From contig NZ_KE384547.1 of NCBI RefSeq assembly GCF_000426625.1, positions 852,986 through 916,985 on the forward strand: a stretch of 64,000 bases of DNA. The letters run 5' to 3'. Numbering within the stretch: the first letter of the stretch is position 1; each line of letters begins with the position of its first letter. This DNA is from Psychrilyobacter atlanticus DSM 19335. GTDB taxonomy: Bacteria > Fusobacteriota > Fusobacteriia > Fusobacteriales > Fusobacteriaceae. Of this stretch, positions 1 through 64,000 are shown in pieces. Position numbers and translations under genes: made by a program. Under the pieces are notes generated by a model. That model did no database searches. It saw nothing but the letters and a program-made list of their open reading frames with translations, and was not told where the DNA came from.

Positions 1-729
1 TTTAGTAGCGTCTGCGATAATTACATGGTGAGCTAGTTTCATATCTAATATTCTCTTTGCATTTTCTTCACTGTATTCAATTACGATAACTTTACCAGAA
101 TCTCCAGCATTTACCATGGCTTGATAAGCACATAAAACACCAGATTTTCCACCTCCGCCGATGATACAAACTGTGTCACCTTCTTTAACTAATCTTTCTA
201 CTTGAGCAGGAGCACCAGCTACATCCAGTGCAGCTAAAGCTAATTTTTCAGGGATATCTGTAGGTAAAACAGAGTAGATACCGGTTTCAAATAAAATAGC
301 TTGTCCATCTATATCAACTTGGTCGTTAGATACATTTACATTGTTAATCTTATCAATCTTTAATGGTGTAAGGGATAATGAAACTAAGGTAGCTAATTTA
401 TCTCCTACTTTTAAAGTTTTATCAGGAAAATCAGAACCGATCTCTTTAACAACACCGATCAACATTCCCCCAGATCCAGTTACTGGGTTTTGCATCTTTC
501 CTCTCTCTCCTACAATCTCATTGATCATAGTAGTCATCTTATCTATATCTTTATTGCACGCATCTTTTATTTGTGTGAATGACGCTGAATCAATATTTAA
601 TGTCATTACATCAAGTAATAACTCGTTATTTTTAATCTTCATTGTGTTATCAATTTTTACTGCAGCCTGTGGCATAGTTCCCATAGGTTCTATTACTCTG
701 TGTGTTCCAAATGGACATCCTTTTATCAT
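1..729 (-). CDS. kdd: 3,5-diaminohexanoate dehydrogenase, C-terminus cut by window edge
   Basis: Enzyme of the lysine fermentation pathway that oxidises and deaminates L-erythro-3,5-diaminohexanoate to 3-keto-5-aminohexanoate with NAD(P)+. I translated 243 codons from the ATG at 729 and the frame is open to the window edge; family members are roughly 340-350 residues, so about 100 residues lie outside. The N-terminus (MIKGCPFGTHRVIEP) and a glycine-rich nucleotide-binding stretch IIGGGGKSG at residues 189-197 fit the family. A GGGGGA ribosome site precedes the start, 11 bases after the stop of kce, so it is translated from the same kal-kce-kdd message. The neighbours are the strongest support: kce and kal carry out the next and a later step. 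Aminomutase genes would be expected beyond position 1. Confidence 0.93.
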   Translation of the reverse strand, partial: MIKGCPFGTHRVIEPMGTMPQAAVKIDNTMKIKNNELLLDVMTLNIDSASFTQIKDACNKDIDKMTTMINEIVGERGKMQNPVTGSGGMLIGVVKEIGSDFPDKTLKVGDKLATLVSLSLTPLKIDKINNVNVSNDQVDIDGQAILFETGIYSVLPTDIPEKLALAALDVAGAPAQVERLVKEGDTVCIIGGGGKSGVLCAYQAMVNAGDSGKVIVIEYSEENAKRILDMKLAHHVIIADATK

Positions 730-740
730 TTTGCTCCCCC

Positions 741-1556
741 TTATAATCCTAATATAACTCTTGCTTCTGCTGGTGTTGCAATTTGTCTTCCGAGCTCCTT
801 GGCAATCCTTACTACTTTGGCTACTAAGACACCATTAGATTCAGCCAAGACACCTTTTTCTAAATAGATGTTATCCTCAAAACCAACTCTTACATGACCG
901 CCACTTATGATAGCTGCTGTAGCCAATGAAAATTCAAATCGTCCAAGACCGGCAACTGAATAAGTAGATCCGCAAGGTAAGCTGTCTCTTAAGAATAAGA
1001 AGTCTCTTAACTCTCCTCCGATTCCTCCATTAACTCCCATTACAAAACTAAAGTGCATAGGAGACTTGATGAATCCTTTTTTATTTAATCTAACAGCCAT
1101 TTCAATCATAGATTTGTCAAAACATTCCAATTCAGGTTTGACATTTCTTTCTATCATCTTTTCACCAAATTCTTTGATGGTATTTTCTGTATTAGTAAAA
1201 ACTTCGTCTCCGCCAAAATTTAAAGTCCCACAGTCTAATGTTGCCATCTCAGGGTGTAATTCTGTAGGCTGTAATCTTTCTTCATTGGTCATCCCCACAG
1301 CTCCACCGGTAGATGGTTGGACAATAACGTCTGGACATTTTTCCTTGATAGCGTCTATACATAGTTTAAATCTTTCTTTTGACTGGGTAGGAGTACCGTC
1401 ATCTTCTCTCACATGAAGATGTATGATACTGGCTCCCTCTATATATGCCCCGTATGCTTGCTCTACAATCTCTTCTACAGTATAAGGAACGTTAGGGTTG
1501 TGTTCCTTAGTAACTTCAGCACCACATATGGCAGCTGTTATGATTAACTTTTCCAT
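741..1556 (-). CDS. kce: 3-keto-5-aminohexanoate cleavage enzyme
   Basis: BKACE/DUF849-family zinc enzyme. It condenses 3-keto-5-aminohexanoate with acetyl-CoA and cleaves it to acetoacetate plus 3-aminobutyryl-CoA, the central carbon-splitting step of lysine fermentation. The metal motif IHLHVRE is visible near residues 45-51 (the two His are ligands in the family), and the glycine-rich VRVGFEDN segment near residue 230 should carry the third acidic ligand. At 271 residues it has the family length. Two ATGs are adjacent; the second (1556) is chosen because it sits 5 bases from the GGGAGG site while the first is only 2 away. It lies between kal and kdd in one operon. Function is assigned from family and context together, because BKACE enzymes have several substrates. 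Confidence 0.93.
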   Translation of the reverse strand: MEKLIITAAICGAEVTKEHNPNVPYTVEEIVEQAYGAYIEGASIIHLHVREDDGTPTQSKERFKLCIDAIKEKCPDVIVQPSTGGAVGMTNEERLQPTELHPEMATLDCGTLNFGGDEVFTNTENTIKEFGEKMIERNVKPELECFDKSMIEMAVRLNKKGFIKSPMHFSFVMGVNGGIGGELRDFLFLRDSLPCGSTYSVAGLGRFEFSLATAAIISGGHVRVGFEDNIYLEKGVLAESNGVLVAKVVRIAKELGRQIATPAEARVILGL

Positions 1557-1618
1557 CATTGCCTCCCTTTTTTATTCTCTAAGAAAGCATAAATTAACTT
1601 TAAAAATTTAAATTACGC

Positions 1619-1643
1619 TTATCTGGGTAAAGCGTCACGCTTT
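1619..1643 (+). repeat. Dispersed palindromic element, copy A
   Basis: Diverged copy of the GATGCAACGTCACGTTGC element. Here the core is AAAGCGTCACGCTTT, preceded by TTATCTGGGT and followed by TTTAATTT. It lies in the kal-kce spacer and its end overlaps the kal stop codon. It keeps the TCA centre and the flanking CTGG of the other copies while the arms have changed in a compensating way (GCAACG/CGTTGC to AAAGCG/CGCTTT), which suggests the hairpin matters. Confidence 0.65.
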
Positions 1644-2026
1644 TAATTTCTTTGTTTATCTTTAGGTGTTACACAAGTTCCAGTGGCTCTGCAAACAACA
1701 ATTGGTTCTTCTAAGACTTCACAAGCAGAATCACTGATGTCAACTCTAGGAATGATAACCTTTCTAGCTTCAAAAACCATCCTTCTAGATGTGTTCCCGA
1801 CTTTTTCTATATAACCGACAGCCTCGATAAAATCTCCTGCATATACTGGAGCCATAAACTCAACGTTGTCATAGGCTTTAAATAATCCCTCGTCTCCATC
1901 TTGTCTGATGAGGAGCTCGGTAGCTACATCTCCAAATAAACCTAGCATTCTGGCACCATCTACTAAGTTACCCCCATAATGAGCATCGTGGGTACTCATC
2001 CTCAATCTAATCATTACTTCTTTCAC
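1643..2026 (-). CDS. kal: 3-aminobutyryl-CoA ammonia-lyase
   Basis: Small hotdog-fold enzyme that eliminates ammonia from L-3-aminobutyryl-CoA to give crotonyl-CoA, which then enters the butyrate branch. The 127-residue length and the segments [15 protein letters not shown] and [11 protein letters not shown] resemble the family and related hotdog enzymes. The start is a GTG (2026) seven bases after a GGGGGA site; a following ATG (MIRLRM) is less well placed. It is the first gene of the kal-kce-kdd operon, and a lysine riboswitch lies about 80 bases upstream in the leader. Without kce and kdd beside it a generic hotdog thioesterase would be hard to exclude; with them the call is firm. Confidence 0.92.
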
Positions 2027-2106
2027 AACTCATTCCCCCTTTTTATTTTTTGCATCAAAAAAAACACCTATCTATGATTTAAGACAGAAAATTACCAAGA
2101 ACTAAA

Positions 2107-2290
2107 AAGAAATAGCTCTCCACAACTAAAGTTGTGACAGTCAAGATGGATTTTCCCATATTAACCAAGGTTAGCTCTAGCAGATCCAACCTTTCGGCAA
2201 TTAAGTCCTTCACTTTTAACTTCAGAAGATCCTTTGATCTTTAAGATGTTAAAAGTTACCACAATAAATGCTCCTCTATTATATATTTTA
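2107..2290 (-). promoter_or_regulatory. Lysine riboswitch (L-box) in the leader of the lysine fermentation operon
   Basis: Read on the minus strand the leader has the L-box blocks in order: ATAGAGGAGC at the 5' end, GTGAAGG then TTGCCGAAAGG, a TATGGGAAAATCCATC hairpin, CTTGACTGTCAC, and the closing GTGGAGAGCTATT, with AATAG/CTATT forming P1. These match the lysine aptamer (RF00168 type) and line up block by block with the second copy at 61036-61205. The regulated genes break lysine down, so lysine should switch them on. Unlike the dapF copy I find no clear intrinsic terminator between aptamer and kal: a U8 tract (2057-2064) lacks a good GC stem. P1's 3' strand (CTAT) could pair with AUAG shortly before that U-tract, which would be consistent with lysine-dependent antitermination, but this is weak. 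Confidence 0.92.
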
Positions 2291-2345
2291 TTTATGTAAC
2301 CTATCTAAGAAAATGAAAACTCATTCATAGATTCGTTACAATACA

Positions 2346-2374
2346 TTTTTACTATATAAAGAACACAAAGTCAA
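2346..2374 (-). promoter_or_regulatory. Promoter for the kal-kce-kdd operon
   Basis: On the minus strand TTGACT, a 17-base spacer and TAAAAA, placed about 55 bases before the lysine aptamer, so the aptamer is transcribed near the start of the leader. Confidence 0.6.
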
Positions 2375-2720
2375 GTGAAAAAAATAATTTTATCCTCGTG
2401 GGGAGGAAGTATAAGGGAAAGTCTTTTTCTGACACTACCTATCTATTTACCTAGTTAATTGATAAACTTATTTTTTTAAAGCCAAAGGTATCAAGGATAA
2501 AATAAAAATTTAATTATAATATTGTTATTTTTTAAGGAAGTTTTATTTTATCTAATATATTTCAAATGAATAGTTATCATAATAAAGTTATATAATTGAT
2601 TAATTTTTTTTAATCATAATTATCTATGAAAATCAAAAAATAAAAATTTAATAAAAAAGGAAGTTTATTGAATTTATCAAATAAAGAATAAGGAATAAAT
2701 ATTTTTTAGGAGGTAGTTAT
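2375..2720. other. Divergent intergenic region, no gene seen
   Basis: AT-rich spacer between the divergent lysine operon and the AMMECR1 gene. I see no open frame with a ribosome site. There is a short TGATTAA/TTAATCA inverted repeat near 2597-2618 but no strong promoter that I would commit to for the plus-strand genes. The ribosome site AGGAGG sits just before 2721. Confidence 0.5.
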
Positions 2721-3248
2721 ATGTATAAACCGAGGAGTATATATGTAGAAGTAGCTTTAGAAACTATTATAGCTAAATTAGGTTTAGATGGACAAAGTGA
2801 GGTGAAAGAAGATAAATATAAGGAGATCCAGGAATTGATGGAAAAAAAACCTTGTTTCGTCACCTTGTACAAGGAAGGTGCTCTGAGGGGATGTATAGGA
2901 ACCATGATACCATATCGAGAAAATTTATTGGAGGAGATAAGAGGAAATGCCATCTCAGCTGCCTTTAACGACCCTAGATTTGAAGCATTAAAAAAAGATG
3001 AGTTAGAGAGGTTGGAAATTTCTGTAGATGTTCTCTCTCCTATGGAGGAGGTAGAGGATATAAAAGAATTAGATCCTAAAAAATACGGGATATTAATAAG
3101 TGATGGAAGATCTCAAGGGGTACTTTTACCGGATTTAGAGGGAATAGATAGTGTAGAGCAGCAGATAGAGGTAGCTATGAATAAAGCTGGAATAACCCGT
3201 AACCCCGGATTGGTTATAAAAAAATTTACTGTGAAAAGGTATAGGTGA
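2721..3248 (+). CDS. amrA: AMMECR1-domain protein (AmmeMemoRadiSam system protein A)
   Basis: A 175-residue protein made of a single AMMECR1 domain. The hallmark motif LRGCIGT is at residues 55-61. The start ATG has AGGAGG upstream. Biochemical function is not known for any bacterial member; the family is conserved from bacteria to humans. The next gene, a radical SAM enzyme, starts 4 bases after its stop and a Memo-family gene follows with overlap, which is the conserved three-gene 'AmmeMemoRadiSam' arrangement. It has no signal peptide, so it is probably cytoplasmic. The family call is secure; any role, such as modification of a nucleotide, lipid or protein by the radical enzyme, is speculation. 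Confidence 0.93.
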   Translation: MYKPRSIYVEVALETIIAKLGLDGQSEVKEDKYKEIQELMEKKPCFVTLYKEGALRGCIGTMIPYRENLLEEIRGNAISAAFNDPRFEALKKDELERLEISVDVLSPMEEVEDIKELDPKKYGILISDGRSQGVLLPDLEGIDSVEQQIEVAMNKAGITRNPGLVIKKFTVKRYR

Positions 3249-3252
3249 GAAG

Positions 3253-4266
3253 ATGAAAGAAGCTTTATTTTATAAGAGGTTAAAGGATAAAAAAATAGGC
3301 TGTGAACTATGCCCTCATAGGTGTATATTAGAGGATGGCAGTGTGGGCAGATGTGGTGTAAGGCAGAATATCGGCGGAACCCTGATGACTAAAAACTATG
3401 GGATGATTTCGGCTCTTAATATGGACCCCATTGAAAAAAAGCCGTTTTATCATTTTTATCCAGGAGAAGAGGTTTTATCCATTGGAAGTATAGGATGCAA
3501 TATGAATTGTGCTTATTGTCAAAATTATGAGATAGCTAAGGAATTTAAAGGAATACGAGCTAAGGAATATACCTATGAGGATATATTGAGAAATTTTAAA
3601 GGATTTGGAGTAGCATTTACCTATAACGAACCTACCGTTTGGTATGAATTTATGCTGGATGTGGCAAAATTAGCGAAATGCTGCTCTAAAAAAACTATGA
3701 TGATAACCAATGGATTTATAGAAAGGGAACCTCTGTTGGAATTAACTCCATATATAGATGGGTTTAGTGTAGATTTAAAAGGATTTACAGAAGAAGTTTA
3801 CTCTGAATTAGGTGGGACTTTAGAAGGAGTTAAAAACACCTTGAAAGTAATAACTGGGAGGAATAAGCATCTAGAGATAGAGTTTTTATTGGTGCCTAAA
3901 CTAAATGATGATAGGGAGACATTTATAGAGATGGTTAAGTGGGTAAGGGATGAATTGGGATCAAATATTGTTTTACATATAAATGGATATTATCCTAGTT
4001 ATAAGCTGAAGACTCCAGCGACAGAAAAAAAACTTCTTTTAGAATTTCATGAGGTAGCTAAAAAATACTTGAACTATGTATATATAGGGAATGCAGGGAT
4101 AGACTTAGATACAGTCTGTAGTTGTGGAAATTTACTTGTTCAAAGGGATGGATGGAATGTAGAAATGCTAGGATTAGGTGAGGATGGCCGATGTAAAAAG
4201 TGTGGAGAGAAGGTCGTGGAGACGGGAGGGAGCTATGAAAAAAAGGGAGGAGTTTGTAAAGGGTAA
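3253..4266 (+). CDS. amrS: Radical SAM enzyme of the AmmeMemoRadiSam system
   Basis: A 337-residue radical S-adenosylmethionine protein. The cluster-binding CxxxCxxC is GCNMNCAYC with cysteines at 82, 86 and 89. An extra N-terminal cysteine set (CELCPHRC near 17-24 and C34) and a C-terminal zinc-ribbon-like pair (CSCG and CKKCG, about residues 292-317) flank the core, as in PflA-related enzymes of this family; they may bind further metal. The start codon follows a GAGAAG site 4 bases after the AMMECR1 stop. Its end overlaps the Memo gene by 32 bases, suggesting translational coupling. The substrate is unknown. It could be an activase for a glycyl radical protein, but no such target is adjacent. 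Confidence 0.92.
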   Translation: MKEALFYKRLKDKKIGCELCPHRCILEDGSVGRCGVRQNIGGTLMTKNYGMISALNMDPIEKKPFYHFYPGEEVLSIGSIGCNMNCAYCQNYEIAKEFKGIRAKEYTYEDILRNFKGFGVAFTYNEPTVWYEFMLDVAKLAKCCSKKTMMITNGFIEREPLLELTPYIDGFSVDLKGFTEEVYSELGGTLEGVKNTLKVITGRNKHLEIEFLLVPKLNDDRETFIEMVKWVRDELGSNIVLHINGYYPSYKLKTPATEKKLLLEFHEVAKKYLNYVYIGNAGIDLDTVCSCGNLLVQRDGWNVEMLGLGEDGRCKKCGEKVVETGGSYEKKGGVCKG

Positions 4267-5047
4267 GTTTTACCCTTCTAAAAAAGAAGAAATTGAAGAG
4301 ATGATTGAATTTTTTTTAAGAATAGAATCTCCTAAAAAAATAGATTGTGAGATATTAGGAGGAATAGTCCCCCATGCAGGTTATGAATTTTCAGGACCAT
4401 CTGCAGTTCATTTTTTTAATACCTTAAAGGGAAAAGACATTGAGACTGTAATTATAGTAAATCCTAGTCATACAGGTTATGGAGGGGCTATAAGTCTAGA
4501 TACAAATAAAATCTGGGGTTCTCCTATGGGTGACTTGGAGATAGACCTTGATTTTGAAAAAGAATTGGATTTGTCATATTCGGAAGATGCACATAAATAT
4601 GAACATTCTGGAGAGGTCATGCTGCCGTTTTTAAAATACTTTATAGAGAGTAAATTTAAAATAGTTCCTATAACAATGAAGATTCAAAGTTATAAAAATG
4701 CGAAATATCTGGCTGAAAAAATATATGAAACTGCTAAAAAACAAGGAAAAAAAATTCTGGTGATAGCATCTTCTGACTTTTCCCACTATGTAAAAAAAGA
4801 ATTGGGATATAAATTAGATCAGTTAGCCATAGACAGGATAATGGAACTAGATAGCCAAGGACTGGAGGAGACAGTAGAAGAATATAATCTAAGTATATGC
4901 GGATATGGACCTATTATGACTCTTTTAGAGTATAGTAAATTGGTGGCAGGGGATCCTAAGGTAGAAATTTTAAGGAGGGGGAATTCAGGGGAGAATTATC
5001 CCATGGAGGAGGTTGTAGACTATATAACTTTTTTAGTATATAAGTAA
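4235..5047 (+). CDS. amrB: Memo-family protein (AmmeMemoRadiSam system protein B)
   Basis: A 270-residue Memo-like protein, related in fold to non-haem iron class III extradiol dioxygenases. Candidate metal and active-site segments are VPHAGYEFSG near the start, NPSHTG, HKYEHSGEVMLP and SSDFSHY. The frame is open further upstream, but the ATG at 4235 is chosen because GGGAGGGA sits just before it and the protein then aligns with family length. It begins inside the 3' end of the radical SAM gene. A terminator follows, so the trio forms one unit. The human homologue has been linked to redox and metal handling; what the bacterial protein does with its radical SAM partner is not established. Confidence 0.92.
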   Translation: MKKREEFVKGKFYPSKKEEIEEMIEFFLRIESPKKIDCEILGGIVPHAGYEFSGPSAVHFFNTLKGKDIETVIIVNPSHTGYGGAISLDTNKIWGSPMGDLEIDLDFEKELDLSYSEDAHKYEHSGEVMLPFLKYFIESKFKIVPITMKIQSYKNAKYLAEKIYETAKKQGKKILVIASSDFSHYVKKELGYKLDQLAIDRIMELDSQGLEETVEEYNLSICGYGPIMTLLEYSKLVAGDPKVEILRRGNSGENYPMEEVVDYITFLVYK

Positions 5048-5059
5048 ATATTTGATTTT

Positions 5060-5094
5060 AAAGGTAAGAGGAGTCTATCCTTTTACCTTTTTTT
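5060..5094 (+). terminator. Intrinsic terminator after the AmmeMemoRadiSam genes
   Basis: AAAGGTAAGAGGA pairs with TCCTTTTACCTTT (13 bp with one G-U) around a 5-base loop, followed by a T-run. Confidence 0.88.
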
Positions 5095-5142
5095 ATTATC
5101 TAGGGGACAAAATAAATAAAATTTATAAAAAATTAGGTTGAG

Positions 5143-5172
5143 CTTGTTTGGATATAACATCACGTTTTTTTT
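5143..5172 (+). repeat. Dispersed palindromic element, copy B (degenerate)
   Basis: TTGTTTGGATATAACATCACG followed by eight Ts corresponds to the element seen at 19651 and 61343, including the TTTGGAT lead and the TCACGTT core, but the left arm is decayed. It lies between the terminator of the Memo gene and a micro-ORF. Confidence 0.5.
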
Positions 5173-5209
5173 AGTTGAGTACTAAAATATATTAAATAAG
5201 GAGAAATTA

Positions 5210-5242
5210 ATGATCAATTCAAATAGAAAAACATGCTTTTAA
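5210..5242 (+). CDS. Possible 10-residue leader peptide
   Basis: ATG to TAA encoding MINSNRKTCF, with an AAGGAG ribosome site 6 bases upstream. The last three codons and the stop fall within the left arm of the inverted repeat 5232-5279, so a ribosome finishing here would disturb that hairpin. That layout resembles an attenuation leader. No enriched amino acid points to a signal, and I find no clear promoter of its own. It could be chance in AT-rich DNA; the good ribosome site and the overlap are the only support. Confidence 0.3.
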   Translation: MINSNRKTCF

Positions 5243-5279
5243 TATATCGTTCAACATCTATTTATATATTAAAAGCATG
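5232..5279. repeat. Perfect 16-bp inverted repeat
   Basis: CATGCTTTTAATATAT (5232-5247) and its exact complement at 5264-5279 around a 16-base loop. No U-run follows at once, so it is not a typical terminator. It could be an RNA processing hairpin, a binding site for a dimeric protein, or part of a regulatory leader with the micro-ORF that overlaps it. Confidence 0.75.
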
Positions 5280-5399
5280 AACCTATACTTTTTTAGTTTG
5301 TAAAAAACACAAAATGATTTAAAATAAAACTGAAGAGCGCATCTTTCATATATTTAAGATATGTTTAATATATATAATGATAAATTAAATAAATAATAC

Positions 5400-5428
5400 T
5401 TGACTTTAAAGTTATAATGATATATTAT
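5400..5428 (+). promoter_or_regulatory. Promoter of the 70-residue orphan gene
   Basis: TTGACT, 17 bases, TATTAT, about 50 bases before the start codon at 5482. Confidence 0.75.
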
Positions 5429-5481
5429 ATGTATATAAAATTAAATTATTATTTATTTAAGATATATCAGGAGGGATGGAA

Positions 5482-5694
5482 ATGAAATTATTTTTTAAAA
5501 ATTTAAATGAGACAAAGGTAGTTATGGAAAATATGGTTTCTTTTAAAAAAGAAAACGGGGCATTTATTGTAAAGAATTTCAAAGGTAAGGAAAAAGTAAT
5601 AGCAGGAAAAGTAATAGAGATGACAAATTCAAAATTAGTGATTGAAGGGAATGCAGTCAGAGAAACATATAGATTAGCACCACTTAACTTCTAG
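5482..5694 (+). CDS. Small conserved-looking protein of unknown function (70 residues)
   Basis: I do not recognise this protein. The start ATG at 5482 is 7 bases after AGGAGG; an in-frame ATG at 5476 is too close to that site. The product is lysine-rich and strongly alternating in hydrophobic and polar residues (for example KVVMENMVSF, GAFIVKNF, KLVIEGNAV), which suggests a small beta-rich fold. There is no signal peptide, membrane segment or cysteine. It is a monocistronic unit with its own strong promoter and terminator, and it lies between the AmmeMemoRadiSam unit and the cobalamin riboswitch without being part of either. Codon use matches its neighbours. A housekeeping or RNA/protein-binding role is possible but unsupported. 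Confidence 0.7.
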   Translation: MKLFFKNLNETKVVMENMVSFKKENGAFIVKNFKGKEKVIAGKVIEMTNSKLVIEGNAVRETYRLAPLNF

Positions 5695-5718
5695 AACTAC
5701 TTATATATATTTTAATTA

Positions 5719-5743
5719 GACACGGGATATCCGTGTTTTTTTG
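5719..5743 (+). terminator. Intrinsic terminator after the orphan gene
   Basis: ACACGG and CCGTGT around a 5-base loop, followed by seven Ts. Confidence 0.88.
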
Positions 5744-5813
5744 TGTTTAAATAATTTTAAAGCAGATTTGTTAGAATAAAAAAATGTATAGATTTTATTA
5801 AAAAATAAAAATG

Positions 5814-5842
5814 TTGACTTTTGAAAAAAGAACTAGTATAGT
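5814..5842 (+). promoter_or_regulatory. Promoter of the cobalamin-riboswitch operon
   Basis: TTGACT, 17 bases, TATAGT, ending about 20 bases before the riboswitch P1 stem. Confidence 0.82.
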
Positions 5843-5864
5843 TCATCTGAATGATAAATTATTT

Positions 5865-6022
5865 TAAGGTACTTCTTTAATGGAGTTTAAAAGGGAAGAG
5901 AGGTTAGATGCCTCCGCGGTCCCGCCACTGTAAAGTTGACGAAGGCAAATACCACTGGAGAATTACCTCTGGGAAGGTTGCTTGTAGGATGAAACTGAGC
6001 CAGGATACCTGCCTTAAATTAT
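5865..6022 (+). promoter_or_regulatory. Cobalamin (B12) riboswitch
   Basis: The B12-box signature is plain: AAAAGGGAAGAGAGG, then GCCTCCGCGGTCCCGCCACTG, ACCTCTGGGAAGG, and the closing TGAGCCAGGATACCTGCC. P1 is formed by TTTTAAGG near 5865 and CCTTAAA near 6015. It lies between a strong promoter and an intrinsic terminator and precedes cbiK and two metal/corrinoid-type importers. With adenosylcobalamin bound the downstream terminator is expected to form and reduce expression; the switching hairpins are described in the terminator entry. Confidence 0.97.
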
Positions 6023-6046
6023 TTTTTATATTACTTGCGAGGACGA

Positions 6047-6105
6047 GGGTATAGATACTACTTTTTTTGTCGTATCTTTACCCTGAGGTTACTCAGGGTT
6101 TTTTT
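6047..6105 (+). terminator. Riboswitch expression platform: antiterminator and terminator
   Basis: Terminator: ACCCTGAG (6080-6087), GTTA loop, CTCAGGGT (6092-6099), then a T-run. Competing helix: GGGTATAGATAC (6047-6058) can pair with GTATCTTTACCC (6072-6083), which uses the first bases of the terminator's left arm. The two helices are mutually exclusive, as expected for transcriptional control. Confidence 0.85.
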
Positions 6106-6147
6106 ATTACCTGGAAGATTATAAAATTAATTGGGGGAGTTGTGAAG

Positions 6148-6993
6148 ATGGTGTTGGCAGAAAAAAAAGAAGGAAGAATAAAGAGGGGAATTTTGTTGGT
6201 TCATTTTGGGACCAGTAGAAAAAAAGCAAGAGAAAATTCTTTGGAAACAATTAACAAGCGTATAGAAAAAGAGTTTAAAGAGTTTGAGATTAGGGAAGCT
6301 TATACATCGAGGATGATAATAAAGAAAATATTCAAAGAGGAGGGGATCAGAAAATTAACTCCAAATGAAGCAATAAAAAAAATGAAAGAAGAGGGATTTA
6401 CTCATATTATAGTACAAGCAACTCATATAATAAATGGAATTGAAGCAGACTGTATGAAGCAAGAGGTAGATGAATATAAAGGCGAGTTTAAAGAGATTAA
6501 AATTGGTTCTGGCCTCTTGACTCAGACAAAAGATTATATGGATGTAGCTGATATTTTTAATAAAGAATATTCGGATAGACCAATTGTTTTAATAGGTCAT
6601 GGGACGGATCATCATGCAGCTTCAGCCTATGGGATGCTCCAATATACCATACAGAAAAAAGGATATAAACATATTTTTGTAGGGACAGTAGAGGGGTACC
6701 CTGGATTAGAAGAAGTTATGGAAGATCTGGAAATGAATGGGATAAAAGAGGCAACTTTAGTTCCTTTGATGGTAGTAGCAGGAGTTCATGCAGAGGAAGA
6801 TATAGCTGGAGACTGGAAAGAGGCATTGGAAGAAAAGGGGATAGGAATAGAAGTTTCTATGATAGGAATGGGAGAGAGAAGAGAGGTACAGGATCTTTTC
6901 ATTGATCATATAGATGACCTTATAAAGTTTGAGGTTGAAGATATAAAGAAAAAGAAAGAAAATATTTTAAAGGGGGAAAATAATGAAAATTAA
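6148..6993 (+). CDS. cbiK: Anaerobic sirohydrochlorin cobaltochelatase, CbiK family
   Basis: Chelatase that inserts Co2+ into sirohydrochlorin in the early-insertion (anaerobic) B12 route. The start ATG at 6148 follows GGGGGAG; the open frame continues upstream through the riboswitch terminator, which is not coding. The 281-residue protein begins with GILLVHFGTS and ends with the active-site segment VVAGVHAEEDIAGD, which corresponds to the family's histidine-containing GDHAxxDMAGD; a second histidine-rich stretch is VLIGHGTDHHAASA. No signal peptide is seen, so it is cytoplasmic. It overlaps the next gene by 11 bases. No other B12 synthesis gene is in the window, so it may serve imported precursors or be a metal-tetrapyrrole chelatase of related use. 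Confidence 0.9.
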   Translation: MVLAEKKEGRIKRGILLVHFGTSRKKARENSLETINKRIEKEFKEFEIREAYTSRMIIKKIFKEEGIRKLTPNEAIKKMKEEGFTHIIVQATHIINGIEADCMKQEVDEYKGEFKEIKIGSGLLTQTKDYMDVADIFNKEYSDRPIVLIGHGTDHHAASAYGMLQYTIQKKGYKHIFVGTVEGYPGLEEVMEDLEMNGIKEATLVPLMVVAGVHAEEDIAGDWKEALEEKGIGIEVSMIGMGERREVQDLFIDHIDDLIKFEVEDIKKKKENILKGENNEN

Positions 6994-7912
6994 AAATATT
7001 ATTGCGGGAGTATATTTGAGTTTATCTTTGGTATCTTATGCATATACACCTGTTACTGTAAATTTTAGTGACGGAAATAAAAAATATGAGGTTACTTTTA
7101 CTGAATCTCCTAAAAGAGCAGTGACAACTTCCCATTTTATGACAGAAATTCTTCTTTCATTGGGATTAGAGGACAAGATGGCCGGGACATGCTGGGCAGA
7201 TAATGAAATTCTTTCAGAATTAAAAGAGGCCTATAATAAAGTGCCTATACTTTCTGAGAGATACCCATCTAAAGAAGTTTTTTATTCTGTTGAGCCTGAT
7301 TTTGTAAGCGGATGGCATTCATCGTTGAATCCTAAAAGACTTGCAGGAGTAGAAGAACTAATGGAAAATGGAGTAAATCCATATATAATCTCATCTTTAG
7401 AAAAGGGAGCAAAAGTAGAAGATGTTTATGAAGATTATATCACCCTTGGAAAAATATTTGATGTAGAAGATAGAGCTGAGAAAATAGTTGATTCTTTGAA
7501 AAAAACAGTGGAAAAAGCAAAGCAATTGAAAGGAGATAAAAAAACAATAAGAGTATTTGCCTATGATTCAGGAAAGGAAGCTCCTTTTGTGGTAGCAGGA
7601 TCTGGCCTTGGAAATGATATCATCACCAAAGCAGGAGGTGAAAATATATTTGAAAATATTCAAGGGAACTATGCTACAGTAAGCTGGGAAAGCATCTTGG
7701 AAAAGGATCCTAATGTAGTAATAATAGTGGATTATGGCAATGATGAAGCCCAAGGAAAAATTGATTTTTTAAAGGAAAATGAATTTACAAAGGAACTGGA
7801 AGCTGTAAAAGAAAATAAATTTGTTGTTGTATCTTTAGCAGAAATTTCACCGGGGCCAAGGATAGGAAAAGCTATTGAACACCTGGCTCATGGATTTTAT
7901 CAGGAGATGTAG
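6983..7912 (+). CDS. Periplasmic substrate-binding protein (TroA/BtuF-like) of importer 1
   Basis: A 309-residue ABC-type binding protein of the fold used for cobalamin, haem and iron-siderophores. A signal peptide is seen (MKIKNIIAGVYLSLSLVSYA). Typical family segments include SPKRAVTTSHFMTEILLSLG, the helix around residues 150-170 and the C-terminal part GNDIITKAGGENIF. It is the first gene of a set with a FecCD permease and an ATPase, directly downstream of cbiK and under the cobalamin riboswitch. A corrinoid, cobalt complex or precursor is therefore the most likely ligand, but sequence alone does not separate these from iron compounds. Confidence 0.85.
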   Translation: MKIKNIIAGVYLSLSLVSYAYTPVTVNFSDGNKKYEVTFTESPKRAVTTSHFMTEILLSLGLEDKMAGTCWADNEILSELKEAYNKVPILSERYPSKEVFYSVEPDFVSGWHSSLNPKRLAGVEELMENGVNPYIISSLEKGAKVEDVYEDYITLGKIFDVEDRAEKIVDSLKKTVEKAKQLKGDKKTIRVFAYDSGKEAPFVVAGSGLGNDIITKAGGENIFENIQGNYATVSWESILEKDPNVVIIVDYGNDEAQGKIDFLKENEFTKELEAVKENKFVVVSLAEISPGPRIGKAIEHLAHGFYQEM

Positions 7913-7914
7913 AG

Positions 7915-8928
7915 ATGAAAAAAAAGATTTTTATATATGCTCTTGTATTAATAATGGTATTTACTTTAGCAGTAAACTTAGGTGCAGTAGACATACCATT
8001 TACCACTGTATGGAAGGTAGCCCTTAATAAAGCCAGTAACTTAGAGATCTTTACAAGAACCTGGAGTAAGGGGATAGAAGTTATTATTTGGAAAATCAGA
8101 TTTCCCAGAGCAATATTAGGATTTATAACAGGAGGCGCCCTTGCATTAGTAGGGGTTTTTATGCAGGCAGTAACAAAAAACCCCTTGTCTGACCCCTATA
8201 TATTAGGTATCTCAAGTGGTTCAGCAGCAGGAGCCATTACAGCGATGTTTTTTAATTTAGGTGGATTTTCTGTGGAGGGAGGAGCGTTCTTAGGAGCATT
8301 TTTAGCTACTGTTATAGTGATCCGTTTGACAAGGGGAGATTATTCATCGGGAAGATTAGTTCTCACAGGGATAGCCGTATCAGCAGTATTTTCATCACTA
8401 ATAAATCTACTTATCTATTGGGTAAAAAATGATTCTAAAGTGAGAAATGCCATGTTTTGGATGACTGGAAGTTTAGGTGGTGCCCAGTGGAATAAACTAT
8501 TATTTTCTGGAGTTATTCTAATTTTAGCTGTCATAATAGGACTCTGTCTCTCCAAAGAGTTAGATCTACTTTTATTAGGGGAGGAAGAGGCTCGTATTTT
8601 AGGGATAGAAACAGAAAAACTGAAGTTATTTTTAATTATCCTATCTTCACTTTTGACAAGCTCGGTAGTGGCATTAACAGGAACCATTGGATTTGTTGGA
8701 ATGATTATTCCTCATATAACAAGAAGGGTAACAGGAGCTTCCCATAGAAAATTAATACCTCTAAGTGTTATTTTTGGTGGGATATTCATCATGGGAGCAG
8801 ACACAGTTTCAAGAATTATTTTTATCCCAGAGGAACTGCCTATTGGAATTCTTACTTCGGCTCTAGGTGGACCGTTTTTTCTATGGATAATAAAAAGAGG
8901 ATATAATTTTGGAGGGAAGAGATGTTAA
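7915..8928 (+). CDS. FecCD/BtuC-family permease of importer 1
   Basis: A 337-residue integral membrane protein with the family's many hydrophobic segments. The conserved block starting RFPRAILGFITGGALALVG, followed by TKNPLSDPYILGISSGS, is diagnostic for BtuC/FecCD permeases; GTIGFVGMIIPHITRR is the loop that contacts the ATPase. The start is 2 bases after the binding-protein stop, and the end overlaps the ATPase gene by 7 bases, so the three are translationally coupled. The length is normal. It forms a homodimeric channel with the following ATPase in the known systems. Confidence 0.92.
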   Translation: MKKKIFIYALVLIMVFTLAVNLGAVDIPFTTVWKVALNKASNLEIFTRTWSKGIEVIIWKIRFPRAILGFITGGALALVGVFMQAVTKNPLSDPYILGISSGSAAGAITAMFFNLGGFSVEGGAFLGAFLATVIVIRLTRGDYSSGRLVLTGIAVSAVFSSLINLLIYWVKNDSKVRNAMFWMTGSLGGAQWNKLLFSGVILILAVIIGLCLSKELDLLLLGEEEARILGIETEKLKLFLIILSSLLTSSVVALTGTIGFVGMIIPHITRRVTGASHRKLIPLSVIFGGIFIMGADTVSRIIFIPEELPIGILTSALGGPFFLWIIKRGYNFGGKRC

Positions 8929-9692
8929 AGATAAAGAATTTATCCTATGAAATAGAAGAGAAAAATCTAATAGAAAATATATCCTTTGATGTAGGAAAGG
9001 GAATGTTTATAGGAATAGTAGGACCTAATGGCAGCGGTAAATCGACACTTTTGAAAAATATATATAGAACTCTAAAAGGTGAAGGAAAAATAGATCTAAA
9101 AGGCCGATGCCTTAAGGTGATTAGTTCTAAGGAACTAGCCAAGGAGATGGCAGTGGTATCTCAGCATGGAGGAAGTGAATTTGATTTTAGCGTATCTGAG
9201 ATGGTAACTATGGGACGGTATCCACACAAAAGTTTTTTAGGATCTTATAATGGAGAGGATAGAAAAATTGTAAGTGGAGCAATTGAAAAGCTGGGACTGA
9301 AAGAATATAAAGAGAGGGCTTTTTTAAGTCTTTCAGGGGGAGAGCGTCAAAGAGCCTTAATTGCAAGGGCTTTAGCTCAAGAAGCTGATATTATAATACT
9401 GGATGAGCCAACCAATCATTTAGACATAAGGTATCAACTTCAAATAATGGCGATATTAAAATCTCTATCGATTACAGTAGTTGCAGCGGTACATGATATG
9501 AACATAGCTTCCCTTTACTGTGATGAAATAATAGCTTTAAAAAATGGGAAACTTTGGGATAAAGGAAGTGCAGAAGAAGTTTTTTCAAGGGAGTTTTTTA
9601 GGGATGTATTTAATGTGGAGACAGAAATTTCAAGGAATATATCCACTCAGAAACTATCTATCACTTATCTTCCAACTGAGATAGTTTATTAA
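8922..9692 (+). CDS. ABC transporter ATPase of importer 1
   Basis: A 256-residue FecE/BtuD-type ATPase. Walker A GPNGSGKST at residues 34-42, signature LSGGERQ at 138-144, Walker B IIILDEP at 158-164 and the switch His in AVHDMN are intact. It overlaps the permease gene by 7 bases. The C-terminus ends in KLSITYLPTEIVY, a peptide that reappears after the stop codon of the second importer's ATPase (see 12514-12555), suggesting the two systems are related or have exchanged sequence. It energises import by the preceding permease. Confidence 0.92.
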   Translation: MLKIKNLSYEIEEKNLIENISFDVGKGMFIGIVGPNGSGKSTLLKNIYRTLKGEGKIDLKGRCLKVISSKELAKEMAVVSQHGGSEFDFSVSEMVTMGRYPHKSFLGSYNGEDRKIVSGAIEKLGLKEYKERAFLSLSGGERQRALIARALAQEADIIILDEPTNHLDIRYQLQIMAILKSLSITVVAAVHDMNIASLYCDEIIALKNGKLWDKGSAEEVFSREFFRDVFNVETEISRNISTQKLSITYLPTEIVY

Positions 9693-9731
9693 GTTTTATG
9701 GATAAGTCGAAAATATAAAATAGGGGGAAGG

Positions 9732-10796
9732 ATGAAAAATAGAAAGAGGTTATTTTTATTAGTAATGATATTAAATTTTATTATGGGGACATTAGCAGTA
9801 GCAAATAGTAGAAAGCTAGTTACTATAACTGATAATGTAGGAAGGCAGATAGACATTTCAGTGCCTGTAGAAAGAGCAGTAGTGACTCTAAGATATAACA
9901 ATGAGTTGATTAGAGCTTGTGGAGCGATAGATAAAGTAATTGCTGTTGACATGAATACAGCTCAAGATAGGGAGTATTGGAGTAATTTTAATGTAGAAGA
10001 TGTAGTAGGTAAAAATCAAAAGAGCTTAAACTATGAAAAAATAATAAAATTAAAACCTGAAGTAGTTATTTTACCATCTAATGGAGTTTATAAAGAAGCA
10101 GAAAAAAAATTAGCTCCTTTTGGAATAAAAGTAATTGTGGTATCTGGTTATGACACCAATGATTTTCATAACCAGGTTAAGAATATTGGGATAATATTTG
10201 GGAAAGAAAAGGAAGCAGAGAAGTTTGAAAGATATCATAATGAACCATTAGAATATATTCAGAAAAAATTAAAAGGTGTAAAAAAAAGAACTGTTTATTG
10301 GGAAGATGCTAAAGATTATTATACATCTTTTCCAGGGAGTTACTACTATAATATGATTGTAGCTTCAGGAGGAGAGAATGTATTTGAAAATGTAGGTGGG
10401 AAAGTAAATGTAGCTCAAGTAGATTCAGAAGCTGTAATTAGTAGAAACCCAGATGTAATAGTAAAAAATATAAGTTTAAAAAGTACAATTAAAGGAACAG
10501 GAGTCTATCAAGCACCATCTAAAGAACAGATGGAAGAGGCCGTTGAAAATATAAAACAGAGAAAAGCTTGGAGTGATATAACGGCTGTGAAAAATAACGA
10601 TGTATATCTAATGTCACAATTTGGACATGGAGGAGCTTCTAAGATGATTGGAGCCGTATACATGGCAAAATGGATATATCCAGATATATTAACAGATTTG
10701 GATCCAGATGAGATATTTAGAGTTTGGTTGGAGGAATATCAAGGGTTCAAAGACATAAAAGGACATTTTTATCCAAGTATTGTAAATAATAAATAA
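9732..10796 (+). CDS. Periplasmic substrate-binding protein of importer 2
   Basis: A 354-residue TroA-like binding protein. Signal peptide MKNRKRLFLLVMILNFIMG is followed by the classic N-terminal segment TDNVGRQIDISVPVERAVV, shared by iron-siderophore, haem and cobalamin binding proteins. It is about 45 residues longer than the binding protein of importer 1 and clearly not a close copy, so it probably binds a different compound. The start has GGGGGAAGG upstream, 39 bases after the first ATPase, with no terminator between, so it remains in the B12-riboswitch transcript. The ligand may be a cobalt or iron complex. Confidence 0.85.
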   Translation: MKNRKRLFLLVMILNFIMGTLAVANSRKLVTITDNVGRQIDISVPVERAVVTLRYNNELIRACGAIDKVIAVDMNTAQDREYWSNFNVEDVVGKNQKSLNYEKIIKLKPEVVILPSNGVYKEAEKKLAPFGIKVIVVSGYDTNDFHNQVKNIGIIFGKEKEAEKFERYHNEPLEYIQKKLKGVKKRTVYWEDAKDYYTSFPGSYYYNMIVASGGENVFENVGGKVNVAQVDSEAVISRNPDVIVKNISLKSTIKGTGVYQAPSKEQMEEAVENIKQRKAWSDITAVKNNDVYLMSQFGHGGASKMIGAVYMAKWIYPDILTDLDPDEIFRVWLEEYQGFKDIKGHFYPSIVNNK

Positions 10797-10813
10797 TAGA
10801 ATGGGAAGAGGAA

Positions 10814-11767
10814 ATGAAAAGAAATTATGTATATGCAATTATTACTTTATTAATACTGTTATTTTTAGGGATTTCAATGGGAAATGAATGGATAAATATT
10901 TTTAAAGTAGATTCAAATGAATTAAATATTTTATATTATCTAAGGGGACCAAGGGTTATTTTTTCAGTTTTAACTGGAATGGGCCTAGGTCTTTGTGGAA
11001 CATCTATGCAAGTTATTACTAGAAATCCTATGGCAAGCCCATTTACATTAGGGGTATCTTCAGCTGCAGCATTTGGAGCAGCATTGTCTATAGTTATATT
11101 TGGAGAAAGGGAGTTATATATTATTTTAGGAGCTTTTTCAGCTACTATGATATGTGCTTTAATCATTTATTTTTTAAGTCTAAGAAATAAAATAGAATCT
11201 ATAACTATAATAATTATTGGGATAGCCTTAAATTATTTTTTTGCTGCTCTAACTTCAACATTACAATATATTGCTTCAGAGGAAAAGCTGTCTTCTATAG
11301 TAAAATGGACTTTTGGTAGTTTTAATGGGGTAGAATGGAGCAATGTCTATGTTGTTTTTATTTTTTTAGTCTTAGTATTTATTGTATTTCAAAAGAAAGC
11401 TTGGAGACTAAACCTAATTTGTAATTGCGATGATGACTATGCAATTACTTTAGGAGTTAATGTAGGAAGGGAAAGGTTGGTTATAGGGTTATTGTCTTTA
11501 GTTTTGACTGCGAGTATTATTTCTATGAGTGGAATAATAGGTTTTGTTGGGTTGGTAGCTCCTTATATATCTAAAAAAATAGTAGGGGAAAATCATAAAT
11601 ATCTCCTAAGTTATTCTATGTTGATGGGAGGGATATTAGTTATATTATCCGACACAATTGGAAGAACTTTATTTAGTCCTTTAATAATACCTATTGGAAT
11701 TATTATGAGCTATGTAGGAGTTCCTATACTTATACATCTAATATTAAAAAAAGGAGAAGAAAATTGA
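10814..11767 (+). CDS. FecCD/BtuC-family permease of importer 2
   Basis: A 317-residue membrane permease. It has the family block RGPRVIFSVLTGMGLGLCG, TRNPMASPFTLGVSSAAA and the ATPase-contact loop SGIIGFVGLVAPYISKK. A GGAAGAGG site precedes the ATG. Its stop overlaps the TTG start of the next ATPase by 4 bases. Hydrophobic segments run through the full length and no part is missing. It should be the channel for the ligand delivered by the 9732-10796 binding protein. Confidence 0.92.
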   Translation: MKRNYVYAIITLLILLFLGISMGNEWINIFKVDSNELNILYYLRGPRVIFSVLTGMGLGLCGTSMQVITRNPMASPFTLGVSSAAAFGAALSIVIFGERELYIILGAFSATMICALIIYFLSLRNKIESITIIIIGIALNYFFAALTSTLQYIASEEKLSSIVKWTFGSFNGVEWSNVYVVFIFLVLVFIVFQKKAWRLNLICNCDDDYAITLGVNVGRERLVIGLLSLVLTASIISMSGIIGFVGLVAPYISKKIVGENHKYLLSYSMLMGGILVILSDTIGRTLFSPLIIPIGIIMSYVGVPILIHLILKKGEEN

Positions 11768-12513
11768 TAGTAAAAGATTTATCGTACAACTATAAAACAG
11801 GATTCTCCATAAAGAACATCAATTTTCAGGTGAAAGAAGGGGAAATATTAGGTGTTTTAGGATCTAACGGGAGTGGTAAAACTACCCTTATAAAAAATAT
11901 AATTGGTATAAAAGAGGGAGAAGGAGAAGTGTTTTTTAAAGGGGAAGATTTAAAGAGGCTCAATTTAATAAAAAAAAGAAGAAAAATAGCTTACGTTCCT
12001 CAAGAGTCTCAAACTAATAATTTAACAGTATATGAAACTATTATGTTAGGGAGGATTCCATATATCAAATATAATGAGACAATGGAAGATAAAAAAATAG
12101 TAGATGAATTGATAATGAAATTTAATTTACAAAAGCATAAAAATAGAAAAATGAGTTCATTAAGTGGTGGGGAAAAGCAAAGGACTTATATTGCTAGGGC
12201 CTTGGCGCAAAACTCTGAAATAATAGTAATGGATGAGCCAACTAGTAATTTAGATCTTTCAAATGCATTTAATATTTTAAAAATAATAAAAGAAGTTATT
12301 AAAAAAAAGAAGATGAGGTGCTTAATTATAATTCATGACTTAAGTTTAATAGGGAGATTTTGTGATAAGTTATTGTTATTAAAAAATGGTAGACAGATTC
12401 ACTTTGGAGATAAGGAAAGCACTTTTAAAAGTGAAATTTTAGAAAATCTATATGAAGTTAAGGTTAAAGTTACCAAGATTAATGAGGAACATTTTATATC
12501 TCCTCAAGAATAG
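11764..12513 (+). CDS. ABC transporter ATPase of importer 2
   Basis: A 249-residue ATPase with Walker A GSNGSGKTT at residues 33-41, signature LSGGEKQ at 133-139, Walker B VMDEP at 155-159 and switch His in IIHDLS. It begins with TTG, overlapping the permease stop, after AAAGGAGAAG. The stop is TAG. The 13 codons after the stop stay open and spell a peptide nearly identical to the C-terminus of the first ATPase, so this gene may recently have lost its last residues by a nonsense change. The core domains are complete and it should still function. Confidence 0.92.
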   Translation: MIVKDLSYNYKTGFSIKNINFQVKEGEILGVLGSNGSGKTTLIKNIIGIKEGEGEVFFKGEDLKRLNLIKKRRKIAYVPQESQTNNLTVYETIMLGRIPYIKYNETMEDKKIVDELIMKFNLQKHKNRKMSSLSGGEKQRTYIARALAQNSEIIVMDEPTSNLDLSNAFNILKIIKEVIKKKKMRCLIIIHDLSLIGRFCDKLLLLKNGRQIHFGDKESTFKSEILENLYEVKVKVTKINEEHFISPQE

Positions 12514-12555
12514 AAATTATCCATTACTTATCTTCCAATAAATATATATTATTAG
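12514..12555 (+). other. Untranslated remnant of a conserved ATPase C-terminal tail
   Basis: Directly after the TAG at 12511-12513 the same frame reads KLSITYLPINIYY and then TAG at 12553-12555. The first importer's ATPase ends KLSITYLPTEIVY followed by a stop. Eight residues in a row are identical and the DNA is also similar. The tail is therefore homologous coding sequence now separated by a stop codon, or it is reached by stop-codon readthrough. Confidence 0.8.
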
Positions 12556-12561
12556 ATTTAT

Positions 12562-12590
12562 AAAAAAGCAGCCCTTTGGGCTGCTTTTAA
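12562..12590. terminator. Bidirectional intrinsic terminator
   Basis: GCAGCCC, TTT loop, GGGCTGC with a six-A tract on one side and TTTT on the other. It ends the importer operon and also overlaps the stop of the convergent YibE/F gene. Confidence 0.88.
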
Positions 12591-13702
12591 CATTTCACTA
12601 CTTTTTTAACTATAATTCCAGGATTATACATATATACATAGGCTGCAATAAAAGCTGTCACTGGAGCTACGATTAGAAGAGATGTAGTTCCTATAAGGGT
12701 TTTGGCAATCTCAACAGAAACTAATTTACTGTTTAAAATTGTGTTTAAAGATAACCCTCTATCAACTAAGAGCATCATCATTGTGATATTTCCCCCTGTA
12801 TAGGCTAATAATAAAGTCGTAGACATAGTTCCTATTACAGCATTACCTATATTAAACCCCGATTTAATTAATTGTTTTTTAGTTATATTAGGTGAGTTCT
12901 TTTTGATCTCTTCCATACTTACCGCCATATCCATAGCAATATCCATAGCTGCTCCCGAAGCACTTATTATTATCCCGCTATAGAGAATTTCTACCAAGTT
13001 TATGCTGAAGTTCCCTGCCGCTATTAGAGCTTGTGACATAGGCATAGTTAAACCTGTAAATGATAAAGAACCTAGAAATAATCGTGTCATTAGAAAAGCA
13101 GCAATCAGTCCTGTTATAGTGCCTAAAAAGGCGACGCCTCCTTTCTTGGAAAATCCTGCTACTGAAAATACTATTATTCCTGTTAAGATTGAAATAAATA
13201 TAAATGTAGTTATCATGGGGGAATCTCCACTTAAAATTCGAGGAATAAGTTGATAATATATCATTCCAATGGCTGCCAAAAAGGAAAGTAATGATTTAAA
13301 TCCTATTTTTTTAGCATATAGTACTAGGAATATAGAGAATATTATTAATAGTAATAATAGTGAAGGCACTCTATATAAAGAAATAGGAGTGATTATTAGT
13401 TTATTATTGTTTTCAACTATTGAAACTAATGCTTTATCTCCAACTTTATAAAATTCATCATATTCTGGACTTCCATTTAAACGGTTTAAAGTTTTTATCT
13501 TTTGATTTTTTCTATCTTTTGACAATATTTCTAATCCTAAGATTTGTGATCCTATTCTAGAAACTCCTCTATGTATTAACTGTTCGTTGTTTACATTAGT
13601 TATTTTAGCTATATATTCATTTTTTTCTAGTATATTCTCCTTTGAAAAATACAATAACATAGCTATTATAAAAGAGAATAATATAATATTGTGGTTTTTC
13701 AT
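12587..13702 (-). CDS. YibE/F-family membrane protein
   Basis: A 371-residue integral membrane protein of the YibE/F-like family, whose function is not established. It has an N-terminal hydrophobic segment, a soluble region of about 90 residues that looks like a small beta domain, then about seven further hydrophobic segments. The stretch DIAMDMAVSMEEIKKNSP after a transmembrane region, and NIGNAVIGTMSTTLLLAYTGG, are typical of the family. It begins 23 bases after the alkaline phosphatase stop with an AAAGGAGAG site, so the two are likely co-transcribed. The pairing with a phosphatase may hint at phosphate or phosphonate handling, but that is only context. Confidence 0.85.
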   Translation of the reverse strand: MKNHNIILFSFIIAMLLYFSKENILEKNEYIAKITNVNNEQLIHRGVSRIGSQILGLEILSKDRKNQKIKTLNRLNGSPEYDEFYKVGDKALVSIVENNNKLIITPISLYRVPSLLLLLIIFSIFLVLYAKKIGFKSLLSFLAAIGMIYYQLIPRILSGDSPMITTFIFISILTGIIVFSVAGFSKKGGVAFLGTITGLIAAFLMTRLFLGSLSFTGLTMPMSQALIAAGNFSINLVEILYSGIIISASGAAMDIAMDMAVSMEEIKKNSPNITKKQLIKSGFNIGNAVIGTMSTTLLLAYTGGNITMMMLLVDRGLSLNTILNSKLVSVEIAKTLIGTTSLLIVAPVTAFIAAYVYMYNPGIIVKKVVKC

Positions 13703-13725
13703 TATTGCTCTCCTTTGTAGATCTA

Positions 13726-15090
13726 TTAATTATAAAGTTTTATCATTTCTTTTCCAATTTCTGTATTATCTTTGAAACCTCCAAAAGCTTCAGATCCTTG
13801 ACCTATTGCCGATAAAGGTATTTGTGATCCAGTATGATCAAATGTAGTGAATCCTACACCTGCTCTTTCATTTAAAATATGTGATGCTGCAATTGCAGTT
13901 GGATTATATCCACCATATAAACTTTCATTGTCAACATTTTTATCTTCAGCATCCATTGCGCTTATCATTCTAGATCTTTCATCTGATGTTAAGTTATTTA
14001 AACCTAAATTAGTTTCTAAGAACTTCATATATTTTTGTCTATCTCCTGTGTACATTTTCTCAAGAGTACCATTAATAGAAACCTTAACATTTTTTATTAC
14101 ATCAAGATCTAATGGTTTACCAGATCCGTACCCCATTCCTAATCCACCTGTTTCATGATCTCCAGCTACAACTATAAGTGTATCTTCTTTATGCTTGTCA
14201 TAGAACTCCATAGCTACTTCTATAGATTTATCAAAAGCTAAAGTATCATATATAGTTCCTGCCACATCATTAGCATGTGATGCATGATCTATTCTTCCAC
14301 CCTCTACTACCATGAAGAAACCGTCTTTATCTCTTGCTTGTAGCACTTCTATTCCTTTATTTGTAATATCTGCTAAAGATGGTTGATCTTTTTGAGTATT
14401 CATTCTGTCTACTTCGTATGGAAGGTGTGATAGTGTTAATGCTGCAAATACTTTCTCATTTTTACTAGGTTTATAATTTATAAAATCTTTAGAAGAAGTT
14501 TCACCAATAAAAGTTTTATAGCCATTGTTTCTCATTTCAGTTAATAAACTCCCGTCTTCTCTTTTTGAACCTGTTGTACTAGAAGAAACGAAATGTCTAT
14601 ATCCTCCACCTGCTATGAAATCTACATTTGATTTTGAGAAATCCTCTGCTATCTCATTTTCATTTCCTCTACTTATATTTTTAGCTACATATGCTGCAGG
14701 AGTTGCATGAGTAATTCTTGTAGTACTTATTACTCCAATTGCTTTACCGGCTTCTTGTGCATAGTCCAAAGTACTCTTTAATTCTATACCGTTTGGAAGA
14801 ACTGCAATCATTCCATTATTTGTCTTTTCTCCAGTTGCTAATGCTGTGCCTGCTGCTCCTGAATCTGTAACTAGATTATTAACTGAGTGCGTGGTGTTTA
14901 ATCCTGCTACTGGCATTTTGTTCATAGTTAGTTTGTAATCATCGCCTTTATCCTGCTGAACAAAATATTCTGCCATCTGCCTTTGGGAAGCTCCTAATCC
15001 ATCACCGATAAACATAAATACATACTTTGGTGCAGCTAAAGCCATCACCGATACCCAAAAAAATATTACTCCACTCAACAATTTTTTCAT
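13726..15090 (-). CDS. phoA: Alkaline phosphatase, secreted
   Basis: A 454-residue member of the alkaline phosphatase superfamily (PF00245 type) that releases phosphate from monoesters in the periplasm. A signal peptide ends near residue 20. Visible active-site elements are the metal-binding FIGDG at 27-31, the nucleophile Ser77 in VTDSGAAGTA, the metal ligands in EGGRIDHASHAND and AGDHETGG, and the C-terminal FDHTGSQIPL that supplies a zinc ligand. The length is normal. It is read from the minus strand, divergent from the MATE leader. No Pho-box-like direct repeat was obvious in the 200 bases upstream. It is probably co-transcribed with the YibE/F gene. Confidence 0.93.
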   Translation of the reverse strand: MKKLLSGVIFFWVSVMALAAPKYVFMFIGDGLGASQRQMAEYFVQQDKGDDYKLTMNKMPVAGLNTTHSVNNLVTDSGAAGTALATGEKTNNGMIAVLPNGIELKSTLDYAQEAGKAIGVISTTRITHATPAAYVAKNISRGNENEIAEDFSKSNVDFIAGGGYRHFVSSSTTGSKREDGSLLTEMRNNGYKTFIGETSSKDFINYKPSKNEKVFAALTLSHLPYEVDRMNTQKDQPSLADITNKGIEVLQARDKDGFFMVVEGGRIDHASHANDVAGTIYDTLAFDKSIEVAMEFYDKHKEDTLIVVAGDHETGGLGMGYGSGKPLDLDVIKNVKVSINGTLEKMYTGDRQKYMKFLETNLGLNNLTSDERSRMISAMDAEDKNVDNESLYGGYNPTAIAASHILNERAGVGFTTFDHTGSQIPLSAIGQGSEAFGGFKDNTEIGKEMIKLYN

Positions 15091-15292
15091 TTTTCCCTCC
15101 TGTTTTTTATTTGTATTTGTTTCTAGAATTACTATAACAAAAGCATGTAAAAGGAGGAACTATTTGAGGTAAAGATGATGTAAAATTAAATTTTTCATAT
15201 AAATTTTTTTTTTATAAAAAGGGGAAAAAAAATTCACCTAAAATATAGAAATAATAGCTATATATTCTTTATAATTTTATAGATTGATTTTG

Positions 15293-15321
15293 TTGACAAA
15301 AGTAAAAACTAGTAGTATAAT
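15293..15321 (+). promoter_or_regulatory. Promoter of the MATE leader
   Basis: Perfect TTGACA, 17 bases, perfect TATAAT; transcription should begin near 15328, about 25 bases before the first leader hairpin. Confidence 0.9.
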
Positions 15322-15351
15322 GTGCATCGTAATATAAAATTAAATACATTG

Positions 15352-15480
15352 TTTGACTTGAAATAGTCGATTCAATGGTGCTGTGAGAGTGTCGTTAGGC
15401 AGAATTGTCCATCTCATTGGTGCTACAGGAGTATCATTAAGCTAAAGCTCATCCTGTGAATTGATATTTTAAGTTGAACC
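15352..15480 (+). promoter_or_regulatory. Structured leader of the MATE gene, candidate guanidine-IV (mepA-type) riboswitch
   Basis: The leader holds a small GACT/AGTC hairpin (15354-15367) and two similar units: CAATGGTGCTGTGAGAGTG followed by TCGTTAGGC, and CATTGGTGCTACAGGAGTA followed by TCATTAAGC. The second can fold with ACAGGAG pairing to CTC and CCTGT. It ends with AAGTTGAACC (15471-15480), which can pair with GGGGTCAACTT to prevent the terminator described next. Promoter, tandem aptamer-like motifs, terminator and a MATE exporter gene make a ligand-controlled attenuator likely. The guanidine-IV class is known to precede mepA-type MATE genes and uses two interacting hairpins, so it is my first guess; I could not align it to the published consensus. 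Confidence 0.6.
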
Positions 15481-15486
15481 TTTAGG

Positions 15487-15516
15487 GGTCAACTTTTTAA
15501 AGTTGGCCTTTTTTTT
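15487..15516 (+). terminator. Leader terminator before the MATE gene
   Basis: GGTCAACTTT (15487-15496) pairs with AAAGTTGGCC (15499-15508), followed by eight Ts. Its left arm is shared with the antiterminator helix formed by AAGTTGAACC at 15471-15480. Confidence 0.88.
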
Positions 15517-15543
15517 GTGTTTATATGTTTTTAGGAGGGAAAA

Positions 15544-16878
15544 ATGAAGAGAAGTTTTTACAAAACGTTACTTATATTGGCACTGCCAATAACAATTCAA
15601 AGTTTAATATTGGCATCTGTAAATATGGCAGATGTATTTATGATTGGGAAATTAGGAGGAATGCAGGTGGCATCCTTAGGTTTAGCTAATCAAATAGTAT
15701 TCTTGATGACAACATTTATAATGGGAGTGAATAGTGGAGCAGCTGTATTTATTGCCCAATACCATGGGAAGAAGGATTATTCTAAGGTGAAATATATCGT
15801 ATCTATATCTACTATACTGAGTATATTGATGGCTCTATGTTTTTGGTTTATTTCATATATTACACCGGAGTATATCATTGGACTCTATACAAAAGATCCA
15901 ATGGTTATAGAAACTGCATCAAAGTATCTTAAGGTAGTAGCTTGGTCATATGTGGCTTCAGCGGTATCATTTTCATTTTCTATATTACTCAGAGGATTAG
16001 GAGAAAGTCAGCTACCTATGTTGACAAGTTTTTTATCGTTGGTGGTAAATATTGTATTAAATTACCTACTCATATTTGGTAATTATGGATTCCCGGAATT
16101 AGGGGTAGAAGGAGCTGCATTAGCTACATCTATAGCTCGTGGAATAGAGTGTGTAGTGGTAGTAGCAGTCATCTATAGAAGAAGGTACCCGATAGCTATA
16201 AAACTAAAGGAATTCTTTAGTTTTGATATGGTAGTATTAAAATTATTTGTTGTGACTGCAGGAGCAGTTATCGTAAATGATATCTTATGGGCATTGGGAC
16301 AGACTGTGTATAGTGCTGTCTATGGTAGGATAGGAACAGAATCATTAGCTGCGATAAATATAGAGAATAGTTTTGAAAGATTAGCGGTAGTAGGAATAAT
16401 TGGATTTGCTAATGCAGCTACAGTGATGATAGCTCATAAAATAGGACAGGGAAAATTAGACGAAGCTTATTCTGATGGGAAGAAATTTTATAAAGTTTCA
16501 TTCGGGTTAGCACTTCTTTTAGCAATTCCTCTAGCCTTACTTTCTTCTAAATTAGTTGGGATGTATAATGTAGATGAAAATGTATTGAAACTTGGTCAAT
16601 ATACATTGATAGCATTCTGTATATCTTTCCCATTTAAGGCTCTCAGTATGACTAAAATGGTAGGAGTTCTAAGAGGTGGAGGAGATACAAAGTTCGCCAT
16701 GGGAATAAATCTTATAGCCCTATGGATGGTAGGGATACCTGGAGCAATATTCGCAGCCTTTTATTTAGGACTTCCTATATATATAGTATACTTGGCTACT
16801 TTAGCAGAAGAGTTTGTACGTATTGTAATTGGAATGAAAAGGTTTGTAAGTAAGAGATGGATAAATAAGTTGGCATAG
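15544..16878 (+). CDS. MATE-family cation-coupled exporter
   Basis: A 444-residue membrane protein with the twelve-segment two-lobe pattern of the multidrug and toxin extrusion family. It begins TLLILALPITIQSLI with an early NMADVFMIGKLG segment, and LRGLGESQLP and its second-lobe counterpart LRGGGDTKFA mark the internal repeat typical of the family. An AGGAGGG site lies 5 bases from the ATG. It is the only gene behind a strong promoter and an attenuating structured leader, so export of a small toxic cation or antibiotic that the leader senses is plausible. Substrate is not deducible from sequence. Confidence 0.93.
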   Translation: MKRSFYKTLLILALPITIQSLILASVNMADVFMIGKLGGMQVASLGLANQIVFLMTTFIMGVNSGAAVFIAQYHGKKDYSKVKYIVSISTILSILMALCFWFISYITPEYIIGLYTKDPMVIETASKYLKVVAWSYVASAVSFSFSILLRGLGESQLPMLTSFLSLVVNIVLNYLLIFGNYGFPELGVEGAALATSIARGIECVVVVAVIYRRRYPIAIKLKEFFSFDMVVLKLFVVTAGAVIVNDILWALGQTVYSAVYGRIGTESLAAINIENSFERLAVVGIIGFANAATVMIAHKIGQGKLDEAYSDGKKFYKVSFGLALLLAIPLALLSSKLVGMYNVDENVLKLGQYTLIAFCISFPFKALSMTKMVGVLRGGGDTKFAMGINLIALWMVGIPGAIFAAFYLGLPIYIVYLATLAEEFVRIVIGMKRFVSKRWINKLA

Positions 16879-16891
16879 AATAAAAAATATA

Positions 16892-16920
16892 AAAACAGGC
16901 AGCCAACGGCTGCCTGTTTT
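16892..16920. terminator. Bidirectional terminator between MATE and uracil permease genes
   Basis: AAAACAGGCAGCC, AAC loop, and the exact complement ending in TTTT. It serves both convergent genes. Confidence 0.9.
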
Positions 16921-16935
16921 TATATTTCTATTTTC

Positions 16936-18159
16936 CTATATATTTTTAGGTAGAACTTTATTTAAAACTACTCCTACAATAGCGGCTACTGCTAGACCAG
17001 ATAGTGAGATAGTTCCCCATAAAACTACATTACTGATAGCTATTCCTAAAACAAAGATAAGAGATGCAATGATTAAATTTCTTGAGTGAGCAAAATCTAA
17101 TTTAGCTTCAATTAACGTTCTTACTCCTACACTTGAAATCATTCCGAATAAGATGATAGATATTCCCCCCATAACAGGAGTAGGGATTGTCTGTAGAACA
17201 GCACCAAATTTACCTATAAATGATAGTGCGATAGCATATACAGCTGCGATTCTAAGGACTGCAGGATCATAAACCTTGGTAACGGCTAAAACACCTGTAT
17301 TCTCACCATAAGTTGTGTTAGCTGGTCCACCGATTAATCCAGCGAAAAGTGTAGCGATACCGTCTCCTAACATAGTTCTATGAATTCCAGGTTCTTCGAA
17401 GAAATCTTTTCCAACAACGGCTCCGTTAGTTGTGATATCTCCAATATGTTCTATAAATACTACTAGAGCTATAGGAGCTATTGCGATAACAGATGTCCAT
17501 GAAAATTTAGGTAGAGTTGTAAGATCTTTTAAAGCACTGTCTGTAAATCCAATCCATTTAGCATTAGCAATAGGAGTAAAATCTACTAGTCCAAATAAAA
17601 CTGCTAATGTGTATCCTACCATAACTGAAACAAGGATGGGAACTAATCTAAAGAATGATTTTTCTAAGACTGAGATTATTACCATAGTAGCTACTACAAC
17701 TAGAGCAATAATTAAACCTTTTGGTTCAAATTTACCATTACTATATCCAATCATATTTAAAGCAACCGGACTCATTCTAAGACCAATAACCATGATGATA
17801 GGACCAACAACTATTGGAGGGAAAAATGATTTTACTTTTTCAACACCGAATACCTTAATGATTATAGCCATTAAAATGTAGATAAAACCTGCTGATATAA
17901 CTCCTGCTTTTACAGCACCAATACCGTCGTGCTTTAGAACTAAAGAGATAGCTCCAATAAACGCGAAACTAGAACCTAAAAATACAGGGACAACTTTCTT
18001 TGTACAAAGATGAAATAATAGTGTACCTCCCCCTGCAGCTAATAGTGCGATAGATGGGTTAAGTCCAGTTAAGAATGGTACTAATACAGTAGCCCCAAAC
18101 ATAGCTAGTACATGTTGTAACCCCAGTAAATATTTTGTCTTTCCATTAATTTTATGCAT
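16936..18159 (-). CDS. uraA: Uracil/xanthine permease, NCS2 family
   Basis: A 407-residue nucleobase:cation symporter. The N-terminal segment KYLLGLQHVLAMFGATVLVP and the later GDGIATLFAGLIGGPANTTYGEN are diagnostic for NCS2 uracil permeases; the transport-site residues in the VFIEHIGDITTNGAVVG region (His and Glu) are present. The length fits the UraA group. It is transcribed from the minus strand, 49 bases after the thioesterase stop with a hairpin between. Uracil is the most likely substrate because the protein is closer in motif to UraA than to xanthine permeases, but this is not tested. Confidence 0.9.
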   Translation of the reverse strand: MHKINGKTKYLLGLQHVLAMFGATVLVPFLTGLNPSIALLAAGGGTLLFHLCTKKVVPVFLGSSFAFIGAISLVLKHDGIGAVKAGVISAGFIYILMAIIIKVFGVEKVKSFFPPIVVGPIIMVIGLRMSPVALNMIGYSNGKFEPKGLIIALVVVATMVIISVLEKSFFRLVPILVSVMVGYTLAVLFGLVDFTPIANAKWIGFTDSALKDLTTLPKFSWTSVIAIAPIALVVFIEHIGDITTNGAVVGKDFFEEPGIHRTMLGDGIATLFAGLIGGPANTTYGENTGVLAVTKVYDPAVLRIAAVYAIALSFIGKFGAVLQTIPTPVMGGISIILFGMISSVGVRTLIEAKLDFAHSRNLIIASLIFVLGIAISNVVLWGTISLSGLAVAAIVGVVLNKVLPKNI

Positions 18160-18190
18160 TTTTTTCTCAATCCTCCTAATTTTTTTTCAA

Positions 18191-18217
18191 AAAAAAAGAT
18201 AGTAAAATCTATCTTTT
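18191..18217 (-). terminator. Weak intrinsic terminator at the end of the thioesterase gene
   Basis: On the minus strand AAAAGATAG and CTATCTTTT arms around a short loop, followed by a T-tract. It overlaps the thioesterase stop and lies in the short spacer before uraA, so uraA may depend on readthrough. Confidence 0.65.
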
Positions 18218-18589
18218 AATCAATTTATTTATAAATTTTTCCTTATTGACAATAAACCTGTCATGGAAACAACTTCCTACGATAGTTTCTTCGTGGATAA
18301 CAACAATTTCGAAAGAAAGTTTTTTCCCATCGATCTCATTTAATGTAGCAATACAATTTAATTTATCTCCTACCAAGTTAGCTTTTAGATGTTTAGCGTT
18401 TACAGATATACCTACTGTGGTATTTTCTTTATCCAGGTATTTTTCAACACTAAGAAATGCAGCTTTTTCCATAAAAGCAATTAAATTTGGAGTAGAAAAA
18501 ACATCTAATCCGCCAGATTCCATTTTTATGGCAGTTTCCGATGAATTTATAACTTTTTCTAATGTGTAAGATAGATCTTTTTTTAACAT
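18209..18589 (-). CDS. Hotdog-fold thioesterase-family protein
   Basis: A 126-residue protein resembling fluoroacetyl-CoA-thioesterase-like hotdog proteins. Family features are the early STPNLIAFMEKAA segment followed by GISVNAKHLKANLVGDKL and a C-terminal strand with FHDRFIVNKEKF. Such proteins hydrolyse acyl-CoA thioesters, but the physiological substrate here is unknown. It is monocistronic or leads into uraA on the minus strand, with a strong promoter just upstream. The start ATG follows GAGGAGG. It is unrelated in sequence to the hotdog enzyme kal at 1643-2026 beyond the shared fold. Confidence 0.75.
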   Translation of the reverse strand: MLKKDLSYTLEKVINSSETAIKMESGGLDVFSTPNLIAFMEKAAFLSVEKYLDKENTTVGISVNAKHLKANLVGDKLNCIATLNEIDGKKLSFEIVVIHEETIVGSCFHDRFIVNKEKFINKLIKR

Positions 18590-18620
18590 TGTATTACCTC
18601 CTCTACTTTAAACTTTCGAA

Positions 18621-18649
18621 ATTATACTCTATTTATTTATAGATGTCAA
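18621..18649 (-). promoter_or_regulatory. Promoter of the thioesterase gene
   Basis: On the minus strand perfect TTGACA, 17 bases, perfect TATAAT, about 32 bases before the ATG at 18589. Confidence 0.88.
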
Positions 18650-18659
18650 TAAATAAAAA

Positions 18660-18690
18660 AAAGAAACTCTTCAATGAAGAGTTTCTTTAG
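18660..18690 (-). terminator. Intrinsic terminator after the YitT gene
   Basis: AAAGAAACTCTTC, AAT loop, and the exact 13-base complement, with a T-tract on the minus-strand side. Confidence 0.88.
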
Positions 18691-18698
18691 AGTTTGTC

Positions 18699-19337
18699 TT
18701 AAGCTACAGAAAATATATTTTCCTGAAATTCTTTAGATTTAGTAATGGTGAAATTAACAGTTTTTCCAATTAAGAATGAACAGATTACAGCATAAATAGC
18801 TGTATCAAACCCTAAGAAATAAGCACAGATTAATATTACAATACAGTCTGCTACCATCATTACATTTCCTACAGGAAATTTGAAAAGTTTATGAAAAATT
18901 TGAGCTACAATAACTGTTCCTCCAGTGTTACTACCAAAAGCTACAGCCAGTCCGATTCCAATACCGATACAGACAGCTCCTGCAACAACAGCGATAAATT
19001 TAAATGTTAAACCATCAGAAGAAGGATGAACAAATCTTAAGAAACTATGTGTAAACCATTCATAGAATGGAAATAATATAAGTGCGTATGTAGTAGTAAG
19101 AGCATATTTTTTTCCTATAATAAGAGCACCTAAAATAAATACAGGAATATTAAGTAATAACATAGCCTGACCTATGGAAAAATTTGAAAAAAGCGTGTTT
19201 ATTAAAATTGCCAGTCCTGTGAATCCTCCAGCAGTAAACTTTGCAGGGCCTAAAAAGTTAGTTATACCCATTGCTGCTATAAAAAATCCTAGATTAATAA
19301 ATAAAAATTCCGTTAGATGTTTTTTTCTTTTTGACAT
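18699..19337 (-). CDS. YitT-family membrane protein
   Basis: A 212-residue protein of the YitT/DUF161 family, whose function is not known. About six hydrophobic segments are visible, with the family motifs NFLGPAKFTAGGFTGLAIL near residues 25-43 and GSNTGGTVIVAQIFHK near 131-146. Many YitT proteins are about 280 residues and carry a C-terminal soluble DUF2179 domain; this one stops after the last membrane segment and lacks it. The gene ends cleanly with a good terminator, so the short form looks natural. The start ATG follows AAGGAGAG. Confidence 0.87.
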   Translation of the reverse strand: MSKRKKHLTEFLFINLGFFIAAMGITNFLGPAKFTAGGFTGLAILINTLFSNFSIGQAMLLLNIPVFILGALIIGKKYALTTTYALILFPFYEWFTHSFLRFVHPSSDGLTFKFIAVVAGAVCIGIGIGLAVAFGSNTGGTVIVAQIFHKLFKFPVGNVMMVADCIVILICAYFLGFDTAIYAVICSFLIGKTVNFTITKSKEFQENIFSVA

Positions 19338-19493
19338 TACTTTACTCTCCTTTTGTATAATTATTTTAGTCTTAACAATACATTGTATACTATTTTCTAG
19401 GTATTGTAAATGGAAAAGTTAAAATATTTTAACGTACATAAAGGGGGGACTAAGAGTTGTAAAATTTGGTATTTTTAAAATAAATAAAATCTG

Positions 19494-19522
19494 TTGAATA
19501 AGCTTAAAATTAGAGATATACT
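19494..19522 (+). promoter_or_regulatory. Promoter of the PepF gene
   Basis: TTGAAT, 17 bases, TATACT. It would give a leader of about 190 bases that contains repeat copy C. Apart from this the 19338-19716 spacer shows no gene. Confidence 0.65.
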
Positions 19523-19650
19523 AGTAATAAGAAGAAACTAAAAAAAGAAAATTAAGATCAAAAAAATTCATTACAAGTAGGCTCAAATGATCAGAAACGT
19601 CGTGAATATTTTTTTGATAGTATAGAAAATTAGAAAACCTTAATTGTGTT

Positions 19651-19680
19651 TGTTTGGATGCAGCTTCACGTTGCTTTTTT
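19651..19680 (+). repeat. Dispersed palindromic element, copy C
   Basis: TTTGGATGCAGCTTCACGTTGC followed by six Ts; one arm differs by two bases from the consensus. It ends about 20 bases before the ribosome site of the PepF gene, the same relation as copies D and F to their genes. Confidence 0.75.
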
Positions 19681-19716
19681 AATTGATAGAGAAAAAACAT
19701 GGGGAGGATAAAATAT

Positions 19717-21690
19717 ATGAAGAAAAGGATTTTAATATTAACTGGAATTTTGGCACTGGGGATAGCGAGTCACCTCTATATGAGTCAAAATTATATAAAA
19801 AAAGAAAAAAAGATAACTTTACAAAAAGTGGATGAAAAAAAAGTTAAAGCAGATGAAAAAAAAGCCCAAATTAAGGAGGTTGCGATAAAGGTGGAAAATA
19901 AATATAAATGGAATTTAAACGATATATACAATGACTGGTCAATGTGGGAGAAAGATTTTACCCAAATGGGAAAAATGATGAATAAAATAGATGGATATAA
20001 GGGGGAAATTTCTAAAGATCCTGAAACTTTTACAGAATTTTTAAAATTACAGGAGAAGGTGGATATCCTATCCTATAAGGTTTATCTATATCCAAATATG
20101 AAAAAAGATTTAAACGGGGCAGATCAAAAAGCCGGGGAAAATCTCCAGCGTATTATAACACTCTTTAGCCAGTATAGTACTTCTACAGCTTGGGTGACAC
20201 CAGAAATTTTGACAATCCCAAAGGAAACCATGGCCAGCTGGATAGAGGGGAATCAAGATTTAAAACCATATGAATTTAACCTAATGGAATTATATCGACT
20301 GCAAGGACATATATTGGATGCAAAATCAGAAAAATTAATCTCTTATTACGGTCAGTATCAAGGAGCTCCTAAGAGTATATATTCGGAGTTATCTACTACC
20401 GATATTAAATTTGGTGAGGTAGAATTCAACGACGGAACTAAACTGCCTATGACTTATGGAAACTATAGTAAAATTATGGCAACTAACCTGGACCAAGGGG
20501 AAAGAAAAAAGGCTTTTGATATTCATTATAAAACTTTTGAAAATTATAAAAATACCTATGGTGCAATCTATAGAAGTTCATTACAAAGAGATTTTGCAGT
20601 GGCTCAAACGAGAAATTATAACTCTACCTTGGAAGCTGCTCTGGAAAAAAATAATATACCCACTTCGGTATATGAAAATCTAATAGAGGTTGCTAAAACA
20701 AATAGTGAACCACTGAAGAGATATGCCAGACTCAGAAAGAAAATACTAGGATTAGAAAGTTATCATAGTTATGATGGTTCGATTCCATTGGTTGATTTTC
20801 AAAAAGAATATGAATATGATGATGCCAAACAATATGTATATGATTCTATAGCTCCCTTAGGGAAAGATTATGGAGCTAAGATGAAGACAGCCATAAGTGA
20901 TGGCTGGATAGATGTATATGAAAGTAAGGGTAAGAGGAGTGGTGCATACTCTGTAGGTGTATATGGTGTCCATCCATATATGCTCATGAACTATAATAAG
21001 ACTTTGGATAATGTATTCACACTGGCTCATGAATTGGGCCATACTATGCATACTCTTCTTTCTAGTGAAAACCAGCCATTTGCAACCCATGACTATACTA
21101 TATTTGTAGCTGAAGTAGCTTCTACATTCAATGAGAGGCTGTTACTCGACCATATGCTGAAAAATACCGTTGATCCCAAGGAAAAGATCGCATTATTGCA
21201 GCAAGCCATCAGGGGGATAACTGGAACATTTTACTTTCAGTCGCTTTTGGCAGATTATGAGCTCCAGGCACATAGGTTAGTGGAAGAGGGGAAACCTGTA
21301 ACGCCAGATGTACTGAGCGAAATTATGGCTAAGTTATTCAAAGAATATTATGGGGATTCAACAGAAACTGATAAGATAATGGAAGTTCTATGGGCTAGGA
21401 TACCACATTTCTTTAATTCTCCTTATTATGTATACCAATACGCCACTTGTTTTGCTTCATCGTCGGTATTTTATGACAGGATAACCAATGAGAGTTATAA
21501 TGCGAAGGAGAGGGAAGAGGCTCTAGAAAAATACCTTACCCTTTTAAAATCAGGAGGGAATGACAACCCTATGAATCAATTGAAAAAAGCAGGGGTAGAT
21601 CTGTCTAAGAGGGAGACTGTAGAAGCTGTTACCAGGGATTTAGATAAACTTTTAGATCAATTAGAAGAGGAAATAAATAAACTTAATTAA
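19717..21690 (+). CDS. pepF: Oligoendopeptidase F with N-terminal signal-anchor
   Basis: M3-family zinc metallopeptidase that cuts short peptides. The zinc motif HELGH is at residues 438-442 with a downstream glutamate in EVASTFNE, and the C-terminal catalytic segment YQYATCFASSSVFYDRI is typical. The ATG at 19717 is 9 bases after GGGGAGG and is preferred to an in-frame ATG six codons earlier that overlaps this site. The product is 657 residues; ordinary PepF is near 600 and cytoplasmic. Here the first 20 residues (MKKRILILTGILALGIASHL) form a membrane anchor or signal, followed by about 40 Lys-rich residues that act as a linker. A periplasmic, membrane-tethered role in peptide breakdown is therefore likely. 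Confidence 0.92.
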   Translation: MKKRILILTGILALGIASHLYMSQNYIKKEKKITLQKVDEKKVKADEKKAQIKEVAIKVENKYKWNLNDIYNDWSMWEKDFTQMGKMMNKIDGYKGEISKDPETFTEFLKLQEKVDILSYKVYLYPNMKKDLNGADQKAGENLQRIITLFSQYSTSTAWVTPEILTIPKETMASWIEGNQDLKPYEFNLMELYRLQGHILDAKSEKLISYYGQYQGAPKSIYSELSTTDIKFGEVEFNDGTKLPMTYGNYSKIMATNLDQGERKKAFDIHYKTFENYKNTYGAIYRSSLQRDFAVAQTRNYNSTLEAALEKNNIPTSVYENLIEVAKTNSEPLKRYARLRKKILGLESYHSYDGSIPLVDFQKEYEYDDAKQYVYDSIAPLGKDYGAKMKTAISDGWIDVYESKGKRSGAYSVGVYGVHPYMLMNYNKTLDNVFTLAHELGHTMHTLLSSENQPFATHDYTIFVAEVASTFNERLLLDHMLKNTVDPKEKIALLQQAIRGITGTFYFQSLLADYELQAHRLVEEGKPVTPDVLSEIMAKLFKEYYGDSTETDKIMEVLWARIPHFFNSPYYVYQYATCFASSSVFYDRITNESYNAKEREEALEKYLTLLKSGGNDNPMNQLKKAGVDLSKRETVEAVTRDLDKLLDQLEEEINKLN

Positions 21691-21702
21691 GAAATATTGA
21701 TT

Positions 21703-21732
21703 AAAAAGGACAGATAAAATCTGTCCTTTTTT
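21703..21732 (+). terminator. Intrinsic terminator after pepF
   Basis: AAAAAGGACAGAT and ATCTGTCCTTTTTT around a 3-base loop. Confidence 0.9.
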
Positions 21733-21803
21733 AATGTTTAGAAAAACATAAAAAATTATAGTTTGGAAAATTTGACCTATAACTCTTTAGTATGGATTTT
21801 AAT

Positions 21804-21834
21804 AAAAAAAGACGAGAAATTAATCTCGCCTTTT
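21804..21834 (-). terminator. Intrinsic terminator after abgT
   Basis: On the minus strand GGCGAGATTAATTTCTCGTC followed by seven Ts. Confidence 0.87.
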
Positions 21835-21850
21835 ACTGTATAATTATTAA

Positions 21851-23371
21851 TTACATATAGATTCCGATTCCAGGTCCGATAGGTAATCCTAACGACATCC
21901 ATACAATTAATAAGATTGACCAACCAATTAAGAATGCCATTGAGAATGGTAACATGATAGAGATCAATGTTCCCATAGATCCTTTTTTGTCATATTTTTG
22001 CATGAATACGATGATCATTGCAAAGTAACTCATTAATGGAGAGATTATATTTGTAGTTGAATCTCCAATTCTGTATGCTAATTGTGTAAATTCAGGAGTA
22101 TATCCTACTCTCATTAACATTGGTATAAATACTGGTGCTAAGATAGCCCATTTTGCTGAAGCTGATCCCATGAATAAGTTTAAAATTCCTACTACTAAGA
22201 TAAACCCAATGATTAAAGGTATACCTGTCATTCCTGTAGCTTCTAATAAACTTGCTCCTTTAACAGCTAAGATAGTACCTAAGTTAGAGTAGTTAAAGAA
22301 AGCGATAAACTGTGCAGCGAAGAATACTAATACTAAGTATCCAGACATAGTTGCCATAGATTTACTGATCATTCCCATAACATCTTTATCAGATTTTATA
22401 ACTCCTATAGACATACCGTAAGCTAATCCTGGTACAGCAAAGAATAATACGATGATAGGAACTAATCCGTGACCTAAGAAATTTTTACCTAATACGAAGT
22501 ATAACGGTACTAAACAGATGATTAAAGCTATAGTTGCTAATCCAGCAGCTCTTAAACCTTTCTTTTCTACAGATGTAACTTCATCAAATTCTAAAGTGTC
22601 GTCCCCTTCATATTTTCCTAGTCTAGGTTCAACGATTTTTTCTGTAACAAACCATCCAATGACAGCTATTAAGAATGTAGAAACAAACATGAAGAAGTAG
22701 TTTGCAGTAGGTGCAACTTCATATGCATGGTCTAAAAGTCTAGCTGCTTCTGTAGAGATACCACCTAATAATGGATCTATTGTACCGATTAAAAGGTTCG
22801 CTGAGAATCCTCCTGATACACCGGCAAAGGCTGCTGCTAATCCTGCTAATGGATGTCTACCAAATGATAAAAATATTAATGCTGCTAATGGTGGCAATAC
22901 TACGTAACCAGCATCAGATGCAACATTTGACATTATTCCTAAGAATACTACCATTACAGTAACTAACTTCTTTGGAGTAGAAAGTGCTGTTTTCTTTAAT
23001 AAGATTGCCATTAATCCAGATCTTTCACATACACCGATACCGATGATAGCTACTAAAACTGTTCCAAGAGGAGCAAATCCAGTAAAGTTTGTAACGATAT
23101 GTGTGAAGATATAGTTAAGTCCCTCTGCATTCATCAAAGATCTAGTTTGGATAACCATGTTTTCCATTTGCATTGTTTTTCTATTTATTCCTTCAAATTC
23201 AACTGACCAACCTAATGCTGCTCCTATTCCAGATATAACGACCATTACAAGTGCTAAGATACCAAATAGTGTTGCTGGGTGTGGTAATGCATTACCACCT
23301 TTTTCAATTACGTTTAAAAATTTGTCAACGAAACTAACTTTTTTCTTGCTTTTAATTGTTGATGTACTCAT
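21851..23371 (-). CDS. abgT: AbgT-family transporter
   Basis: A 506-residue membrane transporter of the AbgT (p-aminobenzoyl-glutamate) family. Family landmarks are the N-terminal FLNVIEKGGNALPHPATLFG, the ERSGLMAILLKK segment, SNVASDAGYVVLPPLAALIF, and the C-terminal RIGDSTTNIISPLMSYFAMI. Known members carry folate catabolites such as p-aminobenzoyl-glutamate, or export sulfonamide drugs; the direction and substrate here are unknown. No AbgA/AbgB hydrolase genes are nearby. It stands alone on the minus strand with its own promoter and terminator. Confidence 0.92.
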   Translation of the reverse strand: MSTSTIKSKKKVSFVDKFLNVIEKGGNALPHPATLFGILALVMVVISGIGAALGWSVEFEGINRKTMQMENMVIQTRSLMNAEGLNYIFTHIVTNFTGFAPLGTVLVAIIGIGVCERSGLMAILLKKTALSTPKKLVTVMVVFLGIMSNVASDAGYVVLPPLAALIFLSFGRHPLAGLAAAFAGVSGGFSANLLIGTIDPLLGGISTEAARLLDHAYEVAPTANYFFMFVSTFLIAVIGWFVTEKIVEPRLGKYEGDDTLEFDEVTSVEKKGLRAAGLATIALIICLVPLYFVLGKNFLGHGLVPIIVLFFAVPGLAYGMSIGVIKSDKDVMGMISKSMATMSGYLVLVFFAAQFIAFFNYSNLGTILAVKGASLLEATGMTGIPLIIGFILVVGILNLFMGSASAKWAILAPVFIPMLMRVGYTPEFTQLAYRIGDSTTNIISPLMSYFAMIIVFMQKYDKKGSMGTLISIMLPFSMAFLIGWSILLIVWMSLGLPIGPGIGIYM

Positions 23372-23429
23372 ACATTCCTCCTCGAGTTTTTAATTAATAA
23401 ATTTAGTTTTTTATTAGAATTATATTAGG

Positions 23430-23458
23430 AGTATAACTTAGATAAAAGAGAAAGTCAA
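23430..23458 (-). promoter_or_regulatory. Promoter of abgT
   Basis: On the minus strand TTGACT, 17 bases, TATACT, about 58 bases before the start codon. Confidence 0.78.
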
Positions 23459-23834
23459 ATAATTCGTTTTGAAAACAGGATGAAACTGTCTATAAGAGAA
23501 CATGGAAGTGATATAAAAGGGTTTTGTTATAAAAAAATAGTATTATTTTTGGTTATGGTTGTTTTTTAGAAGTATTTTTTAGTAACTAAAATGTTTCTAA
23601 AATAATGGTTAAAATTAAATAAAATTAATAAAACTTTGATTTTAATAAAAAAAAGACAAAATAAAAAGGTCAAATCTTAGAAAAAAACAGATTTTATTGC
23701 TTAAATTAAAACTTTGATCTATAATTTACCTATAGAAAAGAATTAGGTTTAAAGTAAAAAAATACACTTTAGGTGTTTTTTTGTGATAAACTGAATTATA
23801 GATAAAATAATAAATATTAATGATGAGGTGTAAA
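23459..23834. other. Divergent spacer between abgT and sppA
   Basis: AT-rich spacer without a supportable gene. A small A-tract/ACAC...GGTGT/T-tract hairpin at 23757-23783 could be a weak terminator on either strand in the sppA leader. I could not settle on an sppA promoter. Confidence 0.45.
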
Positions 23835-25544
23835 ATGAAAATGATATTAAAATATATAGGGAAGATTATTTTGTTTTTTTCAAAACAAGTATTCCAAGCA
23901 GCCTTAGTGGTGATAATATTTTTAGCTATTATAGCAGGAGTATTAACTGCTACTTTAACTGAATATAAAAAAGAAGTTGTAATTGAAAAAAATACATATC
24001 TAGAACTTGATTTTTCTAAGGGAATGATTGAAAAAGATGGAGGAGGGTTATTTAAATTAGAAAAATCTTTAAATCTATACCAGGTATTAGAAGGAATTAA
24101 AGAAGCTTCTAAGGAACCTAATATAGATGGGATATATATGGATATTGACCGTGTAGATCTTTCAGCTAACCATATAGAGGAAATTGGGGAAGCGTTGGAT
24201 AAGTTTAAAAAAAGCGGGAAAAAAGTATATGCATTTACTAGAAATATAAATAATCAAAATTATAGATTGGGGATATATGCTACAAAGATAGTTATGCCAC
24301 CGATTCAATCGGCTATGATTGATTTGAGTGGGTATTATAGGGAATTTAATTATTTTAAAGGATTAGCAGACTATGTGGGTATAAAATTTAATGTAATACA
24401 CATAGGAAATTATAAAGCTTACGGAGAGCAGTATTCGAAAGGTAAGATGTCAAAAGAGTTTAAAAAAGATATTAAAAGGGTATATGACAGAGTATATAAT
24501 GATAGGATAGAAGAGATCTCTAAAAGAAGAGATATAGAAGAAATTGCAATGAATAAAGCTGTATTAGATGGAGAACTGGTTATGAGAAATCCAATATATG
24601 GAGAAAAAATAGGTCTTATAGATGGACTCAGTTATCAGAGCGAATTTGATGAAAAATACGAAGTGGGAAATAAATTATCTTTAGAGGATTATTTGACTAC
24701 CATTAAAAAGACTAAGAAAAAAGAAAAAATTGCTTTGATATACGCTTCTGGAGACATAGTTTATAGTGGCGGCCGTGAAAGTGAAAATAGCATAGATATA
24801 GAAAGTATGAAAAAAGAGTTGAAAAAAGCAGACGAAGATGAAGAGGTAAAAGGAATAGTGCTGAGAGTTAACTCTCCTGGTGGTTCTGCTCTTGCTTCTG
24901 AAATAATCCATCATGAAATCTCTAAATTGACTAAACCTGTCTATGTATCTATGGGAGGAGTAGCGGCATCAGGAGGCTACTATATATCTTCAGGGGCAAA
25001 ACGAATATTTGCTACAAAATCAACTATAACAGGGTCTATAGGTGTGGTATCTATAATTCCTGAGATAAGTGGATTGGTAGAAAAAACGATGATCAATATA
25101 GAAAGGGTAGAAAAAGGAAGGTATTCTGGAATGAATTCGTTGACGGCAAAGATGACACCGGGAGAAAGTGAAAAGATAAGGGTATCTAGCTTAGGGATAT
25201 ATGATGAATTTAAAAATAGAGTAAGTACAGGAAGAAATATTCCTTTAGATAAACTAGAAGGTATTGCAGGTGGTAGAATTTGGTTAGGAGAAGAGGGAAT
25301 AGAGAATGGACTGGTAGATGAAATTGGCGGACTTGAAACCACTATAAAAACTCTAGCAGCAGATTTAAAATTAGCAGACTACCAAGTGATTGAAATAACA
25401 GAGAAAAAAGGGATGTATGAAATTATATTGGGGTATAAAAATATATATAGTAAAGTGAGGAGTTTTGTAAACGCGCCTATGATAGAATCTGTACGATTTG
25501 AGGCGAAAAAACCACTTTTATTGATGCCCTATGAATTTAATTAA
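23835..25544 (+). CDS. sppA: Signal peptide peptidase SppA, 67K (double-domain) type
   Basis: Membrane-bound S49 serine protease that clears cleaved signal peptides. It has a long N-terminal hydrophobic anchor (about residues 15-38) and two tandem S49 domains, giving 569 residues. The catalytic pair is visible: Lys194 in GNYKAYGEQYS in the first domain and Ser379 in GVAASGGYYISS in the second, as in the Escherichia coli enzyme. The ATG at 23835 is chosen for the GAGGTG site just before it; ATGs at 23820 and 23823 are less likely and one at 23841 is possible. It is monocistronic, divergent from abgT. Confidence 0.93.
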   Translation: MKMILKYIGKIILFFSKQVFQAALVVIIFLAIIAGVLTATLTEYKKEVVIEKNTYLELDFSKGMIEKDGGGLFKLEKSLNLYQVLEGIKEASKEPNIDGIYMDIDRVDLSANHIEEIGEALDKFKKSGKKVYAFTRNINNQNYRLGIYATKIVMPPIQSAMIDLSGYYREFNYFKGLADYVGIKFNVIHIGNYKAYGEQYSKGKMSKEFKKDIKRVYDRVYNDRIEEISKRRDIEEIAMNKAVLDGELVMRNPIYGEKIGLIDGLSYQSEFDEKYEVGNKLSLEDYLTTIKKTKKKEKIALIYASGDIVYSGGRESENSIDIESMKKELKKADEDEEVKGIVLRVNSPGGSALASEIIHHEISKLTKPVYVSMGGVAASGGYYISSGAKRIFATKSTITGSIGVVSIIPEISGLVEKTMINIERVEKGRYSGMNSLTAKMTPGESEKIRVSSLGIYDEFKNRVSTGRNIPLDKLEGIAGGRIWLGEEGIENGLVDEIGGLETTIKTLAADLKLADYQVIEITEKKGMYEIILGYKNIYSKVRSFVNAPMIESVRFEAKKPLLLMPYEFN

Positions 25545-25719
25545 ATTATTGACACTGTCCTAGGTAGATATGCTATACTTTTAGGAAGTAATAGTCATCT
25601 GTAAAGGGTATAACCAATATTTTTACGAATGAATATTTATTTCATAGATTAGAAATATTGTCATAGAGAAGCAAGAAATGCATTTAAATAAAGAGAATGA
25701 ATAAAGGGAGGAACAACAA

Positions 25720-26079
25720 TTGGTTAGAAAAATTAAATCTAAAGGAAATAAAGCGGCAGGAAATCAAGGGGATATCTTAAAGCAGGCTCAAGTAATGCAA
25801 CAAAAAATGTTAGAGATCCAAGAGGAATTAAAAGGTAAAGAATTAGAAACTTCAGTAGGTGGAGGAGCAGTAAACGTTAAGATTAATGGACAAAAAGAGA
25901 TCCTTTCAATAAATATCTCAGATGAAATCTTAAAGGAAGCAGTAGAAGATAACGATAAAGAGATGTTAGAAGATCTTATCGTATCAGCAGTAGCAGAAGC
26001 AATGAGACAAGCTGAAGAATTAGCAGAAAAAGAGATGTCATCAGTAACTGGTGGAATGAATATTCCAGGGTTATTCTAA
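25720..26079 (+). CDS. ybaB: YbaB/EbfC nucleoid-associated protein
   Basis: A 119-residue DNA-binding protein of the YbaB/EbfC family. It shows the family's helix with repeated Gln/Lys (LKQAQVMQQKMLEIQEEL), the central VGGGAVNVKINGQKEILSI strands, and the Gly-Met tail. The start is a TTG with GGGAGG upstream. In many bacteria it lies between dnaX and recR; here it stands alone with a terminator after it and neither partner nearby. The 175 bases before it contain TTGACA and a TATACT 19 bases later, a possible but non-ideal promoter. The protein bends and bridges DNA as a dimer in characterised species. Confidence 0.93.
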   Translation: MVRKIKSKGNKAAGNQGDILKQAQVMQQKMLEIQEELKGKELETSVGGGAVNVKINGQKEILSINISDEILKEAVEDNDKEMLEDLIVSAVAEAMRQAEELAEKEMSSVTGGMNIPGLF

Positions 26080-26100
26080 GAATAACTTCAAATTATATCT

Positions 26101-26127
26101 AAAAGAGCTTTCGAGCTCTTTTTTTTG
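26101..26127 (+). terminator. Intrinsic terminator after ybaB
   Basis: AAAAGAGCT, TTCG tetraloop, AGCTCTTTT and a T-run. Confidence 0.92.
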
Positions 26128-26249
26128 TACAATATTATGTTGTTTTTTTTGATTTACTGTGATTATTTGCTGGGAATATAAAAAAGTTGTGCTATAATAT
26201 AGTGGTATAACTAAAATTTATAATCAGTAAGGAAATAGGGAGTGAATCG

Positions 26250-26882
26250 ATGAAGGAACAGAAAAAATATAAGATATTTGGATTGCTGATCTACTATATC
26301 TTAAGAGTTTTATCTAAAACTTATAAAGTTGAAAAGATAAGCGCAGAAGGAGTTATGGATGAAAATGCAGTATATGTTTCTTGGCATAATAAAATAGTTC
26401 CCATTACTGTGATTATGGATAAATTAAAGAAAAAAGCTGCTCTTGCTAGTGCTTCTAAAGATGGTGAATTAATCAGTGTACCCTTGGAAAAATTTGGGTA
26501 TAAAGTAGTCAGAGGTTCTAGTGGAAGAGATGCAGTTAAAGGCCTTTTGAAGATGGTTAAATTTTTAAAAGATGGATATATTGTAGGAACACCAGTAGAT
26601 GGGCCAAAGGGACCTGTATATAAGGTTAAGCCTGGTATGTTGTTTTTAGCTCAAAGATCCGGGAAAAAATTGGTTCCAATTGGTGCTGCATCTAAAAATA
26701 AATGGGTATTTGAAAAAACTTGGGATAAGATAGAACTACCTAAGCCGTTTTCTAAGATAGTTTGTATATTGGGAGAGCCTATAAGTATAGCACCCGAGGA
26801 AGACCTAAATGTAGTGGCATTGAAAGTAGAGAAAATCTTATTGGAGTTAGATAAACAGGCAGAAATTAAATTAAACAATTAA
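26250..26882 (+). CDS. DUF374 lysophospholipid-acyltransferase-like protein
   Basis: A 210-residue protein of the DUF374 group, which belongs to the glycerolipid/LpxL-type acyltransferase superfamily. The motif VSWHNKIVPI near residues 46-55 stands for the catalytic region, and SASKDGELISVPLEKFGYKVVRGSS with TPVDGPKGPVYKVKPG are family hallmarks. An N-terminal amphipathic or hydrophobic helix probably binds the inner membrane. In Gram-negative bacteria this family can add a fatty acid to lipid A precursors, which would fit this organism, but the acceptor here is unproven. It lies 36 bases before metG with no terminator between. Confidence 0.85.
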   Translation: MKEQKKYKIFGLLIYYILRVLSKTYKVEKISAEGVMDENAVYVSWHNKIVPITVIMDKLKKKAALASASKDGELISVPLEKFGYKVVRGSSGRDAVKGLLKMVKFLKDGYIVGTPVDGPKGPVYKVKPGMLFLAQRSGKKLVPIGAASKNKWVFEKTWDKIELPKPFSKIVCILGEPISIAPEEDLNVVALKVEKILLELDKQAEIKLNN

Positions 26883-26917
26883 AAATAATAAATATTAAAA
26901 ATAGAAGGAGAAATATT

Positions 26918-28831
26918 ATGAGTAAAAATTTTTATGTAACAACACCTATATATTATGTAAATGGAGATCCCCATGTGGGAAGTGCTTATACGACTATAGC
27001 AGCAGATGTATTGGCTAGATATAAAAAAACAATGGGATATGATGTATTTTTCTTGACTGGTTCAGATGAACATGGTCAAAAAGTTGAGGAAAAAGCTATT
27101 GAGATGGGATACACTCCTCAAGAGTGGACAGACAAGATGTCAGTAAGATTTAAAGAGATGTGGGAAAAATTAAATATAGATAACAATGATTTTATTAGAA
27201 CAACTGAAGATAGACATAAAAAAGCAGTACAAAAGATCATTCAAAAAGTATATGACAATGGGGATATATATAAAGGGTCTTATGAGGGGAAATATTGTGT
27301 TTCATGTGAAACTTTTGTTCCTGAAAATCAAATCGTAGGAGAAAATGGATGTCCGGATTGTGGTAAAGAACTAGGAGTAGTAAAAGAGGAGTCATACTTC
27401 TTTAAAATGAGTAAATATCAAGATATGTTATTAAAACATATAGATGAAAATCCTGAATTTATCCTGCCAAAAAGCAGAAGAAATGAAGTTATATCTTTCA
27501 TAAAGCAAGGATTGATGGATCTTTCTATCTCAAGAAATACTTTTGACTGGGGAATTCCTTTAAAGATAGATGAAGAACATATTACCTATGTATGGTTTGA
27601 TGCACTTACAAATTATTTAACTGCTGTAGGGTATGAAAATAATGAAGATATGTTCTCTAAATTCTGGAAAGATGGAGAGATAGTACACCTGTTAGGAAAG
27701 GATATATTAAGATTCCATGCTATAATCTGGCCTTGTATGTTATTAGCTGCTGGGGAGAAATTACCAGAGAAGATAGTAGCTCATGGATGGTGGACTGTAG
27801 CAGGAGAAAAGATGTCAAAATCTAAGGGAAATGTAGTGGATCCTATTGCAGAAATAGAAAAATATGGTGTAGATGCATTCAGATACTTCCTACTTAGCGA
27901 AGTTCATTTTGGAAGTGATGGAGACTATAACACTACAGCTATGATCAACAGGGTAAATGCAAACCTATCTAATGACTTAGGAAACTTATTAAATAGAACC
28001 TTAGGAATGTATAGTAAGTATTTTGGTTCAGTAGTTGAAGCGGGAGAAGGCCATGAAATTTATGATGATGAAATTAAGGTATTATGGGAAGAAACACTGG
28101 CAGAAGTAGATAAATATATGAGTACTGTTGAATTTTCTAAGGCTTTAGAAGCTATATGGAAATTTGTATCAAGAATGAATAAATATATCGATGAAACTAT
28201 GCCTTGGGCTCTAGCTAAAACTGATGAAGGGAAACCTAGATTAGCAGTAGTATTGAAAAATTTAGTGGAAGCATTGAATAAAATAGCGGTAATGGTATAT
28301 CCATATATTCCAGAATCAGCTTCTAAGATGTGGGAACAATTAGGAATTGATGGGGATATAAAAACAGCTAAGGTAGAAGATATAAAAGCATGGGATATCC
28401 TAAAAGCTGGACATAAATTAGGAGAAGCTACTCCTATTTTCCCAAGATTGGAAAAACCTGTAGAAAAAGTAACGTTAGAGATAAATAAAGATTTAGTTAT
28501 TGAAAACCCTATTGAGATTACTGATTTTGAAAAAATAGAGATGAAAGTAGTGGAGATATTAGAAGCAGAATTAGTAGAAGGTTCTAAAAGATTGATTAAA
28601 TTCAAGGTAGAGACAGGGTCAGGAATCAGACAAATAGTATCTGGAATAGCTAAGACTTATAAAAAACCTGAAGAATTAGTAGGGAAAAAAGTTATGGCAG
28701 TATTGAACTTAAACTCTGTAGAGTTACAAGGAGAAATATCACAAGGGATGTTACTGACGACAGTTGAAAAAAAGAGAACTAAATTAATCTTTATAGATGA
28801 AGCTGTAAAAGTAGCTAGTAAGATAAAGTAA
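26918..28831 (+). CDS. metG: Methionyl-tRNA synthetase
   Basis: Class I synthetase charging tRNA-Met. In its 637 residues the HIGH-like HVGSAY follows TTPIYYVNGDP near residue 20, KMSKS is at 298-302, and a zinc knuckle with CVSC and CPDC sits around residues 128-148. The C-terminal part from about residue 535 (EKIEMKVVEILEAELVEGS onward) is the Trbp111-like tRNA-binding domain that dimerises the enzyme in many bacteria. A GAAGGAG site precedes the ATG. No T-box leader is present; the gene follows DUF374 closely. Confidence 0.96.
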   Translation: MSKNFYVTTPIYYVNGDPHVGSAYTTIAADVLARYKKTMGYDVFFLTGSDEHGQKVEEKAIEMGYTPQEWTDKMSVRFKEMWEKLNIDNNDFIRTTEDRHKKAVQKIIQKVYDNGDIYKGSYEGKYCVSCETFVPENQIVGENGCPDCGKELGVVKEESYFFKMSKYQDMLLKHIDENPEFILPKSRRNEVISFIKQGLMDLSISRNTFDWGIPLKIDEEHITYVWFDALTNYLTAVGYENNEDMFSKFWKDGEIVHLLGKDILRFHAIIWPCMLLAAGEKLPEKIVAHGWWTVAGEKMSKSKGNVVDPIAEIEKYGVDAFRYFLLSEVHFGSDGDYNTTAMINRVNANLSNDLGNLLNRTLGMYSKYFGSVVEAGEGHEIYDDEIKVLWEETLAEVDKYMSTVEFSKALEAIWKFVSRMNKYIDETMPWALAKTDEGKPRLAVVLKNLVEALNKIAVMVYPYIPESASKMWEQLGIDGDIKTAKVEDIKAWDILKAGHKLGEATPIFPRLEKPVEKVTLEINKDLVIENPIEITDFEKIEMKVVEILEAELVEGSKRLIKFKVETGSGIRQIVSGIAKTYKKPEELVGKKVMAVLNLNSVELQGEISQGMLLTTVEKKRTKLIFIDEAVKVASKIK

Positions 28832-28854
28832 TATACAGATTATTTTCCAAAAAA

Positions 28855-28897
28855 TCCCACAGTTTTATAGATTGAATAAACTTATAAAATTGTGGGA
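28855..28897 (-). repeat. Long hairpin between metG and galU, terminator-like on the minus strand
   Basis: TCCCACAGTTTTATA and TATAAAATTGTGGGA pair over 15 bases (one G-U). A six-A tract lies on its left, so a minus-strand transcript would have a U-run after the hairpin, but a plus-strand transcript would not. No minus-strand gene lies nearby. Confidence 0.65.
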
Positions 28898-28930
28898 AAA
28901 AGAAACTATCGAGTATGTGGAGGTAAAAAA

Positions 28931-29806
28931 ATGAGAAAAATTACAAAAGCAGTTATACCAGCAGCAGGATTAGGGACTAGAGTATTGCCAGCAACAAAGG
29001 CTCAACCTAAAGAGATGCTGACTATCGTAGATAAGCCATCATTACAATACATAGTTGAAGAATTAGTAGAATCTGGAATAACAGATATTGTTATAGTAAC
29101 AGGAAGACATAAGAATTCAATAGAGGATCACTTTGATTATTCTTATGAAGTAGAAACTACTCTAGAGAAAAAGGGAAAATTAGAATTATTAAATAAGATA
29201 AAGGATATATCTGATATGGCTAATATATTCTACGTAAGACAAAATCATCCTCTAGGATTGGGACATGCAATCTTGAAAGCTAAACCATTTATAGGTGATG
29301 AGCCATTTGTTATTGCTCTAGGTGATGATATTATGTATAATGATGAAAAACCTGTAACTAAGCAGCTTATTGAAAATTATGAGAAACACGGTAATAGTGT
29401 AATAGGAGTTCAAGAAGTAGCAGATGAAGATGTATCTAAATATGGGATTGTAAAACCAATTAAAAACCTAGATGAAGATACTGTGTTGATGGAGGACTTT
29501 ATAGAGAAACCAAATTTAGAGGATGCACCTTCTAAGATGGCTTGTTTAGGGAGATATCTGTTGACCAGTGATATATTTAAACATCTAGAAAAGCAAGGGG
29601 CAGGTGTAGGTGGAGAGATACAACTTACAGACTCAATCTTGGCTATGATAAAAGATGGAAACGATATAGGAGCATATAGATTTAAGGGTAAAAGATATGA
29701 TATTGGGAGTAAACTAGGTTTACTGAAAGCCAATATAGAGTTTGGTCTGCGTAACGAAGAGACAAAAGACGGGCTGAAAGAATATCTAGAAACAATAAAG
29801 TTATAA
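28931..29806 (+). CDS. galU: UTP-glucose-1-phosphate uridylyltransferase
   Basis: Makes UDP-glucose from UTP and glucose 1-phosphate for envelope sugars and galactose metabolism. The 291-residue protein has the nucleotide-binding N-terminus VIPAAGLGTRVLPATKAQPK, the uridine-contact segment ALGDDIMYN and the substrate segment GVGGEIQLTDSI, all typical of GalU. The start ATG at 28931 is 6 bases after GGAGGT; the frame is open 13 codons further up but without a site. It follows metG after a spacer that holds a long hairpin, and it has its own terminator. Confidence 0.95.
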   Translation: MRKITKAVIPAAGLGTRVLPATKAQPKEMLTIVDKPSLQYIVEELVESGITDIVIVTGRHKNSIEDHFDYSYEVETTLEKKGKLELLNKIKDISDMANIFYVRQNHPLGLGHAILKAKPFIGDEPFVIALGDDIMYNDEKPVTKQLIENYEKHGNSVIGVQEVADEDVSKYGIVKPIKNLDEDTVLMEDFIEKPNLEDAPSKMACLGRYLLTSDIFKHLEKQGAGVGGEIQLTDSILAMIKDGNDIGAYRFKGKRYDIGSKLGLLKANIEFGLRNEETKDGLKEYLETIKL

Positions 29807-29814
29807 TAAAAACA

Positions 29815-29857
29815 AGGGGTGTAGAAGGGATAAAACCCTCCTATACTCTCTTTTTAT
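29815..29857 (+). terminator. Intrinsic terminator after galU
   Basis: GGGTGTAGAAGGG with CCCTCCTATACTC (some G-U and one internal mismatch) followed by TTTTT. Confidence 0.75.
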
Positions 29858-29920
29858 TTTAAAAAAAGTGTTTGATATGGTATAATTATGAGTAAAAATA
29901 CGAAGGCGGGTGGATAAAAA

Positions 29921-32083
29921 TTGAATATTAACCAAATAGTAGCAGAAGAGCTAAAAATTAAAGTGGAACAGGTTGAAAATACGATTAAATTGTTGGATGA
30001 AGGGGCTACAGTTCCTTTTATCTCAAGATATAGAAAAGAAATTACAGAAAATTTAGATGAAGTAGTAATAAGAGAGATATTAGAAAAGATTACCTATTTG
30101 AGAAACTTAGAAAAGAGAAAAGAAGAGGTTATAAAATTAATAGGCGATCAAGGTAAGTTAACAGAGAAGCTTAAAAAATCAATTTTAGGAGCTAAAAAAT
30201 TACAAAAAGTGGAAGATTTATATCTACCATATAAAAAGAAAAAGAAAACTAAGGCTGATACAGCAATAGAGAATGGTTTAGAACCTCTAGCTATGTATAC
30301 AAGAAAATTAGGAATAACATTGAGTGATATAGAGGAAGAAGCAAAGAAATATATCAATGAAAATATATTAGAAACAAAAGATGCTATAGATGGAGCTAAA
30401 TTAATCTTAGCTCAAAATATAAGTGAAAAAGCTAAATACAGGGAAAATATAAGGGAAAGAATGTTAAAATTTGGTGAAGTTAATACAACTTTAGTCAAAA
30501 AAAATAAAGACTTAGATGAGAAAAAAACATATGAAGATTACTATGAGCATATAGAAAATGTGTCTAGAATGCCATCTCATAGAATATTAGCTGTAAATCG
30601 TGGAGAGAAAGAAAAGATTATCTCAGTATCTATAAAATTAAATGATAAAACTAAAGAGATGGTAGAATTTCATCTATTGAGTGAATTTATAAATAGAGAC
30701 CTAAAAGAATTTTATTTAGATGTAGTAAAGGATGCTTTAAGCAGACTTATCTTACCATCTGTAGAAAGAGAAGTAAGAAACATCATGACTGAAAAAGGTG
30801 AATTAGATGCCATTAAAATATTTAAAGAAAATTTAAAGAACCTACTTTTACAACCACCTCTACATGAGAAAAATATCTTAGGGTTAGACCCAGCTTATAG
30901 AACAGGATGTAAAACTGTTGTTATAAATTCAGATGGATTTTACCAGATGGATGACGTATTATACCTGGTAAAGGGAATGCATAATCCAGGGAAATTACAG
31001 GAAGCTAAGAAGAAGATATTAGGGTATATACAAAAGTATAAGATAGATATTATAGCTATTGGTAATGGAACAGCATCTCGTGAAACAGAAGCCTTTGTAG
31101 CAGAACTACTAAAAGAGGTCAAGGAAGATGTGAAATACCTCATTGTAAATGAAGCTGGAGCTTCGGTATATTCTGCATCAAAAATTGCAGCAGAAGAATT
31201 CCCTGACTTTGATGTAACGGTAAGGGGAGCTATATCTATAGCTAGAAGAATTCAGGATCCGTTAGCAGAATTAGTAAAGATAGATCCAAAATCTATTGGT
31301 GTAGGGATGTACCAGCATGATGTAAATCAAAAGAAATTAGAGGGTTCTCTAGGAGATGTTATAGAGGGAGTAGTAAACTCAGTTGGGATAAATGTAAACA
31401 CAGCATCTTGGGCATTACTAGCTTATATTTCTGGTGTAAAGAAAAATGTAGCGAAAAACATAGAGGAATATAGAAAGGTAAATGGGAAATTTACTACTAG
31501 AAAAGAATTACTAAAAGTTAAAGGATTAGGAGCTAAAGCCTATGAACAGATGGCAGGATTCTTGATAGTACCTGAAAGTAAAAATCCATTAGATAACACT
31601 ATAATTCATCCGGAATCTTATAAGATAGCTGAAAAAATGTTAAAAAATACTAAGACTAGTCTAGTTGAGTATAAGGATGACTTAGAAGGTGTGAGATCTA
31701 ACTTGAAAACTATGAATTTAGAAGAATTTATAACCAAGGAAGAGGTAGGGAAAGAAACTGCTAAAGATATCTATGAAGCATTGATTAGGGATAGAAGAGA
31801 CCCTAGAGATGATATACCAAAACCACTCCTAAAATCGGATGTATTAAAAATATCTGATCTTAAAGAGGGAATGGAATTAGAAGGGACAGTAAGAAATGTA
31901 GTCAACTTTGGAGCTTTTATCGATATTGGATTAAAAAATGATGCACTACTGCATATATCTAAATTTCAGAAAAGAGTAGTAGATATGACTAGTGAGCTGG
32001 CAGTAGGAGAGATAATAAAAGTAAAAGTAGACAGTATAGACCATAATAGAAACAGGGTAGCACTAACTAAGAAAGGACTATAA
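29921..32083 (+). CDS. tex: Tex-family S1 RNA-binding protein
   Basis: A 720-residue Tex protein. It shows the N-terminal helical part beginning NQIVAEELKIKVEQVENTI with VPFISRYRKE, the YqgF-like nuclease-fold core (LGLDPAYRTGCKTVV and NGTASRETEAF), helix-hairpin-helix segments around KGLGAKAYEQMAGFL, and a C-terminal S1 domain (LKEGMELEGTVRNVVNFGAF to the end). In other bacteria Tex binds RNA and affects transcription or toxin expression; here the exact role is unknown. The start is TTG with GGCGGGTGG upstream. It is the first gene of tex-kinase-ileS; the kinase-like gene starts one base after its stop. Confidence 0.94.
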   Translation: MNINQIVAEELKIKVEQVENTIKLLDEGATVPFISRYRKEITENLDEVVIREILEKITYLRNLEKRKEEVIKLIGDQGKLTEKLKKSILGAKKLQKVEDLYLPYKKKKKTKADTAIENGLEPLAMYTRKLGITLSDIEEEAKKYINENILETKDAIDGAKLILAQNISEKAKYRENIRERMLKFGEVNTTLVKKNKDLDEKKTYEDYYEHIENVSRMPSHRILAVNRGEKEKIISVSIKLNDKTKEMVEFHLLSEFINRDLKEFYLDVVKDALSRLILPSVEREVRNIMTEKGELDAIKIFKENLKNLLLQPPLHEKNILGLDPAYRTGCKTVVINSDGFYQMDDVLYLVKGMHNPGKLQEAKKKILGYIQKYKIDIIAIGNGTASRETEAFVAELLKEVKEDVKYLIVNEAGASVYSASKIAAEEFPDFDVTVRGAISIARRIQDPLAELVKIDPKSIGVGMYQHDVNQKKLEGSLGDVIEGVVNSVGINVNTASWALLAYISGVKKNVAKNIEEYRKVNGKFTTRKELLKVKGLGAKAYEQMAGFLIVPESKNPLDNTIIHPESYKIAEKMLKNTKTSLVEYKDDLEGVRSNLKTMNLEEFITKEEVGKETAKDIYEALIRDRRDPRDDIPKPLLKSDVLKISDLKEGMELEGTVRNVVNFGAFIDIGLKNDALLHISKFQKRVVDMTSELAVGEIIKVKVDSIDHNRNRVALTKKGL

Positions 32084-32084
32084 G

Positions 32085-34457
32085 ATGAAGCTAAAAAGAG
32101 ATTCATTACTTTTTAAAACGATATTATATAATGACTTGTCTATGTTACTTACGGGACTGACAATAATAGGACTAGTTGTTATTTTCGTATTTAAAGAATT
32201 AGAAAAAAACTTTTCTATTAAAGCGGTAGAAAAGTTTCAAGTGATAGAGGATATGCTGGATATAAGAAATACTGAATTTATAAATGAGCTTATAAATTTT
32301 GCTAACTCTGAAGGGTTCGTAAAAAAAGACCTTTTTATAACTTCGATCCGAACATCGGAAGAAAATAAAGAGATCTATGAGAATATGAAAAAAGAGTTGA
32401 TATCTAAGAATTTTAGTCTCTATCATGAGTCGAGATTGACTGTCATAGGAAAAGACGGGTCAATATTGGATGAAAACGGTATGCATACTGAAATAAATAA
32501 TGAGTTTATTAAGAACTTGAGAATTGTAAGAAATAAATTATCTATAACTATAGATTCTGTTATGTATGATAAACTAGAGGAAAAATTTTATTATGAAATT
32601 GTAGTTCCAATAGAAGAAAATGATGAAATCTATGCTGTTTTAGTAGAAATACCTTTAGAAAAAGATTATTTTAGAGGAAACAAATATCTTATGGTAGCAG
32701 ACCATGACGATGTAGAAGATTTAGGGTTATATCAAAGTAGAGCCCCATTATCCTTAACTGCCATGGAATTAAACAGGTTAAAAAAGGAAAAAGCTAAGCT
32801 GATAAAATTAAATGAAAAAGGATATAGTGTTAAAAGTTTAACCATTAAAGGGATAGACTATAATATTGTTTCCAGGCCAGTATTAAATTCTTTTGGGAAG
32901 GAAGTTGGTTATCTGGTACTCAGTCTATCAGAACCGGCATTGACTAAGTTTAAAACGGGAACCATGTCTTTAATAATCTTAGCCACAATAATCTTGATCT
33001 TACTCAATTCATTTATAATAAATGGTACATTTAAACAGCTTCTAATGCCTTTAGAAGATCTGTCTCTAGCAGTAGATGATATAGCTTCGGGAAACTTAGA
33101 TAGAGATGTGAGGCTGAATGGGACCAGTGAGATAAAACTTCTGAGTCTTGCTACAAAAAAAATGGTAGAAAAATTAAAAAATAACAATTTTATATTAGAG
33201 GATCAGAATGAAAAATTAAAAACTTATATTCACAGGGTAGAAGGAGTGGAAAAACTCCTCCTAGGTGTAAGAAAGGAACCTAGTGACAGTGGGATAATAG
33301 ATCTAATATTGAAGGGGTTTACTTCTGGTGTAGGCTTAAATTATGACAGAGCGATATTTTTTGAATATAGTAATGAACAGGGCTGTCTGGTAGGTAAAAA
33401 AATAAGGAAAAATAGAAATATAATTAAGGAAGATAAACTCTCTAGTTTTGATCTGAGGTATGAAACTATGAAAGAGATAGTTCCATTGATCAAGATAAAA
33501 AATGATGATAACTTATTTCATAAGGCTATATCGGAAAAGAGAATTATCTTTGAGAACAGAAGAGGTTATAAGATCTATCTGGGAAGCGAACTTCTTATGG
33601 GGTTTGGTCTGAGTAATTTTATGATATTGCCGATCTTTAATGGGGATCAAAATGTTGGGTGTATATTAATAGATAATTATATCTCTGGTAGAAGGATAGA
33701 GGTTGAAGATGTAGAGTTATTTAATGTAATCCTATTAAATGTTGGGATACACTATGAAAATCAACAGATTGAGCTGGAAAAAATAACCAATGAAAGAGAT
33801 ATCGCCATAGGACGTATGTTTAAAAAAATTATCTACAGAAGAAATAAAGTAATTGAAAAATATACCCTGATGATGATGAAACTCTATAATAATGATCAAA
33901 TAAATGGTGAAGCTTTTAAAGAATTTAGAGATGAGATATGTAATATCAATAGGGAAGACTCGATATTATTTGATTATTCCGATAAAAAGGAGTATAATTT
34001 TGAGAAATTAAAAATCAATAAATTCTTAACTGAGGTAGTAGAAAGTTATGTTAGATGTAATCCAAATAGAGATATTTCTCTATTTTTAGGTGAAGAAGCC
34101 AATTTCTTAGGAGATTCTATAGAACTTACAAAAGCATTTCGTGAAATTATAAATAATGCACTGAATGCTATAACTGGAGTCACAAATGGTAGGATCAATA
34201 TAATATCTAAGGTAAATGATGAAAATATAAAAATAAAAATTCTTGATAATGGATCAGGGATATCTACAAAGGCTTTAGGGGAAAATTTATTCGAACCATT
34301 TGCCAGTGGAAATGAAGAGTCATCAGGGCTGGGCCTTGCTATCGCTAACAAGATAATCAGTAGCCATAGAGGGATTATTAAAATAAAATCAAAACTCGGT
34401 GAAGGAGCAGAGATAAAAATAATTTTAAATAGATATAAGGAGGATATGAATGTCTGA
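32085..34457 (+). CDS. Membrane-bound sensor histidine-kinase-like protein without a visible phosphoacceptor His
   Basis: A 790-residue sensor. An N-terminal membrane segment (about 18-40), an extracytoplasmic sensing region to about 290, a second membrane segment, a HAMP-like region ([20 protein letters not shown]), a GAF-like domain (about 390-560), and a C-terminal HATPase domain with N-box NNALNAI, DNGSGIS and [10 protein letters not shown]. Between GAF and HATPase, where the dimerisation helix and its histidine should be, I find lysine/arginine-rich helices with no histidine. It may transfer phosphate from another residue, act as an ATP-dependent switch, or signal through a partner. No response regulator is next to it; its end overlaps ileS by 8 bases. 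Confidence 0.82.
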
Positions 34458-37251
34458 AGAGAAAAAAGATTATGGGAAAACCCTAAATCTCCCAAAAACA
34501 AATTTTCAAATGAGGGCTAATTTAGCTGGGAAGGAACCTCAAATGTTAAATGTTTGGAGAAAACAAAATATATATGAGAAAAGTTTAAAAGAGGGTGCTA
34601 GGCAATTTATATTGCATGACGGACCTCCGTATGCCAATGGAGATATACATATTGGACATGCATTAAATAAAATATTAAAAGATATTATATTAAAATATAA
34701 AAGATTACAAGGTTTTGATGCACCGTACGTTCCAGGTTGGGATACACATGGATTACCAATCGAATTTAAAGTTGCAGAGGAATTAGGAGATAAGATAAAA
34801 GATATGCATCCTCTAAAAGTTAGAGAAAAATGTACTAAATATGCTAAAAAATGGGTTGAAAAGCAAAAAGAAGGATTCAAAAGACTTGGAATATTAGCTG
34901 AATGGGATAAACCTTATTTAACTTTAAATCCAGAATATGAAGCAGAGCAATTAGAAGTTTTCAAAGAGTTATATGAAAACGGATATATCTTTAAAGGATT
35001 AAAGCCGATACATTGGTCACCTGTAAGTAAAACAGCTCTTGCAGAAGCAGAGATAGAGTACCATAACCATAAATCACCAACAATGTTTCTTAAGATGGAA
35101 GCTAACCCTGATGCATTAGAAGTAATGGGTATAGAAGAAGCTTCATTTGTAATCTGGACAACAACTCCTTGGACAATTCCTGCTAATATGGCTATCTGTC
35201 TAAATGAAGAATTTGACTATGGTATCTATAAGACATCTAAAGGGAACTTAGTATTAGCTGAGGGACTAGCAGAAAAAGCATTAGCTGATATGGGAATAGA
35301 AGGTGCCGAGTTAATCAAGAAATTTAAAGGTGGAGAATTAGAAAAATTAACATATAAGCATCCATTCTTAGATAGAACTGGATTAATTATTTTAGGTGAC
35401 CACGTAACTTTAGAAGCTGGTACTGGATGTGTACATACAGCTCCTGGACATGGTCAAGATGACTATGTAGTAGCTACGAGATATGGTATTGAAGTAATCT
35501 GTCCAGTAGACCAAGATGGTCACTTAACAGATGAAGCCGGGGAAAGATTCTCTGGAATGTACTATCAAAAAGCAAATAAAGCTATCTTAGCATATATGGA
35601 AGAAACAGGTCACTTATTACATACAGAAATAATAGAGCATTCTTATCCACATGACTGGAGAAGTAAGACACCGGTAATCTTTAGAGCAACTGAACAATGG
35701 TTCGTAAAGATTGAGGGATCAGACATTAGAGAAAAAGCATTAAAAGCATTAGAAGATGTAGAATTCTTACCTGCATGGGGAAGAAATAGATTGACTACTA
35801 TGATGGAAAACAGACCTGACTGGTGTATCTCTAGACAAAGAACTTGGGGAGTACATATCCCTATCTTCTATAACAACAAGACTGGAGAGGAGATCTTCAA
35901 CACTGAAATAGCTGATAAAGTTATTGCATTAGTTAAAAAAGAAGGATCGGCAGCATGGGTTAAATATTCAGCTGAAGAGTTAATTGGAGAAGAATTATTA
36001 GAAAAGTACAACTTAAAAGATATAGAGTTAAGAAAAGAAACAAATATCATGGATGTATGGTTTGATTCTGGAGTATCTCATAGAAGTGTATTAAATACTA
36101 GAGATTACCTAAGAAGACCTGCAGATCTATATTTAGAAGGATCAGATCAGCATAGAGGTTGGTTCCAAACTTCATTATTAACTTCTATTGGTTCTACTGG
36201 AGATGCACCTTATAAAGCTATCTTAACTCATGGATTTGTAAATGATAAAGATGGTAAAAAAATGTCTAAATCAGTAGGAAATACAGTAGATCCTATGGAT
36301 ATAATAAATACATATGGAGCAGATATCTTAAGATTATGGTGTGCATCTGTAGACTATAGTGATGATGTAAGAATATCTGATAACGCAATCAAGCAAATTT
36401 CTGAATCTTATAGAAGAGTTAGAAACACAGCCAGATATATTCTAGGAAATATAAATGACTTTAATCCTGCAACGGATAAAGTAGCATATGAAGACTTAAC
36501 AGAGATAGATAAGTGGGCATTACATAGATTAGAAACATTAAAAACTAATGTAACAGCTAACTATGATAAATATGAGTTCTATAACTTATTCAATGATGTT
36601 CATTATTTTGCAGGGATCGAGATGTCAGCATTCTACCTAGATATAATCAAAGATAGATTATATGTAGAGAAAACTGACTCAAACGCTAGAAGATCGGCTC
36701 AAACTGTTATGTATGAAGTATTAGTAGCTATGACGAAGATGATCTCACCTGTGTTATCATTTACAGCAGAAGAAATTTGGGGTAAATTACCAGATGCAGC
36801 TAAAGATACAGATTCAGTATTATTAACTTCTTGGTATGAAGCTAACCCTGAATGGATCAATGAAGAATTAGGAACTAAGTGGGATGAAATTTCAAAACTT
36901 AGAAAAGAAGTAAATAAAGTATTAGAAAAAGCTAGACAAGGTGAAGATAAGATAATTGGTAATGCATTAGATGCAAAATTAGAATTACATATAGCTGATG
37001 AAAAATTAAAAGCTTTTGTTGAATCTAATAAAGATCTTTTAGAGACAGTATTCTTAGTATCTCAATTTGATATTGTAAGTGAAGCAACAGCAGAATTTAC
37101 AGTAGCAGAAGAAGTAGAAGGATTAAATCTAAAAGTAAGTCATGCAGCTGGAGAAAAATGTGAAAGATGTTGGAAATATTCTGAAAACTTAGGAACAGAT
37201 TCAGAGTATACTGATATTTGTCCTAGATGTACAGATGTAATGACAAAATAA
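34450..37251 (+). CDS. ileS: Isoleucyl-tRNA synthetase
   Basis: A 933-residue class I synthetase charging tRNA-Ile. HIGH is at residues 67-70 in [15 protein letters not shown] at 604-608, and the C-terminal zinc finger is formed by CERCW and CPRC. The editing domain is present ([12 protein letters not shown] and the downstream threonine-rich segment). The start ATG overlaps the end of the kinase-like gene and follows AAGGAGG. lspA follows, an arrangement seen in many bacteria. No T-box is present, so control probably comes from the upstream tex-kinase unit. Confidence 0.96.
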
Positions 37252-37276
37252 AAATTAAGTATAATTAAGTTATAAG

Positions 37277-37325
37277 GAGGAGAGAGGATAGATTGAGGTC
37301 TTTCCTCTCTTCTCTAAATTAAAGT
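37277..37325 (+). repeat. Inverted repeat between ileS and lspA
   Basis: AGAGAGGA and TCCTCTCT arms around a 21-base loop, with purine-rich and pyrimidine-rich flanks that extend pairing. No U-run follows, so it is more likely an RNA-processing or partial attenuation hairpin than a terminator. Confidence 0.55.
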
Positions 37326-37338
37326 AGGGGGAGCAAAC

Positions 37339-37809
37339 ATGAGGTTAATTATTTTAATTGTAGCCCTTTTAGGAATAGATCAATGGACTAAGGAATTAGT
37401 AGCAAGCTCTATGTCTGAAGGAGATACTGTAGGCATCTTAAATGATTTTTTTCATATAACTTATGTAAAAAACCATGGTGTGGCCTTTGGAATGTTCCAA
37501 GGGGAGATAAAAACTATTAGTATAGTAGCCATAATAGCTATATTAGGAATAATATATTTCATGATAAAGCAGCTGAAACCTCATGAAGTCATCTCGAAAT
37601 ACGCATATGCTTTTATATTAGCAGGTGCTATTGGGAATATGATAGATAGGATATATAGAGGATTTGTAGTTGATTTTGCAGATTTTAGAGGTATTTGGAA
37701 GTTTGTATTTAACATGGCAGATGTTTGGATTAATATAGGAGTATTTTTACTGATATTAGAAGTAATTATATTAGAGAGAAAGAAAAAGCAACTAAAAAAG
37801 AAAAACTAA
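37339..37809 (+). CDS. lspA: Lipoprotein signal peptidase
   Basis: Aspartic protease of the inner membrane that removes the signal peptide from prolipoproteins, such as the sugar-binding lipoprotein at 44628. The 156-residue protein has four hydrophobic segments and the conserved blocks [35 protein letters not shown] and [11 protein letters not shown], which carry the catalytic aspartates. GGGGGAG precedes the ATG. It follows ileS after a spacer with an inverted repeat. Confidence 0.95.
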
Positions 37810-37873
37810 AAATCAGTATAATCTATGTCTAGAAAAATTTTTAGTTTTAAAGAATGAGAAGCGGGAGGCAATA

Positions 37874-38743
37874 ATGAATTTTCAAGATATGATAATGGCG
37901 TTACAACAATTTTGGGGGTCAAAAGGATGTGTAATAGGAAATCCATATGATATAGAGACAGGTGCAGGAACATTTAACCCTAATACTACGCTTATGGCAT
38001 TAGGACCTGAACCATGGAGCACAGCCTATGTAGAACCATCAAGAAGACCAAAAGATGGAAGATACGGTGAGAATCCAAATAGAGTATATCAACATCATCA
38101 ATTTCAAGTAATAATGAAACCATCACCACTTAATATTCAAGAACTTTACTTAGAAAGTTTAAAGATGTTAGGGGTAGATCCATTAAAGCATGATATTAGA
38201 TTTGTAGAAGATGATTGGGAATCTCCAACTTTAGGTGCATGGGGATTAGGATGGGAAGTATGGTTAGACGGTATGGAGATCACTCAGTTTACTTATTTCC
38301 AACAAGTCGGAGGAATTGAACTAGATGTTACTCCTGTTGAAATTACCTATGGTTTAGAAAGAATAGCTCTATATATTCAAGAGAAAGAGAGCGTATATGA
38401 TCTAGAGTGGGCACCTGGAATTAAATATGGTGATATGAGATTACAATATGAATATGAACAATCAAAATATTCATTTGAAATAGCTGATTTAGATATGCAC
38501 TTTAAATGGTTTGATGATTGTGAAGCGGAAGCTCAAAGAATATTAGATGAAGGTTTAGTATTCCCAGCTTACGACTTTGTATTAAAAGGGTCACACATCT
38601 TTAATGTATTAGATGCTAGAGGAGCTATCTCTGTAACGGAGAGACAATCTTATATATTGAGAGTTAGAAATATGTCTAAAAGATGTGCTGAAGTGTTTTT
38701 ACAGGCAAGAAAAGATTTAGGATACCCACTTTTGAAGAAGTAG
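37874..38743 (+). CDS. glyQ: Glycyl-tRNA synthetase alpha subunit
   Basis: A 289-residue catalytic subunit of the alpha2-beta2 glycyl-tRNA synthetase. The sequence begins [20 protein letters not shown] with [12 protein letters not shown] and [14 protein letters not shown], all typical of GlyQ. The start follows GGGAGG. The beta subunit gene follows after 132 bases, a wider gap than usual, filled by an imperfect palindromic repeat. Confidence 0.96.
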
Positions 38744-38763
38744 AAAATAATTGAAAATTTTTG

Positions 38764-38826
38764 ACACAGAGAAACACAGAGAAAGCTCTGTGAGATTCTA
38801 ATTAATATCTTTGTGTAACTCTGTAT
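38764..38826. repeat. Imperfect palindromic CACAGAG-type repeat between glyQ and glyS
   Basis: The left part ACACAGAGAAACACAGAGAA is an inverted match to the right part TCTTTGTGTAACTCTGTA (38808-38825), with a CTCTGTGAGATT stretch between. The composition, tandem CACAGAG words, is unlike the surrounding AT-rich DNA. The 58080-58230 region has similar word-like repeats. Confidence 0.65.
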
Positions 38827-38875
38827 AAGAAGAGATTTAATTAAAGAGTTCATAATAAAAAAATAGAGGTGAAAG

Positions 38876-40954
38876 ATGAATATTTTATTAGAAATTGGTA
38901 TGGAAGAGATACCTGCAAGGTTTTTAAAACCTGCACTAAATGATCTAGAAAAAAATATGAAAACTTATTTAAAAGAAAATAGAATAGGTTTTGAAGGAAT
39001 AAAAACATATGGGACTCCTAGAAGATTGATATTATCTATATCAAATCTAGCAGAGAAACAAGATGATTTAAATATATTAAACCAAGGACCTGCAAAACAT
39101 ATTGCTTTTGGATCAAATGGCGATCTTACAAAGGCGGGGATGGGATTTGCAAAATCTCAAGGAATAGAAGCTACAGATTTAGAGATAATTGAAACTCCTA
39201 AAGGAGAATATATTGCAGCTAAGAAATTTGTAGAGGGAAAAGAAACTAAAGTATTGTTACCAGAAGCTTTAAAAGGATTAGTAGAGGGATTAACTTTTTC
39301 TAAATCTATGAAATGGTCAGATAAAAAAATGAAATTTGCCAGACCAATCCAATGGATCTTAGCCTTAGCAGACAATGACTTAGTTGAATTTGAAGTAGAG
39401 GGGTATAGAAGTGGAACAATGTCTAGAGGACATAGATTCTTCGGAGAAAAAGAATTTGTTGTCACTGATATAGATGATTATTTTACAAAAGTAAAAGCTA
39501 ATAATGTAATCGTTGATATAGAGGAAAGAAAAAATATGATCGTTGAGATGATCAATAAAAATTGTTCAGCGGCAGGGGAAAAAGTAGTTATTGAAAACGA
39601 ACTGTTAGATGAAGTAACTAACCTTGTAGAATATCCATATCCAATAGTAGGAACATTTAATTCTGAGTTTTTAGAAGTACCTCAAGATGTACTTATCATC
39701 TCTATGCAAGTACATCAAAGATATTTCCCAATCTTAGATTCAGATGGGAACCTGTTACCTAAATTTGTAGTAGTTAGAAATGGTATAGATGGATCTGAAA
39801 ATGTAAGAATAGGAAACGAAAAGGTATTATCGGCTAGACTTTCTGATGCAAGATTTTTCTACCAAGAGGACCTTAAGAAACCATTGTCTGAAAATGTAGA
39901 AAAGTTGAAACACGTTGTATTTCAAAAAGATTTGGGAACTATCCATCAAAAATTAGAGAGAAGTAAGAAGATAGCTGAAAAATTGGTAGATATATTAGGA
40001 TTTGAAGGGAATAAATCTGATATATTAAGAACAATAGAGTTATCTAAAGCAGATTTAGTCTCTAATATGATTGGAGAAAAAGAATTTACAAAATTACAAG
40101 GATTTATGGGAGCAGAATATGCACTTAGATCTGGAGAAAATGAAAAAGTAGCTAAGGGAATAGAAGAACATTACTACCCTAGATATCAAGGGGATAGATT
40201 ACCTCAAAATATAGAGGGGGTAATTACAGGTATTTGTGATAGAATAGATACTTTAGTAGGTTGTTTTGGAATAGGTCTTATTCCAAGTGGATCAAAAGAT
40301 CCGTTTGCTCTGAGAAGATCAGCATTAGGAATAGTAAATATTATATTTAATTCAAAATTAGATATTTCTATAGATGAACTTGTAAATATCAGTATTAACG
40401 CTTTAGAATTAGACGGTGTATTGAAAAAAGACAAGGAAAAAGTAAAATCTGATGTAATGGAATTTATGAGTCAAAGAATAATAAATGTATTCTTAGATAA
40501 AGGATATAGAAGAGACTTTATTATGGCTGTATTAGATGTTAAGAATGAAAATTTATTAGAAGTAGAGAAGAAATTATCTACACTAAATGAAGTATCTTCT
40601 AATGAAAACTTTAATGAATTAGTTTCACTTTTAAAAAGAGTAGGTAATATATCTAAAGATTATAAAGGTAAAATAAATATCAGTGAAGATCTTCTAAAGG
40701 AAGAGGCTGAAAAATCTCTTTATAACTTCTATATGGAGTTTATGAGTATATCTGAAGAGATCTTAGGTAGGAATGATTATCTAACTTATTTAAAGACTAT
40801 CCTTTCAGGAAAAGAAACTATAGATGGTTTCTTTGATTCGGTGATGGTAATGGATAAGGATGAAAATATAAAAAATAATAGGTTATCACTTTTAACTTCT
40901 TTAAATACTATATTTAATAGGGTAGCAAATTTAAATTTAATAGAGATAAAATAA
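38876..40954 (+). CDS. glyS: Glycyl-tRNA synthetase beta subunit
   Basis: A 692-residue beta subunit, needed for tRNA-Gly recognition with GlyQ. Recognisable are the N-terminal LLEIGMEEIPARFLKPAL, the KTYGTPRRL segment, SMKWSDKKMKFARPIQW, and ALRRSALGIVNI. The C-terminal anticodon-binding region is complete. An AGAGGTG site precedes the ATG. A terminator follows, so glyQ-glyS ends here. Confidence 0.96.
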   Translation: MNILLEIGMEEIPARFLKPALNDLEKNMKTYLKENRIGFEGIKTYGTPRRLILSISNLAEKQDDLNILNQGPAKHIAFGSNGDLTKAGMGFAKSQGIEATDLEIIETPKGEYIAAKKFVEGKETKVLLPEALKGLVEGLTFSKSMKWSDKKMKFARPIQWILALADNDLVEFEVEGYRSGTMSRGHRFFGEKEFVVTDIDDYFTKVKANNVIVDIEERKNMIVEMINKNCSAAGEKVVIENELLDEVTNLVEYPYPIVGTFNSEFLEVPQDVLIISMQVHQRYFPILDSDGNLLPKFVVVRNGIDGSENVRIGNEKVLSARLSDARFFYQEDLKKPLSENVEKLKHVVFQKDLGTIHQKLERSKKIAEKLVDILGFEGNKSDILRTIELSKADLVSNMIGEKEFTKLQGFMGAEYALRSGENEKVAKGIEEHYYPRYQGDRLPQNIEGVITGICDRIDTLVGCFGIGLIPSGSKDPFALRRSALGIVNIIFNSKLDISIDELVNISINALELDGVLKKDKEKVKSDVMEFMSQRIINVFLDKGYRRDFIMAVLDVKNENLLEVEKKLSTLNEVSSNENFNELVSLLKRVGNISKDYKGKINISEDLLKEEAEKSLYNFYMEFMSISEEILGRNDYLTYLKTILSGKETIDGFFDSVMVMDKDENIKNNRLSLLTSLNTIFNRVANLNLIEIK

Positions 40955-40957
40955 TAG

Positions 40958-40988
40958 AAAAGGACTGGTCATTGACTAGTCCTTTTTT
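40958..40988 (+). terminator. Intrinsic terminator after glyS
   Basis: AAAAGGACTGGTC and GACTAGTCCTTTT (one mismatch) around ATT, followed by Ts. Confidence 0.88.
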
Positions 40989-41077
40989 ATTTTGAAGAAA
41001 TTTCGCTTTGATTGTACAAATTTTACATCAAGTGTTTTGAAATAAAACTAAAAAAAAGATTAAAGTGCAAATTTTAT

Positions 41078-41106
41078 TTGACATTTCATGAAAAGTGAAT
41101 TAAACT
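41078..41106 (+). promoter_or_regulatory. Promoter of the secreted protein-lamB operon
   Basis: TTGACA, 17 bases, TAAACT. A LacI-type operator follows about 18 bases after the -10. Confidence 0.75.
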
Positions 41107-41123
41107 AATAATGGAAGTTAGGA

Positions 41124-41136
41124 TGAAACGTTTCCA
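41124..41136 (+). promoter_or_regulatory. LacI-type operator 1
   Basis: TGAAACGTTTCCA with perfect core GAAACGTTTC, lying just after the expected transcription start. It matches the sites at 43471 and 52109. Confidence 0.72.
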
Positions 41137-41155
41137 AAATAAAAGGAGGATGTAT

Positions 41156-42076
41156 ATGAAAAAAATATTAATAGGGATACTGATGATTTTAGGATCTGTG
41201 ACCTATGGTAAAGAAGTTGAAATCCCTAAAAATAGAATGACTGAATATCCTTTTGTAAGTTTTGAAAAAATAAGGGTAAGTGACTATAAAGAAAAACCAA
41301 TGGAAGAGGTTAAAATAACGATAGAGACTACTGTTTACGAAAGAAAAAATATGTATTCGGATCGTATTTCTAAAGGTTCTTTAAAGGAACCATTTATATT
41401 CGAACAAAAAATAAATACAATTACAGAGAAAACTAGGGAGGAATTTCAGACAAATAAAAATGGAATTGCTGAGATAAATAAAAAAATTGAGTTCGGAGAT
41501 TTAATAAAAGATTTAAATTATAAAGGTGCATTTTATTCTGCAAAATTTGATAAAAAAATGATAAAAATGATCATCATAGTAGAAAAAGATGGATATACGG
41601 CAAAAAAATACACCTATGAAGGGGAATATCCAAATATCTTAGATGTGAGATTGAAAAGCCAGACAGATAATGATAATAATTCAAAAGTTCTGCAGGAGAT
41701 GACTGTAGAGGAACAAAGTGACAATTTAAAAATTTTTAAAAATTTAGCAAAGGATAATAATTTAGAATTAAAAAATTATAGTGAAATTGAGATTAGAAAT
41801 AAAAATTATACTGCTTTTGATTTAGATTATAAAAATAACCTTGGAGGAACTGAACTAGAGTTTAATAACTATATCCTCCCATTATTGGAATATGGAGAAA
41901 AGCTGATTCATTCTGATGCAGATGGAATTATGTTTAGAATAAATGAAAAAAATGGAAATACCTATCAATATTTAATAAGAAACGATATTTTAAAAAAATA
42001 TAAAAATTATGAGCTTAGTGGTACAGAACTCTATCGCAGAGTTATTAGAATAAAGAATAAAAAAAGACTAAATTAA
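41156..42076 (+). CDS. Secreted protein of unknown function encoded with the maltoporin
   Basis: I do not recognise a family. The 306-residue product starts at the ATG at 41156, which follows AAAGGAGGATG; the open frame upstream crosses the operator and is not coding. The first 18 residues form a signal peptide (MKKILIGILMILGSVTYG), so it should be periplasmic or in the outer membrane. The rest is rich in charged residues and likely beta strands, with a middle region of KDGYTAKKYTYEGEYP type resembling an Ig-like or carboxypeptidase-regulatory fold, and it has no cysteines. It lies 17 bases before lamB, in the same LacI-controlled unit. It occupies the place of a maltose-periplasm accessory such as malM but shows no clear similarity. 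Confidence 0.7.
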   Translation: MKKILIGILMILGSVTYGKEVEIPKNRMTEYPFVSFEKIRVSDYKEKPMEEVKITIETTVYERKNMYSDRISKGSLKEPFIFEQKINTITEKTREEFQTNKNGIAEINKKIEFGDLIKDLNYKGAFYSAKFDKKMIKMIIIVEKDGYTAKKYTYEGEYPNILDVRLKSQTDNDNNSKVLQEMTVEEQSDNLKIFKNLAKDNNLELKNYSEIEIRNKNYTAFDLDYKNNLGGTELEFNNYILPLLEYGEKLIHSDADGIMFRINEKNGNTYQYLIRNDILKKYKNYELSGTELYRRVIRIKNKKRLN

Positions 42077-42093
42077 TTAAGGGGGAAAGAAGA

Positions 42094-43452
42094 ATGAAAA
42101 GATTAGGTTTTGGAATTATGGCTTTATTGCTAGCTGGAACAGTAACAATGGCAGCAGAAACAACAACTGCAACACCAGTAGCATCTATAACAATGGAAGA
42201 TTTAGATAAGAGGGTAGAAGAAAAAGTAGAGAATATGTTGGCAAAGAATGATTCTTTTGAGATTCATGGTTATGCAAGAGCTGGAGTTTTAATGAATCAA
42301 GATGGAAAACAGGTAACTGGTGGAATGTTTAACGATGGAACACCTAGTAAAAACCTTGTTGGAAGATTAGGAAATGAAACTGACAACTACTGGGAACTTG
42401 AATTTGTAAAGAAATTCACTGCAGATAACGGTGTTTGGTCTAACTGGCATTTGATGTTTGCACAACACGATCAAAATAGAGAAAGATTGAATGAAGGAAA
42501 TGGTTCGGAAGATGTAGCAGTAAGACAATTATATGCTGAAATGGGTGGATTTGCCTGGAACCCAGATTTAACATACTGGGTGGGAAAAAGATTTTATAAT
42601 AGACAGGATATACATGTTACGGATTACTACTGGAATGATTATTCAGGAACAGGTGCCGGGATACAAGGTTTAGCTGATGGAAACTTAGATTTAGCTTATG
42701 TTGCAGGGTCTAGCTGGCAGGATGACCTTCTGACTGGGAACGGAAAGTTAATGAGTCATAACCTTATAGCTACTTATAGACATAATAACTGGACGTTTGA
42801 TGGGATGGCTATGTTTGCGGATGGTAATGCAGATTACTTAAATGAAACGAAATCAAATGATATTGATTATGCAGAAAATGGATTCCAAACAACTGTTACT
42901 TATAATAACTCAGGTTTCTATGGTATGGAAAATGGATTTAGTAAGGCGTTCTTCCAAGCTGGATACGGATTAGGTTCAGCTAGTGGATTAGGACATACTC
43001 AATGGAATTGGGAGACTAAGCAAAAGGATACTTCATATAGAGTAGGAACTTTTGGTGTAACTGAAGGAGAGAAATGGTCATTCATGCCTCAAACAGTTTT
43101 ACAATATGATGTAAGTGATGCAAGTAGCGATGATAATAAATTAACAGCTAGTGCAGTGATAAGACCTGTATATAAAGTAGTAGATAATTTTTCAGTTCAA
43201 TTTGAATTAGGATTAGGATATGAGGGATACAATAAAAATGAAAATACCAGTGGAGATAAAAGAAATGGAATGTACTATAAGGCCACTGTAGCTCCTACAA
43301 TCAGTTTAAATGATTCATTCTGGGGAAGACCACAGCTTAGAGTATTTGGATCATATGTAGGGTGGACATCAGATGTAGCACCTGATACAAAGACGGTAGC
43401 AGGTTCAGATAGTGAATTAAGAGCAGGTGTTCAAGCAGAGATCTGGTTCTAA
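42094..43452 (+). CDS. lamB: LamB-type maltoporin
   Basis: A 452-residue outer-membrane porin. After a signal peptide (to about residue 21) comes a short coiled coil (MEDLDKRVEEKVENML) and then the maltoporin hallmark FEIHGYARAGVLMN, GRLGNETDNYWELEF, VRQLYAEMGGF and YWVGKRFYNRQDIHVTDYYW, as in sugar-specific LamB proteins. It ends in WF, the C-terminal aromatic needed for barrel assembly. GGGGGAAAG precedes the ATG. It should let maltodextrins through the outer membrane, in step with the ABC permease, malQ and phosphorylase downstream. Confidence 0.88.
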   Translation: MKRLGFGIMALLLAGTVTMAAETTTATPVASITMEDLDKRVEEKVENMLAKNDSFEIHGYARAGVLMNQDGKQVTGGMFNDGTPSKNLVGRLGNETDNYWELEFVKKFTADNGVWSNWHLMFAQHDQNRERLNEGNGSEDVAVRQLYAEMGGFAWNPDLTYWVGKRFYNRQDIHVTDYYWNDYSGTGAGIQGLADGNLDLAYVAGSSWQDDLLTGNGKLMSHNLIATYRHNNWTFDGMAMFADGNADYLNETKSNDIDYAENGFQTTVTYNNSGFYGMENGFSKAFFQAGYGLGSASGLGHTQWNWETKQKDTSYRVGTFGVTEGEKWSFMPQTVLQYDVSDASSDDNKLTASAVIRPVYKVVDNFSVQFELGLGYEGYNKNENTSGDKRNGMYYKATVAPTISLNDSFWGRPQLRVFGSYVGWTSDVAPDTKTVAGSDSELRAGVQAEIWF

Positions 43453-43470
43453 TATTTTTTTAGACTAATT

Positions 43471-43486
43471 TTGGAAACGATTCAAA
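43471..43486 (+). promoter_or_regulatory. LacI-type operator 2
   Basis: TTGGAAACGATTCAAA, an imperfect palindrome nearly identical to operator 3, located between lamB and the LacI-type gene. It suggests autoregulation of that gene. Confidence 0.65.
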
Positions 43487-43502
43487 GAATTTAAAGATAA
43501 AA

Positions 43503-43530
43503 GTGAGGGCAAAGAATTTCTTTGCCCCAC
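43503..43530 (+). repeat. Perfect hairpin between lamB and lacI-type gene
   Basis: GTGAGGGCAAAG and CTTTGCCCCAC pair around AATTT (one mismatch). An A-tract, not a T-tract, follows, so it is not a standard terminator; it may stabilise or process the lamB end. Confidence 0.6.
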
Positions 43531-43560
43531 AAAAAAAATCCCTCTAACCTTTTAAATAAG

Positions 43561-43589
43561 TTGTTGAAAAAAGAAAATTAGTTTAAAAT
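43561..43589 (+). promoter_or_regulatory. Promoter of the lacI-type gene
   Basis: TTGTTG, 17 bases, TAAAAT, about 30 bases before the GTG start. Confidence 0.5.
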
Positions 43590-43619
43590 AAAAACAAATG
43601 ATTTATGGGGGCGATAGAG

Positions 43620-44609
43620 GTGGCTAAATATACAATTAAAGATATAGCTAAGATGGCAGGAGTAGGAGTAGGGACTGTTTCTAGGGTTATTAATAATCAT
43701 CCAAGTGTTAAGGAAGAGACAAAGGATAAAGTGTTAAAAATAATAGAAGAGGTAAACTATAAACCTAATGAACTAGCTAGAGATTTAAAAAGAAAAAAAA
43801 ATAATGTAATAGGAATATTGATTACTGGATATCCAAATCCATTCTTTGATGATGTGATAGGTGGAATAGACAGGGAATTGAAAAAAGAAAATTTAACTTC
43901 ACTTATTCACTATACAGAATTAGAAGATTTTCAGGTAGCGGTATCATCACTTATAGATTATGACGTGAAGGGTATAATTTACTTAGGGGGGAAATCCAAA
44001 GATAATCTAGAGGGGATAAATGTACCATTGGTACTAGCTTCTACAACAATAGATAATTCGTGTTCAGATAAATTTCATATGGTAAGTATAAATAATAGAA
44101 AAGCTGCCTATGAATCTGTAAAATTTTTAATAGATACAGGGTGCAAAAAAATAGGAATCATCATTTCAAACTATGAAGATGAACTGGCCCTTGAAAGGAT
44201 AAAAGGATATAAAGATGCTATAGAGGAAGCAAAATTAGAATATGAAATTATATGTGAAGGTGAATATACAGCTAAAGGCGGGTATGAAGGAGCTAAAAAT
44301 ATGTTTGCTCAGGGGAAACCAGATGCAATATTTGCTATATCTGACCTCATGGCTATAGGAGCTACAAGGTATATACTAGAAAGTGGATATAAGGTTCCGG
44401 AAGATATTTCTATAATAGGATTTGATGGGATTGAGGAAAGTAAGTATTACTATCCATCCATAACTACAACTGAACAACCAAGAAAATTAATGGGTGAGAT
44501 GGCAGCTAAATTACTCATTGAAGATGTAAAAAATGAGAAAGATAAAAAAATAAAAAAACAGGATATTTGCTTAAAAGTCGATATGATAGAAAGGGAAAGT
44601 ACAAAATAA
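43620..44609 (+). CDS. LacI-family transcriptional regulator of the maltodextrin locus
   Basis: A 329-residue repressor-type protein. The N-terminal helix-turn-helix is standard (YTIKDIAKMAGVGVGTVSRVIN), the hinge has NELARDLKRKK, and the ligand-binding core is periplasmic-binding-like (NVIGILITGYPNPFF onward, with FDGIEESKYYYPSITTTEQP). The GTG at 43620 is preferred: GGGGG is 8 bases upstream and the protein starts at the usual position; an in-frame ATG at 43605 lacks a site. It stands in the middle of the sugar genes, with three matching operators around, so it is probably the local maltodextrin regulator (MalR-like). Confidence 0.9.
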   Translation: MAKYTIKDIAKMAGVGVGTVSRVINNHPSVKEETKDKVLKIIEEVNYKPNELARDLKRKKNNVIGILITGYPNPFFDDVIGGIDRELKKENLTSLIHYTELEDFQVAVSSLIDYDVKGIIYLGGKSKDNLEGINVPLVLASTTIDNSCSDKFHMVSINNRKAAYESVKFLIDTGCKKIGIIISNYEDELALERIKGYKDAIEEAKLEYEIICEGEYTAKGGYEGAKNMFAQGKPDAIFAISDLMAIGATRYILESGYKVPEDISIIGFDGIEESKYYYPSITTTEQPRKLMGEMAAKLLIEDVKNEKDKKIKKQDICLKVDMIERESTK

Positions 44610-44627
44610 GATTATTAGGAGGAAAAT

Positions 44628-45905
44628 ATGAAGAATTATATGAAGGGATTAATGGTCGGAGGAGCAATGCTTCTTACTGCTTGTGGCGGTGGAACAGAGC
44701 AAAAAGAGGAAAAAACTGTGGTAGATATATTTCAATTTAAGGTAGAAATAGCGGAGCAGTTTGATGAATTGTCTCAAATTTATATGGAAACACATCCTAA
44801 TATAGAGATAAATATAGAAACTGTAGGTGGAGGAGACGACTACGGTGCTGCACTTCGTGCTAAGATGGCATCAGGAAATGAACCTACTATATTTAATGTA
44901 GGAGGACCACAAGACGTCTATGACTGGCAGGATAAATTAGTGGATCTCTCAGACGTAGAATTAGCAGGAAAGGCGTTTGATGGAGCCTTAAGCGGAGCAA
45001 CATTAGATGGAAAAGTATATGGATTACCATTTACCCAAGAAGGGTATGGATTTATATATAATAAGGAAATGTTAAAAAAAGCCGGGATAGATGCAAAAAC
45101 TATAACTAGTTACGAATCTTTAGAAACTGCTGTTAAGATGTTAGATTCTAAAAAAGAAGAATTAGGGTTGGAAGCTGTGTTTGCAACTGCAGGAAAAGAA
45201 ACATGGGTAACTGGATTACATTATTCAAATGTAGCCCTAGCACAAGAATTTGGAAGTGTATTTGATGCTTATAATGCTAAAGCAGTTGAGTTTACATATT
45301 CAGATGGAATGAAACAACTATTTGATCTACAGATAGATTATGGTAGAAAGCCTATAAATGCAACTGATTACTCTACTCAGGTAGAAAGATTATTCTCTAT
45401 GGGGAAAGTAGCAATGACCCAACAAGGAAACTGGGCATTTGGATCGGTTAAAGGGATAGATGAAGAGTTAGCTAAAAATATAGGGTTCTTACCTATGCCG
45501 ATTGTAGGAGCTAAAGAAAATGTGCTACCAGTAGGGATTCCTATGTACTGGACTGTAAACAAAGATTCAGATGAAGCTCAGATAAAGGCAGCTAAAGAAT
45601 TTTTAAATTGGGTATATACATCTGAGACTGGAAAAGATTATGTAATCAATAAATTTAATTTTATACCACCATATAAAGGTTTTGATGGGGATAACTTGCA
45701 GCCAAAAGATCCATTAGCTAAAGATATAATGGCATTCTCAGAAGCTGGAAATACTATTCCTTGGGTGTTTATGGGATATCCTACAGGTTGGGGAATGGAG
45801 ACGTTAGGAGTGGAATTACAAAAATATATAGATGGTCAAATTACTTGGGATGAAGTTTTAGAAACTGCAAAAACTTCATGGAGTGAGAGTAGAAAAGAAA
45901 AATAA
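44628..45905 (+). CDS. Sugar-binding lipoprotein of an ABC importer (maltodextrin-type)
   Basis: A 425-residue extracellular solute-binding protein family 1 member. The lipobox LTAC puts the acylated Cys at residue 19, so it is a lipoprotein. Features of oligosaccharide-binding proteins are present: YGLPFTQEGYGFIYNKEML, AMTQQGNWAFGSV and the tryptophan-rich C-terminal region (IPWVFMGYPTGWGME) that can stack on sugar rings. It follows the LacI gene by 18 bases with an AGGAGG site, and a hairpin with a T-run separates it from the permeases. Maltodextrin is inferred from lamB, malQ and the phosphorylase nearby. Confidence 0.88.
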   Translation: MKNYMKGLMVGGAMLLTACGGGTEQKEEKTVVDIFQFKVEIAEQFDELSQIYMETHPNIEINIETVGGGDDYGAALRAKMASGNEPTIFNVGGPQDVYDWQDKLVDLSDVELAGKAFDGALSGATLDGKVYGLPFTQEGYGFIYNKEMLKKAGIDAKTITSYESLETAVKMLDSKKEELGLEAVFATAGKETWVTGLHYSNVALAQEFGSVFDAYNAKAVEFTYSDGMKQLFDLQIDYGRKPINATDYSTQVERLFSMGKVAMTQQGNWAFGSVKGIDEELAKNIGFLPMPIVGAKENVLPVGIPMYWTVNKDSDEAQIKAAKEFLNWVYTSETGKDYVINKFNFIPPYKGFDGDNLQPKDPLAKDIMAFSEAGNTIPWVFMGYPTGWGMETLGVELQKYIDGQITWDEVLETAKTSWSESRKEK

Positions 45906-45925
45906 AACTGGATAAACTAATAAAG

Positions 45926-45950
45926 AAAAAAGGGGGAAACCCCTTTTTTT
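45926..45950 (+). terminator. Intra-operon attenuating terminator
   Basis: AAAAAAGGGG, GAAA tetraloop, CCCC and seven Ts between the binding-protein gene and the permease genes. Partial stopping here would give more binding protein than permease. Confidence 0.82.
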
Positions 45951-45967
45951 CTAAAAAAGGAATGATG

Positions 45968-46837
45968 ATGATGAATTATAATAAGAAAACATTTTGTTTA
46001 TTTGCAGGGCCTATAATAGTTGCATTTCTAATGGTATTGGTAATACCATTACTTATAGGAGTATACTATTCATTTACAGAATGGAATGGAAGGATGGATC
46101 AGGTTCCAGATTTTATAGGGTTAAGCAACTATATAGCTATAATTAAAGATGAAGGATTCAGAAATGCTTTTATCTTTACAGCGAAGTTCACAGTAGTATC
46201 TGTAATTGTTATCAATGCAATAGGATTTAGTTTAGCACTTTTGGTAACTAAAAAATTAAAGATTTCTAATTTTATGAGAACAATATTTTTTATGCCTAAC
46301 CTGATAGGGGGACTTATCTTAGGTTTTATATGGCAGTTTATATTTATGGGTGTATTCCAGACTATTGGTGAAATAACAGGTTGGACATTTTTTCAGGGCT
46401 GGCTGGCAGATGCCAATACTGGGTTCTGGGGACTGGTAATAATCATGGTTTGGCAGATGTCGGGATATTTGATGGTAATCTATATCGCAGCATTGCAAAA
46501 TATTCCAAAATCATTGTTGGAAGCAGCAGAGATAGATGGAGCTAATGGCTGGGCAAAGACAAGGCATATAATATTTCCTATGGTAGCACCGGCATTTACT
46601 ATAAGTATGTTTCTAACTTTGGCGAATTCATTTAAATTATTCGATCAAAATTTATCTCTTACAAATGGAGGTCCAGGAGGATCTACAGAGATGTTAGCTT
46701 TAAATATCTATAAAACAGCATATACTTTCACTAATTATGGTGCAGCTCAGGCAAAAGCAGTTGTATTTTTCCTGTTAGTGGCTTCTATTACCATGGTACA
46801 GGTATATGTCAATAAGAAAAAAGAGGTGGAGATGTAA
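45968..46837 (+). CDS. Sugar ABC permease, MalF-like
   Basis: A 289-residue permease with six hydrophobic segments. The EAA loop contacting the ATPase is EAAEIDGANGWAKTRHIIFP. Four ATGs are in tandem; 45968 is best spaced (7 bases) from AAAGG, but 45971 is possible. It is shorter than Escherichia coli MalF and fits the two-permease sugar importers common in Gram-positive bacteria and fusobacteria. It ends with an overlapping TAATG with the next permease. Confidence 0.9.
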   Translation: MMNYNKKTFCLFAGPIIVAFLMVLVIPLLIGVYYSFTEWNGRMDQVPDFIGLSNYIAIIKDEGFRNAFIFTAKFTVVSVIVINAIGFSLALLVTKKLKISNFMRTIFFMPNLIGGLILGFIWQFIFMGVFQTIGEITGWTFFQGWLADANTGFWGLVIIMVWQMSGYLMVIYIAALQNIPKSLLEAAEIDGANGWAKTRHIIFPMVAPAFTISMFLTLANSFKLFDQNLSLTNGGPGGSTEMLALNIYKTAYTFTNYGAAQAKAVVFFLLVASITMVQVYVNKKKEVEM

Positions 46838-47697
46838 TGAAAAGTAAACAAAATTCAAGGATATTATTATATATCGTAGGAGTTCTGACATCTATTTTAT
46901 TTATATCGCCATTTTATATATTGATAGTCAATGCTTTTAAAACTAAGAGGGAGCTTTTTGGAAGTACTCTAACTCTTCCTAAGGAATGGATGCTGGATAA
47001 CTTTAAAGTGGCTTTAAATAAACTATCGTTTTTATGGATTGGAAAAAACTTCAGTATGGAAGGTTTTTTTGGATCGGCATTATTTAATTCGATGTTTATA
47101 ACGATTACCAGTACAATTTTAATTATCATATTCTCTTCCATGGCTGCTTGGATTTTAGTGCGAACGAAATCAAAGGTGAGTAATATTGTGTTTTATATGT
47201 TTATTGCAGCGATGCTGGTACCGTTTCAAGCTGTGATGCTTCCCTTGGTAGCTTTTATGGGCAGGTTGGGATTACAAAATAGATTGGGAATTATATTTAT
47301 GTATCTAGGGTTTGGATCAAGTTTTTCTATATTTCTATATCATGGATTTATAAAGAGTATTCCTGTATCACTAGAGGAAGCAGCAAGAATTGATGGATGC
47401 GGGCCTTGGAAGGTATTTTGGAAGATTATATTTCCTACGTTGAAACCAATTCATGTGACTGTAGCTATTTTAAATACAATTTGGATTTGGAACGACTTCT
47501 TATTACCCCAACTGATGATAAATAAGAAAGGAACCCAGACTATTCCGTTGAAGATGTATCTTTTCTTTGGAGGGTATTCAAAACAATGGCATCTTGCTAT
47601 GGCAGGATTATTAATCGCTGTAATACCTATAATAATATTTTATTTCTTTGCACAAAAACATATTATAGAGGGAGTAACAGCAGGATCTGAAAAATAA
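46837..47697 (+). CDS. Sugar ABC permease, MalG-like
   Basis: A 286-residue permease with six hydrophobic segments. The EAA loop is EEAARIDGCGPWKVFWKIIFP. Its ATG shares one base with the preceding stop. It should pair with the MalF-like subunit. No ATPase gene follows; a strong terminator ends the unit, so the transporter must use an ATPase encoded elsewhere. Confidence 0.91.
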   Translation: MKSKQNSRILLYIVGVLTSILFISPFYILIVNAFKTKRELFGSTLTLPKEWMLDNFKVALNKLSFLWIGKNFSMEGFFGSALFNSMFITITSTILIIIFSSMAAWILVRTKSKVSNIVFYMFIAAMLVPFQAVMLPLVAFMGRLGLQNRLGIIFMYLGFGSSFSIFLYHGFIKSIPVSLEEAARIDGCGPWKVFWKIIFPTLKPIHVTVAILNTIWIWNDFLLPQLMINKKGTQTIPLKMYLFFGGYSKQWHLAMAGLLIAVIPIIIFYFFAQKHIIEGVTAGSEK

Positions 47698-47754
47698 AAG
47701 AAGTAGAAAACTTCATTTTTCCTTGAGAGAGATGAAGTTTTCTACTTCTTTTTT
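47698..47754 (+). terminator. Intrinsic terminator after the permeases
   Basis: AAGAAGTAGAAAACTTCAT pairs with ATGAAGTTTTCTACTTCTT over 19 bases, followed by Ts. Confidence 0.93.
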
Positions 47755-47883
47755 GAAAAAACAGATTAAATATAACTTAAAATAATATTATTTATAAATC
47801 AATTGGAACTAAAAAAATGATTTGAAAAATGTGCTAAAAGCAAAAAAAATGTGTACAAAAACAGGAGCATTTTATATTTTAAA

Positions 47884-47912
47884 TTGAAAAAAATAAAAAA
47901 AAAGGGTATACT
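47884..47912 (+). promoter_or_regulatory. Promoter of the MarR gene
   Basis: TTGAAA, 17 bases, TATACT, about 34 bases before the TTG start. Confidence 0.65.
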
Positions 47913-47945
47913 TTTTATCTAGGGGAAAAAGTGAGGTGGCTGAAA

Positions 47946-48416
47946 TTGGAAGAAAAAGAGATAATAGTAGATATTTTAACAGTAGCAAATGCTATTTCAA
48001 GGGCTGGAAAAGAGTTGTTAAATGATGTTTTGGAAAAGTATAATATAAGTTTTGTAGAATATTATATGCTGCGTCATTTAGAAAAAAATCCGGGAGAAAC
48101 CCAGTATAACCTTTTAAAATATACAATGCTAACTAAATCTAGAGCTAATCAAATAGTCAGTAAGTTAGAGAAAATGGGATATCTGGAGAAGAAAACAGAG
48201 ATGGTAGGATCGCTTTTAAAAAAGCCATTATACTTAACAGAATCAGGTAAAAAAATAGTGGTAGAAGGGGTAGATGATATCTATGAGAACACTATAAAAA
48301 ACCTGAGCGAGGAAGAGAAGTTTAAATATGAACTATACAGGAGTAAGATGGTTGAAATATTGATGAATATGAGACTTACTTTAGGGACGATGACACCAGA
48401 ATATTTGAAAAAATAG
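47946..48416 (+). CDS. MarR-family transcriptional regulator
   Basis: A 156-residue winged-helix regulator. The TTG at 47946 is chosen because GAGGTGG lies 6 bases upstream; a GTG five codons before would include this site. The DNA-binding region is HLEKNPGETQYNLLKYTMLTKSRANQIVSKLEKMGYLEK, with the wing after it. Dimer helices are at both ends. It lies directly before three tandem outer-membrane protein genes, with a terminator between, so it may regulate them, though no operator was identified. Confidence 0.87.
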   Translation: MEEKEIIVDILTVANAISRAGKELLNDVLEKYNISFVEYYMLRHLEKNPGETQYNLLKYTMLTKSRANQIVSKLEKMGYLEKKTEMVGSLLKKPLYLTESGKKIVVEGVDDIYENTIKNLSEEEKFKYELYRSKMVEILMNMRLTLGTMTPEYLKK

Positions 48417-48424
48417 TGAATTCT

Positions 48425-48451
48425 AAAGCATGAAATATCGTGCTTTTTTTT
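48425..48451 (+). terminator. Intrinsic terminator after the MarR gene
   Basis: AAAGCATG and CGTGCTTT (one G-U) around AAATAT, followed by a T-run. Confidence 0.85.
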
Positions 48452-48596
48452 ATGGGCAAAAAAATGAACCATTCAAAACTAAACTCATTAAAAAAATTAG
48501 GGATAGATATTAATCTCGCTTTTTATTAAAATAAATTAATCTAAGTTGGATAATTAAAAATTATTAATAAGATAAATTATTTTAAGGAGGAACAGG

Positions 48597-49550
48597 ATGA
48601 ATAAGAGAAGAATAGCATTATTAGCCGGACTAATGACAATGGGAATGGTATCATTTGCAATGGAGGAAGGAAATGCAGAGGTGTTAAAGACTCAGGAGCA
48701 AAAAGAGTTAAGTATTTTCAATATTAATGACAGGGTAAGATTTGATGAAAATAGATTAGAAGTAAATGGTAATTTACATTTGGATGAAAATAATAGACTA
48801 GAGATGAGGGTTAGAAACTATACTGGTGTAGGATCTGATGCAAACAGCTCAAGATCTAGTGGAAAGGAAACATCAGATAGAACAGAAGTAAGATTAAGAT
48901 TACATACACAAACATCTGTAGAAAACATGGAAATAAGAACAGAAGTTAAAACAAATACATACGAGAATAGTGGAAGTAAGCAGTTATTTAGGGTACAGCC
49001 AACATGGCATCTATTTACAGATGTTGATGGGTTAGATTCATTGGTAAGAGCAGGTGTGGGAATGGAGCATTCTGGAGATGCCCATGGTGAAGATTATATG
49101 ATAACAACTTCATTTGAAAACTACTATACAATAAATGATTACTTTGCAATTGAAGGAAATGTTTATTATGATTATACATTTGGTGGGGATGGAGCTACTG
49201 ATGGGCAGTATCATAATGTAGAGATAGAGGCTTATGCATATGCTAATTACCCGTTATATCAAAATGATGATATGAAAGTGGAAGCATTGTTTGAAGGTGG
49301 ACTAGACCCTTATGGTTTTGGAAACAGACATTTTGATGATTTAAATGATGTCAATAAAGATAACAACAAAAATGGTGAAGACTATTATGTAGTATATTTA
49401 GAGCCTTCAGTAAAAGTAACTAAGCATTTAAATGAAACAAATAATGTTTACCTACAAGGTGGATACTATATTGAAAAGAATGAAGAAAATACAAGTAGTA
49501 ACTATGATGATACAGCATTTGTAAGAGTGGGATTCACAAGTAAATTTTAA
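48597..49550 (+). CDS. Outer-membrane beta-barrel protein, tandem paralogue 1
   Basis: A 317-residue protein, first of three tandem paralogues. The signal peptide (MNKRRIALLAGLMTMGMVSFAM) is followed by an acidic stretch and a conserved SIFNINDRVRFDENRLE block that begins all three barrels. Strand-like alternating residues with glycine and aromatics run to the end, which is Phe (RVGFTSKF), the outer-membrane barrel signature. I do not recognise a named family with certainty; small fusobacterial porins look like this. It is about 60 percent identical by eye to its neighbours, and each gene has its own terminator. A role in sugar passage is suggested by the locus. Confidence 0.82.
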   Translation: MNKRRIALLAGLMTMGMVSFAMEEGNAEVLKTQEQKELSIFNINDRVRFDENRLEVNGNLHLDENNRLEMRVRNYTGVGSDANSSRSSGKETSDRTEVRLRLHTQTSVENMEIRTEVKTNTYENSGSKQLFRVQPTWHLFTDVDGLDSLVRAGVGMEHSGDAHGEDYMITTSFENYYTINDYFAIEGNVYYDYTFGGDGATDGQYHNVEIEAYAYANYPLYQNDDMKVEALFEGGLDPYGFGNRHFDDLNDVNKDNNKNGEDYYVVYLEPSVKVTKHLNETNNVYLQGGYYIEKNEENTSSNYDDTAFVRVGFTSKF

Positions 49551-49569
49551 AAAAATATTATAATAATAC

Positions 49570-49606
49570 AAGAAACACTTCCTGTCTAAGGGGAGTGTTT
49601 CTTTTT
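49570..49606 (+). terminator. Intrinsic terminator after paralogue 1
   Basis: AGAAACACTTCC and GGGGAGTGTTTCT arms with a T-run. Confidence 0.88.
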
Positions 49607-49663
49607 GATACACAAACAATAAAAAACAGTGATTAAATACCTTGAGCAGTTAAAAGTTTAATA

Positions 49664-49678
49664 ATTAAACGGTTTAAT
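49664..49678 (+). promoter_or_regulatory. Palindrome upstream of paralogue 2
   Basis: ATTAAAC, a central G, then GTTTAAT. It resembles an operator for a dimeric regulator, but not the LacI-type sites of this locus. Confidence 0.3.
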
Positions 49679-49822
49679 AAAACAACCATTGTAGAACTTA
49701 GGTATATGGAGTAAACTTCTAACAAGTTAATTAGATTAATTATTTTTAATCAATAAAACTTAAAAGTTAAATTTTATTAATGATTTGGAAAAATTAAAAT
49801 ATTTATTTTTAGGAGGAAACAA

Positions 49823-50785
49823 ATGAACAAGAGAGGAATAGCTTTATTAGCTGGATTAATGACAGTTGGAATGGTATCATTTGCAATGGATGACAACTCA
49901 GAAATGTTAACACAAGAGCAAAAGCCATTAAGTATCTTTAATATCAATGACAGAGTAAGATTTGATGAAAACAGATTAGAGATGAATGGTAACTTACATT
50001 TAAATGAAAACAATAGATTAGAAGTAAGGGTTAGAAGTTACTCTAACATATCAGATACATTTGGTTCTGATACAGGTGCAGGAACAGGTAAAGGGGAAAC
50101 TACTAACAGTACAGAGATGAGAATGAGATTATATACTCAAACTTCTGTAGAGAATATGGAAGTTAGAACCGAGTTAAAGACTAATTCATATGAAGGTAGT
50201 GCAAATAGACAATACTTCAGAGTACAACCAACTTACTACCTATACAATGAAAATGATTCATTTGCGTTATTAAGAGCTGGATTCGGATATACTCATGGAA
50301 CTGATGGTAGCGATTCTTACTCGTTCACATCATCATCAGAGAATGTGTATACTGTAAACAACTACTTCTCAGTTGAAGGAAACGTTTATTATGACTATAC
50401 ATTTGCTTCAAGTAGTAATGAAAAGCATAATGTAGATGTAGAGGCGTATGCATATCTTAACTATCCACTATATGAAGGAAATGATGTAAAAGTAACAGCA
50501 TTATTAGAGGGTGGAATGGACCCGTATTCATTCGGAGCTAGACATTTTGATGATTTAACTAGTGTAAGTGGAAGTGAAAAAGGACATGAAACATATGTAT
50601 TCTATGCTGAGCCTTCAGTTAAAGCAACTAAGACATTAAATGAAAATAACTCAGTTTACTTACAAGCTGGTTACTATATTGAAACAACAAGTGACAACGA
50701 TAAAACTGGTACAACTTGGAAAGGTTCTTCAGACAAGTATAATGACACTGGATTCGTAAGAGTTGGATTTACATCTGCATTCTAA
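49823..50785 (+). CDS. Outer-membrane beta-barrel protein, tandem paralogue 2
   Basis: A 320-residue paralogue of the 48597 and 50966 proteins. It has the same signal peptide type and the same SIFNINDRVRFDENRLE start, and it ends RVGFTSAF. The longest differences from the others are in the Ser/Thr/Gly-rich segments after residues 75 and 150, probably surface loops. Its leader of about 270 bases is longer than that of paralogue 3 and holds a palindrome at 49664-49678. AGGAGG precedes the ATG. Separate terminators on either side suggest independent expression, so the three may be produced in different amounts. Confidence 0.82.
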   Translation: MNKRGIALLAGLMTVGMVSFAMDDNSEMLTQEQKPLSIFNINDRVRFDENRLEMNGNLHLNENNRLEVRVRSYSNISDTFGSDTGAGTGKGETTNSTEMRMRLYTQTSVENMEVRTELKTNSYEGSANRQYFRVQPTYYLYNENDSFALLRAGFGYTHGTDGSDSYSFTSSSENVYTVNNYFSVEGNVYYDYTFASSSNEKHNVDVEAYAYLNYPLYEGNDVKVTALLEGGMDPYSFGARHFDDLTSVSGSEKGHETYVFYAEPSVKATKTLNENNSVYLQAGYYIETTSDNDKTGTTWKGSSDKYNDTGFVRVGFTSAF

Positions 50786-50810
50786 ACTGATTTTATAAAA
50801 ATTATATTAA

Positions 50811-50838
50811 AAAAACACCCCTGTAAAGGGGTGTTTTT
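50811..50838 (+). terminator. Intrinsic terminator after paralogue 2
   Basis: AAAAACACCCC, TGTAAA loop, GGGGTGTTTTT. Confidence 0.93.
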
Positions 50839-50965
50839 GTTGTTATTTAATTTAATTTTATTGTGGATTGTTTGAAAATAAAAAAAGGAATTTTTAGATT
50901 GAAGATGTAAATTATAGAAGAACAATTTACTGGGGATAAAAAATATTTATTTTGGAGGGAAAGAG

Positions 50966-51928
50966 ATGAATGTAAAAAAAATAGCTGTATTAGCGGGATT
51001 GATGACTATGGGGATGATAACTTTTGCAATGGAGGACAGTGATGCGGAAGTATTGACCCAGGAGGAAAAGCAATTAAGTATCTTTAATATCAATGACAGG
51101 GTGAGATTTGATGAGAATAGGTTAGAGATGAATGGAAACTTCCATCTGAATAAAAGTAATAGGTTAGAGATGAGACTTAGACACTATAGTGATATAGGGT
51201 ATGGAAGTTTTGGAGATACCAGAGAGAGTGGTAATACTGCAGATAACAGGACAGAGATAAGATTAAGATTACACACTCAAACATCTGTGGAAAATATGGT
51301 GATCAGAACAGAGTTGAAGACAAACACATATGGCAGTGGTGACGGTGGTAACCAACAATATTTCAGGGTGCAGCCAACATGGCAATTATTTGCAGATGTT
51401 GAAAATCTGAGCTCCTACTTAAGGGCAGGTGTAGGGTTTAAACATACTTCACCAAAAATAAAAGATACAACTAATGATTATTCTTTTACATCATCATTTG
51501 AAAATTTCTATACAATAAATAATTATTTGGCAGTTGAAGGAAATGTCTATTATGACTATACTTTCGTCGGGGAAGGCTCTGATGACTATAATAATGTAGA
51601 TATAGAAGCCTATGTATATGCTAATTATCCTCTTTATAAGTCTGAGAATGGTATGAAGTTAGAAGCACTCTTGGAGGGTGGATTTGATCCCTATTCATTT
51701 GGTGCCAGACATTTTACGGATCTAAATAATGTGAGCGGTAGCGGGGTAGAAGGACATGAGACTTATGTGTTATATGCAGAACCATCGATTCAAGTGAGTA
51801 AATTATTGGATGGAAATAATTCAGTTTTCTTACAAGGTGGATATTATGTTGAGAAAAATGAAAAAAACTCAACTGGGAATGTAGATGATACAGCCTTTAT
51901 AAGATTTGGATATACAAGTAAGTTTTAA
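50966..51928 (+). CDS. Outer-membrane beta-barrel protein, tandem paralogue 3
   Basis: A 320-residue paralogue. It keeps the SIFNINDRVRFDENRLE start, a conserved RVQPTWQLFADVENL segment, the GGFDPYSFGARHF block shared with paralogue 2, and a C-terminal Phe (RFGYTSKF). Codons differ at many positions where the protein is unchanged, so the duplication is not recent. GGAGGG precedes the ATG. It is followed by a terminator and then the malQ promoter. Whether it forms trimers or single barrels is not visible. Confidence 0.82.
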   Translation: MNVKKIAVLAGLMTMGMITFAMEDSDAEVLTQEEKQLSIFNINDRVRFDENRLEMNGNFHLNKSNRLEMRLRHYSDIGYGSFGDTRESGNTADNRTEIRLRLHTQTSVENMVIRTELKTNTYGSGDGGNQQYFRVQPTWQLFADVENLSSYLRAGVGFKHTSPKIKDTTNDYSFTSSFENFYTINNYLAVEGNVYYDYTFVGEGSDDYNNVDIEAYVYANYPLYKSENGMKLEALLEGGFDPYSFGARHFTDLNNVSGSGVEGHETYVLYAEPSIQVSKLLDGNNSVFLQGGYYVEKNEKNSTGNVDDTAFIRFGYTSKF

Positions 51929-51939
51929 TTGTACCTGCT

Positions 51940-51969
51940 AAAAAACACTCCTAAAAAAGGGGTGTTTTT
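51940..51969 (+). terminator. Intrinsic terminator after paralogue 3
   Basis: AAAAACACTCC and GGGGTGTTTTT arms; related in sequence to the terminator after paralogue 2, as expected for duplicated units. Confidence 0.9.
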
Positions 51970-52075
51970 GTTATATATAAGTAAGAATTCTAATTTACAG
52001 TTTATACTTTTACTAACTTTAATGACACTATATGTTTGAAAATAAGAATAAATGTAGAAAAACAGAAGACTTTTC

Positions 52076-52104
52076 TTGACAAGAGTTGTTTTTTGTATTA
52101 GAAT
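52076..52104 (+). promoter_or_regulatory. Promoter of malQ
   Basis: TTGACA, 17 bases, TAGAAT, followed at once by operator 3. The leader to 52281 is about 170 bases and shows no other strong element. Confidence 0.82.
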
Positions 52105-52108
52105 TATA

Positions 52109-52122
52109 TGGAAACGATTCCA
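52109..52122 (+). promoter_or_regulatory. LacI-type operator 3 on the malQ start site
   Basis: Perfect 14-base site TGGAAACGATTCCA covering the expected +1, a classical position for repression. Confidence 0.82.
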
Positions 52123-52280
52123 AAACAAAAAAATACTTTACTAAGATATAATATCTTTAAAACTTAAATTATTAATTTAACAAATAAAATTATGGCTACT
52201 CACTTACTTAGTGGGAAGGTTTAAATTTAATTATAAAATTTTAATTATTAATTTGCCATAGGCGACGGGGGGGAATAAAT

Positions 52281-53777
52281 ATGTTCGAGAGAAGTAGTGG
52301 GATATTGTTACATATCTCATCTTTAGGTGGAGATGGAGGAATTGGAACTTTTGGTAAAGAAGCCTATGAATTTGTTGATTTTTTAAAAAAATCAGGACAG
52401 AAATTATGGCAGATTCTACCACTGGGAACAACTTCATATGGAGATTCTCCATATCAATCTTTTTCAGCCTTTGCAGGGAATCCTTATTTTATCGATTTGG
52501 AAGAGTTGATAGACAGAGGCGGACTGGACAGACGAGAAGTGAAAGATACAGATTTAGGAGATAACAGGGAATATATAGATTACGAGAAACTATATAAAAA
52601 TAAACTAAAACTTTTGAAAAAAGCTTATTTAAACGAGGGGAAAGATTTTTTAGAAGAGATAGAGAAATTTAAGAAAAAGCATATTTACTGGATAGATGAT
52701 TATGCTTTATTCATGGCACTAAAAGATAAAAATGATGGAATAGAGTGGACAAAATGGGTGAAGGAAGAAAAATTTGCCCATATAAATACTCTGAAAAAAT
52801 ATAGGATAGAGCTTAAAGACAAGATAGATTACTATATCTACTTACAATATTTATTCTATACTCAATGGGGGAAATTAAAAAACTATGCCAATGAAAATAA
52901 GGTAAAGATAATAGGGGACCTGCCTATATTTATATCCGGTGATAGTGTAGATGCATGGTTAAAAACAGAGTTATTTTTATTTGATGAGAAAAAAAATATA
53001 AAAGTTGTGGCAGGATGTCCGCCAGATGCTTTTAGCAGTACAGGTCAATTATGGGGGAATCCGTTATATAATTGGAAAATTATGAGAAGGCGTGGCTACT
53101 CATGGTGGATTGAAAGGATGAGAGCAGCATTTGAACTGTATGATATGGTAAGGATAGATCATTTCAGGGGATTTGAATCTTATTGGGAGATCCCGGCGGA
53201 TGCTCCTACTGCTAGACCTGGAAAATGGGTGAAAGGACCAGGGATAGAAGTATTTAAGGCTATAAAAAATGGATTGGGAGATCTGCCTATTATTGCTGAA
53301 GATCTAGGTTTTTTAACTAAAGGGGTGAGAAAACTCTTGAAAGATAGCGGATATCCAGGGATGAAAATATTGGAATTTGCTTTTGATTCAAGGGAGGAGA
53401 GTGACTATCTTCCTCATAAATATCCTGAAAATTCAGCGGCTTATACAGGAACCCATGACAATGAAACTGTAGTAGGTTGGTATAAAAATGTAGTGAAAGA
53501 TGACAAGGAACATGCTGAAAAATATTTAAAAAAATATTTAAAGTTAAAAAAGTTTGAGGGTGAAAAAATAAACGATGTATTTATAGAAGCTATCTGGAAA
53601 TCTAATTCCGATCTAACTCTAGCTCAGATGCAGGATTTTTTAGGCTTAGATAATAGAGCCAGAATGAATATACCATCAACATTGGGAAATAACTGGAAAT
53701 GGAGACTGAAAGGTGATGAACTTACCGATGAATTGGCTGAAAAAATAAAGGAAATGACAATTAAATACGGTAGATAG
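52281..53777 (+). CDS. malQ: 4-alpha-glucanotransferase (amylomaltase)
   Basis: A 498-residue GH77 enzyme that moves glucan chains between maltodextrins. Hallmarks are SSGILLHISSLGGDGGIGTFG at the start (a substrate-binding segment), QILPLGTTSYGDSPYQSF, MVRIDHFRGFESYW with the nucleophile Asp, IAEDLGFLT with the acid/base Glu, and GTHDNETVVGW. It is a cytoplasmic enzyme. A GGGGGGA site precedes the ATG. With the following phosphorylase it turns imported maltodextrins into glucose and glucose 1-phosphate. Confidence 0.96.
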   Translation: MFERSSGILLHISSLGGDGGIGTFGKEAYEFVDFLKKSGQKLWQILPLGTTSYGDSPYQSFSAFAGNPYFIDLEELIDRGGLDRREVKDTDLGDNREYIDYEKLYKNKLKLLKKAYLNEGKDFLEEIEKFKKKHIYWIDDYALFMALKDKNDGIEWTKWVKEEKFAHINTLKKYRIELKDKIDYYIYLQYLFYTQWGKLKNYANENKVKIIGDLPIFISGDSVDAWLKTELFLFDEKKNIKVVAGCPPDAFSSTGQLWGNPLYNWKIMRRRGYSWWIERMRAAFELYDMVRIDHFRGFESYWEIPADAPTARPGKWVKGPGIEVFKAIKNGLGDLPIIAEDLGFLTKGVRKLLKDSGYPGMKILEFAFDSREESDYLPHKYPENSAAYTGTHDNETVVGWYKNVVKDDKEHAEKYLKKYLKLKKFEGEKINDVFIEAIWKSNSDLTLAQMQDFLGLDNRARMNIPSTLGNNWKWRLKGDELTDELAEKIKEMTIKYGR

Positions 53778-53865
53778 GAAAGAATAGCTGGGGATTAAAA
53801 TTTTGAATATAAAGAGCAAGTTTAAATTATTTTTAATTTCGCTGTAGGCGATATAGGGGGAATAC

Positions 53866-56256
53866 ATGAAATTTGAAAAAGAAGTAATAAAAACAGGTTT
53901 AGAGAAAAAATTATTGGTTAAATACGGGAAAAAAATATCTGAAGGACAGGATTTTGAAATATATGACGCATTGTCTCAAACAATAATGGAAGAGATAGGT
54001 GGATCTTGGAAAGAGACTAAAGACCTATATAATAATGGAAGAGAAGCTTTTTATTTTTCTGCTGAATATCTAATGGGAAGAGCATTTAGTAATAACTTAA
54101 TCAACTTAGGAGTATATGAAGGAGTTAAGGAGTTATTGGAAGAGTTAAATATTGATATCAATAAGATAGAGAGTGCTGAATCAGATGCAGGGTTAGGTAA
54201 TGGTGGACTAGGAAGACTAGCAGCTTGTTTTATCGAGTCTATGGCAACATTAAACCTGCCTGGAACAGGATACGGTATCAGATATAAATTTGGGATGTTC
54301 AGACAGCAATTTGAAGATGGATTTCAAGTGGAATATCCAGATAACTGGTTAAAATATGGAGATCCTTGGAGCTTAAGAAAGGACAGGGATAAGGTAGAAG
54401 TAAGATTTAATAAAGATGAGAGTGTAATGGCAGTACCTTATGATACACCTATCATTGGATATGGAACTAATAATATAAATACCTTGAGATTATGGCAGGC
54501 AGAACCAGTGGAGGAACTAAATTTAGGTGAATTTAATGAACAGCATTATGTAGAAGCTATGAAGGAAAAAAATGAGGCGGAAAATATATCTAGAGTTCTG
54601 TATCCTAACGATGACACGAATGAGGGGAAAAAATTAAGATTAAAACAACAATATTTCTTTACCTCAGCATCATTACAGGATATTATTAAAAAATTCAAGT
54701 TGAAACATGGAACTGATTTTAGTATGTTACCGGATTTTACGAGTATTCAATTAAATGATACTCATCCAGTGGTAGCGATACCTGAATTAATGAGAATCCT
54801 AATAGATGTAGAAGGGTTATTATGGAGTGATGCATGGGAAATAGTTAGTAAAACATTTGCATATACCAATCATACAATCTTATCGGAAGCTTTAGAAAAA
54901 TGGTATACAGAATTATTCAAAGAGGTATTACCTAGAATATACAATATAATTGTAAGAATTCATGTACAATTTCAAGAATTGTTGGAGGAAAAATATCCAG
55001 CAGACCTAGGAAGAAGAATGAGTATGGCAATAGTTGATGAGGATACAAACTTAATCCATATGGCTTGGCTTGCAATTTATGGTTCTTATGCTGTAAACGG
55101 TGTAGCGGCACTCCATACAGAGATATTAAAGAATGCAGAATTGAAAGACTGGTATGAACTGTATCCTGAAAGATTCCAAAATAAAACTAATGGAGTTACT
55201 CAGAGAAGATGGTTGTTAAAATCTAACCCTGAATTATCTGCATTGATTACAGAATTAATTGGTGACAATTGGGCTATTGATCTGAGTGAATTAAAGAAGC
55301 TGGAAACTTATGTGACAGATGAAAAGATATTAAACAGATTTTTAGATATAAAAAATACTAAAAAAGAGCAGTTAGCTAAATTCATAAAGGGAAATACAGG
55401 AGTAGATGTAGATACTGATTCTATATTTGATATACAGGTAAAAAGGCTGCATGAATATAAGAGACAAATATTGAATATATTCCACATAATGGATCTGTAT
55501 AATAGAATAAAAGAAAATCCTGGGATGAAAATTACTCCTAAAACTTATATCTTTGGAGCTAAGGCAGCATCTGGATATTTCAGAGCTAAGGGAATTATAA
55601 AATTAATCAATGAAGTGGCAAAAACTGTAAACAATGATACAGATGTAGCTGGAAGAATAAAGGTTGTATTTGTAGAAAACTATAATATTTCACCAGCTGA
55701 ACTTATATTCCCGGCAGCAGATGTATCGGAACAAATTTCTACTGCAGGAAAGGAAGCTAGTGGAACAGGGAATATGAAGTTTATGATGAATGGAGCTCCT
55801 ACATTGGGAACTCTAGATGGAGCCAATGTAGAGATAGTTGAGGAAGCAGGAATCGAAAACAACTTCATATTTGGAATGAAGGTAGAAGATATAATAGAGT
55901 TAAAAAAATCCGGGTACAATCCAACTAAAGTTATGAATGAAACTAAGGGACTTAAAAAAGTAATGGATCAACTAATAGATGGAACTTATAGTGACGGTGA
56001 CACGGGAATGTTTAAAGAATTATATGATGCACTATTAGTGGGAGCTTCTTGGCATGCACCGGATCACTACTTCGTATTACAAGACTTTGAAGACTATAGA
56101 ACGGTTAGAGAGAGTATCGATGGTGCTTTTGAAGATAGATTAGGATGGGCTAAGAAAGCATGGATGAATATATCTAATGCAGGTAAATTTACAAGTGACA
56201 GAACAATAGCTCAATATGCAAAAGAGATATGGAAGATAGAGGGGAAAAGAATATAA
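53866..56256 (+). CDS. glgP: Glycogen/maltodextrin phosphorylase
   Basis: A 796-residue GT35 enzyme that releases glucose 1-phosphate from alpha-glucans. The pyridoxal-phosphate lysine lies in GTGNMKFMMNGAPTLGTLDG, and ESDAGLGNGGLGRLAACF and EYKRQILNIF are typical. Bacterial GlgP and MalP cannot be separated from sequence alone; the locus favours maltodextrin. It follows malQ by 88 bases, and its leader shares TAGGCGA plus GGGGGAATA with the malQ leader. No terminator is between them, so they are probably one transcript. Confidence 0.95.
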   Translation: MKFEKEVIKTGLEKKLLVKYGKKISEGQDFEIYDALSQTIMEEIGGSWKETKDLYNNGREAFYFSAEYLMGRAFSNNLINLGVYEGVKELLEELNIDINKIESAESDAGLGNGGLGRLAACFIESMATLNLPGTGYGIRYKFGMFRQQFEDGFQVEYPDNWLKYGDPWSLRKDRDKVEVRFNKDESVMAVPYDTPIIGYGTNNINTLRLWQAEPVEELNLGEFNEQHYVEAMKEKNEAENISRVLYPNDDTNEGKKLRLKQQYFFTSASLQDIIKKFKLKHGTDFSMLPDFTSIQLNDTHPVVAIPELMRILIDVEGLLWSDAWEIVSKTFAYTNHTILSEALEKWYTELFKEVLPRIYNIIVRIHVQFQELLEEKYPADLGRRMSMAIVDEDTNLIHMAWLAIYGSYAVNGVAALHTEILKNAELKDWYELYPERFQNKTNGVTQRRWLLKSNPELSALITELIGDNWAIDLSELKKLETYVTDEKILNRFLDIKNTKKEQLAKFIKGNTGVDVDTDSIFDIQVKRLHEYKRQILNIFHIMDLYNRIKENPGMKITPKTYIFGAKAASGYFRAKGIIKLINEVAKTVNNDTDVAGRIKVVFVENYNISPAELIFPAADVSEQISTAGKEASGTGNMKFMMNGAPTLGTLDGANVEIVEEAGIENNFIFGMKVEDIIELKKSGYNPTKVMNETKGLKKVMDQLIDGTYSDGDTGMFKELYDALLVGASWHAPDHYFVLQDFEDYRTVRESIDGAFEDRLGWAKKAWMNISNAGKFTSDRTIAQYAKEIWKIEGKRI

Positions 56257-56311
56257 TTATACCTCTTGTATTTGACATGATTTTAAAAGTCTATGAATAT
56301 TAAGATATTAG

Positions 56312-56354
56312 GGAGAGGAAAAGGTTATTAATTTAATCTTTTTCTCTTTTTTTA
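56312..56354 (+). terminator. Intrinsic terminator after the phosphorylase gene
   Basis: GGAGAGGAAAAGGTTAT and ATCTTTTTCTCT arms with a T-run. Confidence 0.78.
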
Positions 56355-56439
56355 AAGGTGAAAAATAAATAAAATAGTAAAAGTAAGAAAGAAACTATCT
56401 AAAAAATGAAAAGTATTATATGAAAAATCTAGATGATGC

Positions 56440-56468
56440 CTATCTGTATGCAACGTCACGTTGCTTTT
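56440..56468 (+). repeat. Dispersed palindromic element, copy D
   Basis: TATCTGTATGCAACGTCACG followed by TTGCTTTT; the GCAACG/CGTTGC arms are perfect around TCA. It ends about 14 bases before the ribosome site of the aquaporin gene. Confidence 0.82.
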
Positions 56469-56492
56469 ATTAAATTTTTTTGGAGGGATGTT

Positions 56493-57188
56493 ATGAAGAA
56501 AAAACTGATAGCAGAATTTATTGGGACTTTTTGGTTGGTGTTAGGTGGATGTGGGAGTGCAGTACTTGCAGCAGGAATTCCTAATTTAGGAATAGGTTTT
56601 GTTGGGGTTTCCATGGCATTTGGTTTGACAGTTTTAACTATGGCATTTGCAATTGGGCACATATCAGGCTGCCATTTAAACCCAGCGGTTTCTATCGGAC
56701 TCTGTATAGGTGGGAGATTTGAGAAAAAAGAGTTGCTGCCTTATATAGTTTCCCAAGTGTTAGGGGGGATACTTGGTGCAGGTGTTCTATACATTATAGC
56801 TTCAGGTTTAACGGGATTTGATCCGGCAGCCAGTGGATTTGCTTCAAATGGGTACGGAATCCATTCTCCTATGGGATTTAGTTTGTTAGCGGGATTAGTT
56901 ACAGAAATTGTTCTTACAGCAGTATTTTTGATTATTATAATGGGAGCAACAGATGAAAGAGCTCCACAAGGATTTGCACCAATAGCTATAGGTTTGGGCT
57001 TGACTCTGATTCATTTGATAAGTATCCCGGTGACAAATACATCTGTAAATCCTGCTAGAAGTACAGCAGTTGCTATTTTTCAAGGGGGATGGGCTATAGA
57101 TCAATTATGGTTATTTTGGGTAGCACCGATTATAGGGGCTATATTAGGAGCTCTGATATATAAAACTATGGAAGAAAAACAAAAATAA
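56493..57188 (+). CDS. aqpZ: Aquaporin (AqpZ-like)
   Basis: A 231-residue water channel of the major intrinsic protein family. Two NPA boxes are present, [10 protein letters not shown] and [12 protein letters not shown], with the selectivity-filter Arg after the second; the GCHLNPAV and TNTSVNPAR context is that of AqpZ rather than glycerol channels. The ATG at 56493 with TGGAGGG upstream is chosen; the frame extends further up but only through repeat copy D. Six hydrophobic segments are seen. Confidence 0.94.
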
Positions 57189-57228
57189 GATAGTCATGAA
57201 TGCAAGGACACTAGTTGGTGGAAAAACA

Positions 57229-57257
57229 GTTGATAATTCTTGACTAAAATGCTACAA
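57229..57257 (+). promoter_or_regulatory. Promoter of the TSCPD gene
   Basis: TTGATA, 17 bases, TACAAT, about 38 bases before the ATG. Confidence 0.6.
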
Positions 57258-57294
57258 TAATTGGTGAAAATATACATAAAATTAGGAGGGAAAT

Positions 57295-57537
57295 ATGCAA
57301 ACATTTACAACTAGTGGAGTATGTGCTAAAACGATAGATTTTAAAATAGAGGAAGGTATTGTTAAGAGTGTAAAGTTTAATGGTGGGTGTGCAGGGAATG
57401 CTATCGGGCTATCAGCTTTAGTAGAGGGAATGAAAGTAGAAGATGTGGTTACTAGACTACAAGGAACTGAGTGTGGAAAGAGACCTACATCATGTCCTGA
57501 TCAGTTATCTAAAGCATTAAAAGAATTTATTAAATAA
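57295..57537 (+). CDS. TSCPD-domain protein (TIGR03905-type)
   Basis: An 80-residue protein made of a single TSCPD domain, the domain otherwise found at the C-terminus of adenosylcobalamin-dependent ribonucleotide reductases and other proteins. The motif PTSCPDQLSKAL is near residue 64, and other cysteines are at VCAKT, GGCAGN and ECGKR, so a metal or redox role is plausible. Function of the free-standing form is not known. It has its own promoter and a hairpin after it. Confidence 0.87.
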   Translation: MQTFTTSGVCAKTIDFKIEEGIVKSVKFNGGCAGNAIGLSALVEGMKVEDVVTRLQGTECGKRPTSCPDQLSKALKEFIK

Positions 57538-57543
57538 AATTAG

Positions 57544-57584
57544 AAGGAGGTTTTTAGTTTATAAATACTAGAAACCTCCTTTAA
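57544..57584 (+). terminator. Likely intrinsic terminator after the TSCPD gene
   Basis: AAGGAGGTTT and AAACCTCCTT arms extended by TAGT/ACTA; the T-run after it is short. Confidence 0.7.
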
Positions 57585-57727
57585 ATTTGTTATATTTTAC
57601 AGAAAATATGGTAAAATTAAAAGAGTAAAAAAATATAATCATAAATTTCATAATATATTCTTTAGAGAAATCGTAATTTAAACTAATGTAGTTTTTAATC
57701 TTACATAAAAGAAATAGGAGGGATTAG

Positions 57728-58003
57728 ATGAAATACATATATATTTATATGGGAATAATAAATTTTTTAACTTTTTTAATCTTTGGAATAGATAAATATA
57801 AGGCTAAAAAAGACTATTCAAGGGTATCGGAAAAAACGTTATTTCTCCTCTGTTTTATAGGGGGCGGAATAGGTGGATTTGTAGGGATGTATACCTTTAG
57901 ACATAAAATTAGAAAATGGTATTTTAATCTGCTGGTACCCATATCCATAGTAGTAGGAGTTTATGGAGGATATTCTATTTATAAAGTTTTAATGAGTAAC
58001 TAA
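57728..58003 (+). CDS. DUF1294 small membrane protein
   Basis: A 91-residue protein of the DUF1294 family, unknown in function. Three hydrophobic segments are visible (about 5-20, 37-52 and 68-87), and the conserved segment FGIDKYKAKK, SEKTLFLLCFIGGGIGGFVGM and FRHKIRKWYF match the family. ATAGGAGGG precedes the ATG. The neighbours give no functional hint. Confidence 0.85.
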   Translation: MKYIYIYMGIINFLTFLIFGIDKYKAKKDYSRVSEKTLFLLCFIGGGIGGFVGMYTFRHKIRKWYFNLLVPISIVVGVYGGYSIYKVLMSN

Positions 58004-58079
58004 TGACTCAGCTGCCAATGGACACCAATTGGGATTTAAGATGTATAATGTACAATAAAGAAGAAAAATTAAAAGAATC

Positions 58080-58230
58080 AGTCACAGATTACACAGCTTA
58101 AAATCTTGGACAGGAAGTTCACAAAGAACAAAAAAAGAGTCTAGAAAGAGACGCTAAGACTTAGTGACCTTATTTCAAAAAACTTCGTGAGCTAAGTGCA
58201 GGGGTTTTATTCGTGAAATTCGTGACAAAA
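58080..58230. repeat. Noncoding word-repeat region before the FKBP gene
   Basis: Contains TCACAGATTACACAG, AGTTCACAAAGAACA, GAGACGCTAAGAC and TTCGTGAAATTCGTGAC in succession, each a short tandem or near-tandem word. The style matches 38764-38826. No gene was found in it. The element's nature is unknown to me. Confidence 0.55.
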
Positions 58231-58261
58231 ATAAAATTATAATTAGAAGGAGAGTATTAAA

Positions 58262-58687
58262 ATGAAAATAGAGAATGGAAAAAAAGTAACTTTAGAATTT
58301 GTGTTGAGAGATGATAAGGGGAACTTATTGGATAAAACTACTAAGGGGGACGAATTAATTTTTACCTATGGTGATGAAGCTGTGGTTATAGGGTTAGAAG
58401 AAGCTCTTTTAGGGAAAAAAACAGGAGATAAATTTAATGTTAAAATAACTCCTAATAAAGGATATGGTGAGTACGATGAAAACCTTACGATCGAGATGCC
58501 TATAGAAGACTTTGACGGAATGGGCCTTTATGAAGGGTTAGAGTTTGAAGCTGACACAGATGAAGGAGTAGGAGTTTTCACTATAAAGGAAGTCATTTCA
58601 GAGGAAGATAAAGTAATAGTAGACGGAAATCATCCCTATGCAGGAATGACCCTTAATTTTGAGATAAAAGTAGTAAAAGTTAAGTAA
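58262..58687 (+). CDS. FKBP-type peptidyl-prolyl isomerase, SlyD-like
   Basis: A 141-residue prolyl isomerase with an inserted chaperone flap. It begins KIENGKKVTLEFVLRDDKGN, has IGLEEALLGKKTGDKF as the FKBP core, a flap with PNKGYGEYDENL, and VDGNHPYAGMTLNFEIKVV at the end. It lacks the His-rich tail of Escherichia coli SlyD. No signal peptide is seen, so it is cytoplasmic. AGAAGGAG precedes the ATG. The stop is next to a reverse copy of the dispersed palindromic element. Confidence 0.92.
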   Translation: MKIENGKKVTLEFVLRDDKGNLLDKTTKGDELIFTYGDEAVVIGLEEALLGKKTGDKFNVKITPNKGYGEYDENLTIEMPIEDFDGMGLYEGLEFEADTDEGVGVFTIKEVISEEDKVIVDGNHPYAGMTLNFEIKVVKVK

Positions 58688-58716
58688 AATAGTAACGTGA
58701 CGTTGCATCCAGTTAT
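58687..58716 (-). repeat. Dispersed palindromic element, copy E (reverse)
   Basis: On the minus strand CTGGATGCAACGTCACGTTA then CTATTTTA, almost identical to copy F but with one changed arm base. It lies immediately after the FKBP stop codon. Confidence 0.78.
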
Positions 58717-58877
58717 GCTTAACTTAAGTCTTTAGAAACTTTAAATTTTTAAAAGATTATAAAATTTCTGGATAAGAAAATATAAAATTAATAATTGGTA
58801 GTTCTTGACTATTAATTATTAATTTTATTTAGATTTATGGTATAATATTTAGCAAATAAATTAAAAGAGGTGTTAGT

Positions 58878-60194
58878 TTGAGTTTAAAAATGGATATAAT
58901 AGGATTGTTATCACAGTATGAGCATGGAAAATTTTCAAATATATTATTGAATGATTATTTTAAAGAACAAGAAACAGAGATTCCTGGGTTGACTCGTGGA
59001 GAAAAAGGATTTATCACTGAAGTATTTTATGGAACGATTAGAAATGTAATGTTTTTAGATTATTCAATAGATAAAAGAGTAAAAAGTATAGATAAATTAT
59101 GGGTAAGAAACTTACTTAGATTATCTATGTATCAAATACACTTTATGGACTCAGATGATGCAGGAGTAGTATATGAAGGTGTAGAAGTAGCTAAGTTAAG
59201 AGGTGGAACATTCATCGGAAGTTTTGTAAATGGTGTACTTAGATCATTTATTAGAGAAAAAGATGAAGATATAGAAAAATTATTAGAAGAGGGAAGAGAA
59301 GACATAGTTTTATCGTATCCAAAATGGTTCTTTGATGAGATCAAGTGGGAACATAAGGAAAATTATTTAGAGATATTGAAGTCTTATAAAAAAATTCCTA
59401 ATATCAGTGTGAAAATAAATAAATTAAACTATAATGAGGAAGATTTCTTAGGATTATTAGAGATAAAAGGTATAAAGATCTTAAAAAAAGTAGAGGATGT
59501 TTATTATATAGATTCAGGAATGATATTAGAAACTAGTGAATTTAAAAGAGGTCAAATTACAGTACAGGATGGATCTTCATTCTTAGCAGCTAAATATTTA
59601 GATCCTCAACCAGGTGAAAGAATATTAGATACTTGTAGTGCTCCTGGTGGAAAAGCCATGGCTATGGCAGAGATGATGGATAATGAAGGTGAGATCGTAG
59701 CTTTAGATATCCATGAACATAAGTTGAAATTAATAGAAAGCAGAACAAAACAAATGGGGATAGATATAGTTCATGCTGAGCTTATGGATGCTAGATTAGT
59801 AGAAAAAGAGTTTGGAACTGAGTCCTTTGATAGAGTATTAGTAGATGCTCCATGCAGTGGTTTTGGAGTAATCAGAAAAAAACCTGAAGTACTTTATACT
59901 AAGAAGATGAAAAATGTACAGGAATTAGCTAAATTACAGCTGGATATATTAAATGCTGCTGCTAAAGTAGTAAAAGTAGGCGGAACTCTAGTATATAGTA
60001 CTTGTACTATCCTTAATAAGGAAAACCTTGAAAATGTAACTAGATTTTTAAAGACTAACCCTAACTTCGAGGTAGAAAAAGTAGAAATATCTCCTAATGT
60101 AAATGGAAGTTTTGATAAATTAGGTGGATTAAATATATTTGATGAATTCTTAGATGGATTCTATATGGTTAAATTAAAGAAAATAGAAAAATAG
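58878..60194 (+). CDS. rsmB: 16S rRNA (cytosine-C5) methyltransferase RsmB
   Basis: A 438-residue NOL1/NOP2/Sun-family enzyme that methylates C967 of 16S rRNA. It has an N-terminal NusB-like RNA-binding domain (to about residue 150), then the SAM site LDTCSAPGGKAMAMAE, the first catalytic segment DAPCSGFGVIRKKPE and YSTCTI, carrying the two conserved cysteines. The start is TTG with AGAGGTG upstream. An extended -10 (TATGGTATAAT) about 25 bases before it could be the promoter. Confidence 0.93.
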   Translation: MSLKMDIIGLLSQYEHGKFSNILLNDYFKEQETEIPGLTRGEKGFITEVFYGTIRNVMFLDYSIDKRVKSIDKLWVRNLLRLSMYQIHFMDSDDAGVVYEGVEVAKLRGGTFIGSFVNGVLRSFIREKDEDIEKLLEEGREDIVLSYPKWFFDEIKWEHKENYLEILKSYKKIPNISVKINKLNYNEEDFLGLLEIKGIKILKKVEDVYYIDSGMILETSEFKRGQITVQDGSSFLAAKYLDPQPGERILDTCSAPGGKAMAMAEMMDNEGEIVALDIHEHKLKLIESRTKQMGIDIVHAELMDARLVEKEFGTESFDRVLVDAPCSGFGVIRKKPEVLYTKKMKNVQELAKLQLDILNAAAKVVKVGGTLVYSTCTILNKENLENVTRFLKTNPNFEVEKVEISPNVNGSFDKLGGLNIFDEFLDGFYMVKLKKIEK

Positions 60195-60251
60195 AATAAT
60201 ATGTAAGGGTGGATGTTATGTCTGCCTTTTCTTTATAAAAAGGAGATATTT

Positions 60252-60878
60252 ATGATAGATGATTTAATAAAAGCAAACGAGTATGTGATATCTAAAATTA
60301 AAGAAAATGATGAAGTTATCCTTGAGATGGAAGAGTATGCAAAAGAACACAATGTACCTATTGTTACAAAGGAAGTGGCAGAATATCTTAAATTTATGAT
60401 TAAATCTAATAAGAGTACAAATATATTAGAAGTTGGGACTGCTATTGGGTATTCAGGAAGTGTTATGCTGCAGGGGAATGAAGGTGTTACTATTACAACT
60501 CTAGAGATAGATGAGGATAGATATAATGAAGCCCGTATAAATTTTGAAAAGATGGGATATAGTTCTAGAGTAACTCAAATTTTAGGAGATGCTTTAGTAG
60601 AGATCCCGAAATTAAATGATACTTTTGATTTTATCTTTATCGATGCAGCCAAGGGAAAATATATGGATTTTTATAAAGATTCTTATAAGTTATTAAAAAA
60701 AGATGGGGTAATATTCATAGATAATATTATGTTTAGAGGATACCTATATAATGAATATCCTAAAAGATTTAGGACTATTGTTAGAAAGTTGAATGAATTT
60801 ATTGAATATCTCCATGAAAATGAAAATTTTGTATTACTGCCTTTTGGAGATGGAATAGGATTAGTATATAAAGGGTAA
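60252..60878 (+). CDS. trmR: SAM-dependent O-methyltransferase, TrmR-like
   Basis: A 208-residue COG4122-type methyltransferase. LEVGTAIGYSGSVML is the SAM-binding loop, EIDEDRYNEAR the acidic partner, FDFIFIDAAKGKY the catalytic segment and VIFIDNIMFRG the metal-binding part. Similar proteins modify 5-hydroxyuridine at tRNA position 34 (TrmR), which fits the company of rsmB; other small-molecule O-methyltransferases are related. The ATG at 60252 has AAAGGAGAT upstream. It follows rsmB by 57 bases without a terminator. Confidence 0.83.
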   Translation: MIDDLIKANEYVISKIKENDEVILEMEEYAKEHNVPIVTKEVAEYLKFMIKSNKSTNILEVGTAIGYSGSVMLQGNEGVTITTLEIDEDRYNEARINFEKMGYSSRVTQILGDALVEIPKLNDTFDFIFIDAAKGKYMDFYKDSYKLLKKDGVIFIDNIMFRGYLYNEYPKRFRTIVRKLNEFIEYLHENENFVLLPFGDGIGLVYKG

Positions 60879-61035
60879 TAGGAAACTTTATATTTTCTAT
60901 CCTTTAGTGTGATTTTTCTATTTAGATAAGAATGAACAGAGGAAAAATATTGTAATAGTAGTTGATAATAATTATTTAAATTATATATATTAATTTATAA
61001 TAATTTGGAGGTATAATATATTATTACAATTAAAT

Positions 61036-61205
61036 GTTGATAGAGGTTGCACTTGATATTAGTAGTTTAGTGGAGATGGTTGGTCTGTGAAACTAGATGA
61101 AAGGATTTTTTGCCGAAGGGTATTTTTTTAACAGGAAAATACTACTGGGGATATAATGAATAATTATATCACTGTCATTGAAGTTTTCAATGGAGCGCTA
61201 TCTGA
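61036..61205 (+). promoter_or_regulatory. Lysine riboswitch (L-box) in the dapF leader
   Basis: The L-box blocks occur in order: GATAGAGGTTGCA, GATGAAAGG, TTTGCCGAAGGG, CTACTGGGGATATAATG, ATCACTGTCATTG and TGGAGCGCTATC, with P1 formed by GATAG and CTATC. It is followed by a strong terminator at 61250 and then dapF. P1's 3' strand (CTATCTG) could alternatively pair with CAGATA in the terminator's left arm, giving an antiterminator. Lysine should thus reduce dapF expression, as in known biosynthetic L-boxes. Several AT-rich -10-like words lie before it, but I could not choose a promoter. Confidence 0.95.
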
Positions 61206-61249
61206 AGGTATTTTATTCAGATGAGCTTCCAACAGCTTAAAAAATAGAA

Positions 61250-61279
61250 GCCGACAGATAAAAATCTGTCGGTTTTTTT
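61250..61279 (+). terminator. Riboswitch terminator before dapF
   Basis: CCGACAGAT and ATCTGTCGG around AAAA, followed by seven Ts. Confidence 0.93.
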
Positions 61280-61342
61280 GTTATCTGAGAAATTATAGTT
61301 GGGGCATAATACCAGTAATTTATTTGGTAAATCTAAATTATG

Positions 61343-61372
61343 TCTATCTGGATGCAACGTCACGTTGCTTTT
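61343..61372 (+). repeat. Dispersed palindromic element, copy F
   Basis: CTATCTGGATGCAACGTCAC then GTTGCTTTTG; the best-conserved copy with perfect GCAACG/CGTTGC arms. It lies between the riboswitch terminator and the dapF ribosome site, about 20 bases before it. Confidence 0.83.
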
Positions 61373-61407
61373 GTTTTAAAATTTTATTAAATTTGGGAGG
61401 GATAGTT

Positions 61408-62229
61408 ATGAGGTTTGAAAAATATCATGGGTTGGGAAATGATTTTATTATTGTAGGTGAGGAGGAGATAAAGACAACTTTAAAATATTCTGAATTGGCC
61501 AAAAATGTCTGTAACAGGAAGACAGGCTTAGGTGCTGATGGGTTAATAGTCGTTTCTAAAGATGAAGATAATAATAATGAGATGATCTTTTATAATGCTG
61601 ATGGGAGCTTTGATACTATGTGTGGAAATGGATTTAGATGTTTTTGTCTTTATCTAAAAAACCATAATTTAATAAATAAAGGTGAGTTAACTGTTAGAAC
61701 AGGGGCAGGAATGTTAAAGGCAGAAATTATTAACAATAATCCTTATATGGTAAAAGTTAATATGGGAAGGGAAGATTATTACCATGAATCCATTAAATTG
61801 AGTTCTCAAGGGGAGTTGTTTAACAAAAAAATAAAGGTTGAAAATAAAGAATTTAATATAACTTCCTTATTTATGGGAACTACCCACACGGTAGTTTTTG
61901 TAGATGATATATCAAATGAATTTGTAGATGAATACGGTCCTCTTATAAATGATTTGGAATTTTTCCCGTTGGATACCAGTGTTAATTTTTGTAAGATCGA
62001 GGAGGGTAAACTGAGGATAAAAACATGGGAGAGGGGAGTGGGACGGACATTGGCATGTGGGACAGGAAGTTGTGCATCAGCAATTGTAGCTAAAAGGTTA
62101 AATCTTATGGGGAATAATGTAGTAGTTCAGCATTTATTAGGAGAGTTGGAGATTGAATTGGGAGAAGAAATTTATATGATAGGGAGTGGAGTAAAGGTAG
62201 CTTCTGGTTATTTTGAAAACCGAGAATAG
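61408..62229 (+). CDS. dapF: Diaminopimelate epimerase
   Basis: A 273-residue enzyme that converts LL- to meso-diaminopimelate, the precursor of lysine and peptidoglycan. The two catalytic cysteines are visible in FDTMCGNGFRCF and in LACGTGSCASA, and the start FEKYHGLGNDFII is typical. The ATG at 61408 follows GGGAGGG; the open frame upstream crosses repeat copy F and is not coding. It is expressed behind a lysine riboswitch and terminator, so lysine should repress it. Confidence 0.95.
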   Translation: MRFEKYHGLGNDFIIVGEEEIKTTLKYSELAKNVCNRKTGLGADGLIVVSKDEDNNNEMIFYNADGSFDTMCGNGFRCFCLYLKNHNLINKGELTVRTGAGMLKAEIINNNPYMVKVNMGREDYYHESIKLSSQGELFNKKIKVENKEFNITSLFMGTTHTVVFVDDISNEFVDEYGPLINDLEFFPLDTSVNFCKIEEGKLRIKTWERGVGRTLACGTGSCASAIVAKRLNLMGNNVVVQHLLGELEIELGEEIYMIGSGVKVASGYFENRE

Positions 62230-62246
62230 AAAATCAGAATAAAATA

Positions 62247-62289
62247 AAAATAGGAATTTACCCTATCAGAGGCAAATTCCTATTTTTTT
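62247..62289. terminator. Bidirectional terminator after dapF
   Basis: AAAAATAGGAATTT and AAATTCCTATTTTT arms. It serves dapF and the convergent gene at 62288-62689. Confidence 0.82.
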
Positions 62290-62689
62290 ATATCACGTTA
62301 TAATCTCCCTGTTCCATCTTGTGTTCTTCATGTCCTTCGATTTCATCCTGATGATCACCCTCAGAAGTAACCGTTCTAACGACATATTTGTTGAAGGAGT
62401 CGTTATAAAATTTATATTTATAACTGCCATCCATATGAGACATAACCCAAACTCCGCTGCAAAGAGGAGTTTCATCTCTATAAAGGGTCCAACTATCATA
62501 ATCTTTAGTAACTGCATAATCACCGTTTGCAAAAATTTCAATCTCTTTTCCAAAACACAGTTCTTTCTCCTCATCCACTAGATGATGAATACCATGCTTA
62601 TCACAATAAGTATAGTAGTTTTCATGATTTGGAACTTTTTCAATAGTTTTTATCTCTACTTCTGATATGTGATCCATCCATTTTTTCAT
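62288..62689 (-). CDS. Hypothetical protein of 133 residues
   Basis: I do not recognise a family. It is rich in acidic and aromatic residues and histidine, with strand-like stretches such as GKEIEIFANGDYAVTKDYD and YKYKFYNDSFNKYVV; the last 20 residues are Glu/His-rich (DEIEGHEEHKMEQG) and could bind metal. No signal peptide or membrane segment is seen. A GGAGGT site lies about 6 bases before the ATG, and it ends at a bidirectional terminator, so a real gene is likely. A second, overlapping frame in the region has no such site. Confidence 0.7.
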   Translation of the reverse strand: MKKWMDHISEVEIKTIEKVPNHENYYTYCDKHGIHHLVDEEKELCFGKEIEIFANGDYAVTKDYDSWTLYRDETPLCSGVWVMSHMDGSYKYKFYNDSFNKYVVRTVTSEGDHQDEIEGHEEHKMEQGDYNVI

Positions 62690-62912
62690 AATGATACCTC
62701 CAGATTAGCTAAAATAACTTTTGTATGAGATTAGTTTTAATTTATAGACAGAGATCTTTCTATATTATAATAGATATGGGAAAAGTGTTAAAAATCCTTT
62801 AAAATTTAGATTTTAATTTGCTTTTAAAATCTGCTATAATTAAGTGTATGGTTTTGATGTTAATTGTATGTTAAATCTATATTAAAATAAGAAAAAGTAG
62901 GAGAATCTAAAG

Positions 62913-64000
62913 ATGAAAACACTAAAAGAATGTATATTGACAGCTAAGGAAAAATATAAAGAGGATATATTTGTCAAATCAGCTTTAAAAAATTATACAT
63001 ATGATGAAATAATAAAGGACGTTTTAAAATGGTCTGGGTACCTTATCGAAAGAGGGGTAAAAAAAGGTGATCGAATTGGAATAATAACTCCTAAGTCTAT
63101 AGAACAACTTAAATCTATCTATGCTGTATGGATGGCAGATGGAATTATTGTCCCTATAAATGAAAATAGCAGGGAGGCTGAATTAAAGTTTATACTAGAG
63201 GATTCAACTCCTAAAGTTATTTTAACAGTCTCTTCACTGGAGGAAAAAATAAAGGATCTCTATCCAGAGGCAGAGACTATTCTTTTAGAAGACTTTGATG
63301 GGTTATCTAAATATTCAGCCTATGAAGAAAGGTCTGGGATTGATTCAGAGGATACAGGAGCTCTTATATATACCAGTGGTTCTACCGGAAATCCAAAGGG
63401 CGTTATGCTCACTCATAAAAATTTGATTAGTAATGGAGAATCGATTGTTAAGATAAAAAAACTAATAACTGATGACTGCCTCTATTCTATCCTTCCCTAT
63501 TGGCATAGTTTTTCTTTAGCTGTAGAAGTTATAGGATCTATAATGAGTGGCCTAAGCTTAGGATTTACAGAAAATCAGAGAACTTTTGTTGGGGATATTC
63601 CTCTTTTTAAACCCACTATAGTACTAGTTGTACCAAGAATACTGGAGATGATCAAAGGGAGTATAGAAAAACAAATAAAAAATGCTGGTTCAGAAGCTGA
63701 AGAGGGCTATCAAAAATTATTGCAGATTGCCCCACTTATAAAAGGTGATCGATATGATTCTACTCCCAATGAGGAATATAGACAGATCTATGATATCTTA
63801 GATAAAAGATTACTGGTAAAAATTAGATCTGTTTTTGGAGAAAATTTTAAAGAATTTATTTCTGGAGGAGCAGCACTTGATATAAACTTACAAAGATACT
63901 TTGGATATTTAGGACTACCGGTGATGCAGGGTTATGGACTGTCTGAGACATCCCCAGTTGTCAGTGTAGATGGTCTAGAGGATTATTGTTATGGAAGTTC
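62913..64000 (+). CDS. AMP-dependent acyl-CoA synthetase, 3' end cut by window edge
   Basis: Adenylate-forming ligase of the long-chain fatty-acid-CoA synthetase type. From the ATG at 62913 (after TAGGAGA) 362 codons stay open to the window edge. The P-loop YTSGSTGNPKGVMLTHKN is near residue 150 and the motif QGYGLSETSPVVS is near 340; the C-terminal lid domain lies outside. It probably activates fatty acids with ATP and CoA; the chain length cannot be told. Standard length would be about 550-640 residues. Confidence 0.9.
   Translation, partial: MKTLKECILTAKEKYKEDIFVKSALKNYTYDEIIKDVLKWSGYLIERGVKKGDRIGIITPKSIEQLKSIYAVWMADGIIVPINENSREAELKFILEDSTPKVILTVSSLEEKIKDLYPEAETILLEDFDGLSKYSAYEERSGIDSEDTGALIYTSGSTGNPKGVMLTHKNLISNGESIVKIKKLITDDCLYSILPYWHSFSLAVEVIGSIMSGLSLGFTENQRTFVGDIPLFKPTIVLVVPRILEMIKGSIEKQIKNAGSEAEEGYQKLLQIAPLIKGDRYDSTPNEEYRQIYDILDKRLLVKIRSVFGENFKEFISGGAALDINLQRYFGYLGLPVMQGYGLSETSPVVSVDGLEDYCYGS

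What the first reader, a model, noticed from the sequence alone, without database searches (positions are those of the whole stretch)
2107..2290. Lysine riboswitch on a lysine-degrading operon (predicted ON switch)
The L-box blocks are clear on the minus strand, between a promoter and kal-kce-kdd. Most lysine riboswitches turn off lysine synthesis or uptake; here the genes ferment lysine, so the ligand should turn them on. The usual terminator is absent downstream, which agrees with a different expression platform. Similar arrangements may have been predicted in fusobacteria before; I cannot confirm.
Basis: partly seen in the sequence, partly recalled or inferred. Interest (0 to 1): 0.75.

Follow-up and report, generated by a model that had tools for sequence, protein, structure and literature searches.

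The report
Lysine riboswitch on lysine-fermentation operon
A lysine-sensing RNA sits in front of genes that ferment lysine, an arrangement already reported in relatives; what looks new is how it probably switches: RNA made after the sensor can pair with three of the sensor's own strands and take it apart unless lysine holds it together.

Summary
Rfam's lysine aptamer (RF00168, 78.1 bits, cut-off 30) lies at 2286-2105, minus strand, 79 nt before kal. kal-kce-kdd continue beyond the window into kamA-kamB-kamC-kamD-kamE, a complete lysine-fermentation set. The arrangement and its ON logic are already published as predictions (PMC5584792; ON-type lysine switches also in PMC2258182).

New here is the expression platform. 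The genome's four other lysine riboswitches have strong terminators (-13 to -18 kcal/mol); the kal leader has only a weak one (-4.4). Clostridial kal leaders show a classical ON terminator built from the P1 3' strand (13/20 against 5/64 controls). Fusobacterial kal leaders, this one included, instead carry segments complementary to the aptamer's P1 3', P2 3' and P1/P2 5' strands, nested in reverse order and ending at a U-tract. Aptamer-platform pairing beats shuffles (mean z -3.8, n=19; controls +0.25; window: 2 of 1000 shuffles as low) and prefers its own partner (swap p=0.0002).

Best reading: without lysine the platform unzips the aptamer and transcription terminates; lysine holds the aptamer shut and the genes are expressed. 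Direction and the terminating step are inferred, not shown.

The parts
2345..2374 (-). probable promoter (TTGACT 2374-2369; TATAGT 2356-2351)
   Evidence: sequence; conserved in close relatives L087, L091, L008 and nearly so in L007; consensus scan, not significant alone
2105..2286 (-). lysine riboswitch aptamer (RF00168)
   Evidence: 78.1 bits, full-length match
2258..2277 (-). aptamer 5' strand (P1/J1-2/P2 5' side, AGAGGAGCAUUUAUUGUGGU), target of E3
2196..2210 (-). P2 3' strand/J2-3 (AAGGACUUAAUUGCC), target of E2
2111..2120 (-). J5/1 and P1 3' strand (GAGAGCUAUU), target of E1; P1 partner AAUAG is 2280-2276
2097..2104 (-). E1 (UAGUUCUU), forms hairpin with 2120-2113 and breaks P1
   Evidence: folds; two-sided A-U/U-A change in L009
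2081..2096 (-). E2 (GGUAAUUUUCUGUCUU), pairs with P2 3' strand
   Evidence: z -2.1 in window
2057..2078 (-). E3 with U8 tract (2064-2057), pairs with aptamer 5' strand
   Evidence: z -1.7 in window alone; -1.0 to -6.4 in 19 leaders
2068..2087 (-). weak local hairpin CUGUCU/AGAUAG before the U-tract
   Evidence: -4.4 kcal/mol
2035..2039 (-). Shine-Dalgarno-like GGGGG of kal
   Evidence: sequence
1643..2026 (-). kal, 3-aminobutyryl-CoA ammonia lyase (GTG start)
   Evidence: NF052388, 198 bits, cut-off 160
741..1559 (-). kce, 3-keto-5-aminohexanoate cleavage enzyme
   Evidence: NF052387, 446 bits, cut-off 382
1..729 (-). kdd, L-erythro-3,5-diaminohexanoate dehydrogenase (continues beyond the window, then kamA, kamB, kamC, kamD, kamE)
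   Evidence: NF052381 and equivalogs for the kam genes in L006

Best explanation
A lysine-sensing ON switch that works by guarding its own aptamer. The aptamer folds first. As RNA polymerase goes on it makes E1, E2 and E3, which can pair in turn with the P1 3' strand, the P2 3' strand and the P1/P2 5' strand, so the platform can unzip the aptamer from the base of P1 upward. Without lysine this nested refolding runs to the end, and the long helix of E3 with the aptamer's 5' strand, directly before a U8 tract, stops transcription. With lysine the junction and P1 are held, E1 cannot start, only a weak local hairpin is left before the U-tract, and polymerase reads on into kal-kce-kdd-kam. Shown here: the aptamer, the operon, the statistically unusual and co-varying complementarity, and the poor local terminator. 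Inferred: that the refolding happens during transcription, that its end state terminates, and that lysine therefore activates.
For: RF00168 match and a complete fermentation operon. Pairing of the aptamer 5' strand with the platform is better than shuffles in all 19 fusobacterial kal leaders (z -1.0 to -6.4) and centres on 0 in 64 non-kal riboswitches. P2 3' strand pairing mean z -1.54 against -0.02. Global aptamer-platform interaction mean z -3.76 against +0.25; window 2 of 1000 shuffles. Own platform beats exchanged platforms, p=0.0002; two-sided pair changes in E3 (+5) and E2. E2 starts before E3 in 18 of 19 leaders. Unconstrained folds contain the long-range pairing in all 19. Stepwise gain as E1, E2, E3 appear. 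Local terminators weak, p=1.7e-9 against controls. Clostridial kal leaders have a canonical ON terminator, 13/20 against 5/64. Published positive-regulation prediction (PMC5584792).
Against: In the window itself E3 is rich in G-U pairs and taken alone only z -1.7; part of it pairs the U-tract itself. A terminator whose 5' arm lies about 200 nt upstream is unusual. One relative (L007, an incomplete MAG) lacks most of E2 and all of E3. Two g4 leaders (L022, L040) have a moderate local terminator (-10). Pairs were chosen by maximum pairing and the leaders are related. No expression data.
Confidence: 0.5

Rival explanations
1. ON switch of the ordinary kind: only the P1 3' strand matters (the E1 hairpin, as in clostridial kal leaders); the E2 and E3 pairings are incidental or only stabilise the off state.
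For: The E1 hairpin is well conserved in Psychrilyobacter-like leaders and matched in g4, g7 and g12; single-strand switching by P1 is the commonest mechanism (PMC10907184); clostridial kal leaders do this.
Against: The E1 hairpin is not followed by a U-tract in the window, so it cannot terminate by itself; E2 and E3 complementarity exceeds chance and co-varies.
Confidence: 0.2
2. OFF switch: the aptamer form leaves the local CUGUCU/AGAUAG hairpin with U8 as terminator, and the long-range pairing is the antiterminator, so lysine represses kal.
For: The same parts allow it: E3 pairs either locally or with the aptamer, and a hairpin followed by U8 exists at 2087-2057. Most lysine riboswitches are OFF switches.
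Against: The local hairpin is -4.4 kcal/mol here and a median of -2.6 in 19 leaders against -12.6 in 64 controls; it is missing in L010. Repressing lysine fermentation by lysine makes little physiological sense, and clostridial kal leaders are built as ON switches.
Confidence: 0.15
3. Translational ON switch: the strand CUAUUUCUUUUU (P1 3' side and after) pairs with the kal ribosome-binding site AAGGGGGAAU without lysine.
For: The complementarity exists in the window (fold of 2118-2020).
Against: Ribosome-site accessibility with and without P1 changes in opposite directions among seven close relatives; U-rich/purine-rich matches are cheap; it leaves the conserved U-tract behind E3 unexplained.
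Confidence: 0.1

Closest known systems
Lysine riboswitch on catabolic genes kal/kce (F. nucleatum, C. sticklandii, Thermoanaerobacter; PMC5584792)
   Same: Same aptamer class, same first gene, same predicted positive regulation.
   Different: That paper does not describe the expression platform in the passages read; here the fusobacterial platform differs from the clostridial one.
ON-type transcriptional riboswitches with the P1 3' strand as terminator 5' arm (adenine, glycine, some lysine riboswitches; PMC2258182), as in clostridial kal leaders L051, L085, L023
   Same: Ligand is predicted to stabilise the aptamer and so prevent a terminator.
   Different: Here no strong terminator uses the P1 3' strand; the platform matches three aptamer strands, and the helix next to the U-tract uses the aptamer's 5' strand.
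Strand-exchange riboswitches that invade an aptamer helix during transcription (ZTP, yxjA, pbuE; PMC10907184, PMC9756952)
   Same: Platform RNA displaces aptamer pairs; the outcome is set kinetically.
   Different: Those are described with invasion of one helix or strand; here complementarity covers P1 3', P2 3' and the P1/P2 5' strand in nested order.
OFF lysine riboswitch of dapF in the same window (61033-61208, +)
   Same: Same aptamer family, same genome.
   Different: Has a strong separate terminator (-17.7 kcal/mol) that the kal leader lacks; controls biosynthesis.

Membership tests
Lysine riboswitch (RF00168) | Covariance-model score above the curated cut-off over the full model | tested here: met
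   78.1 bits, cut-off 30, positions 1-182
Lysine riboswitch (RF00168) | Conserved five-way-junction blocks that form the lysine pocket | tested here: met
   AGAGG, GCCGAA, UUGG, CUGUCA, GGAGAGCUA present in the alignment
Lysine riboswitch (RF00168) | Binds L-lysine | not testable with these tools
   needs in-line probing or ITC
Lysine riboswitch (RF00168) | Lies in the leader of a lysine-related gene | tested here: met
   79 nt before kal of a complete lysine-fermentation operon
ON transcriptional riboswitch with P1 3' strand in the terminator | Terminator 5' arm includes the P1 3' strand and is followed by a U-tract | tested here: not met
   not in the window; met by 13 of 20 clostridial kal leaders
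Strand-exchange riboswitch | Mutually exclusive pairing between aptamer and platform beyond chance | tested here: met
   2/1000 shuffles for the window; mean z -3.76 for 19 leaders; swap p=0.0002
Strand-exchange riboswitch | Ligand changes the transcription or translation outcome | not testable with these tools
   needs in-vitro transcription or a reporter
OFF lysine riboswitch | Stable terminator separate from P1, formed with ligand bound | tested here: not met
   -4.4 kcal/mol against control median -12.6, range -7.0 to -19.3

The most novel reading that the evidence does not exclude
Fusobacterial kal leaders use an undescribed expression platform: a nested, reverse-order complementary imprint of three aptamer strands that unzips the whole lysine-binding junction during transcription and closes a terminator between the aptamer's 5' strand and a U-tract about 200 nt downstream, giving an ON switch under kinetic control.
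Probability: 0.45. Interest if true: 0.7.

Novelty: new variant of a known kind. Interest (0 to 1): 0.5.

Why it matters
Most strand-exchange riboswitches are explained by one switching strand, usually in P1. If this reading holds, a platform can be a multi-segment complement of the aptamer that must displace several helices in order, which makes kinetic control across a gap of 10-24 kcal/mol directly testable. It also gives a contrast between two lysine riboswitches 59 kb apart in one genome with probably opposite logic, and a mechanistic basis for the published but unexplained positive regulation of lysine fermentation in fusobacteria.

Tried and rejected
Translational anti-Shine-Dalgarno model: accessibility changes in opposite directions among close relatives. 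Local CUGUCU/AGAUAG hairpin as a strong terminator: too weak, and absent in L010. E1 hairpin as the terminator: no U-tract behind it. The first nhmmer profile, from five sequences, missed or only partly matched several clostridial aptamers; L023, L024 and L045 were placed by hand in agreement with the RF00168 hits. A few apparent P1-3' terminators among the controls (5 of 64) are weak, long-looped folds and probably artefacts of the terminator search, but were counted. Rodionov 2003 (PMC290268) is not held, so its prediction is cited only through PMC2258182 and PMC5584792. Literature searches found no description of this platform, but most subscription papers are not searchable here.

Full report
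What is there. Rfam's lysine aptamer model matches window 2286-2105 on the minus strand over its full length with 78.1 bits against a gathering score of 30. The genome (3.54 Mb; the nearest named relatives by Kal are Psychrilyobacter and other Fusobacteriaceae MAGs) has five lysine riboswitches. Downstream lie kal, kce and kdd, and beyond the window kamA, kamB, kamC, kamD and kamE, each above its NCBIfam equivalog cut-off, followed by a TIGR00366-like gene (just under that model's cut-off) and a CoA-transferase. This is the complete lysine-fermentation set.

What was known. PMC5584792 reports lysine riboswitches upstream of kal in Fusobacterium nucleatum, C. sticklandii and Thermoanaerobacter and says that these genes are positively regulated. 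PMC2258182 states that certain lysine riboswitches have ON logic.

Conservation. A search of 98 Fusobacteriota genomes found a match to Kal in 34, a few of them weak. The riboswitch stands directly upstream of kal in every genome of the same genus in which kal was found and in members of five other genus-level groups, but not in one large group (g3), where kal follows a transporter gene. It is also upstream of kal in many Clostridia.

Two ON architectures. In clostridial kal leaders the P1 3' strand is itself the 5' arm of a strong terminator (for example L051, L085, L023, L045): 13 of 20 against 5 of 64 non-kal lysine riboswitches, Fisher p=6.5e-7. Sequestering that strand in P1 by lysine would prevent termination, which is ON logic. 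Fusobacterial kal leaders mostly lack this. Their best local terminators have a median of -2.6 kcal/mol, against -12.6 for 64 non-kal riboswitches (p=1.7e-9). The window's is -4.4, while the four other lysine riboswitches of the same genome, which by their downstream reading frames precede an aspartokinase (lysC), dapF and two membrane-transporter genes, have -13.4 to -17.9 (gene names from my reading of the translations).

The fusobacterial platform. Behind the aptamer come three segments. E1 (2104-2097) pairs with J5/1-P1 3' (2120-2113). E2 (2096-2081) pairs with P2 3'/J2-3 (2210-2196). E3 (2078-2057) pairs with the aptamer's 5' strand (2277-2258) and ends in U8. Their order is the reverse of the strands they match, so all three helices can nest. 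In other genera the sequences differ but the targets are the same: L116 AUUAAAUGCAC-U6 against GUGCAUUUAAU; L040 UAUAUGCA-a-CUCUAUUUUU against AAAAAUAGAG-g-UGCAUAUA; L098 UUAACUAUGUCU against AGGACAUAGUUG; L105 GCAAUUAUACCUU against its own altered P2 3' strand.

Statistics. Against dinucleotide shuffles of the platform, the 5' strand pairs better than the shuffle mean in all 19 leaders (z -1.0 to -6.4). The global aptamer-platform interaction has mean z -3.76, against +0.25 in 64 controls and -2.52 in clostridial kal leaders. For the window alone 2 of 1000 shuffles reach the observed -17.6 kcal/mol. Exchanging platforms among ten representatives weakens the interaction (own -18.1, other -13.4, permutation p=0.0002). 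Two-sided changes occur at E3 position +5 (A-U in this genus, U-A elsewhere) and at several E2 positions. Caveats: pairs were chosen by maximum pairing, the sequences are related, and in the window E3 alone is only z -1.7.

How it probably works. Folding the window's leader at growing lengths, the aptamer form is within 0.8 kcal/mol of the best fold until base 2103; after that the free form gains as E1, E2 and E3 appear, by 11 at 2091, 17.5 at 2079 and nearly 20 at 2055. In all 19 leaders the long-range form is 10-24 kcal/mol better than the aptamer form. That is more than ligand binding plausibly supplies (general knowledge, not measured here), so the choice must be made early and kinetically: lysine would hold P1 before E1 can invade. 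The invaded state puts a long helix right before the U-tract; the intact state leaves only a weak hairpin. Hence termination without lysine and expression with it. The termination step and the direction are inferred. The mirror-image OFF model uses the same parts and is disfavoured mainly by the weak local hairpin, by gene function and by the clostridial precedent. A translational model finds no consistent support.

Verdict. Observation confirmed; the arrangement is already published; the platform is a plausible new variant of a strand-exchange ON riboswitch that simple transcription assays can test.

Noticed in passing
window 61033-61208 (+): A second lysine riboswitch (111.7 bits) upstream of dapF, with a strong separate terminator as in OFF switches; a natural contrast to the kal leader.
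   Followed up: partly
L010/L090 1-494: In one Psychrilyobacter-like MAG the whole kal riboswitch, platform and U-tract included, is duplicated head to tail with only a few differences. Tandem lysine riboswitches are known in general (PMC9481103).
   Followed up: partly
L007/L088, last 60 nt before kal: One relative lacks most of E2 and all of E3; E1 and the aptamer are kept. Natural variant or MAG assembly error between U-runs.
   Followed up: no
L019, L028, L033 (about 445-620 nt after the kal start): In Eubacterium/Lachnospiraceae a second lysine riboswitch follows directly after kal inside the operon, probably before the next gene.
   Followed up: no
L023, L045, L053, L060, between aptamer and kal: Two successive terminators, both beginning with a copy of the P1 3' strand (G-GCGCUAU-like), as if one aptamer had two chances to terminate.
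   Followed up: no
G104 C2:239140-239309 and 239374-239545 (-) (G007, Propionigenium maris): Two lysine aptamers in tandem, 65 nt apart, in a genome with nine lysine riboswitches.
   Followed up: no
window 5850-6030 (+): Cobalamin riboswitch (118.5 bits) upstream of a CbiK-like gene and iron/cobalamin-type transport genes; lysine 5,6-aminomutase of the kal operon needs B12.
   Followed up: no
L107, L108, L111-L115 (group g3), also L109, L110, L117: In these fusobacteria kal directly follows a transporter gene and no lysine riboswitch was found in the stretch examined; regulation must differ.
   Followed up: partly
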